This document shows positions 1 to 33,444 of a stretch of DNA of 33,444 nt, piece after piece (within the stretch, counting starts at the first letter, position 1; every line of letters starts with the position of its first letter). The DNA is taken from assembly GCA_017470005.1 (NCBI GenBank), contig JAFUFH010000079.1, positions 1-33,444 on the forward strand. The letters are read 5' to 3'. The position numbers and the translations under genes are program-made. This stretch comes from Bacilli bacterium (GTDB lineage: Bacteria; Bacillota_I; Bacilli_A; RFN20; CAG-288). A model generated the notes under the pieces. It was not told where the DNA came from, did not search any database, and worked only from the letters and a program-made list of their open reading frames with translations.

Positions 1-135
1 AAAGGACTTCTCAACCCACTGAAGTATTACCTCGAACGGAGGGAATCGTTATGTTGATTGGAACCGCCGTATGCGGAAAACCGCACGTACGGTGGTGTGA
101 GAGGGTGGATGGAGTTAAAAGGCCATCACTCTACT
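1..135 (+). mobile_element. Group II intron, 3' end (domains V and VI)
   Basis: The stretch at about 58-104 has the form of domain V: an outer ACCGCCGT/ACGGTGGT helix, a GCGG-AAAA-CCGC tip and the GTGTGAGAGG linker seen in many clostridial group II introns. A second hairpin at about 102-133 (AGGGTG and ATGG pairing with CCAT and CACTCT) fits domain VI. The 3' splice site is probably just after CTCTAC near 135. Everything upstream, including any reverse transcriptase gene, is outside the window. Recognition is from memory of the domain V pattern, and the exact boundary is uncertain by a few bases. Confidence 0.85.
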
Positions 136-142
136 TTAATTG

Positions 143-207
143 TTACTTCAAAAACTTCAAAGTGACTTTGAAGCGACTTTGAAGTTGACTTTGAACTAAC
201 TTTGAAG
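143..207. repeat. Phased ACTTTGAA repeats, probable operator
   Basis: ACTTTGAA occurs at 165, 176, 188 and 199, spacings of 11, 12 and 11 bp, so about one DNA turn apart. The complementary ACTTCAAA occurs at 145 and 154. The first ACTTTGAA closes a perfect 9+1+9 palindrome at 155-173. The block covers the promoter of the next gene, which encodes a protein with a C-terminal winged helix, so it is probably an autoregulatory operator. Confidence 0.75.
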
Positions 208-213
208 TATATT
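185..213 (+). promoter_or_regulatory. Promoter of the AlbA_2 regulator gene
   Basis: TTGACT at 185-190 and TATATT at 208-213 are separated by 17 bp. The -35 box and the spacer lie inside the ACTTTGAA repeats, so a protein bound to them would block RNA polymerase. Expected transcription start is near 220, just upstream of the AGGAGG at 220-225. Confidence 0.7.
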
Positions 214-232
214 GTATTTAGGAGGAAAAAAT

Positions 233-1672
233 ATGGAATTAAACCAATTGTTTCCAAACTATTTTGTCGAAAATGAAGAGTTTGAGTGTAAAGCACGATT
301 AAATCGCGAGGATTCTTTCTCTTGGATGAAGACCGTGGATGGGTTTGTGAATGCAAAAGGAGGCGTCTTTTTCCTTGGGGTTGAGGATAAGTCTTTAAAA
401 GTGATTGGCTATACACAACAAGAAGCGGATAGTGAAAAAATGTTCTTCCATAACGAGATCCATAATCACATGAATATTTTACCTAGCTATATCACCGAAT
501 TAGTTCCATATGAAGTGCATCAGACTACCCGTTTTATTTTAAAAATCACTATTTTTGAAACATTAGAAAAACCGTTAATCATGAAATATAACGGAATGCC
601 TATGGTGTTTGTTCGCAGAGATGGGTTCACTAACGCCGCTACAGAAGAAGAGCTTCGAACCATGGTGTTAAATTCTCCTAGAAAAGCTTTTGATGAAGCG
701 ATAAGTGATGTGGATTTTCAGTTAGATAATTTTACTCGTTATGCTTCGTTTTATCGGGAAAGAACGGGAAAAGAGGTGAAAATTAAAGAGTTAGAAGCCA
801 TCAAGTTTTTTGTGAACGGAAAACTGAGCAATGGAGCTCTTTTATTTCAAGATGCCTATCGTGGAGAACGTACAAAAATTGTATGTTCTATGTATCGCGG
901 AAAGAATCGTGGAGATGACACCATTATTACATCCAACTCTTTTCAGGGCAATTTAATTGATGGATACCAGTTTATGTATGAGTTTATCCAAGCCAGAATG
1001 AATCATGGCTGGATCAAATTAGAAGATAAAAGAATTGATGTGGACTCTTACCCCAAAAGAGCACTTTTTGAGGCGATAATCAACGCACTTGCTCATCGAG
1101 ATTATTACATGGAAGGAACACAAATTAATGTGGATATATTTGCAAATAGATTGGTGATTTCTTCCCCAGGATCTTTGTTTGGTAGTAGTGGGAATCTTCC
1201 GCCCACCTATGATTTATCTTCCTTTGTTTCTAAGCGAAGAAACGAAGTGATCTCTAACGCTTTTGTTTTAGCTAAAGCCATGGAAGCAAAAGGAACTGGT
1301 TTAGAAAAAATCATGGAGGAATATGCTCCTTATGATAAAAAGCATCAGCCTTACATCTATAGTAAGAACAATTCCTTTTTCATTGTTTTACCAGATCTTA
1401 CCAACGAAGATGGAATCTCTATAGCCGATGACTCTTTCTATGTTATCGGAACCATTAATCATTCGACTAGATTTGATTATGCCGTATTATCTTATTGCTA
1501 TTTGACTGCAAGAAGCATCAAAGAAATTACAGAACATTTGGGCATTTCGAATTCTTCTTTCTTTAAGAAAAACGTTGTTGATAATCTTTTAGAGCAAGGC
1601 TATCTTGAAGAAGAAAAGCAAGGAAACAAGAATTGTTATCGAACAAAAAGTGAAAAAATCAAAATCCGATAA
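233..1672 (+). CDS. AlbA_2-domain ATP-binding DNA-binding protein
   Basis: The product is a 479-residue cytoplasmic protein. The ATG at 233 follows AGGAGG with 7-base spacing; an in-frame TTG at 212 has no ribosome binding site. Residues about 10-125 match the AlbA_2 (Schlafen-like) putative DNA-binding domain, with the KGGVFFLGVED core. Residues about 280-370 match the HATPase_c_4 type (EAIINALAHRDYY box, then RLVISSPG and KGTGLEKI). The last about 65 residues look like a winged helix (SIKEITEHLGISNSSFFKK). Family members are usually annotated as putative transcriptional regulators and are common on accessory DNA. The gene stands alone, between an intron end and the recombinase fusion, with operator-like repeats on both sides. 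Autoregulation is inferred from those repeats; target genes are unknown. Confidence 0.85.
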   Translation: MELNQLFPNYFVENEEFECKARLNREDSFSWMKTVDGFVNAKGGVFFLGVEDKSLKVIGYTQQEADSEKMFFHNEIHNHMNILPSYITELVPYEVHQTTRFILKITIFETLEKPLIMKYNGMPMVFVRRDGFTNAATEEELRTMVLNSPRKAFDEAISDVDFQLDNFTRYASFYRERTGKEVKIKELEAIKFFVNGKLSNGALLFQDAYRGERTKIVCSMYRGKNRGDDTIITSNSFQGNLIDGYQFMYEFIQARMNHGWIKLEDKRIDVDSYPKRALFEAIINALAHRDYYMEGTQINVDIFANRLVISSPGSLFGSSGNLPPTYDLSSFVSKRRNEVISNAFVLAKAMEAKGTGLEKIMEEYAPYDKKHQPYIYSKNNSFFIVLPDLTNEDGISIADDSFYVIGTINHSTRFDYAVLSYCYLTARSIKEITEHLGISNSSFFKKNVVDNLLEQGYLEEEKQGNKNCYRTKSEKIKIR

Positions 1673-1674
1673 AT

Positions 1675-1705
1675 TTACTTCAAAAACTTCAAAGTGACTT
1701 TGAAG
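1675..1705. repeat. Downstream exact copy of the operator repeat
   Basis: Positions 1675-1705 match 143-173 at all 31 bases and again contain the 19-bp palindrome CTTCAAAGTGACTTTGAAG (1687-1705). A further ACTTCGAA follows at 1708-1715. The copy begins 2 bases after the stop codon, so the gene is bracketed by the same sequence in the same orientation. Confidence 0.85.
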
Positions 1706-1769
1706 TAACTTCGAACTAGTTTTTTAATAGTATCGCTTCATGAGATAGATATGAAAGAACATTTTCGTG

Positions 1770-1775
1770 TATAAT
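1770..1775 (+). promoter_or_regulatory. -10 box of the recombinase fusion, likely leaderless
   Basis: TATAAT ends 7 bases before the GTG start at 1783, so transcription should begin on or next to the start codon. No Shine-Dalgarno sequence lies in the gap (tttaccc), and no convincing -35 box is seen. Confidence 0.6.
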
Positions 1776-1782
1776 TTTACCC

Positions 1783-3426
1783 GTGAAAAAAGAATCCGAA
1801 AACAAAATATCGAAAATCCAAGATGAAGACTTCCAAAGTTTTCTTTCTTATTTGAGTACAATCAGAGGTTACTCCGATAAGACAAGAGTTTCTTATGGAG
1901 AAGATGTTGCCGATTTCCTTTTGTATCTTTCAAAACAAGGGAAAGAAAAAGGAAATATCGATAAAGAAATCATCCGTGCTTATCTTTTAGATTTGAATTT
2001 GAATTCGTTAGATAAGAACACTATCAAAAGAAGAATATCGGCTTTGAAGCACTTCTATAAATATCTTTACACCTATCGTGGATATCAAGGAAATCCTTTT
2101 GAAACCATCACTTCTCCTAAGAAAGATAAGAAGCTTCCTACCTTCCTAACTTATGAAGAAATCTGTCAGTTTTTGGACGCAAACATGAAAAGGGAAGATA
2201 GGCTCGCTGCTAGAGATCAAGCGATTTTAGAGCTTTGTTTTGCTTCTGGATTGAGAGCGAGCGAAGTCATCTCTATTCAGAGCAAAGATATTGATTTTGG
2301 AGAAAAAAGAATTCGTGTCTTTGGAAAAGGAAAGAAGGAAAGAGTTGTTCCTTTCTCTGATATTGCAAAAGATGCTATCCAAGAATATTCAAGTAATCTT
2401 CGAAAGATTTTGTTAAAAGACATCTCGAAAGATCCCGGATTCCTATTCCTGAATTCTAAAGGGGAGAGATTGACAGAGAGAGGATTAGAATACATCGTGG
2501 AGAAGGCGGCAATCAAATGTGGATTCCCTTTGAAGGTCCATCCACACATGCTTCGTCACTCCTTTGCAACCGAGCTTTTAAACAATGGTGCGGACTTAAG
2601 AGTCATCCAAGAATTGTTAGGACATGAGTCCATTTCTACCACCTCCATTTACACCCATGTCTCCTATGCGGATTTAAAAAAGACTTATGATGCTTGTTTC
2701 CCTAAAGGAAACACCACCATCTCTCTTGAGCAAAGATATGTCATCTTTGACTTCAATGGAACCATGTTCTTTGACGAAGATAAGCATGTAGTTTCTTGGA
2801 GAGATTTTGCAAAAGAGAAATTTGGTGTGGAGATTCAAGACGAAGATTTTCCTCTTCACATTCATGGGTTTAACAATGCCGAGATTCTCTCTTGGTTAGC
2901 TAAGAAAGAATTCAGCAAAGAAGAAGTCGCACTTCTCACCAAAGAGAAAGAACTTTATTATCAAAAACTTTGCGAAGCGGATGTAGAAAACTTACATCTA
3001 GTGGATGGATTAGAAGAATTCTTAGATCGCTTAGTTGCAAGCGGAGTCAAAATTGGCATTGCTACCGCCTCTCAAAAACCCAATGTGGACTGGTATTTGA
3101 AAACCTTCCATTTGCTGAAGTGGTTCAAAGAAGAGAATATCATCTATGATGATGGAACTCTCACCAAAGGTAAACCAGACCCCATGATTTATGAGAGAGC
3201 CTTAGAGAGAATGGGAGCGGATAGAAGATTCACTGTGGTATTTGAAGACGCCCTATCGGGTATTAAAAGCGCCTATGGAGCCAAAGTGAATCGAGTGATT
3301 GCCCTCGCTAATGGAGAGAAGGCAAAACAAGTTTCTAAAATGAAAGAAGTCCATTCTGTGATAGAAAACTTCAAAAAATTATCAAAAGAAGACGAAGATT
3401 TCATTTTTCTCTTAAAAAATAAATAA
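1783..3426 (+). CDS. Tyrosine recombinase (XerD-like) fused to HAD hydrolase
   Basis: The product is 547 residues, about twice the usual Xer length of about 300. Residues 15-100 form the SAM-like N-terminal domain. Residues 118-300 form the catalytic domain with R158 (SGLRASE), K183, H255 and R258 (HPHMLRH), H281 (LGHES) and Y290 (SIYTH), a complete active set. From about 318 a HAD domain of the beta-phosphoglucomutase type begins: motif I DFNGTMF (D323), motif II T428, motif III K464 (TKGKPDP) and motif IV E488-D489 (VFEDALSG). The usual second aspartate of motif I is asparagine here (N325). Xer proteins act on DNA, for example in chromosome dimer resolution; HAD proteins hydrolyse small phosphates. 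The two jobs have no obvious link, so the fusion is the notable point. The start is GTG, with no ribosome binding site. Confidence 0.88.
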   Translation: MKKESENKISKIQDEDFQSFLSYLSTIRGYSDKTRVSYGEDVADFLLYLSKQGKEKGNIDKEIIRAYLLDLNLNSLDKNTIKRRISALKHFYKYLYTYRGYQGNPFETITSPKKDKKLPTFLTYEEICQFLDANMKREDRLAARDQAILELCFASGLRASEVISIQSKDIDFGEKRIRVFGKGKKERVVPFSDIAKDAIQEYSSNLRKILLKDISKDPGFLFLNSKGERLTERGLEYIVEKAAIKCGFPLKVHPHMLRHSFATELLNNGADLRVIQELLGHESISTTSIYTHVSYADLKKTYDACFPKGNTTISLEQRYVIFDFNGTMFFDEDKHVVSWRDFAKEKFGVEIQDEDFPLHIHGFNNAEILSWLAKKEFSKEEVALLTKEKELYYQKLCEADVENLHLVDGLEEFLDRLVASGVKIGIATASQKPNVDWYLKTFHLLKWFKEENIIYDDGTLTKGKPDPMIYERALERMGADRRFTVVFEDALSGIKSAYGAKVNRVIALANGEKAKQVSKMKEVHSVIENFKKLSKEDEDFIFLLKNK

Positions 3427-3463
3427 AATTCACTATACTAATAAAGTCAGGAGTTGTTTAGAT

Positions 3464-4246
3464 ATGGGTAATATTTCCTTTGAGAACTTCAGCAAACCAT
3501 CATTCGTACTCGATTTTTCTTTATCGATCGGATTGATTTTGCTTGTCACTATTTTTATCGCATTAAAGATTAAGAGAGTCTGGTGTTCTATCATGTTCAT
3601 CATTCTCGACTTGTTATTTATCACCACCTTCTTCTTGAGAGGAATCGGTTTTGATCAATTACAATATCTCCCTTATGTCTCTTTGGTCTTTGTCGCTGTC
3701 GGTATCGTCATCTGTTTGAACATCAACGCAGGTGTTCTCAGAAAATATTTTGCTCAATCGTTAAAATCTAGCTCCACCTCCTCTAAAGAGAGCAAGGCCA
3801 CCAAGATGGATAAGGAAACCTTGATTCAGAATGTGTGTATCGCAGTGAAATGGTTATCTGAAAATAGAGTTGGTGCCTTGATCACTTTTGAAAAAGAAAC
3901 TCCCTTAGATGACTTCATGAGAAACGGAACCACCATCAATTGTCCATTCACTCCTGAGATTGTGGAAACCATCTTCTATGAAGGAACTAGACTCCACGAT
4001 GGTGCTATCATTGTCAGAGGAGACACCATTGTTGCAGCCGCTGTTTATTACACTCCTTCCACCAAAGCTATCTTAGGTAAATTTGGTGCAAGACATAGAG
4101 CCGGTTTAGGCATCTCAGAACAAACCGATGCGGTCACCATCATCGTCTCTGAAGAAACCGGACGTATCGCTATCACTCACGGCGGTATGTTAGATAACAT
4201 CAAGACGGATGAATTCGAAAAATTCTTCCGCAATTCTATCGCTTAA
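3464..4246 (+). CDS. cdaA: Diadenylate cyclase (c-di-AMP synthase)
   Basis: This 260-residue membrane enzyme would condense two ATP molecules into cyclic di-AMP. Three hydrophobic segments (about 17-36, 41-59 and 68-88) come first. A linker and the DAC domain follow, with the catalytic DGA at 179-181 (RLHDGAII) and RHR at 210-212 (GARHRAGLG). This is the CdaA arrangement. In many Bacillota cdaA sits with cdaR and glmM; here neither follows, and a terminator ends the transcript directly behind the gene. The start is supported by AGGAG at 3449-3453, and TATACT at 3434-3439 may be its -10 box. The domain call is secure; regulation without an adjacent CdaR is unknown. Confidence 0.93.
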   Translation: MGNISFENFSKPSFVLDFSLSIGLILLVTIFIALKIKRVWCSIMFIILDLLFITTFFLRGIGFDQLQYLPYVSLVFVAVGIVICLNINAGVLRKYFAQSLKSSSTSSKESKATKMDKETLIQNVCIAVKWLSENRVGALITFEKETPLDDFMRNGTTINCPFTPEIVETIFYEGTRLHDGAIIVRGDTIVAAAVYYTPSTKAILGKFGARHRAGLGISEQTDAVTIIVSEETGRIAITHGGMLDNIKTDEFEKFFRNSIA

Positions 4247-4252
4247 ATAAGT

Positions 4253-4280
4253 CAGGATGCTTTCCCCGCATCCTGTTTTT
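4253..4280 (+). terminator. Intrinsic terminator behind cdaA
   Basis: CAGGATGC (4253-4260) pairs perfectly with GCATCCTG (4268-4275) over a 7-base loop, followed by five T. Confidence 0.93.
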
Positions 4281-4342
4281 AGTCACTTTTTCACACTTTA
4301 TGTTTTTTAAAAACATATCTCTCTTATTTGGCTCTCTTGAAA

Positions 4343-4351
4343 TGGTATAAT
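4343..4351 (+). promoter_or_regulatory. Extended -10 promoter of deoD
   Basis: TGGTATAAT is an extended -10 element. GGAGG follows at 4369-4373, six bases before the ATG. I see no purine riboswitch fold in the short leader. Confidence 0.7.
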
Positions 4352-4379
4352 TGAAATATATGAATTAGGAGGATGTATT

Positions 4380-5078
4380 ATGTCTACTGCCCACAATAAT
4401 GCCAAAGTTGGTGATTTTGCGAAAACGGTCTTGATGCCCGGAGATCCCCTTAGGGCAAAATATATTGCTGAACATTTTTTAGAGAATGCTCGTTGTGTTA
4501 ACACCGTGAGAAACATGTTAGCCTACACAGGAGAATACAAAGGAAAGAAAGTCTCGGTCATGGGATCGGGTATGGGTATTCCTTCCTTCTCTATCTACGC
4601 TTATGAATTGTTTGCTTTCTATGGAGTAGAAAGAATCATTCGTGTGGGAAGCGCGGGTGCGATGACCAATGATCTCAATCTTTTTGATATCGTCATCGCT
4701 GGCGGTGCTTGCACCAACTCCAATTGGGCAAACCAATATGAATTACCTGGTGTCTTCTCCGCTATCCCTACTTTTGAAGTAGAGGAAGAAGCGGTCGCTG
4801 CTTGTAGAAAATTAAAATTCCCCTTCAAAGTCGGACAAGTTCTTTCCAGCGATAACTTCTACGGAGAGAAGTGGGAACCTTTCGCTAAGATGGGTGTTGT
4901 CGCTGTCGAGATGGAAGCTTACGCTCTCTATTGCATCGCTGCTCAATTACACAAAGAAGCTTTAGCGATTCTCACCATCTCTGACCATCTCATCAAAGAT
5001 ATGGAAACCACGGCAGAAGAAAGAGAAACTGGCTTCAACCAAATGATTGAAGTCGCCTTGGAGTGTATCAAAGAATAA
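4380..5078 (+). CDS. deoD: Purine-nucleoside phosphorylase, DeoD type
   Basis: This 232-residue cytoplasmic enzyme (usual length about 235-240) would split purine (deoxy)ribonucleosides with phosphate into base and sugar-1-phosphate, for nucleoside salvage. Visible motifs are the phosphate-binding MPGDPLRAKYIAE near the N-terminus, GSGMG, the ERIIRVGSAGA strand, the purine/ribose site VEMEAYALY, and TISDH carrying the catalytic aspartate. Members of this family form hexamers. The start follows a good ribosome binding site. The TAA stop overlaps the next ATG by one base, so the NERD-like membrane protein is translationally coupled to it. Confidence 0.95.
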   Translation: MSTAHNNAKVGDFAKTVLMPGDPLRAKYIAEHFLENARCVNTVRNMLAYTGEYKGKKVSVMGSGMGIPSFSIYAYELFAFYGVERIIRVGSAGAMTNDLNLFDIVIAGGACTNSNWANQYELPGVFSAIPTFEVEEEAVAACRKLKFPFKVGQVLSSDNFYGEKWEPFAKMGVVAVEMEAYALYCIAAQLHKEALAILTISDHLIKDMETTAEERETGFNQMIEVALECIKE

Positions 5079-5725
5079 TGTTATTTTGGGTGCTATTCTC
5101 TCTTCTTGTCATCGCGATACTCATTTTGATTGTCCTTCTTTTGTGGGACAAGATTTCTCCTGTTTTAGAAAAGCACTTTCAAGATAAGAGAGTGTACCGC
5201 ATTTTGCGTTATCTTTGTGACGAACAGGATTACCTTCTTCTCAACAATGTCCAAGTGAAACTTCCTCAAGGAAAAGGAATCGTTCACTTTGATCACATCC
5301 TTTTTGCCGAAAAATATATCTATGTCATCGACTCCTTTTTTGGGCAAGGAGGATTGTACGGAAATATTCAAGATGTCTCTCTTTTCTTACAACAAGATAA
5401 CGGAAAGAAGGAACAAATTGAGAATCCTGTGTTAAAAAACGAGCAAAAAGTTGCGGATTTAGGCGAAAAATGCGGATTGAATCCCGAAGATAAGATGATG
5501 GTCTCTGTCGTGGTTTATAACGACTCTCTCATCGTGCCTGCCGGGATTGGTATCAAAGAACAAGGAAGTTTCTTCCTCCCTTTGAAAGAATTAGAAAAGA
5601 CAATCAAGGTCGCCGAAAAAGACAATGTTGAACCCATCAAGAGCGAAAACTCTGAACGCTTATTAGATCACATCAAACAGTGGTCAGATAAGCTTAAGTG
5701 GGACGAGAAAAGAAACAAAAGATAA
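5078..5725 (+). CDS. Membrane-anchored NERD-like protein, degenerate active site
   Basis: The product is 215 residues. It has one N-terminal membrane segment (about 4-24), then a domain resembling the nuclease-related domain (NERD): LLNNVQVKLPQGKG, then HFDHILFAEKYIYVIDS. In active NERD proteins the second strand usually reads IETK or a close variant, supplying acidic and lysine catalytic residues; here it is IDSFFG, so nuclease activity is doubtful. The tail is charged and lysine-rich. ATG 5078 overlaps the deoD stop (TAATG); an in-frame GTG at 5063 would lie inside deoD. A terminator follows. The family call rests on pattern memory, and the role is unknown. Confidence 0.6.
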   Translation: MLFWVLFSLLVIAILILIVLLLWDKISPVLEKHFQDKRVYRILRYLCDEQDYLLLNNVQVKLPQGKGIVHFDHILFAEKYIYVIDSFFGQGGLYGNIQDVSLFLQQDNGKKEQIENPVLKNEQKVADLGEKCGLNPEDKMMVSVVVYNDSLIVPAGIGIKEQGSFFLPLKELEKTIKVAEKDNVEPIKSENSERLLDHIKQWSDKLKWDEKRNKR

Positions 5726-5727
5726 GC

Positions 5728-5760
5728 AAAGAAAAAGTATTTTGATTGCTTTTTCTTTTT
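5728..5760 (+). terminator. Intrinsic terminator of the deoD pair
   Basis: AAAGAAAAAG (5728-5737) pairs with CTTTTTCTTT (5749-5758) over an 11-base loop, with the T-run forming part of the stem. It separates the deoD pair from the following membrane-protein operon. Confidence 0.7.
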
Positions 5761-5821
5761 GACCTTGTTACTATTAAACGAATTTATAAATAGAATATAT
5801 TTTATATTGCTTCAAGATAGT

Positions 5822-6982
5822 ATGGATTTTAAACAAAGATTTCATGAAAGACGCAAGCGCGCCTACCAGCAAGGATTGTGGTTCAATCTCTTATTGCTCT
5901 TCCCTCCTGTCGTTTTGACAGCGGCTATCTTTTTGGTGATGTATTATTCTTTCTTCCTCTCCGCTCTGCTCTCCATTCTCATTCTTCCCATGTTCTATAC
6001 CGTCGATAAAAGACTTCGTCATTCCATCAACGGAATCGGAAATAAAGACTTCTCTTACATGGATGGATATCGCTCCTTCTTCAAAGAGAACAAGATGGGA
6101 TATTTTGGCATCATCCTCTCTTTCTTCCTCTCGTTAGGAAGTGCGCTTTTGATTTCTTTGATTCTTGCTCCTGCGACTCCTCAAATCATGAATATTTATC
6201 CAGATAGCAAGAGCGTGTACGATCACTTTAAGGAATTGCTAAATAACGGTGCTCTCTTGAATGAAATCAGCGATTTCTTAGTCGAGAATGGCGCCTTGAT
6301 GAGCAAACCTTTGACCATTTTAAACGGTGTGATTTTCTTTGTTCCTATCTTCTTGTTCTTGTTCTATTTCATCAACGAAAATCTCGATCATCACTACATT
6401 TCTTCTATCGTTCTTCCTGATTTAGATAAAAATGTTTCCACTTCTCAAGCTCGCGCTTTAGCTAAGGCGAGTTATGGAAGAGGAATCTACGGATATCGTC
6501 AGATTCAAAGATGGAAAAACAACTGGCCTTTCTATCTAGCTTTCACCATCATCTATGGTGGTTTAGTATACGCAAACACTCTGATTACTATCGATAACTT
6601 CTTCCTCTTACCAATCGTGGTCATGCTTGCCCCCATCGCCGGAATGATGGTAGGAATCTATCTTTCCTATTTTGCTAAGATCAACGAATACGCTGTCATT
6701 GAAGAAAGCCAAGATATCTTGCTTAGCACCATTCCAGAATCGATGAGAATCTCTATCCGTCAAACGTATAATTCTCCCATCTATATCCACGGAGAAGAGA
6801 GTGCGATTCGCGGACCTTTCATTCCTGAACCAAGTTATTCTCACGCTCAAGAAGAACAAGAAGTCTTCATCTATGAGCCAGATAACGAAAACAAAGAAGA
6901 AAAGAAAGAAAGTCCGAAACAAGAAAATATTGGAGGAGTCTATGACTTCTCAAAGACTCAGAAAGGAGAAGATGATAAATGA
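5822..6982 (+). CDS. Multi-span membrane protein, unknown function
   Basis: The product is 386 residues starting at ATG 5822. An in-frame TTG at 5759 lies in the preceding terminator and is rejected. Six hydrophobic segments are visible (about 22-42, 44-60, 95-117, 170-195, 246-265 and 272-295), followed by a cytoplasmic-type tail rich in E, K and Q (NENKEEKKESPKQEN). No family is recognised. The start lacks a ribosome binding site; the upstream sequence is very AT-rich, so the -10 box cannot be placed with confidence. The stop overlaps the next start by four bases (ATGA), so it is co-translated with the dehydratase activase. Whether the two proteins work together is unknown. Confidence 0.72.
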   Translation: MDFKQRFHERRKRAYQQGLWFNLLLLFPPVVLTAAIFLVMYYSFFLSALLSILILPMFYTVDKRLRHSINGIGNKDFSYMDGYRSFFKENKMGYFGIILSFFLSLGSALLISLILAPATPQIMNIYPDSKSVYDHFKELLNNGALLNEISDFLVENGALMSKPLTILNGVIFFVPIFLFLFYFINENLDHHYISSIVLPDLDKNVSTSQARALAKASYGRGIYGYRQIQRWKNNWPFYLAFTIIYGGLVYANTLITIDNFFLLPIVVMLAPIAGMMVGIYLSYFAKINEYAVIEESQDILLSTIPESMRISIRQTYNSPIYIHGEESAIRGPFIPEPSYSHAQEEQEVFIYEPDNENKEEKKESPKQENIGGVYDFSKTQKGEDDK

Positions 6983-9933
6983 TATCTGTTGGTATTGATA
7001 TCGGCTCCACAACCATTAAAGCAGTCGTATTAAACGATGACGATCAAGTGATATTTTCCTCCTATGAACGTCATTTTTCTCGTATCAGTGAAAAGTTGGC
7101 TCAAGTCCTTGAAAAACTTTCTAATGGACCGTTAAAAGGCATGAAAGAAGTCTCTCTTGCCTTCACCGGTTCTGCGGGTATGGGTATTGCGGAAGGATGC
7201 AAATTTCCTTTCTATCAAGAAGTCTACGCCACAAGAGAAACCACAAAGAAGTTTTATCCTAACATCGACTCTATCATCGAATTAGGTGGTGAAGATGCTA
7301 AGATTCTTTTCCTCAACAACGGAATCGAAGTCAGAATGAATGGTACTTGTGCCGGTGGTACTGGTGCTTTTATTGACCAGATGGCCTCCTTGCTCAATGT
7401 CCCTGTCGAACAAGTCAACGAACTTGCGAAAGCTCATGAGAGAACCTATACGATTGCCTCTCGTTGCGGTGTGTTTGCCAAGAGTGATATTCAACCTCTT
7501 CTCAACCAAGGCGCTAAGAAAGAGGATGTCGCAGAATCTATCTTCTTTGCCGTGGTCAATCAAACCATCGCTGGCCTTGCTCAAGGTAGAGAGATTCAAG
7601 GCAATGTCATGTATCTTGGTGGACCTCTCACCTTCATGTCTGAGCTTCGCAAAGCCTTCGATACTGCTTTGAAAGTAGAAGGCGTCTTACCGGAGAATTC
7701 TCTTTATTTTGTTGCTATCGGTTCTGCCTTGCTCGCTAAGAAAGATGAACCAATCGTCTTAGATAGCATCATGGATAAGGTCGCCTCTTATCGCAACAAC
7801 GAAAACTTTGCTTATTTGGATCCTTTATTTAAAGACAAAGACGAATATCTCGCCTTCAAAGAGGATCACGACAAAGATAAGGTCGAGATCCTTCCTTTAG
7901 AAGAATATGAAGGCCCGTTATATCTGGGTGTGGATTCTGGTTCTACCACCTTAAAAATGGTGGCGGTAGACAAAGATTATCGCATCCGTTACACCGATTA
8001 TGTTCCTAACAAAGGGGATCCTATCGCCCTTTTGAAAGATATGCTTTTAGATGTCTATCACAAAAAGAATCCGAAAGCTTATATCGCTGGAGCAAGTGCT
8101 ACAGGATATGGCGAAGATTTAGCACAAAACGCTTTTTCCTTTGACCACGGAATTGTAGAAACAATGGCTCACTTCCAGGCAGCCAAGCACTTCCTTCCCG
8201 ATGTCGAATTTGTCATCGATATCGGTGGACAAGATATCAAATGCTTCCGTATCAAAAACGGAGTCATCGATGATATCTTCCTCAACGAAGCTTGCTCTTC
8301 TGGTTGTGGATCCTTCTTACAGACTTTTGCTACCTCTCTTGGTTATTCCATCAAAGATTTTGCTGCGATGGCTCTAGAGGCAAAAAGACCAGTCAACTTA
8401 GGTTCTAGATGTACGGTCTTTATGAACTCTTCTGTCAAACAAGCGCAGAAAGATGGTGCTAGCGTCAATGATATCGCTGCTGGTCTTGCTATCTCTGTTG
8501 TAAAAAACGCTCTATATAAAGTCATCCGTTGCTCTTCGAAAGATGAGTTAGGAAAGAAGATTGTTGTTCAGGGTGGAACCTTCTTAAATGACGCGGTTTT
8601 ACGCGCCTTTGAGAAAGAATTAGATTGCAGAGTCATCCGTTCTAATGTTGCTGGTTTAATGGGTGCTTATGGCGCTGCTTTAGATGCGATGGAACTCGGA
8701 TTAGAGAAATCTAGTATCTTGAGTGAAGAACAACTCGAAAACTTCCACCGCAAGGTACACTCTTATGTCTGTAACCTTTGTAACAACAAATGCCATCTCA
8801 CCATCTCTATCTTTGATGATAAGAGAACCTTCATCGGTGGTAATCGTTGTGAAAAGCCGGTGACAAAGAAAGCCAAATCGACTCGTTTAGATATGTACGC
8901 TTTCAAGAATCATCTTTTGAGAAGCTACGATCATCAAAGCGAAGAAGAAAGCAAATTCCCTCGTGGAAAGATCGGTTTCCCGATGGGTCTCAACTTCTAT
9001 GAATTGACTCCTTTCTGGTCTACATTCTTCACCAACCTTGGCTTCCAAGTCGTGCTTTCGGATAAATCCAGCGCCAAATTATATCGCTCTGGTCAAATGA
9101 CCATCCCTAGCGATACGGTTTGCTATCCTGCAAAATTGATGCACGGACATGTGGTCAATTTGTTAGATAAGGGTGTGAATAATATCTTCTATCCTTGTAT
9201 GACATGGAACATCAAAGAAAAAGATACCGAGAACCACTACAACTGCCCTGTTGTCGCTTATTATTCTGAGGTCATCAAGGCAAACTGCAAGATGGTTACC
9301 GGAAAAGGCGTGAAATACTTTGGCGAATATGTCAATCTCTATGAGAGAAAACATTTTGCACAAAAAGTTCACGAACAATTAGTAGAATATTTCCCGGATA
9401 TTCAGTTAGAAGAAGTCAAAGTTGCTACAAAGCTTGCTTTTAAAGAATACGATAAATATAAAGAATTGATTCAAAGACATGGTTTAAACATCATCTCTCA
9501 AGCTAGAGAAGAAGGAAAGACCATCATCGTTCTTGCTGGTAGACCCTATCACGTCGATCCTCTCATCAATCACGATATCGATAAATTGATCTTACAATAT
9601 GATTGCGCTATCGTCAGCGAAGATGTCGTGGCAAAATTAGAGAATAATCCAGATCCTAGCAGAGTCTTGAATCAATGGACATATCATTCTCGTATGTATA
9701 AAGCCGCCAATTATGTCTCTCGCTATGATGACATGCAACTGGTTCAACTAGTCTCCTTTGGTTGCGGTGTTGACGCTGTCACAGGAGATGAAGTCAGAGA
9801 TATCTTAGAGAGACATGGTAAGATTTATACCCAAGTCAAGATTGACGAAGTTACCAACTTAGGAACGGTGAAGATTCGTATCCGTTCCTTATTGGAAGCT
9901 TTGAGAAAGAAGAGGGCCTTAAAACATGAGTGA
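6979..9933 (+). CDS. 2-hydroxyacyl-CoA dehydratase activase, N-terminal part of split gene
   Basis: The product is 984 residues. It holds two ASKHA ATPase domains of the HgdC/BadF type: the first from residue 1 (GIDIGSTTIK) with cysteines at 124 (NGTCAGGTGAF) and 163 (SRCGVF), the second from about 315 (GVDSGSTTLK) with cysteines at 439 and 478 (SRCTVF). In HgdC such cysteines hold a [4Fe-4S] cluster between subunits and ATP use drives an electron to the dehydratase. A cysteine cluster (C598, C601, C605) and a DUF2229-like region follow. In many Bacillota this family is one protein of about 1,400 residues whose C-terminal part resembles dehydratase subunits; here that part is the next gene. 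It starts inside the stop of the membrane-protein gene (ATGA). The substrate is unknown. Confidence 0.88.
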   Translation: MISVGIDIGSTTIKAVVLNDDDQVIFSSYERHFSRISEKLAQVLEKLSNGPLKGMKEVSLAFTGSAGMGIAEGCKFPFYQEVYATRETTKKFYPNIDSIIELGGEDAKILFLNNGIEVRMNGTCAGGTGAFIDQMASLLNVPVEQVNELAKAHERTYTIASRCGVFAKSDIQPLLNQGAKKEDVAESIFFAVVNQTIAGLAQGREIQGNVMYLGGPLTFMSELRKAFDTALKVEGVLPENSLYFVAIGSALLAKKDEPIVLDSIMDKVASYRNNENFAYLDPLFKDKDEYLAFKEDHDKDKVEILPLEEYEGPLYLGVDSGSTTLKMVAVDKDYRIRYTDYVPNKGDPIALLKDMLLDVYHKKNPKAYIAGASATGYGEDLAQNAFSFDHGIVETMAHFQAAKHFLPDVEFVIDIGGQDIKCFRIKNGVIDDIFLNEACSSGCGSFLQTFATSLGYSIKDFAAMALEAKRPVNLGSRCTVFMNSSVKQAQKDGASVNDIAAGLAISVVKNALYKVIRCSSKDELGKKIVVQGGTFLNDAVLRAFEKELDCRVIRSNVAGLMGAYGAALDAMELGLEKSSILSEEQLENFHRKVHSYVCNLCNNKCHLTISIFDDKRTFIGGNRCEKPVTKKAKSTRLDMYAFKNHLLRSYDHQSEEESKFPRGKIGFPMGLNFYELTPFWSTFFTNLGFQVVLSDKSSAKLYRSGQMTIPSDTVCYPAKLMHGHVVNLLDKGVNNIFYPCMTWNIKEKDTENHYNCPVVAYYSEVIKANCKMVTGKGVKYFGEYVNLYERKHFAQKVHEQLVEYFPDIQLEEVKVATKLAFKEYDKYKELIQRHGLNIISQAREEGKTIIVLAGRPYHVDPLINHDIDKLILQYDCAIVSEDVVAKLENNPDPSRVLNQWTYHSRMYKAANYVSRYDDMQLVQLVSFGCGVDAVTGDEVRDILERHGKIYTQVKIDEVTNLGTVKIRIRSLLEALRKKRALKHE

Positions 9934-11233
9934 AAAAGAAATCAAACTCAAAAGGGATAAGACCGGTAGAATCATCTTCACCAAAAAGATGAAGAAAGAA
10001 TACACCATTCTTTTCCCGATGATGGCTCCTATCCACTTTGCTATTTTAGGAAAGGTCTTCAATCATTACGGATTTCACGCCGAACTTTTGACAGATACAT
10101 CCCCTGAGATTGCTCAAACTGGATTAAAATACATTCAAAATGATATGTGTTATCCTGCGATTCTCTCCTGTGGTCAGATGATTCACGCGCTGTTAAATGG
10201 TAATTATGACCTTCATAAAACCGCATTGATGATCTCTCAAACTGGTGGTGGATGCCGTGCTTCTAACTACATTAAATTGCTCCGTAAAGGCTTAGAAAAG
10301 GCTGGTTTAGGATTTGTTCCTACGGTCTCTTTAAATGTCTCTGGGTTGGAACCTAACCCTGGTGTAGATATCACACTTCCTTTGATTCGTAGAATGTTAG
10401 CTGGCGTCATTTATGGCGATATGTTGATGGTCTTAAAGAATCAGGTAGAACCTTATGAAGTTCATAAGGGAGAGAGTGCCGCTTTAGTAAAGAAATGGCA
10501 AGATGAGCTTTGTGATCAATTATTGAATCATCACGGCGGATACTCTAACAAGCACATCAAAGCGAATTTAAACGCTATCGTTCAGGATTTTGCTAAGATT
10601 GAAAGAGATGGCATCAAACGTGTCAAAGTGGGTGTTGTCGGTGAAATCTATGTCAAATATGCTGCTTTAGGTAACAATAACCTGGAAGACTTCCTTCGTG
10701 AACAAGATTGTGAAGTTAACCTTCCTGGTATGATGAACTTCATTCTCTTCAAGATTGATAACCGTTTGATCGATATTGATTTATACGGTGGTCATCGCAT
10801 CAAGAGAATGGTCATCAACTGGTTATATCGTTACGCTACTAAGATTCAAACCATGTTTAATGAAGCGATTGCGGAAGGGAAAGTCTTCCAAGTTCCCGCT
10901 TCTTATCAACATGTCAAAGATTTAGACAAAGGTGTCAATGGCTACGGAAATAGAATGGGTGAGGGATGGCTTCTCACCGGTGAGATGTTAGAACTTGCTG
11001 AATCAGGATATGAAAATATCGTCTGTACTCAACCCTTCGGTTGTCTTCCTAACCATATCTCTGGTAAAGGAATGATCCGTAAAGTCAGAGAAAGATTCCC
11101 CAACGCCAACATTGTCGCTGTGGATTATGACCCTGGTGCACCTAAAGTCAACCAAGAAAACCGTATCAAATTGATGCTTTCTTTAGGAAAAGAGAACTTA
11201 GAAAAACAGTTATCTCAAAAAGAAGAGAAGTAA
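9926..11233 (+). CDS. 2-hydroxyacyl-CoA dehydratase activase, C-terminal part of split gene
   Basis: The product is 435 residues and corresponds to the last third of the roughly 1,400-residue activase-related proteins; the two parts together make 1,419 residues. It opens with a FPMMAPIHFAILGKVF strand-helix unit echoing FPMGLNFYELTPFW in the upstream protein. Cysteines follow in CYPAILSCGQM and TGGGCRASNY, the type of motif that binds iron-sulfur in HgdB-like folds. The ATG sits in ATGAGTGA, an 8-base overlap with the upstream stop, with GAGGG at 9913-9917 as a weak ribosome binding site. Coupled translation suggests a 1:1 complex. A bidirectional terminator follows. Split genes may be normal for this lineage; a sequencing frameshift is possible but less likely given the clean start. 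Confidence 0.85.
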   Translation: MSEKEIKLKRDKTGRIIFTKKMKKEYTILFPMMAPIHFAILGKVFNHYGFHAELLTDTSPEIAQTGLKYIQNDMCYPAILSCGQMIHALLNGNYDLHKTALMISQTGGGCRASNYIKLLRKGLEKAGLGFVPTVSLNVSGLEPNPGVDITLPLIRRMLAGVIYGDMLMVLKNQVEPYEVHKGESAALVKKWQDELCDQLLNHHGGYSNKHIKANLNAIVQDFAKIERDGIKRVKVGVVGEIYVKYAALGNNNLEDFLREQDCEVNLPGMMNFILFKIDNRLIDIDLYGGHRIKRMVINWLYRYATKIQTMFNEAIAEGKVFQVPASYQHVKDLDKGVNGYGNRMGEGWLLTGEMLELAESGYENIVCTQPFGCLPNHISGKGMIRKVRERFPNANIVAVDYDPGAPKVNQENRIKLMLSLGKENLEKQLSQKEEK

Positions 11234-11265
11234 CAACTTGATTAATCAAAAAAAATCGGAAAAAG

Positions 11266-11293
11266 AAATAGGGCTAATTAATTAGCCCTATTT
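11266..11293. terminator. Bidirectional terminator, perfect palindrome
   Basis: The 14-base arm at 11266-11279 is the exact complement of 11280-11293. It ends in T-rich sequence on both strands and lies between convergent genes. The stop codon of the minus-strand gene falls inside it. Confidence 0.88.
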
Positions 11294-12046
11294 TAATATA
11301 TATTTTGCTTCGAAATCTTTGGATAGGTAGAGGAGAGAGATGGCCTTGATATCTTTGAGAGGGAAGTTATCGCTCAATCTTTGAAGAAGATGAAGAGCGC
11401 AATCCTTATAATCTTCTAAGGTATAAGCGCTTTGCCAAGCGGGAAGGATCAATTCATCCTTGTAAGAGAAGAGTCCATTTCCTAAATCATGACAATCGAT
11501 GGTGATAAGAGAAGCATCTGCGATAGTCAATTTGATGTGATAGAGAGAACGGATAAATTTCAATGTGAGGTTGAAGATGACTTCTTTTTCTTTTTGGAAG
11601 AGTTTAGCAATCTTCTTTACTTCAGCAGGGTTATCTTTCATCACTTTGATATAAGCTAGAGGAACAAGACAAGCTAAGAGTTGGTCGATCTTGATATTCT
11701 CTTTATCAAACAAGAAGGCATCTAGCATGACTAACGCTTTGTTTTTTTCTACGGTAGCATCACTGATGATGTCTTTTGCTAGACCCTGAATCAAACGATC
11801 TAAATAAGTGGAGAAATGTTGATATCCGTTGCTAGATTTGTTTTTTCCTTGCGCTTTATAGATGATGGCATTGATGACATAAGAATACAAAGTATAAGCA
11901 ATATCTGTGGTCAGATCTGCTTGTTCATAGAGATGATTATTCGTTCTATCAAAACGATTGACAATCTTCGAATCTCCTAAATAAAATTCGATATCATTTT
12001 CATCGTTAATTTGCTGGATTTGGGAACAAATAGCTTCTTTAGTCAT
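11288..12046 (-). CDS. Conserved-looking cytoplasmic protein, unknown function
   Basis: The product is 252 residues, with no signal peptide or membrane segment and a mostly helical look. I recognise no family and see no catalytic motif. Composition and codon use match the surrounding core genes. The gene is single: it faces the activase operon across a shared terminator and has its own promoter. The ATG has no ribosome binding site and lies 6 bases behind a TATAAT, so the transcript is probably leaderless. Confidence 0.65.
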   Translation of the reverse strand: MTKEAICSQIQQINDENDIEFYLGDSKIVNRFDRTNNHLYEQADLTTDIAYTLYSYVINAIIYKAQGKNKSSNGYQHFSTYLDRLIQGLAKDIISDATVEKNKALVMLDAFLFDKENIKIDQLLACLVPLAYIKVMKDNPAEVKKIAKLFQKEKEVIFNLTLKFIRSLYHIKLTIADASLITIDCHDLGNGLFSYKDELILPAWQSAYTLEDYKDCALHLLQRLSDNFPLKDIKAISLLYLSKDFEAKYILK

Positions 12047-12052
12047 GGTAAT

Positions 12053-12058
12053 ATTATA
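12053..12058 (-). promoter_or_regulatory. -10 box, likely leaderless start
   Basis: TATAAT on the minus strand ends 6 bases before the ATG at 12046-12044; the gap reads attacc, without a Shine-Dalgarno site. A weak -35 candidate is TTTTAA 17 bases upstream. Confidence 0.65.
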
Positions 12059-12092
12059 AGCTTTTTTGACAGGCGTTAAAAGGATAGGAATG

Positions 12093-12106
12093 AAGAAATT
12101 CCTATT
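12093..12106. repeat. 14-bp direct repeat, left copy
   Basis: AAGAAATTCCTATT here recurs in the same orientation at 13523-13536. Together the copies bracket the compositionally different permease block. Confidence 0.6.
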
Positions 12107-12175
12107 GCAATTCAGCTTGAAAATAATTTTGTTAGTATTATCATATATGTGTTAATTACAAAGGGGGATTTGAAG

Positions 12176-12265
12176 ATGAAAAAATTAATGGGGAAATTGT
12201 TATGTTTGGGTCTATTGTTGTTGCCTTTTTCCTCGTATGGATTAAAAGTTTACTTGGAGGACTGA
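12176..12265 (+). CDS. 29-residue signal-like small peptide
   Basis: The reading frame has a strong ribosome binding site (GGGGG at 12163-12167, 8 bases before ATG). It encodes a basic start (MKKLMGK), a hydrophobic core (LLCLGLLLLPFSS) and a short polar end (YGLKVYLED). That is essentially a signal peptide or a single short membrane helix with almost nothing after it. The GGAGG that serves the next gene lies inside its last codons, so its translation probably controls the permease-like gene. It could be a leader peptide, a small membrane partner, or the remnant of a secreted peptide gene. Confidence 0.55.
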   Translation: MKKLMGKLLCLGLLLLPFSSYGLKVYLED

Positions 12266-12269
12266 AAAC

Positions 12270-13352
12270 ATGAAATCGATCTCAAAATGGATTTCTGTCA
12301 TCAGCAAGGCACTGCTTGCAATAAGTTTCACCTTTGTCATGATTCATCAGATTACATCCTACAGCAGCTTTGCCTCCAGGTCAGCTGTTGCTTTTGCCAA
12401 AGAAACAAAAGAGCCCCTTGTAGAGCTTAGTTCCTATGATCTTCTGGATATGAAGAGAGCAAAATCCTATTCTCTTCAGCCGATTTTATCAGTAGAAGCA
12501 GAGATGGATGGAAAGAGATTCGTCTCTGACTTGACATATCTTCCTTCCGTCTTCCCTCTGGTCTTTGAAAAACAGGAGAATCTTTCTTTACAGGAAGGAG
12601 AGGCCTATGTCACATCCGATTGGATCTATCTCCATGGTAAGACAACAGAGGAGGTCAAGGGAAATACGGTTTCCTTCCAAGGGAGAGACATCACCATCAA
12701 GGATGTGCTCTCTGTCCGTTCTGAGCTGTCTGAGAAAAAAGATTATTATGAAATCAATCACAAGGAATATTTTCATCAGAAACACCTCCTTCAGGCCTCT
12801 CTCTTTCTCGGTCAGAAAGACTTCGATGCCATCTTCCCGGATGCTTATGCAGACTGGTTTGTCATCGAGTTGACTTCCTCCTATGAACTTGAAAGAATTA
12901 TAAGTGACAATAATATGAAAGTTCTGGGAGAGGTCGCCGCCGAGTATTTGAAGACCATCCCATATTTCTCGGACTTGCAAAATATCAGAAGCTTTCTCCT
13001 TCTGCCTGTTGCCATTTCTGTTCTTGCCCTTGTCTTATATATCTATGCCATCCTTAAGGACTTCAAGGAAAAGGAAGAGAAATCTCTGTCAAAAACGTTC
13101 CTCTTCAATGCAGGAACCGCTCTCTTCTCCTTCCTGTTCCATCTTGTCTATGATCTGATTCTCAAGGCAGCATTTGCTATCCATATTCTTCCCTTGTCTC
13201 TCCTATGGCTGAGTTTGTTTTCTCTCTTTGCTGGTCTTTTCTTCTGTTTGGTTGACCTCATCATCTGGAAGATAAAGCACCCTTCTCCTTACAAAGGCCT
13301 TCCTGTCAAGGTGAGAATTCACAAGGAAAAGAAGCAAATAACAAAAAAGTAG
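12270..13352 (+). CDS. Permease-like membrane protein (one N-terminal, three C-terminal spans)
   Basis: The product is 360 residues: a membrane segment at about 10-30, an extracytoplasmic region of about 200 residues, then three segments (about 241-262, 274-300 and 303-331) and a basic tail. That topology is typical of FtsX/MacB-type half permeases and of the membrane proteins linked to lactococcin-972-like bacteriocin loci. No ATPase gene is next to it. Base and codon use differ from the neighbours: 7 of 10 glutamines are CAG, and GGC/CTG/CTC-type codons are commoner, suggesting acquisition. GGAGG at 12256-12260 supports the start. A terminator follows. The membrane topology is clear; the transporter assignment is tentative. 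Confidence 0.6.
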   Translation: MKSISKWISVISKALLAISFTFVMIHQITSYSSFASRSAVAFAKETKEPLVELSSYDLLDMKRAKSYSLQPILSVEAEMDGKRFVSDLTYLPSVFPLVFEKQENLSLQEGEAYVTSDWIYLHGKTTEEVKGNTVSFQGRDITIKDVLSVRSELSEKKDYYEINHKEYFHQKHLLQASLFLGQKDFDAIFPDAYADWFVIELTSSYELERIISDNNMKVLGEVAAEYLKTIPYFSDLQNIRSFLLLPVAISVLALVLYIYAILKDFKEKEEKSLSKTFLFNAGTALFSFLFHLVYDLILKAAFAIHILPLSLLWLSLFSLFAGLFFCLVDLIIWKIKHPSPYKGLPVKVRIHKEKKQITKK

Positions 13353-13365
13353 CCTAAAACCAAAG

Positions 13366-13402
13366 ATTGTCAGCCCAGAGCGAGCTGACAATTCTTTTAT
13401 TT
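13366..13402 (+). terminator. Intrinsic terminator behind the permease-like gene
   Basis: ATTGTCAGC (13366-13374) pairs with GCTGACAAT (13384-13392) over 9 bases, followed by a T-rich run. Confidence 0.85.
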
Positions 13403-13439
13403 TCTCTTGGAAGAGGATTTCTTTTTGGTCTTCTTATAG

Positions 13440-13467
13440 ACCTTCCTGTCTCATGAGACAGGAAGGT
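13440..13467. repeat. Perfect 28-bp palindrome, role unknown
   Basis: The 14-base arm beginning ACCTTCCTG is followed directly by its exact complement, centred on TCATGA. No T-run follows on either strand, so it is not an ordinary terminator. The gap 13353-13583 otherwise holds the terminator before it and the right 14-bp repeat; I see no gene in it. Confidence 0.75.
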
Positions 13468-13522
13468 GTTCCACCTACATTGTTTTGCTATAAGTTATTC
13501 GCATTTAATATGAAAGTTTATA

Positions 13523-13536
13523 AAGAAATTCCTATT
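13523..13536. repeat. 14-bp direct repeat, right copy
   Basis: AAGAAATTCCTATT is identical to 12093-12106, in the same orientation, on the other side of the permease block. Confidence 0.6.
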
Positions 13537-13583
13537 CTTTGATTTATAAAAAACGTTTTGTGAGTAATTGTATTTTAAAAAGA

Positions 13584-14897
13584 TTATTGTTCGATTTTTG
13601 TTGTACTGCGTTTGATTTTCTTCCACTTCGGTTTAGAGAAAATACCCGCGATGATACCAGCGCCTTGAATCAACATATAGAAGGGGTAGAAAAGAATAGA
13701 GAAGAAGAGAACGGATTTCTTCTTCACCACGATCTTCTTTCTTTCTGTGATGGCACAAAGAAGAGGTTGGAAGAAGAAAGGAATCAGATAAGCAGCACCC
13801 GCTGCAATCAATATGATCAATAAGAAAGTAAGGAAATCAAAGCTACAAACACCAGGGATGACAACCGTATTTCCTAATCCGGTATAAATGAGAGTATAGA
13901 TACAATATAGTGGTAACCATGCGATCGCTAATATCGCACCAGGAATAGCGGCATTATTGGTTCCTTGATCCCAATAAGTTAACTTCATAGAAGCTTTTAC
14001 TTTAGGATTGAATAAGGTCTTAAAGAATCTTCCGATACAACGGATACCTGTAGTCCAGAAGAGTTTGTTTAATCCGTTACCCATTCTTGTGTTTCTCTTA
14101 AACATATCGCCTAAAGAAGTAGGTTGATCTTCATAGACCATCGCTTCAGAGATATATTCGACTTTCTTTCCATCTTTTAAGAGACGATTGAGAGTAAATT
14201 CAATGTCATCAGAAGCAGACATCGCATCCCAATCTAGAGCGTATTCTGCTTTGACCATAGAACAACATCCATTCATGACACACCCAGCATGTAACGCACT
14301 TCTTGCCGAGCAAGCAAAGCGATTATCACGGATATACCATAACCCTGTCATACAAGAAATGAGGTTATCGGTTAAGTTCTTGCTGTTTTCGTATGTTCTA
14401 CCAAGTTCAACACCTTCATCTGCGGCATCATTGCAACGAAGCATATAGTTTTCATCTAATTGATTATCAGCATCGATGAAGAGGAAATATTCGTATTTTC
14501 CTTCCCCATCTTTCTTCAATTGTTCCATGCCAAGCTTCATACAATAAGAAGCTTTTTGATGCTTGGGGTCATAATCTTCAAATTCGATGGTCCTTGCCCC
14601 GTGCTCTCTAGCAATCTTTGCGGTGTTATCACTGCAGTTATGACAGAAGACTACGACGTGTTTCTTCTCTTCAGGGTAGTTGCATTTCAAGGCAGAATCG
14701 ACGCTATCTGCAATGACATCTTCTTCATTGTGCGCACGGATGATAACCGTAAAATCGTGATATTTTTCCGCCTTCTTATATTTCCTAGGTTTTAGGAAAA
14801 AGAGGACTCCAAATAACAATTGTAAGAGGTAGATTAAGACGATGATGCTCAATATGACAATATTGGCCCAAAATAATACAATATTTAACGTTTCCAT
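13584..14897 (-). CDS. Membrane-bound family 2 glycosyltransferase
   Basis: The product is 437 residues from ATG 14897; an in-frame TTG at 14903 would overlap the upstream stop. It has an N-terminal membrane segment, then a GT-A domain of family 2: VIIRAHNEEDVIADSV at the nucleotide site, the DXD-type FIDADNQLD, the acceptor-side ASDDIEF, and QPTSLGDMFKRNTRMGNG in the place of the QXXRW region. Three or more C-terminal membrane segments follow (about 305-330, 340-370 and 390-415). This is the layout of processive or lipid-linked sugar transferases at the cytoplasmic membrane. It follows the PHP gene with a 2-base gap. The sugar and acceptor cannot be read from the sequence. Confidence 0.85.
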   Translation of the reverse strand: METLNIVLFWANIVILSIIVLIYLLQLLFGVLFFLKPRKYKKAEKYHDFTVIIRAHNEEDVIADSVDSALKCNYPEEKKHVVVFCHNCSDNTAKIAREHGARTIEFEDYDPKHQKASYCMKLGMEQLKKDGEGKYEYFLFIDADNQLDENYMLRCNDAADEGVELGRTYENSKNLTDNLISCMTGLWYIRDNRFACSARSALHAGCVMNGCCSMVKAEYALDWDAMSASDDIEFTLNRLLKDGKKVEYISEAMVYEDQPTSLGDMFKRNTRMGNGLNKLFWTTGIRCIGRFFKTLFNPKVKASMKLTYWDQGTNNAAIPGAILAIAWLPLYCIYTLIYTGLGNTVVIPGVCSFDFLTFLLIILIAAGAAYLIPFFFQPLLCAITERKKIVVKKKSVLFFSILFYPFYMLIQGAGIIAGIFSKPKWKKIKRSTTKIEQ

Positions 14898-14899
14898 AA

Positions 14900-15703
14900 T
14901 CAATGTTGCTGAATGGTATCTAACTTATCCACAAGAACTAAATTGTGCTTCTTAGCAAATTCTACCGCTAAGAATTCCCCAGCATCACTGGATAATTGCT
15001 CTGGGGCATGCGCATCGCAACCGATGACACATTTTGCTTTATATTTAGAGACGAGTTGGAAGAATTCATCGGTAGGATATATGTATCTTTTCTTTCTTCC
15101 AATCATTCTCTTTCCGGTTCGAATACCTGCCATGTTCACTTCTAAGGGAATATCATGAGCGATACAAGCTTCAATGATTTCTTTGGAGACTTTCTTACAG
15201 TCACTATCGAAGTTTTCGATATTTGCCATGAAATAATCGGGGTGAGCAAAGATAGAGAAGAGATGAGAAGAGATTGCCTTTAAAGCTAAATCTTTGTAAA
15301 GATAAAGCTGAGAAGGAGAAGTGATATTGGCAAAGCGAGCCACAATATTCTTATCTCTATCAATGGCCATATGATTTCCTAAAATCATATAATCCAAAAC
15401 ATGATTATCTAATAATTCTTTATAGAACGGGAAATAATCCGGGAAAGATTCCGCTTCGAATCCTAAATAGATCTCAATTTGGCCTTTATATTTTTCTTTC
15501 AAAGAAGAAATGCTTAAAACATAGTCTTGGAACAGAGAATATTCACCTCTTTTGTAAGGCTCAGAAAAACCAGGCAACATCGCATGGTCGGAAAACCCTA
15601 AATAGCGATAGCCGTGTCCAAGTGCTTCTAAAACATAATCTTCATCTTCACCGCTTGCGTGCCCACAGCGAGAAGTATGGGTATGATAATTGGAAAGTAA
15701 CAT
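14900..15703 (-). CDS. PHP-domain phosphatase, histidinol-phosphatase type
   Basis: The product is 267 residues, the usual length of HisK-type histidinol-phosphate phosphatases. Metal-ligand motifs of the PHP fold are visible: NYHTHTSRCGHASGED at the start, GFSDHA, GFEAE, ILGNHM, IFAHPD and GCDAHAPE near the end. These enzymes use a trinuclear metal site to remove phosphate. No other histidine-pathway gene is in the window, and its partner in the transcript is a glycosyltransferase, so the real substrate may be another phospho-compound. A TAAAAT lies 9 bases before the ATG and no ribosome binding site is present. Confidence 0.85.
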   Translation of the reverse strand: MLLSNYHTHTSRCGHASGEDEDYVLEALGHGYRYLGFSDHAMLPGFSEPYKRGEYSLFQDYVLSISSLKEKYKGQIEIYLGFEAESFPDYFPFYKELLDNHVLDYMILGNHMAIDRDKNIVARFANITSPSQLYLYKDLALKAISSHLFSIFAHPDYFMANIENFDSDCKKVSKEIIEACIAHDIPLEVNMAGIRTGKRMIGRKKRYIYPTDEFFQLVSKYKAKCVIGCDAHAPEQLSSDAGEFLAVEFAKKHNLVLVDKLDTIQQH

Positions 15704-15712
15704 AGTGTGTTT

Positions 15713-15718
15713 ATTTTA
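15713..15718 (-). promoter_or_regulatory. -10 box of the PHP gene
   Basis: TAAAAT on the minus strand ends 9 bases before the ATG at 15703, leaving a leader of at most 2-3 bases. No Shine-Dalgarno site lies in the gap. Confidence 0.5.
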
Positions 15719-15783
15719 GTAAATATAAATATATAAAACAAGATAAAAGGGTTTATCTGAGCAAAGCAATAGGTTCCAAAATC

Positions 15784-15811
15784 AAAAAAGAGCAGGTGTT
15801 TTTACCTGCCC
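15784..15811 (-). terminator. Intrinsic terminator of guaA
   Basis: On the minus strand GCAGGT and ACCTGC (15809-15804 and 15797-15792) form a stem, followed by a T-run. Confidence 0.9.
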
Positions 15812-15819
15812 TAGTTGTT

Positions 15820-17358
15820 TTATTCTAATTCGATGGTGGACGGGGGCTTAGAAGTGAAATCATAAAGGACTCTGTTGACTCCTTTCACTTCATTGATGAT
15901 TCTTTCCATGATGCGAGTCAATAAGTCGTAAGGGAGAGGATAAGGTTTTGCGGTCATGAAGTCATCGGTTTGAACGGCTCTTAAGACAATAGCGTAGTCA
16001 TAGGTTCTAAAATCCCCCATAACACCGACACTTCTCATATTGCTTAACGCAGCGAAATATTGAGAGATTTCTCTATCGATTCCTGCTTTCTTAATCTCTT
16101 CTCTGAAGATATAGTCGGCATCTTGAACAATTTGAATCTTTTCTGGAGTGACATCTCCGATGATACGGATACCAAGTCCAGGACCAGGGAAAGGTTGACG
16201 GTAAACAATGCTCTCTGGAAGTCCTAATAAGAGACCGATTTCTCTCACTTCATCCTTGAAGAGATCCTTTAAAGGTTCTACAAGGCCTTTAAATTTCATA
16301 TTCTTAGGTAAACCACCAACATTGTGGTGAGATTTGATGGTGGCGGAGACACCTAAACCAGATTCGATTCTATCGGGATAGATGGTTCCTTGAGCCAGGA
16401 ATTCTACATCGCTTAATTTATTGGTTTCATTTTCAAATACTTCAATGAAAGTGGCACCAATAATCTTTCTCTTTCTTTCAGGTTCTGTGACACCCTTTAA
16501 TTTCTCATAGAATAATTCAGAAGCATCTACTTTGATGAAGTTTAAATCAAAAGAGGAAGAGGCGCCAAATACTCTTTCTACTTCTTCCGCTTCTTTCTTT
16601 CTTAAAAGCCCGTGATCGACAAAGACACAATACAAGTTCTTACCGATGGCTTTGGATAAAAGTGCGGCAGCAACGGCGCTATCCACACCGCCAGAGAGAC
16701 CTAATAACACTTTCTTATCTTTGACCTGTTCTCTGATCTTTTGAACTTGATCTTGAATGAAAGTGTCTCCTTTCCATTCTCCTTTGCAGTGACAAATATC
16801 ATAGACAAAGTTTTCTAATACTTTCTGTCCTTGGATGGAATGAGTCACTTCCGGATGATATTGGGTTCCATAAATATCTTTTTCCACGCATTCAAAGGCT
16901 GCAATAGGGCAATCTTTGGAATAAGCGATGGTACGGAAGGAAGAGGGAAGTTTAGAGATTCTATCGGTGTGAGACATAAAGACTTCGGTCTGTTTGTCCA
17001 CTCCGTTGAATAAACGAGAAGGAAGAGTAGTTAATTCGGTTCTCCCATACTCACTAACATCCGCGGAGACGACTTCTCCACCGAGTTGATGAGAGATGAG
17101 TTGAGCACCATAGCAGATTCCTAAGATTGGTTTTCCAAGAGAATAAATTCTTTCATCCATCTTAGGAGACCCTTCTAAATAAACGCTGTTAGGACCACCT
17201 GTGAAGATGATTCCTTTGACACTTTCATCTTTCAGCGTCTCTAAAGATGTCGTATACGGAACCACTTCCGAATAGACATGACACTGACGAATTCTTCTTG
17301 CAATTAACTGATTGTACTGACCACCAAAATCGACAACGACGATTTTTTCCTGCGTCAT
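15820..17358 (-). CDS. guaA: GMP synthase (glutamine-hydrolysing)
   Basis: This 512-residue enzyme (the usual length) would convert XMP to GMP using ATP and ammonia from glutamine. The N-terminal glutamine amidotransferase domain (about 5-190) has the nucleophile cysteine in LGICYGAQ and the YHPEV histidine-glutamate pair. The ATP-pyrophosphatase domain has the P-loop LLGLSGGVDSAV. The C-terminal dimerisation domain ends PPSTIELE. ATG 17358 sits 7 bases behind AGGAG; an in-frame GTG at 17364 is too close to that site. It is monocistronic and divergent from the hydrolase gene. I see no guanine riboswitch in the upstream region. Confidence 0.97.
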   Translation of the reverse strand: MTQEKIVVVDFGGQYNQLIARRIRQCHVYSEVVPYTTSLETLKDESVKGIIFTGGPNSVYLEGSPKMDERIYSLGKPILGICYGAQLISHQLGGEVVSADVSEYGRTELTTLPSRLFNGVDKQTEVFMSHTDRISKLPSSFRTIAYSKDCPIAAFECVEKDIYGTQYHPEVTHSIQGQKVLENFVYDICHCKGEWKGDTFIQDQVQKIREQVKDKKVLLGLSGGVDSAVAAALLSKAIGKNLYCVFVDHGLLRKKEAEEVERVFGASSSFDLNFIKVDASELFYEKLKGVTEPERKRKIIGATFIEVFENETNKLSDVEFLAQGTIYPDRIESGLGVSATIKSHHNVGGLPKNMKFKGLVEPLKDLFKDEVREIGLLLGLPESIVYRQPFPGPGLGIRIIGDVTPEKIQIVQDADYIFREEIKKAGIDREISQYFAALSNMRSVGVMGDFRTYDYAIVLRAVQTDDFMTAKPYPLPYDLLTRIMERIINEVKGVNRVLYDFTSKPPSTIELE

Positions 17359-17383
17359 AAGCACACTCCTTGTTCACGGAGCC

Positions 17384-17389
17384 ATTATA
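17384..17389 (-). promoter_or_regulatory. -10 box of guaA
   Basis: TATAAT on the minus strand lies 25 bases before the ATG, leaving a leader of about 18 bases that contains AGGAG. The -35 region is weak (TAGAAG at 17 bp). Confidence 0.6.
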
Positions 17390-17549
17390 TAACATTACCT
17401 TTGTTTCTTCTACAAAAGGCAAAATGATAGTGCTTTGATTTGTAATAATCTTTCTTATTTAAAGAAAGACATGCTCAAAAAAGGAAGGAAATCCACAATA
17501 TATCGTGAAGGGAAATGATAAAATAAAAAGGACAAAGCGAGGTACTCCT

Positions 17550-18437
17550 ATGGAAATCAAAGAAGGATATATCGAATGGAAAGAATATAAAACCTATTAT
17601 CGAATCGTTAATCCTAACGGAAAGAAAATTCCTTTATGTATTCTTCATGGAGGACCAGGAAGCACACATAATTCTTATGAAGTCTTCGATCATGTTGCCT
17701 TTGATGATGATCGTCCTATCATCATGTATGATCAATTAGGTTGTGGACTCTCTTCCTTAGAAGGAGAACACAAGACACTATGGAGAAAAGATGTCTGGGT
17801 AGAAGAATTAGAAGAATTAAGAAAACAATTACACTTAGAAAAGCTTCATCTAATGGGACACTCTTGGGGAGGAATGTTAGCCATCATCTATCTTTGCGAT
17901 TATCAACCTCAAGGAATTCAATCTGTCATTCTCTCTTCTACTCTCTCTAGCGCTGCCTTATGGAAGCAAGAGACACATCGTTTGCTCAAACTATTACCTC
18001 AAGTATATCAGGATGCAATAGAACTAGGAGAAGCAACACAAGCTTATGATTCCTTAGAATATCAGGAAGCCACAAAGCAATATATGCATAAATTTGTTGG
18101 TGGCCCTTGGCCTAAAGATGCTCCAGAATGTTTGACTAGAGCAAAAAAGACAGGAAGAGAAGCTTATGTTGTTGCTTGGGGAGAGAGTGAATTTGCCCCC
18201 AGCGGAAATTTAAGAAATTATGATTACACCTCTAAATTGAATCAAATCACTTGTCCTGTATTACTTACTTCTGGTGCTGATGATGAATCCACACCATACC
18301 AAAATAAAGTCATGTTTGAACAGATACAGTCAGAAAAGAAATGGATATTATTCCCTAGATCTAGACACATGTCCTACGTAGAAGAACATGACGACTATGT
18401 GAAAGAGTTATTATCCTTCCTTCATGACCATGAATGA
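17550..18437 (+). CDS. Proline iminopeptidase-type alpha/beta hydrolase
   Basis: The product is 295 residues, cytoplasmic. The alpha/beta-hydrolase motifs of the prolyl aminopeptidase family are present: HGGPGSTH (oxyanion region), YDQLGCGLS, the nucleophile elbow GHSWGG, the acid GADDESTP and the histidine in SRHMSY near the C-terminus. Such enzymes cleave N-terminal proline or related residues from short peptides; exact specificity is not readable. ATG 17550 follows GAGG at 17539-17542; an in-frame GTG at 17505 lies upstream of the TAAAAT promoter element at 17519-17524. The next gene starts 8 bases after the stop, so this opens a four-gene transcript that ends in an ABC transporter. Confidence 0.88.
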   Translation: MEIKEGYIEWKEYKTYYRIVNPNGKKIPLCILHGGPGSTHNSYEVFDHVAFDDDRPIIMYDQLGCGLSSLEGEHKTLWRKDVWVEELEELRKQLHLEKLHLMGHSWGGMLAIIYLCDYQPQGIQSVILSSTLSSAALWKQETHRLLKLLPQVYQDAIELGEATQAYDSLEYQEATKQYMHKFVGGPWPKDAPECLTRAKKTGREAYVVAWGESEFAPSGNLRNYDYTSKLNQITCPVLLTSGADDESTPYQNKVMFEQIQSEKKWILFPRSRHMSYVEEHDDYVKELLSFLHDHE

Positions 18438-18445
18438 GGTAATAC

Positions 18446-19441
18446 ATGCAAATCAAACACCACTTTTCTCTACCACAAAACACATACGTAACAGAAGATA
18501 AAAATTCCATTATTGTAAGCAACCAATATTCTTTGTCATTCTATTCTTGTCAAGGAAAGTTGGAAAGAGAACTTGTTCACTTTTTCCAAACAAAGAATTC
18601 TCTATTAAGTCAAGATGAAAGTATTCTGATCACTTGCGATGATAGAACCAAACTTAAGACGATTGACTTGCTCTCTTTAAAAGAATTGAGTGAAGTCACA
18701 CTTGAACAAAAGACGATCTTTTTTCCACTTGGTTTCACTCTTTGTCAGGATCCCTCTTGCTTCTATATGATCATCGCAAAGACAGATGATTTCTATGAAG
18801 CTAAGATGATGAAAGATTTCACTCCAGAACGAGGTACCTACCTTCTTCAAAAAAGAAGAGTGGCTGATTTAGAACTGGTGGAAGAAATCATATTGGACGA
18901 CTTTTTTATCGATATCAAACGATTCCATAAAGGGTATCTTATGATACGTGGTGATGATTCTCTCTTCTATTTTGATGAAAAAGAAGTTCGTTATTTAGAT
19001 ATTCATTCTAACGATAAGATTCTTATCGATGAGAAATCAGGTAGAATACTGACGATGACCGAATTTGGATATCGTCTCTACGATTCCCATTTCCACGAGA
19101 TTCAAAAGAGCGATTTTTTATCGGAAGAGACACAAGAAGTCGATTATGAATTATTTTCCTTGTTACAGAATGATGATTTCGAATTTGGGGACCAAAAGTA
19201 CATGGAAGTCCCAGAAGAATACCTCCAAACAGAGATTTTTATCAATGGAAGGTATCTTGTTTGCGCAATCAATGCTAAACTATCTTATTACTATTCTTTG
19301 AGAGTCATTGATGTTCTCACGGGAAAAAGAGTAGCGGAAAAGACTGTTTCTGAGAAAATAGAACAGCTTTATCCCCTAAAAGGCAACAAATTTGCCTTCA
19401 CAACAAAAGATAACACACACATCATGGAGGTGGTGGAATGA
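18446..19441 (+). CDS. Beta-propeller-like cytoplasmic protein, unknown function
   Basis: The product is 331 residues without signal peptide or membrane segments. It is made of repeated strand-rich units of about 40-50 residues with a hydrophobic stretch, a short loop and an aromatic or charged stretch (SLSFYSCQGKLEREL; YLMIRGDDSLFYFDEKEV; YRLYDSHFHEI; LRVIDVLTGKRVAEKTV). This suggests a WD40- or YVTN-like propeller, without canonical WD motifs. AGG at 18436-18438 may act as a weak ribosome binding site. The stop overlaps the next start by 4 bases (ATGA). No known function is assigned; the context links it to the hydrolase and the ABC transporter. Confidence 0.7.
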   Translation: MQIKHHFSLPQNTYVTEDKNSIIVSNQYSLSFYSCQGKLERELVHFFQTKNSLLSQDESILITCDDRTKLKTIDLLSLKELSEVTLEQKTIFFPLGFTLCQDPSCFYMIIAKTDDFYEAKMMKDFTPERGTYLLQKRRVADLELVEEIILDDFFIDIKRFHKGYLMIRGDDSLFYFDEKEVRYLDIHSNDKILIDEKSGRILTMTEFGYRLYDSHFHEIQKSDFLSEETQEVDYELFSLLQNDDFEFGDQKYMEVPEEYLQTEIFINGRYLVCAINAKLSYYYSLRVIDVLTGKRVAEKTVSEKIEQLYPLKGNKFAFTTKDNTHIMEVVE

Positions 19442-20085
19442 GCGATATTGAAATTTATCAAGAATTACTTCGTAAAACACAAGATTTAAAGATTCAAAAG
19501 CCACAAAAGGTCTTTGATATGGCCTCCATCTGCTATCTTTTGGCGGAGAGTCAATGCAGTTCTAATGTTTTAAATGAGTCTTTATTCTATGAGAAACAAG
19601 ACGAGTGGAAGTCTCTATTTGAAGGATACAAACCTAATGCTATCTTGAAAAATGGTAATTATCAAAAACAGTGGGAAAAGGTTCAAGAACACTTCAAACC
19701 AGAACGCAAATCCCCTTATAAAGAGATGGCAAAAGCTATCCTTCACGCCGCTCGTTTCCTCTCTAGATTCGATTTTTTTGAAGCTTTTAGAAAAGAGATG
19801 TATTTGATTTGTGTCGATGAGAAGAAAACGATGGAATTCTTTGAAGGATTCCGTCTCTATGCCTCCATCGCTAATATGTATTTTGTTAAAACCTGTACTT
19901 TCTTTAATAAAACAGGATTATTTGATGTTCCTGTAGTGAACAAGAAGTGCAAAAACTATCTTTTACCTCTCATTGGAGGAGAAGATGAGAATGAAAAGAT
20001 TTATCAAAGAATCTTACAAATTTGTAGAGTAAATAAGATCAGCTGTCACGAATTCCAACAAAGGGTAGAAGCATTACATGATTGA
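19438..20085 (+). CDS. Helical protein of unknown function, ABC-operon member
   Basis: The product is 215 residues, cytoplasmic, mostly helical, with several cysteines in the C-terminal half (CKNYLLPLIGG; ICRVNKISCHEF) that form no recognisable metal-binding pattern. I recognise no family. It overlaps the gene before by 4 bases and the ABC transporter gene after by 8 bases, so its synthesis is tightly coupled to theirs. It could be an accessory or regulatory partner of the transporter, but that is only context. Confidence 0.65.
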   Translation: MSDIEIYQELLRKTQDLKIQKPQKVFDMASICYLLAESQCSSNVLNESLFYEKQDEWKSLFEGYKPNAILKNGNYQKQWEKVQEHFKPERKSPYKEMAKAILHAARFLSRFDFFEAFRKEMYLICVDEKKTMEFFEGFRLYASIANMYFVKTCTFFNKTGLFDVPVVNKKCKNYLLPLIGGEDENEKIYQRILQICRVNKISCHEFQQRVEALHD

Positions 20086-22828
20086 ACTTTTGAATGTTTG
20101 GAAAGATTATTACATCGATAAGCAGCCCTTCCATGCCTTAAAAGGCATCAGTCTTTCCTTTCCTTCCATTCAGTTCGCTTCTATTTTGGGTCCTTCTGGC
20201 TGTGGTAAGACCACTCTTTTAAACCTTATCGGTGGATTGGATAGTATTACTAGAGGAAATATCTTAGTCAATCATAGTTCTATCTCTCTGATGAGTGAAG
20301 ATGAAAGAAATGCTTATCGTAATAACGAAATTGGCTTTATCTTCCAAGATTATTATTTGATTCCTAGATTGAATGTTTTAGATAATGTCGCTCTTGCCTT
20401 ATCGCTTGGAAATCATAGTGAAAGCGAAAGCAAAAAGAGAGCGTTAGAAGCTTTAAAGCGTGTCGGAATTGAAAATCTAGCTAGAAAGAAAGTGAATCAG
20501 CTCTCTGGTGGACAAGCTCAAAGAGTGGCAATCGCAAGAAGTTTAGTCACCGATCCCAAAATCATTTTAGCAGATGAACCTACCGGTGCATTAGATAGTG
20601 AAACCTCTAGAAGTATCATGGAGTTGTTAAAAGATATTTCTCGTGAAAGATTGGTCATTATGGTCACCCATAACGAAGAGCTTGCTAAGGAATACTCCAC
20701 TAGGATTATCCGTATGAAAGACGGAGAAATCGTTCTAGATGAACTTCAAGAAGAAATTGAAGGGAAAGAGATTAAACAACGCCAAGCACATAAGAGTTCT
20801 CTATCGTTAAAAATGACGGGTAAGTTAGCAGGAAAGAACCTTGCTTCTCGCAAATGGAAATCCGCTCTCACTGTCGTTGCTAACTCCTTTGGTATGATTG
20901 GTATTGCCTTCTTTATGGCAATCAATCATGGTTTTAATGTATATACTAAGAATTTATCTACGGCTACTGCCACCTCTCTTCCTATTGTCATCTCCGCTTA
21001 TGATAGAAAGAGCAATACAGAAGCTTTTGACAGCAAAAATGCCTCTGTTCCTTATCCTAGTGTTCAAGAGATTTATCCATCGGTAAGTGTTTCCACTTCT
21101 TACGCTTATACTTACAATAATTTTTCTCCGAAATATATGTCCTATATCCGCTCATTGATGGATGAAGGAATTGTAAGAGAATACTCTCTATCTTATGGAA
21201 ACTCTTATTCCTTTAATTTGACAACAACTTTCCCGGATTCTTTGGACGGGAAAGAAGAAGGTGGATTAGAGAAGGTGAAAACCACTCGCACCAGTTATAA
21301 CTATTATGCAAATCAAGCTGGTCTTCCTTACAACATCTTCCACGTTTTATACGGAGACTTAGACCAGTATGATGTCATTGCAGGCAAATTGCCTCAAAAT
21401 GAAAACGAATTGGTCTTAGTTGTGAATAAATACAATGCAGTTTCCTTTGATATTTTAAAAGATCTAGGATTCTATCACAGCACAGATACAGAAGAACAAG
21501 TCGAAGATAAGAATTTATCCACCAAAGTAAAACCGATTCAATTCTCGGATGTTTTGGGTAAAGAATATAAGATCTTTACAAACGATGAGATGTTCGAGTT
21601 TGATAAAAACACGATTACAGAAGATGCAAATGGGTGGGAAAGAGTCATCCCTCGTTATAAGCAAAAAGAATTAACGGATGAGTTTTATCAAGAAAACGGA
21701 AGAAAACTCACAATCTCTGCTATTATTCGTCCTAAGATGACCTCTCCATTCACCATTTTAAATCCCGCTTTGTGTTATCTTCCTTCTCTACAAGATATCA
21801 TGGTACCTCAAAACGCCAATTCTCCTATCACACAAAATATTCATAACAATCTGGTCTTTGGAAGATTTGGAGACAGTAGCACTTCTCAACACGAAGAATT
21901 TGTCGAAGAATTAAATCGTGTGTTTGAGCGTTACTCGGAATCCAAATCTAAAATCTTACCTACTGCGGAACTTAATTCGATATTTAGCCGTTATTTCTAT
22001 TATTATCCTAGCGAGGATTTAGGATATGTATATACAGGATTTAACACTTTCTTCTCTGATGCGAGGTCATTAGGAGCGGAATTGGTATCCGAAGAACTGT
22101 TAGGTAAGAATTTATCCGATCAAACGGTATTAGAAGAGATACTTTCTCAATTCTTACAAGATTATCTATTAGACCATGACAAAGCCTATGAAGACATTAT
22201 CTCTATCATGGCTTATGCTAATGCTTATTCTACCATTCAAAATATCGTTGTCTTCCCCATCGATTTACCTACAAGAGCACTCTTGTTAGATAAACTTCAG
22301 GAATTCAATGATATCGATGGTTCTCCTAACCATGCCGCCACGGAAGAAGAGCAGGTTTTCTTCTCTGTTTCTGACGCCAATGAAATGATGGAAGAAGTCG
22401 GGGATATGATCGCGATGACTTCTTTGATTCTGCTTATCTTTGCTGTGGTATCTGTTGTGGTTTCCGCTTCGATGACCGCTTTGCTTACCTCTAATAACGT
22501 TTTGGAGAGAAAGAAAGAGATTGGTTTGCTTAGATCCTTAGGTTCAAGGCGTATTGATGTTGTGAGATTATTTGAATTTGAATCGATTGCCATCGGCTTC
22601 TTCGCTGGGGCTTTTGGTTCTTTAATCACATATATCTTGTGTTTCCCTCTCAACCACGTGATTGATTCTTATTTCCCTTCATACCGTGTTGGTTCGATTT
22701 GTAACTTCACATGGTACCATGCGGTTCTTGTCATTTCTGCCTCTATTGTTATCGGCGTTGTTTCCACAATTATCCCCGCCATTAAAGCGGGCAGAGAGAA
22801 CCCAGTAGATGCATTAAGAAATGAATGA
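20078..22828 (+). CDS. MacB-like ABC transporter, fused ATPase and permease
   Basis: The product is 916 residues. Residues 1-225 are an ATP-binding domain of the LolD/MacB class: Walker A GPSGCGKTTLL (about 38), signature LSGGQAQRVAIA (about 141), Walker B IILADEPTGALD (about 163) and the switch histidine in VTHNEE (about 196). A linker leads to a membrane segment (about 265-285) and an extracytoplasmic region of about 500 residues. An FtsX-type permease domain with three segments (about 785-815, 838-865 and 878-905) follows, ending NPVDALRNE. Such proteins act as dimers that move substrates or transmit force across the membrane, often for peptides, lipoproteins or antibiotic resistance. The very large outer domain is unusual, and I cannot name a substrate. 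Confidence 0.9.
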   Translation: MIELLNVWKDYYIDKQPFHALKGISLSFPSIQFASILGPSGCGKTTLLNLIGGLDSITRGNILVNHSSISLMSEDERNAYRNNEIGFIFQDYYLIPRLNVLDNVALALSLGNHSESESKKRALEALKRVGIENLARKKVNQLSGGQAQRVAIARSLVTDPKIILADEPTGALDSETSRSIMELLKDISRERLVIMVTHNEELAKEYSTRIIRMKDGEIVLDELQEEIEGKEIKQRQAHKSSLSLKMTGKLAGKNLASRKWKSALTVVANSFGMIGIAFFMAINHGFNVYTKNLSTATATSLPIVISAYDRKSNTEAFDSKNASVPYPSVQEIYPSVSVSTSYAYTYNNFSPKYMSYIRSLMDEGIVREYSLSYGNSYSFNLTTTFPDSLDGKEEGGLEKVKTTRTSYNYYANQAGLPYNIFHVLYGDLDQYDVIAGKLPQNENELVLVVNKYNAVSFDILKDLGFYHSTDTEEQVEDKNLSTKVKPIQFSDVLGKEYKIFTNDEMFEFDKNTITEDANGWERVIPRYKQKELTDEFYQENGRKLTISAIIRPKMTSPFTILNPALCYLPSLQDIMVPQNANSPITQNIHNNLVFGRFGDSSTSQHEEFVEELNRVFERYSESKSKILPTAELNSIFSRYFYYYPSEDLGYVYTGFNTFFSDARSLGAELVSEELLGKNLSDQTVLEEILSQFLQDYLLDHDKAYEDIISIMAYANAYSTIQNIVVFPIDLPTRALLLDKLQEFNDIDGSPNHAATEEEQVFFSVSDANEMMEEVGDMIAMTSLILLIFAVVSVVVSASMTALLTSNNVLERKKEIGLLRSLGSRRIDVVRLFEFESIAIGFFAGAFGSLITYILCFPLNHVIDSYFPSYRVGSICNFTWYHAVLVISASIVIGVVSTIIPAIKAGRENPVDALRNE

Positions 22829-22841
22829 TAAGAAAATTTTC

Positions 22842-22870
22842 TTGTCAGTAAAATAAGTGATAACTATAAT
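22842..22870 (+). promoter_or_regulatory. Promoter of yebC
   Basis: TTGTCA at 22842-22847 and TATAAT at 22865-22870 have the ideal 17-bp spacing. The transcript has a leader of about 60 bases with GAGGT before the ATG. Confidence 0.85.
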
Positions 22871-22936
22871 ATAGATGTTTTGTAGGGGTTTTCACGTGCA
22901 AAACAAAGAATTCATACATAGAAAAGAGGTAAAACT

Positions 22937-23659
22937 ATGGGTAGAGCACACGAAGTAAGAGCGAAAAAGATCGCTCAAACCAATGCCGCTAAGTCTGCAT
23001 TGTACAACAGAGCTAGTAAAGAAATTTATCTTGCAGCTAAGAGTGGTGTTCCTGATCCTAATGATAACCTCGCTTTAAGATCAGCTATTGAAAAATGGAA
23101 AGCCCAACATGTCACTCGTGATGTCATCGACAGAGCCATCCAAAAAGCTAAGAGCAAGGATGCCGCCGACTTCATCGCAGGTAGATATGAAGGTTTCGGC
23201 CCTGGCGGAGTCGCCGTTGTGGTCGATACATTAAGCGATAACGAAAAGAGAGCTTTCTCTGCCGTTAGAGCTGGTTTCACTCATCATGGTGGAAATGTTG
23301 GCAACTCCGGTTGCGCTTCCTTCAATTTCGATAAGAGAGGTGTTGTCTCCTTTGATACGGATAAAGGTGTTGAAGAAGTCGAAGAAGCCTTGATCATGAG
23401 CGAAGTTGACGTTCTCAGCGTCGATAAGGATGAGAATAACATCGAAGTCATCTGTACTCCTGAAGCATTCGAACAATGCAAACAGGTCTTACAAGGAGAC
23501 CTTGGCATTGAAGAATTCACTGAAGCAGAAGTCACTCTTGTTCCCCAAGCTTTAGTCAATCTCAACGATGAAGACAAAGCCAAGGTTCAGAATTTGATTG
23601 ATGCCTTAGACGAATTAGAAGATGTCCAGGCTGTCTATCACAACGCAAATTTAGACTAA
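22937..23659 (+). CDS. yebC: YebC/PmpR-family protein
   Basis: The product is 240 residues, the family length. It begins MGRAHEVRAKKIAQTNAAKS and contains the conserved YEGFGPGGVAVVVD and GGNVGNSGCASFNF blocks. YebC-family proteins have been described as DNA-binding transcription regulators, and some members as ribosome-associated factors that relieve stalling at proline runs; which applies here cannot be read from sequence. It is monocistronic with its own promoter and terminator. Confidence 0.95.
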   Translation: MGRAHEVRAKKIAQTNAAKSALYNRASKEIYLAAKSGVPDPNDNLALRSAIEKWKAQHVTRDVIDRAIQKAKSKDAADFIAGRYEGFGPGGVAVVVDTLSDNEKRAFSAVRAGFTHHGGNVGNSGCASFNFDKRGVVSFDTDKGVEEVEEALIMSEVDVLSVDKDENNIEVICTPEAFEQCKQVLQGDLGIEEFTEAEVTLVPQALVNLNDEDKAKVQNLIDALDELEDVQAVYHNANLD

Positions 23660-23669
23660 GAAAAATGGA

Positions 23670-23717
23670 CTTTAACGAAATGAGACTTCTCAAAGTAGTT
23701 AAAGTCTTTTCTTTTCT
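23670..23717 (+). terminator. Intrinsic terminator behind yebC
   Basis: GACTTTAAC (23670-23678) pairs with GTTAAAGTC (23700-23708) around a smaller inner hairpin, followed by TTTTCTTTT. Confidence 0.85.
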
Positions 23718-23718
23718 G

Positions 23719-23727
23719 TGGTAAAAT
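23719..23727 (+). promoter_or_regulatory. Extended -10 promoter, likely leaderless start
   Basis: TGGTAAAAT is an extended -10 element ending 7 bases before ATG 23735. No ribosome binding site fits in the gap (acctcat). Confidence 0.65.
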
Positions 23728-23734
23728 ACCTCAT

Positions 23735-24100
23735 ATGGAAAAATTAAAACAAAGATTTCAACAATTCAGCGTTGCCGATTGGGTCACATTCGCCTTCATG
23801 ACTTTAGTGATGGCATTTGGGCTTTATATGTCTATTTCTATGAGCGTGAAGCTTGCTCAAGGAATCACACTCTTTGGAGACTCTTCTGTTTATGATAATA
23901 CAGCGATTGAAAGAGATGGACCAACAGGGGCAGATATCTCTGTCTTAGTCTTATATTGGGTTCTTTCTGTCGCTATGATTGCCTTATTTGTTTACTTCAC
24001 CTTCTTTAAGAAAGTTGGAGAAGAAAAGAAAGTAACACAAAAAAGAATTGAGGATGGTCGCACTGTGATCATCAAAGAAAAAGAAAATGACCATAACTGA
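23735..24100 (+). CDS. Small two-span membrane protein
   Basis: The product is 121 residues with two membrane segments (about 17-36 and 69-90), an extracytoplasmic loop of about 30 residues, and a charged lysine/glutamate-rich C-terminal tail on the cytoplasmic side. No family is recognised. It starts on a probable leaderless transcript and overlaps the following acidic-protein gene by 14 bases. Confidence 0.65.
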   Translation: MEKLKQRFQQFSVADWVTFAFMTLVMAFGLYMSISMSVKLAQGITLFGDSSVYDNTAIERDGPTGADISVLVLYWVLSVAMIALFVYFTFFKKVGEEKKVTQKRIEDGRTVIIKEKENDHN

Positions 24101-24485
24101 TTTGATTCAAGACATTCATCTATTGATGGAATGTGAGATTGTCCGATTCACTTTAGAAGGGGATACCCTCACTCTTTTGGTTGTTGGAGATAATGAAGAA
24201 GATCATGATCATGAACACGAAGAAGAGGAAGAAGAACATTCTTGTTGTGAAGGATTGAATGGTCATCTTTTCAGTCTAGTCTTTGAAGAAGTGAAGAATT
24301 ATGTCTTCCAAGGACAAGAGTGCGATAATTATCGAACGCTATCTGTCAAAGATGATTTTGGGCACTTGCGCTTAGAATTAGAAGGTTCTAGCTTTGAAGA
24401 TGATGGCTCTGATATCGTCATCGAATTCGATTACGAAACCTACAGCGTGACGGATGAAGGCGAGATCGAAAGTCCAGACGCTTAA
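24087..24485 (+). CDS. Small acidic protein with His/Cys-acid tract
   Basis: The product is 132 residues and strongly acidic. A tract at about 35-55 reads DHDHEHEEEEEEHSCC, a potential metal-binding segment; the rest looks like beta strands with alternating hydrophobic and acidic residues. No family is recognised. It overlaps the small membrane-protein gene, so the two are co-expressed. It ends against a shared terminator with a convergent gene that also encodes an acidic protein with a DEHDHEEEE tract. Confidence 0.65.
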   Translation: MTITDLIQDIHLLMECEIVRFTLEGDTLTLLVVGDNEEDHDHEHEEEEEEHSCCEGLNGHLFSLVFEEVKNYVFQGQECDNYRTLSVKDDFGHLRLELEGSSFEDDGSDIVIEFDYETYSVTDEGEIESPDA

Positions 24486-24495
24486 GAGACAAACG

Positions 24496-24540
24496 AAAAA
24501 CTAGAGTATTACAAGTAAGCTTGCGTAACTCTAGTTTTTT
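24496..24540. terminator. Bidirectional terminator between convergent genes
   Basis: AAAAACTAGAGT (24496-24507) pairs with ACTCTAGTTTTT (24528-24539). The A- and T-runs serve opposite strands. An inner hairpin forms around the loop. Confidence 0.88.
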
Positions 24541-24543
24541 AAA

Positions 24544-25137
24544 TTAATCGCGATTATCGATATTATCTTCGTCAACATCATCGTCGCCGTTTTGATGATG
24601 GCTGGCGGTGACTTTTTCTCTGATTTCCGTCAATGCTTTGTAGACTTCTTCGTTGCTAGCATTGGGGTGTTCTTGAACATATTCGTCAAACTGAGAAATG
24701 ATATCTCCCATGTAAGGTTCTTCATAGGTTTCACGATATTCTTGTTCTTCTTCCTCGTGATCGTGCTCATCCTCTGCTTTGACGGTGTTGTCATCGTTCA
24801 TATATTCCGGATAGCTTTCATCGATATCTAAATATTCGTGGATAGGATCAAAATAAGTGAACAAAATGCGTTTGTGAATCGCAACATCTTTGAGACTGTC
24901 TTTGATGATAGCGGCGATTTCTTCTTCCTTATACATGAATTCTTCAGGAGCTTCCACCTTGATATTTAAACGGAAGGATGTTTGCTCGAATCCGTCGTGA
25001 ATGATGAAAGATTCCGGTGCGAAGAACTCTAATTCGTTCTCTTCGATGCCATAAGCATCCACTAATTTTCTATGCAAAGGTTTGGTGCGTCTGATGGCCT
25101 CATAATAATCCATGCCGAGAATTGATACAGTAATCAT
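24544..25137 (-). CDS. Acidic protein with DUF1904/tautomerase-like N-terminal region
   Basis: The product is 197 residues. The first about 105 residues have alternating strands and helices (ITVSILGMDYYEAIR; RKLVDAYGIEENELEFF; RLNIKVEAPEEF) that recall DUF1904-type proteins of the tautomerase/MIF superfamily; this is a tentative match, and the N-terminal proline typical of active tautomerases is absent. The C-terminal half is acidic and low in complexity (DEHDHEEEEQEYRE; DDDVDEDN). AGGAGG (25149-25144) lies 6 bases before the ATG and directly behind the priA stop, so it belongs to the priA transcript. Confidence 0.6.
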   Translation of the reverse strand: MITVSILGMDYYEAIRRTKPLHRKLVDAYGIEENELEFFAPESFIIHDGFEQTSFRLNIKVEAPEEFMYKEEEIAAIIKDSLKDVAIHKRILFTYFDPIHEYLDIDESYPEYMNDDNTVKAEDEHDHEEEEQEYRETYEEPYMGDIISQFDEYVQEHPNASNEEVYKALTEIREKVTASHHQNGDDDVDEDNIDNRD

Positions 25138-25149
25138 AATATGCCTCCT

Positions 25150-27366
25150 TTAAATGGCTTCACTTCCAGGGTCGACGTCAATGCTGATATCGACATCCTT
25201 ATTGGCTAAACGTAAGACTTTGATGCCAGAGAGAAGCTCGGAAGCTTCTTTTTGGTTTTTATATTTTAATAATATTGTTCGATAATATCTACCATTGATG
25301 TGAGCAATGTAAGGAATTGTTGGGCCATAGAGGTTAAATTTCCTTCCTTTGATGTTTTCCATAAGGTAATCCTTCACCTTTAAAGCCACATCTTCCACTC
25401 TCTTTTGTTCCATTCCTTTGATGATGATATTGGTAAGGAAGGTGTATGGTGGATATTGATATTTCCTTCTTTCTTCCATTTCTAAAGAATAGAAGGTTTC
25501 ATAATCTTGTTTGGCAGCTAATTGTATCACAATATTATCGGGAACATAGGTTTGAAGCAACACTCTTCCTTTCACTTTTCCTCTCCCCGCTCTTCCTACA
25601 AACTGAGAGATGAGATTAAATGTTTCTTCATTAGCAAGATACGTAGGTAATTTCAAACAACAATCTGCATCTAACATAGCAGCAAGAGTCACTTTAGGGA
25701 AGTCGTGACCTTTGGCGATCACTTCTGTTCCTACCACGATATCAAATTCTCCATGAGCAAAAGCTTCTAATGTCTCGTGTCTGACATTATTTGAAGCGAT
25801 ATCGCTATCTAAACGAGCGATTCTAGCTTTTGGGAAAAGCATCTTTAAATCTTCTAACGCTCTCTCTGTTCCAAAACCTAAAGAAGTGAAATCATTTCCT
25901 TTGCAGGTAGGGCATTGATAAGCGATAGTAGATACTCTGTATCCACAATGGTGGCAACGCAAAGAATCATCTCTTTTATGATGGCTTAGAGGAATATTGC
26001 AATTGGGACAGATGACTGCTTTTTGGCAATTTCTACAATAATAGATAGGAGAATAACCTCTACGATTGATTAAGATGAGAGCTTGTTGATGGGCTTCTAA
26101 TGTTTTCGCAATCTCATCGATGAGAGTTTTAGAATAGAAAGAAGACACTTTTGGATCAAAGATAGAAGAATCATTCATATCCACAAAGAGAATCTCTTTA
26201 TCTTGATTGGGAGCAATTCTTTGCTTCATATAAAGAGGATGATAGACATTCTTCATCGCTCTTGCTTTATCGATGACTCTAGGGGTAGCGGAACCTAATA
26301 AGATTTTACAATCACTCAATTCACTTCTCATCAAAGCGACTTGAATCGCATCATAATAAGGAGTGGAATCCTGTTTATAAGTAGAAGCGTGCTCTTCATC
26401 AATGATGATAAGTCCAAGGTTTTGAATAGGAGCAAAGATTGCACTTCTGGTTCCTAAAACGACCAAGCTTTCTCCACTATGAATCCTTTGATATTCGTCA
26501 TATTTTCTCGCGTCAGAGAGAGAAGAATTCAAAATAGAAATGGTATCTTTAAAGTGAGACGCAAAAAGAATAGACATTCTATCCGTTAAAGCAATCTCAG
26601 GAATTAAAACCAAAACGCCTTTTCCTTGTTTCAGGAATTCTTCGGCCAAAGAAATATAAACTTCGGTCTTACCAGACCCAGTGACGCCTTGTAATAAGTA
26701 GACTTTTTGTTCTCCTTGAAGCACACCATCTTTGGCTTCTTGTTGTTCTTTGGTTAAATCGACAGGAATAAGCTTTTTCACTTCTAATTCTGGGATGCGA
26801 GAAACAGGGATTTCTCTCACTTCTAAGGCTTTCTTTTCTAAAAGAGAAGCGAGTGCTTTTTTGGCTGTGATCTTCCCATATCGGATTCCATCGTCTTCTT
26901 GAGATACTTTTTGATAAAGTTCTCTTTCGTTTTTAGAGAGAGTGTTTATATCAAAAGGTAGGGAGAAAACAAAGTCGACAAATTTTCCCTGTGCTTTGTT
27001 TAAAGCGGAATTCTTTGGCTTTAAAGAAGGAGGAAGCATCGCGGATAGCACTTTGATTAAATCACATTGATAATAAGAGGCGATTCTTTTGGCAAGCTCT
27101 AAGCCTTCTTCATCTAATAAAGGAGTGGAATCAATCTTAGAAAGAATCTTGCTTAATTTCATTCCTTGTTGGGCTTGGTATTCTTCTAAGCTCATCTCAA
27201 TTTTTACGGGTTTCTCCACAATAAAAGCGACCGTTTCCTTCGAAGAACCAAAAGAAACGAGCACTCTCATTCCTTGTTGAAGAGAGTCATCTTCACTGTA
27301 ATAAGAGAAAGGACGGTCTAGAGCAACTACCGCTCTACCAATCAAAACCTTAACGAGATAAAACAT
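25150..27366 (-). CDS. priA: Primosomal protein N' (replication restart helicase)
   Basis: The product is 738 residues, the family length. The N-terminal DNA-binding domain is followed by the helicase core: Walker A LLQGVTGSGKTEVYI (about 225), DEEH box (IIIDEEHASTYKQD), LLGSATP, then a zinc-binding insertion with four CXXC pairs (CRNC, CPNC, CHHC, CPTC), and motifs V-VI (VVGTEVIAKGHDFP; FVGRAGRGKVKGR). PriA recognises stalled forks and reloads the replisome. The ATG at 27366 has no ribosome binding site; TAAAAT lies 6 bases upstream, so a leaderless transcript is likely. The acidic-protein gene follows after 12 bases. Confidence 0.96.
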   Translation of the reverse strand: MFYLVKVLIGRAVVALDRPFSYYSEDDSLQQGMRVLVSFGSSKETVAFIVEKPVKIEMSLEEYQAQQGMKLSKILSKIDSTPLLDEEGLELAKRIASYYQCDLIKVLSAMLPPSLKPKNSALNKAQGKFVDFVFSLPFDINTLSKNERELYQKVSQEDDGIRYGKITAKKALASLLEKKALEVREIPVSRIPELEVKKLIPVDLTKEQQEAKDGVLQGEQKVYLLQGVTGSGKTEVYISLAEEFLKQGKGVLVLIPEIALTDRMSILFASHFKDTISILNSSLSDARKYDEYQRIHSGESLVVLGTRSAIFAPIQNLGLIIIDEEHASTYKQDSTPYYDAIQVALMRSELSDCKILLGSATPRVIDKARAMKNVYHPLYMKQRIAPNQDKEILFVDMNDSSIFDPKVSSFYSKTLIDEIAKTLEAHQQALILINRRGYSPIYYCRNCQKAVICPNCNIPLSHHKRDDSLRCHHCGYRVSTIAYQCPTCKGNDFTSLGFGTERALEDLKMLFPKARIARLDSDIASNNVRHETLEAFAHGEFDIVVGTEVIAKGHDFPKVTLAAMLDADCCLKLPTYLANEETFNLISQFVGRAGRGKVKGRVLLQTYVPDNIVIQLAAKQDYETFYSLEMEERRKYQYPPYTFLTNIIIKGMEQKRVEDVALKVKDYLMENIKGRKFNLYGPTIPYIAHINGRYYRTILLKYKNQKEASELLSGIKVLRLANKDVDISIDVDPGSEAI

Positions 27367-27372
27367 AAGAAT

Positions 27373-27378
27373 ATTTTA
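27373..27378 (-). promoter_or_regulatory. -10 box of priA, likely leaderless start
   Basis: TAAAAT on the minus strand ends 6 bases before ATG 27366; the gap reads attctt. No clear -35 box is visible. Confidence 0.6.
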
Positions 27379-27384
27379 CCTTAT

Positions 27385-28191
27385 TTATATGTGTCGTTTG
27401 TTATTTCTTTTAATTTGATCAATCTTTTGTGAAAAGAAGGTAAGAAGTGGTTCAGATAAGTTCTTTTTTTCTATCGCATAAACTCTTTTATCTATATCAG
27501 GATATAGAAGAAGAATCTCATCTTTGGTTTCTAAAGCGTAATAGAACTGAGAATAATAACAGATTCTTTCTCCTTCTTGTCCTTCATTAGAGATGATCTT
27601 ATCTTGATAGACAGTGAATTCTTCATTCTCATTCTTTTTCATCATGAGAAGAGGATAAACAAAGATTTGAAGAAGACAAAGAAGAGCGGAAAGAATCAAT
27701 AAAAGAAGGAAAGTGTAGAAATATAAGGCTTGGAAGGGTTGGAAAGAAAGAATGACTAATCCCATCGCACAAAGGAATATCACAAAAGCAAAGACGATGA
27801 ATCTTGTTTTCGATAAGAATAGATTTAGGCGGAATAAAGAAAGATAATCGATCTTGCTTTTTTCGGTTTTTAGAAGGAATGAACCTTCCTCAAAAGAATC
27901 GCTGAAATCTACTTTATCTACTTTCCAAGCTTCGCTCTTAGATTCCTTGATGAAACGGACGATGAGAAGGAATACCCAAAGGAACAAGAAAACCACAAAA
28001 GCGATGAAGGAAATCATATTCCAAGTCATGTAAGCACTGTTATAATGATAAACCACTTTTTCACCGCTGGTATCAGTTGTTCTTGTGGATAACAATAGGA
28101 TGAAAGAAACGATGGTAGAAATTAGAGCAATCAAAATCAAGATGAGAGAAGAGAAGATAGCTTTTTGAAATGGTCTATTTTTATAATTCAT
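27385..28191 (-). CDS. Four-span membrane protein, unknown function
   Basis: The product is 268 residues with membrane segments at about 12-34, 55-78, 128-150 and 155-180. A cytoplasmic loop separates the pairs, and a soluble C-terminal part follows (EFTVYQDKIISNEGQEGERICYYSQFYYALE), reminiscent of the YcxB-like C-terminal domain of some Bacillota membrane proteins. That resemblance is weak. The start overlaps the end of the glycerate kinase gene by 11 bases, so expression is coupled to it. No functional link is evident. Confidence 0.65.
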   Translation of the reverse strand: MNYKNRPFQKAIFSSLILILIALISTIVSFILLLSTRTTDTSGEKVVYHYNSAYMTWNMISFIAFVVFLFLWVFLLIVRFIKESKSEAWKVDKVDFSDSFEEGSFLLKTEKSKIDYLSLFRLNLFLSKTRFIVFAFVIFLCAMGLVILSFQPFQALYFYTFLLLLILSALLCLLQIFVYPLLMMKKNENEEFTVYQDKIISNEGQEGERICYYSQFYYALETKDEILLLYPDIDKRVYAIEKKNLSEPLLTFFSQKIDQIKRNNKRHI

Positions 28192-29299
28192 GTTGGTTCA
28201 AATAATCCTGTATGACTTCTTTGAGTTTTTGGATGGTTTCTTCTTTATCTACTCTTGTGTTTAAACTGAGGAAAGAAGTGACACCCATCTCTTGTAATCC
28301 TTCTTTACTATTTTCTTCGATTTTTCCACCAATAGCAAGAACAGGCACTCTTTTTTCTTTGCATTTTTTAGCTAGGATAGAAATACATTTATTCTTTAAG
28401 GTAGTGGAATCTATTTTTCCTTCTCCGGTGATGACAAGGTCCGTATCTTTTAATTGAGAATCGATATCTAATAATTTAAATAATTCTTCTCCACCACTTT
28501 TCATTTCTGCTTTGCAGAAGAAAAGCAAAGAAGCTCCGATTCCTCCTCCTGCTCCCGCTCCCGGTAGAGAAGAAACATCGATATGATATTTCTTCTGGAT
28601 GAGAGCATTGAGATGACACATATTCTTTTCTAAAAGAACTAGATCTTCCTTGCTAGCTCCTTTTTGAGGACCATAAGTATAAGTAGCACCATTTTCCCCT
28701 AAGAGCGGATTATTCACATCCGCGTATATCTCAAAATGAGATTCTAATATTCTAGAATCTAATACGGAGATATCGATATCTTCGATCTCATTTAAATTTC
28801 CACCAGTAGGAATAAAAGCTTGATGAGAATGATTCAAGAATCTTACTCCCAAGGCGCAAGCAAGCCCCGCTCCAAAATCATTGGTAGAAGTTCCTCCAAT
28901 TGTGATGATAAAAGAACGAATACCTTGGTCGAGAGCATCTTGAATCATTTCTCCGATTCCATAAGAGGTAGTGATCAACGGATTCTTTCTCTCTTTTACA
29001 TCCACAAGTGAGCAACATTGAGCGGATTCTATGATGGCTTGATGAGAAGAAGAAATAAGATATCTTCTCTTTATCTTCTCCTTTAGGAAAGAAGAAGTGA
29101 TCACACAAGATTTTGATCTTACTTTTTCCTTTAAAGATAACTCTAAAGCATCTAAAAAGCCTTCTCCTCCATCCGAAAAAGGGAAACAAGAGACAGCGAA
29201 GTCGGGATGAGATTCTAAGATAGCCTCTTTAAGAGTAGAACAAACATCTACGCTAGAGAGACTTCCTTTGAATGAGTCAGAGATAATCAGTATTTTCAT
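28181..29299 (-). CDS. glxK: Glycerate 2-kinase, GlxK/GarK family
   Basis: The product is 372 residues, the family length. It would phosphorylate D-glycerate to 2-phosphoglycerate, feeding lower glycolysis. Family motifs are ISDSFKGSLSSVDVC at the start, PFSDGGEGF, the glycine-rich TIGGTSTNDFGAGLA, SLPGAGAGGGIGA, and DLVITGEGKIDSTTLKNK near the C-terminus. The start lacks a clear ribosome binding site; the CATTTT element just upstream may give a very short leader. It is divergent from the DUF308-type gene and followed by a coupled membrane protein. Confidence 0.95.
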   Translation of the reverse strand: MKILIISDSFKGSLSSVDVCSTLKEAILESHPDFAVSCFPFSDGGEGFLDALELSLKEKVRSKSCVITSSFLKEKIKRRYLISSSHQAIIESAQCCSLVDVKERKNPLITTSYGIGEMIQDALDQGIRSFIITIGGTSTNDFGAGLACALGVRFLNHSHQAFIPTGGNLNEIEDIDISVLDSRILESHFEIYADVNNPLLGENGATYTYGPQKGASKEDLVLLEKNMCHLNALIQKKYHIDVSSLPGAGAGGGIGASLLFFCKAEMKSGGEELFKLLDIDSQLKDTDLVITGEGKIDSTTLKNKCISILAKKCKEKRVPVLAIGGKIEENSKEGLQEMGVTSFLSLNTRVDKEETIQKLKEVIQDYLNQHEL

Positions 29300-29311
29300 T
29301 TGATAAAATGC

Positions 29312-29340
29312 TTAACATTTGCCTCGTTTTTTGCTATTTT
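29312..29340 (+). promoter_or_regulatory. Promoter of the DUF308-type gene
   Basis: TTAACA (29312-29317) and TATTTT (29335-29340) are spaced 17 bp, with TG one base before the -10 box. AGGAGG follows at 29361-29366. Confidence 0.6.
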
Positions 29341-29377
29341 ATCCTAGCACAAATCATATTAGGAGGAAAATCGTTTC

Positions 29378-29920
29378 GTGAAAAAAGAAACATTGATTCA
29401 ATCAATTGTTTACATCGTAATCGGTGTATTACTTTGTTTATCTGTCATCAATTTCAATGAGATGATGGGATGGATGATTGGCTTATCTCTACTTATCGCT
29501 GGAGTCTTGCTGATCCTTATCTCTGCTGTCAGCATGAAGAGCTTGTTGACCATCAACGGTCTTGCAGGTTCTCTCTTAGTCGCATTCGGATTACTCTTTA
29601 TCCCGAACTGCGTCCCTGGTGTTGGCCTTGCCTATGACCTCATCATCGCCTTGATTATGATGACTCTTGGAACCTTGTTCTTAGTGGAAGCCTTCATCGG
29701 TATCTTCAATAAGAGACCTATGGTTGGAACTGTTGTTCTCTTCTTGTTCGGAGCCGCTTTCTTCACTGTTGGCATGTTGCTCTGGTTCCTTCCCGAATTC
29801 CGCAGATTTGCAGGATTGATGTTAGGTATCTTCTTGATTGTCTACGGTATCTTGATCATCATCTCTGCCGCTACCAAGAGAGACTTCATCATCGTCGAAG
29901 TCAAAAAGAACAAAAAATAA
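29378..29920 (+). CDS. DUF308 (HdeD-like) membrane protein
   Basis: The product is 180 residues, almost wholly hydrophobic, with six membrane segments arranged as repeated hairpins (VYIVIGVLLCLSVI; GWMIGLSLLIAGVLLILI; and later pairs), the pattern of DUF308/HdeD proteins. In enterobacteria HdeD is linked to acid resistance; no such role can be inferred here. The start is GTG 29378 with AGGAGG 11 bases upstream, a rather long spacing. It is monocistronic, with its own promoter and terminator. Confidence 0.78.
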   Translation: MKKETLIQSIVYIVIGVLLCLSVINFNEMMGWMIGLSLLIAGVLLILISAVSMKSLLTINGLAGSLLVAFGLLFIPNCVPGVGLAYDLIIALIMMTLGTLFLVEAFIGIFNKRPMVGTVVLFLFGAAFFTVGMLLWFLPEFRRFAGLMLGIFLIVYGILIIISAATKRDFIIVEVKKNKK

Positions 29921-29946
29921 GAAACAATTTATTGATTTATGCAATT

Positions 29947-29974
29947 GCTCGGCTTGAAAACCGAGCTTTTTCTT
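29947..29974 (+). terminator. Intrinsic terminator behind the DUF308-type gene
   Basis: GCTCGG (29947-29952) pairs with CCGAGC (29961-29966), followed by TTTTTCTTTT. Confidence 0.88.
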
Positions 29975-30032
29975 TTCAAAACAATTATTATTAAGAAAAG
30001 AAAAACATTATAATGAGAAAGAATTCTTTGCT

Positions 30033-30539
30033 ATGGAATACCAACACATCACACACGAATCGTTAAAACCATTTGTTCCCGAAGGAGCTAGAATCTTGAT
30101 TCTAGGTTCTTTTCCTTCTATTGCTACAAGAGCAGCTGGGTTTTATTATGCGCATAAATCCAATCGTTTTTGGAAAGTTTTGGCCGCTATCTTTGATGAG
30201 AAAGAACTCACATCCATCCAAGAAAAGAAAGACTTCTTAACTCGACATAAGATCGCTCTTTATGACACCATTGAAGCGTGTGATATCCAAGCTTCTAGCG
30301 ATGCTTCTATCAAGAATGTCATCAGCACAAAAGAAACGATAGAAGAGATCAAAAGAAAAGAAAGAATCTCTTATGTCTTTACAACAGGTTCTACTTCTAG
30401 CAAGTTATATCAGAAATATATTGGGAAAGATAATATCCCTCTCCTTTCCCCTTCTGCGGCTAATGCAGCGACTTCTTTTGAGAAATTAAAAGAGAATTAT
30501 TCAAAGATTGTTTGCAAGCTGAATGAATTAATTGAATAA
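30033..30539 (+). CDS. Hypoxanthine-DNA glycosylase (uracil-DNA glycosylase superfamily, family 6)
   Basis: The product is 168 residues, the length of the DNA-deoxyinosine glycosylase family. Motif 1 is ILGSFPSIATRAAGFYYAHKSNRFWKV in shortened view: LGSFPS, then FYYAH and NRFW. Motif 2 is LLSPSAANA near the C-terminus. In this family motif 1 has no uracil-type GQDPY, and the enzymes remove hypoxanthine left by adenine deamination, starting base-excision repair. TATAAT at 30009-30014 is 18 bases before the ATG, with only a poor ribosome binding site. It lies just upstream of the tRNA-Ala gene, whose -35 box overlaps the stop region. Confidence 0.85.
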   Translation: MEYQHITHESLKPFVPEGARILILGSFPSIATRAAGFYYAHKSNRFWKVLAAIFDEKELTSIQEKKDFLTRHKIALYDTIEACDIQASSDASIKNVISTKETIEEIKRKERISYVFTTGSTSSKLYQKYIGKDNIPLLSPSAANAATSFEKLKENYSKIVCKLNELIE

Positions 30540-30560
30540 TCTTATTCAAAATGATATGAT
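30532..30560 (+). promoter_or_regulatory. Promoter of tRNA-Ala
   Basis: TTGAAT (30532-30537) and TATGAT (30555-30560) are spaced exactly 17 bp, with a start expected near 30567, just ahead of the tRNA. Confidence 0.75.
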
Positions 30561-30571
30561 TTTACTCACGT

Positions 30572-30647
30572 GGGGCCATAGCTCAGTTGGGAGAGCGCAT
30601 CGTTCGCAACGATGAGGTCGCGAGTTCGATCCTCGTTGGCTCCACCA
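30572..30647 (+). tRNA. tRNA-Ala (anticodon CGC)
   Basis: The gene is 76 nt and forms a full cloverleaf. Acceptor GGGGCCA pairs with TGGCTCC and includes the G3-U70 pair that identifies alanine tRNAs. The D-arm is GCTC/GAGC. The anticodon stem CATCG/CGATG closes the loop TTCGCAA, giving CGC for codon GCG. The T-arm is GCGAG/CTCGT with loop TTCGATC. The 3' CCA is encoded. Its 3' end is the apparent anchor of the cassette array that follows. Confidence 0.97.
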
Positions 30648-30740
30648 GTATAGTAGAATTGTCGTTGTCCAAAGTCATTTATCCGACTTTGTATAAAAGA
30701 TTTATCTAATATAGATTAGGCCTCTTCGAAGGTCTTTTTT
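30648..30740 (+). repeat. Spacer-terminator unit, copy 1 (behind tRNA-Ala)
   Basis: The unit runs from the tRNA end through AAAGTCATTTATCC and TAGATTAGGCCTC to a hairpin (AGGCCT, 30718-30723, with AGGTCT, 30730-30735) and six T. It recurs at 32238-32330 and 32813-32906. It probably terminates the tRNA transcript. Confidence 0.75.
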
Positions 30741-30817
30741 GTTGGAAAAATGCTATTTTAATAGGAATTTAAGTTGGAAAAATGCAAATATCAAGTAAAT
30801 TTAGGTTGGAAAAATGC
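30741..30817. repeat. Three GTTGGAAAAATGC repeats, 32-bp period
   Basis: GTTGGAAAAATGC occurs perfectly at 30741-30753, 30773-30785 and 30805-30817, starts exactly 32 bp apart (about three DNA turns). The third copy covers the -35 region of the ATPase gene. This looks like a protein-binding operator array. Confidence 0.85.
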
Positions 30818-30823
30818 AAATAA

Positions 30824-30832
30824 TGTTATAAT
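30824..30832 (+). promoter_or_regulatory. Extended -10 promoter of the DUF4143 ATPase
   Basis: TGTTATAAT is a perfect extended -10 element. The expected start is near 30839. The third GTTGGAAAAATGC repeat ends 6 bases upstream, where it would interfere with polymerase. Confidence 0.75.
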
Positions 30833-30853
30833 ATTCATGATGGAGGTGTTGAT

Positions 30854-32206
30854 ATGCTCTTTCGAAAGATAACTGAAGACATCCAAAAATGGTACTTGAA
30901 TAGTTCGACAGGACTATTGATTGATGGTGCTAGACAAATCGGAAAGACCACGATTATCGAAGACTTTTTATCCAGTAATAATATTGATTTCATTGAACTT
31001 AATTTACTAGAAAACAAACTTGCTTTAGACGCTTTTAATTCCTCCACTAACGAAAAAGAATTAATGCTTCGTATATCTGCATTGGCCAATAAAAATATTG
31101 TTGAAAGTAAAACAGTCATTTTTATTGATGAGATACAAGAGGCAAAGGATGCCATTACTCCAATTAAATTCTTAGTACAGAAAGCGCCTTGCAAGTTCAT
31201 TTTTTCAGGCTCATTATTAGGGGTGAAAATGAAAGACGTTTTATCTGTTCCCGTCGGTTTCTTGACTGTGTTGCCAATGTATCCGATGGACTTTTGGGAA
31301 TTTTGCAAGGCAGTCGGTGTTTCGGACAAAACCTTTTCCTATTTAAATGACTGCTTTCAGAACAAAACTAAAGTTGATGAAATCATTCATAGGCAAATGA
31401 TGAATTTGTTTAATACTTATATTGTTGTGGGTGGTATGCCGAAGGCAGTATCGGATTTTGTGAAAACAAATGATATGACTAAGGTTAACCAAGTCCTGGC
31501 AAGTATTGATTATGGTTATCGTCAAGATATCACTAAATATCAGAAGAACAGTAAATTATTGATTCAGGAAATTTATGATTTGATACCAAGTGAGTTAAAT
31601 TCTCAGAATAAGAGGTTTATTTTAAAGAGTCTGAATCAAAAAGCTAGATTCTATCAATATGAAACTTCATTTACATGGCTAAAAAATAGTGGAGTAGGAT
31701 TGTTTGTCCATAATGTCGATAATCCTGTATATCCGCTTTTGGCAAGTAAAGAAAGGACATTGTTTAAGTTATTTCTGTGTGATGTAGGTTTACTGACTTA
31801 TAAACTCTTCAACGGCAATCAAACTGCTATTCTGAATGGTGGTTCAAATCTCAATTTTGGTGCTGTTTATGAAGCAGTAGTCGCACAAGAATTAACAGCT
31901 CATGGTTTTGATTTGTACTACAACAGTGATAAGAAAAGGGGTGAAATTGATTTTCTGATTGAAGAAGGAAATGGTGTTATTCCTTTAGAAGTAAAAAGTG
32001 GTAAGGACTATAAAAGACACTCGGCATTATCGCAATTGATGTCCAATCAAGAGTTCGATTACCCATTAGGCATTGTTTTGTGCAACGGCAATATCGAGAA
32101 TGAAGATAGAACTCTTTATCTGCCTGTGTATATGATTGGATTCTTACAAAATGTCCAGAATAATAAGCCAAATATAGTCAAATTGGATATTACCAGTTTG
32201 ATCTAG
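30854..32206 (+). CDS. AAA ATPase with C-terminal DUF4143 domain
   Basis: The product is 450 residues. The N-terminal AAA_14 domain has Walker A GARQIGKTT (about 24-33), Walker B TVIFIDEIQEA (about 90) and the sensor-type FIFSGSLLG. The C-terminal DUF4143 domain contains a PD-(D/E)XK-like core: EAVVAQEL, then GEIDFLIE and IPLEVKSGKDYKRHSAL. Such proteins are widespread single-gene accessory factors in gut bacteria and archaea; their function is unknown. GGAGG at 30842-30846 supports the ATG. It is the first cargo behind the tRNA and ends 6 bases before a tRNA 3' fragment, so it may have entered as a unit. Confidence 0.9.
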   Translation: MLFRKITEDIQKWYLNSSTGLLIDGARQIGKTTIIEDFLSSNNIDFIELNLLENKLALDAFNSSTNEKELMLRISALANKNIVESKTVIFIDEIQEAKDAITPIKFLVQKAPCKFIFSGSLLGVKMKDVLSVPVGFLTVLPMYPMDFWEFCKAVGVSDKTFSYLNDCFQNKTKVDEIIHRQMMNLFNTYIVVGGMPKAVSDFVKTNDMTKVNQVLASIDYGYRQDITKYQKNSKLLIQEIYDLIPSELNSQNKRFILKSLNQKARFYQYETSFTWLKNSGVGLFVHNVDNPVYPLLASKERTLFKLFLCDVGLLTYKLFNGNQTAILNGGSNLNFGAVYEAVVAQELTAHGFDLYYNSDKKRGEIDFLIEEGNGVIPLEVKSGKDYKRHSALSQLMSNQEFDYPLGIVLCNGNIENEDRTLYLPVYMIGFLQNVQNNKPNIVKLDITSLI

Positions 32207-32211
32207 TTACC

Positions 32212-32237
32212 GGTTGAATCCTGGTTGGCTCCACCAT
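32212..32237 (+). pseudogene. tRNA-Ala 3' fragment, att-like
   Basis: These 26 bases resemble the T-arm and acceptor end of the tRNA-Ala at 30572-30647. The last 13 bases (GTTGGCTCCACCA) are identical, and 21 of the last 24 match. The T-loop has lost the canonical TTC (TTG instead), and nothing of the 5' half is present. It follows the ATPase stop codon by 5 bases and is followed by copy 2 of the tRNA-flanking unit. Confidence 0.85.
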
Positions 32238-32330
32238 GATAGAACAAAATGTTGCTGGGCAAAGTCATTTATCCTAAATTGGACAAAACGACTTATCCAG
32301 CATAGATTAGGCCTCTTCGGAGGTCTTTTT
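32238..32330 (+). repeat. Spacer-terminator unit, copy 2 (behind tRNA fragment)
   Basis: It is homologous to 30648-30740: shared CAAAGTCATTTATCC, then ATAGATTAGGCCTCTTCG. The hairpin AGGCCTC (32309-32315) and GAGGTCT (32320-32326) closes a TTCG loop and is followed by T, a good terminator for the ATPase gene. Confidence 0.8.
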
Positions 32331-32338
32331 GTGGCACA

Positions 32339-32366
32339 TTTGTGACAACTGGTATGGTAATATAAT
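32339..32366 (+). promoter_or_regulatory. Promoter of Nif11-like peptide gene A
   Basis: TTTGTG (32339-32344) and TATAAT (32361-32366) are spaced 16 bp. The -35 region includes the small palindrome TTGTGACAA and is nearly identical in front of peptide gene B, so both are likely controlled together. Confidence 0.65.
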
Positions 32367-32389
32367 ATTGACAAAGGAGAGCTTGAAGC

Positions 32390-32689
32390 ATGAAAGAAGA
32401 TTTATTTAAAGGTTTAACTGACGAACAAATTGCAAAAGTAAAAGCTTGCAAAAATAGTGATGAGCTTTTAATCCTTGCTAAAAAAGAAGGTATTGAATTA
32501 ACTGATGAACAACTCACCGCGATCAGTGGTGGCGGAGCTTGTAGCGTTGTTTCTGATATTGGAGATAAAATCAATCCGTTTGATTGCCCCAAATGTGGCG
32601 CTAATGGTCCAAAAAAAGATGGTGATAAACGCACTTGCAAAAAGTGTGGCCATGTGTGGTATGTAGACGATAGTTACCTCCCACATTAA
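32390..32689 (+). CDS. Nif11-type leader peptide with zinc-ribbon-like core (A)
   Basis: The product is 99 residues. Residues 1-49 look like a Nif11-type natural-product leader: MKEDLFKGLTDEQIAKVKAC, then ELLILAKKEGIELTDEQL and AISGGG, a double-glycine cleavage site as used by C39-peptidase transporters. The remaining about 50 residues would be the released core: ACSVVSDIGDKINPFD, then CPKCG, a 13-residue loop, CKKCGHVW and an aromatic/acidic tail. Two CXXC pairs suggest a zinc ribbon rather than a thioether or azole peptide. No modification enzyme or C39 transporter is in the window. GGAG at 32377-32380 supports the start. The role is inferred: a secreted bacteriocin- or signal-type peptide. 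Confidence 0.75.
   Translation: MKEDLFKGLTDEQIAKVKACKNSDELLILAKKEGIELTDEQLTAISGGGACSVVSDIGDKINPFDCPKCGANGPKKDGDKRTCKKCGHVWYVDDSYLPH
32525..32599 (+). repeat. 75-bp block identical between peptide genes, copy A
   Basis: This block matches 33099-33173 at every base. It covers the double-glycine site and the first part of the core up to CPKCG. The sequences differ on both sides, most strongly in the zinc-ribbon loop and tail. Confidence 0.9.
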
Positions 32690-32713
32690 GCATTGTTAAA
32701 CGTATGATTATAG

Positions 32714-32737
32714 CCGAGTGAAATATCTCGGTTTTTT
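32714..32737 (+). terminator. Terminator behind peptide gene A
   Basis: CCGAG (32714-32718) pairs with CTCGG (32727-32731), followed by six T. Confidence 0.8.
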
Positions 32738-32812
32738 CTTATTCCCGAACAAGGAAAAACACGACAAAATATGGATAGGTAAATTTAGGCAAAAGTGGAT
32801 GGATGAGTTTGT

Positions 32813-32906
32813 ATAACTATAGCAATGTCGCTGTCATAAGCCATTTATCCGGCTTTTTAAAAAATTTATCTAATATAGATTAGGCCTCCTCGGAGTTCTT
32901 TTTTGT
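32813..32906 (+). repeat. Spacer-terminator unit, copy 3
   Basis: It is homologous to the two units behind the tRNA and the tRNA fragment (CATTTATCC; TCTAATATAGATTAGGCCTC), but no tRNA 3' end precedes it. The hairpin is imperfect here (GAGTTCT against AGGCCTC), so termination should be weaker. The gap 32690-32963 holds this unit, the terminator of gene A and the promoter of gene B; I see no other gene. Confidence 0.75.
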
Positions 32907-32912
32907 GGCACT

Positions 32913-32940
32913 TTTGTGACAAATGGTATGGTAATATAAT
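32913..32940 (+). promoter_or_regulatory. Promoter of Nif11-like peptide gene B
   Basis: TTTGTG (32913-32918) and TATAAT (32935-32940) have 16-bp spacing, with the same GTGGCAC and TTGTGACAA context as gene A. Confidence 0.65.
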
Positions 32941-32963
32941 GTTGATAAAGGAGAGCTTAAAGT

Positions 32964-33257
32964 ATGAAGGAAGATTTGTTAAAAGGCTTAACGGAAGAGC
33001 AAATTGCAAAAGTAAAAGCTTGCAAAAACCACGAGGAGCTTTTAATCCTTGCTAAAAAAGAAGGTATTGAACTTAGCGATGAACAATTAGAAACCGTTAG
33101 TGGTGGCGGAGCTTGTAGCGTTGTTTCTGATATTGGAGATAAAATCAATCCGTTTGATTGCCCCAAATGTGGCAAAAACCGTCCTATAAAAGACGGCAAT
33201 AAGTACACATGCGAGAAGTGTGGCTACACATGGACATATAATAATTCTCCAGTGTAA
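32964..33257 (+). CDS. Nif11-type leader peptide with zinc-ribbon-like core (B)
   Basis: The product is 97 residues, a paralogue of peptide A. The leader is almost the same (MKEDLLKGLTEEQIAKVKAC; ELLILAKKEGIELSDEQL; TVSGGG), and the core again starts ACSVVSDIGDKINPFD with CPKCG. Behind it the loop (KNRPIKDGNKYT), the second pair CEKCGYTW and the tail (TYNNSPV) differ from A. The cysteine spacing is preserved, so selection appears to keep the metal site while varying exposed residues. GGAG at 32951-32954 supports the start. It has its own promoter and terminator. Partner enzymes are not in the window. Confidence 0.75.
   Translation: MKEDLLKGLTEEQIAKVKACKNHEELLILAKKEGIELSDEQLETVSGGGACSVVSDIGDKINPFDCPKCGKNRPIKDGNKYTCEKCGYTWTYNNSPV
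33099..33173 (+). repeat. 75-bp block identical between peptide genes, copy B
   Basis: This is the exact match of 32525-32599; see the findings for what it suggests about recent duplication or gene conversion. Confidence 0.9.
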
Positions 33258-33279
33258 AATGATTAAGTAGTCAATCATG

Positions 33280-33303
33280 ACCGAGTGTAAAAGCTCGGTT
33301 TTT
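33280..33303 (+). terminator. Terminator behind peptide gene B
   Basis: ACCGAG (33280-33285) pairs with CTCGGT (33294-33299), followed by T. The intron begins about 3 bases further on. Confidence 0.85.
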
Positions 33304-33305
33304 CT

Positions 33306-33444
33306 GTGTGATAGGCATGTCACGTGCCTGCGGTGAAAGTCCGTCGCTGGGTGAACCCACATGAAACCCCAGCATATACAGCCAAATCCAACCTTACTCG
33401 GGCAACCGAGGCGGGGAAAGAAGGAAGAGGCAAAACCGAGACCT
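33306..33444 (+). mobile_element. Group II intron, 5' end (domain I), probably class IIC
   Basis: The sequence starts with GTGTG, the consensus 5' end of group II introns. Hairpins follow that resemble domain I (AGGCA/TGCCT around 33313-33330; GCTGGG with CCCAGC), then ACAGCCAA-type sequence. It runs off the window edge, so its reverse transcriptase and 3' end are not seen. It starts immediately downstream of a terminator hairpin, the target type of class IIC introns. Confidence 0.75.

Follow-up and report, generated by a model that had tools for sequence, protein, structure and literature searches.

Two genes with divergent Nif11-like leaders as probable members of a dispersed collection of exported zinc-ribbon miniproteins in gut bacteria

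Two neighbouring genes at the end of the window (the whole 33,444-nt stretch of DNA analysed) probably belong to a library of zinc-ribbon miniproteins that is dispersed over the genome and whose members are exported. According to this explanation, which we regard as the probable one when taken as a whole, a helical Nif11-like leader on each precursor would direct it to one and the same NHLP-type C39-peptidase ABC exporter, whose genes lie elsewhere in the genome, the exporter would cut after the double glycine, and the core of about 50 residues would be released or displayed. The core would fold around one zinc ion bound by two CxxC knuckles and carry one further Cys at its extreme N-terminus, and one upstream element would switch on all precursors together with Sec-secreted surface proteins.

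A reading of the window made from the sequence alone (the sequence-only reading) had described an open reading frame pair with leaders ending in SGGG and cores holding two CXXC pairs. Both frames are present on the plus strand, and the region is laid out as follows:

32331–32347, plus strand: upstream element 1, GTGGCACATTTGTGACA, with two GTGRCA repeats 11 bp apart
32358–32363, plus strand: extended -10 of promoter 1 (TGG-TAATAT), from the sequence and the logo
32373–32379, plus strand: ribosome-binding site AAAGGAG of gene 1, from the sequence
32390–32689, plus strand: gene of precursor 1 (P0001, 99 aa); leader residues 1–48 at 32390–32533, core residues 49–99
32525–32599, plus strand: 75-nt patch from SGGG to CPKCG, identical to 33099–33173; probable gene conversion
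32534–32686, plus strand: core 1, predicted to be exported; N-terminal Cys51, knuckles C66PKC69 and C83KKC86, Trp90
32714–32738, plus strand: terminator-like hairpin CCGAG...CTCGG with a T run, 3′ of gene 1, found by eye
32905–32921, plus strand: upstream element 2, GTGGCACTTTTGTGACA
32932–32937, plus strand: extended -10 of promoter 2 (TGG-TAATAT), from the sequence and the logo
32947–32953, plus strand: ribosome-binding site AAAGGAG of gene 2, from the sequence
32964–33257, plus strand: gene of precursor 2 (P0002, 97 aa); leader residues 1–48 at 32964–33107, core residues 49–97
33099–33173, plus strand: partner copy of the 75-nt identical patch
33108–33254, plus strand: core 2, predicted to be exported; Cys51, C66PKC69, C83EKC86, Trp90; modelled with a zinc-ribbon beta hairpin
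33280–33303, plus strand: terminator-like hairpin ACCGAG...CTCGGT with a T run, 3′ of gene 2, found by eye

The two precursors are 78% identical. SGGG ends the leader in both, and both cores read CPKCG and then C[KE]KCG, their inner cysteines being separated by 13 residues. The pair is not a chance pattern, as 11 such leaders were found in the genome and more than 230 relatives in public genomes. Two further features, absent from the earlier description, are a fifth Cys just after the double glycine (GGGACS) and a promoter element shared by the two upstream regions.

The 11 genes with the same leader lie on six contigs of the window's genome (1.93 Mb, 92 contigs); nine encode zinc-ribbon cores and two encode short cores. 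A scan of public genomes yielded at least 234 relatives. Those listed are mostly from metagenome-assembled genomes titled Erysipelotrichaceae, Bacilli or Bacillales, with Lachnospiraceae in some, and the titles of many give a ruminant origin. From the loci of the matches listed, 226 usable distinct peptides were extracted, and 222 were left after removal of four shorter than 50 aa. The cores are diverse, 212 of them falling into 94 clusters at a similarity of about 72%, and the genes are often arrayed: among 133 consecutive precursor pairs on the same strand, 101 are separated by less than 300 bp. Viral contigs and plasmids yielded no relatives. Concerted evolution of leaders within genomes was considered and rejected, as leaders of paralogs with different cores showed no clear effect (identity 0.735 within vs. 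0.721 between genomes). The open-access full texts searched held no earlier description of zinc-ribbon cores behind Nif11/NHLP leaders. This is apparently an undescribed, large family of small proteins of gut, largely rumen, bacteria with hundreds of members.

The leaders of the window precursors (residues 1–48) end in ELTDEQLTAISGG and ELSDEQLETVSGG, and the published leader ends are ELSDEELEAVAGG for N11P and ELSDEQLDAVAGG for NHLP (Haft et al., PMC2887384). Hydrophobic residues stand at V/I-4, L-7 and L-12 before the double glycine, as expected of a C39-processed leader. The curated models match weakly: TIGR03798 gave 16.9 and 16.6 bits, about half of the cut-off of 32.3, and PF07862 (Nif11) gave 12.3 and 15.3 bits against a gathering score of 23.8. 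At E ≤ 0.001, TIGR03798 matched 54 of 84 relatives (best 5e-6) and PF07862 matched 42 of the 84. Because these matches fall below the cut-offs, the window leader is best described from its sequence as a divergent, degenerate Nif11-like leader and not as a formal family member. The Nif11-like leader that had been proposed is thus supported through its fitting C39-type cleavage motif, at scores below the thresholds of the curated models. The double glycine is invariant in an alignment of 84 relatives and occupies the expected place in 217 of the 222 testable full-length relatives among the matches listed; the other five comprise one with GA, three in which a longer N-terminal part displaces GG and one that is frame-disrupted. 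The sequence-only reading had named, as findings that would speak against it, a missing leader-model match, a genome lacking any C39-type transporter and homologues that lose GG while keeping the remainder, the last implying an intracellular zinc-ribbon protein. None of these was fully encountered; the leader-model match falls below its cut-off.

A C39-type transporter, which that reading had suggested looking for in the source genome, is encoded on another contig, C65. The gene order there is a 406-aa protein, a radical SAM/SPASM protein (rSAM), a short leader peptide, a 130-aa HlyD-like protein, a C39-peptidase ABC protein, a second ABC protein, a STAS protein, a STAS-phosphotransferase and a SpoIIE-phosphatase/HATPase. 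The best NCBIfam model for the C39 ABC protein is TIGR03796 (844.5 bits, just under the cut-off of 853.3) and for the second ABC protein TIGR03797 (658.5 bits, just under 709.4), and the HlyD-like protein reaches 21.6 of the 156.2 bits demanded by TIGR03794, over 48 positions only. The C39 motifs QLEALECGAAS, IHWGGGHFVVL and NDPAKG appear intact by eye. The 406-aa protein has no Pfam match, and a label of HipA given to it was dropped for that reason; members of its family (L003:477-1697; G000:C6 about 3275) lie beside exporters and also behind the common upstream element.

The exporter locus recurs in relatives, and a zinc-ribbon precursor lies inside or adjoining it in L118, L098, L105, L108, L143 and others. 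One locus (L147:7598-12015) contains a second rSAM/HlyD/ABC/ABC set, with an ABC protein 63% identical and a zinc-ribbon precursor whose leader is different but ends alike in GG. Co-occurrence was scored in 279 genomes of the order, using the genome's own first ABC protein as exporter probe (E ≤ 1e-150) and a leader threshold of E ≤ 1e-9; TIGR03796 was rejected as a probe, its ABC domain making matches too unspecific. Leaders were found in 45 of the 279 genomes, the exporter in 37 and both in 34 (Fisher p about 1e-30, a value that overstates independence as the genomes are related). Most of the 11 leader-positive genomes lacking a detected exporter are incomplete, but one is 94% complete. Positive genomes have a median of 8 leader genes, with up to 25 candidates scored. 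Both the linkage and the co-occurrence that mark an NHLP/NHLM export system were therefore found. Strong leader matches together with a similarly scoring transporter occur in only the window's genome among 23 of its own family, which points to horizontal transfer of the leader/exporter system. At L140:6307-11256 a transporter 48% identical was seen with a YcaO gene and two small GG peptides in its vicinity; this is probably a RiPP cluster of the azole type.

We applied a strict zinc-ribbon pattern to the cores of the 222 full-length relatives among the matches listed, and 209 conformed; all 209 also have an additional Cys no more than five residues from the double glycine. In a second count (n = 212 cores) the first Cys stands 1–4 residues after the glycine run, and each core has 5, 6 or 7 Cys. 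Cores read CPxCGSx...CxxCGxxW; in the core alignment C2, C17, C20, C34 and C37 never vary, and Trp41 hardly does. The four knuckle Cys are likewise invariant in the 84-sequence alignment, in keeping with the predicted zinc-ribbon fold, and the fifth Cys is found in the short cores too. A core profile searched against the PDB matched the zinc ribbons of RPB9 and TFIIS (1qyp, 9.9e-7); certain other matches were C2H2 fingers whose Cys spacing is only partly common. Predicted structures are of middling confidence (pLDDT 63 and 71), and the core model shows a ribbon hairpin with pLDDT 81–87 over residues 21–40 and 71 overall. With this model as query, the highest-ranked Foldseek matches included TFS4 and ribbon chains of RNA polymerase I, at a probability of about 0.9 or more but with E values of 0.04–0.1; no match reached 0.001. 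Such weak Foldseek E values are usual for a domain so small. The full-length model was too weak as a fold-search query and was dropped. The profile match and the modelled hairpin together favour the zinc-ribbon-like core that had been proposed, and the core would hold one zinc ion through its two CxxC knuckles.

The element GTGRCACNTYTGTGRCA was found upstream of all 11 precursors in the window's genome, which contains 14 exact copies, or 26 with up to two mismatches against 2 in the reversed control. With the same tolerance it occurs in 129 of 220 upstream regions of relatives (reversed control 0), at a fixed position about 42 bp 5′ of the ATG; precursor genes lacking it mostly lie close behind another precursor or belong to Lachnospiraceae. 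Twelve further genomes have 7–24 copies each, with 0 in the control. In the promoter logo, a pair of GTGRCA repeats spaced by 11 bp is accompanied at a fixed distance by an extended -10 (TGnTAnnAT), and the combination resembles an activator-dependent promoter. At 104 element sites in relatives' loci, a sample biased to precursor-rich loci, the element precedes 84 precursors and 9 signal-peptide-like N-termini, and 11 sites were not assigned to a gene. In the window's genome the element also precedes non-precursor genes, among them those of lipoproteins and of other proteins that look secreted, two copies of the 406-aa family and the gene of an ABC-type ATPase. Related secreted lipoproteins with a DVPYV-like motif lie behind the element at G000:C58:4086, C72:5479 and C51:23724, and one of their relatives (L104:10369-12546) matches peptidase S41. 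From the shared GTGRCACNTYTGTGRCA we infer that precursors are co-expressed with Sec-secreted surface proteins. Export after cleavage at the double glycine appears well supported, since GG is kept, leader and exporter co-occur and the element is common to Sec-secreted proteins.

For dN/dS we used reciprocal best pairs between different genomes, binned by leader pS; a calculation on pairs chosen by core identity was discarded, being biased by the selection of pairs. Core dN/dS is 0.26 at leader dS 0.21 and 0.20 at leader dS 0.63, with dS saturated at larger distances, and exceeds 1 in 7 of 626 pairs. Core types are also conserved across genomes. By these estimates the cores are under purifying selection, contrary to the diversifying pressure expected by the sequence-only reading. 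The same result bears on the proposal of that reading that the cores are class II-like bacteriocins, killing or inhibiting related bacteria. Although GG leaders, C39 export, tandem arrays and many core types per genome fit such a role, we consider it possible but rather unlikely: besides the purifying selection, no immunity gene or recurrent small partner gene tracks the precursors, many unrelated cores stand behind one element common to secreted surface proteins, and the median core charge is merely +1 (n = 212). Recurrent neighbours of precursors are few, a ParE/Phd-type pair among them. The likeliest role of the exported miniproteins, proposed only tentatively, is that of co-regulated binding modules that would act outside the cell, either in competition or at its surface.

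A second alternative, which we hold to be unlikely, is that the cores are modified RiPPs, the rSAM/SPASM protein acting on the N-terminal Cys (thioether or similar) and the zinc ribbon being a scaffold or never zinc-loaded. Zinc-ribbon cores invariably have the Cys after GG, short cores have it as well, and the rSAM gene, the sole candidate modification enzyme noticed, belongs to the exporter locus and occurs in 34 of the 279 genomes, 32 of them with leaders. However, no modification enzyme recurs in the precursor arrays, and rSAM was not found in the leader-positive genomes G079, G212 and G280, whose assemblies are possibly incomplete; zinc ribbons were verified in G280. Moreover, the rSAM gene usually adjoins a separate short precursor that carries the family leader and whose charged core frequently terminates in RK[IF]-[DE]-S; the two are neighbours in most exporter loci:

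L003:3187-3375 (also L137, L138, L145, L118 and others): short non-zinc precursor beside rSAM

Because it is adjacent to rSAM, which was not found in some leader-positive genomes, this short peptide seems the likelier rSAM substrate than the zinc-ribbon cores, or possibly it is a signal. As the Cys is common to both kinds of core, some cores may be modified. A radical SAM protein 43% identical is found at L142:645-2473, next to a Nif11-type precursor that is longer and whose Cys-rich core is not a ribbon and contains KRKFND.

We find it improbable that the system is one of extracellular signals, with the short rSAM-adjacent precursor as pheromone and the zinc-ribbon peptides as co-exported outputs or signals. 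In most loci the short precursor does adjoin the exporter, one element is common to the regulon, and the exporter locus includes SpoIIE and STAS regulators; yet no receptor or regulator was identified, and the link is positional only. That these are intracellular zinc-ribbon proteins with incidental N-terminal helices and GG is very improbable: zinc ribbons are usually cytosolic and the cores resemble those of TFIIS and RPB9, but GG and leader are kept in 217 of 222 relatives, linkage to the C39 exporter is tight, and the L147 zinc ribbon stands behind a different GG leader.

Leaders of the Nif11/NHLP type are taken to mark enzymatically modified natural products. The prochlorosins (ProcA/ProcM) likewise combine many Nif11-leader precursors and diverse cores with one machine whose genes lie at another site. 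Prochlorosins have short cores with lanthionine bridges, whereas Cys4 domains are predicted here and the locus is without a lanthionine synthetase. The nearest systems are N11P/NHLP, LahA/LahT and type II pamtides. As in the window leaders, N11P (TIGR03798/PF07862) and NHLP (TIGR03793) leaders end in ELxDEQLxxVxGG; the NHLM set (TIGR03794/03796/03797) similarly provides two-ABC plus HlyD export, and the precursors form large, genome-scattered paralogous families (Haft et al. 2010, PMC2887384). In contrast to these, the leader here is shorter (48 aa) and under the curated cut-off, the predicted zinc-ribbon core of about 50 aa replaces short, heterocycle- or lanthionine-forming ones, the locus has no YcaO or LanM, and the HlyD partner has only 130 aa. 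LahA1-9/LahT of Lachnospiraceae C6A11 share Nif11-type GG leaders, several diverse cores and a C39 AMS/PCAT transporter; the two LahA cores with quoted masses have 2.4–2.7 kDa behind 9–10 kDa (tagged) leaders, and zinc is unmentioned (PMC6363468). The type II pamtide precursor FcaA is also RiPP-like with a predicted zinc ribbon, but it has CxxCxGxG repeats of the DnaJ type around a central Asp, a methyltransferase is its neighbour, and Nif11 is unmentioned (PMC10787088); the type II pamtide core pattern CxxCxGxG-D-CxxCxGxG is absent from the cores here, and no O-methyltransferase (PAMT) caught attention next to the precursors. TFIIS, RPB9 and TFS ribbons are alike in knuckle pattern and predicted fold but belong to cytosolic transcription factors, whereas the ribbon here follows an export leader and has an extra N-terminal Cys.

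We see about an even chance that these miniproteins represent a new class, Cys4 zinc ribbons that are exported without enzymatic modification, with a conserved-core library, an obligatory free N-terminal Cys, one C39 exporter and one regulon with secreted surface proteins. In the anaerobic gut, Cys4-zinc sites and free thiols can persist. Leader-exporter logic would here be coupled to a domain predicted to fold around metal, in hundreds of genes of gut bacteria. If so, the cargo of C39 exporters extends to small zinc proteins, a point relevant to how these transporters take up cargo able to fold around a metal, and the family represents a library of anaerobic extracellular zinc domains; GTGRCACNTYTGTGRCA offers a handle for finding the whole secreted regulon.

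Outside the 75-nt identical patch, 23.6% of compared sites differ between the two window genes, and such an identical run arose in 0 of 20,000 permutations. The patch is probably a gene conversion across the leader/core junction, to which part of the conservation noted by the sequence-only reading would be due. An Rfam search with the window end and L014 gave no match. The contig-end sequence at 33300–33444, which starts with GTGTG directly 3′ of the terminator-like hairpin in the window, recurs at the end of contig C92 (L014) and resembles the 5′ end of a group II intron of the terminator-associated kind.
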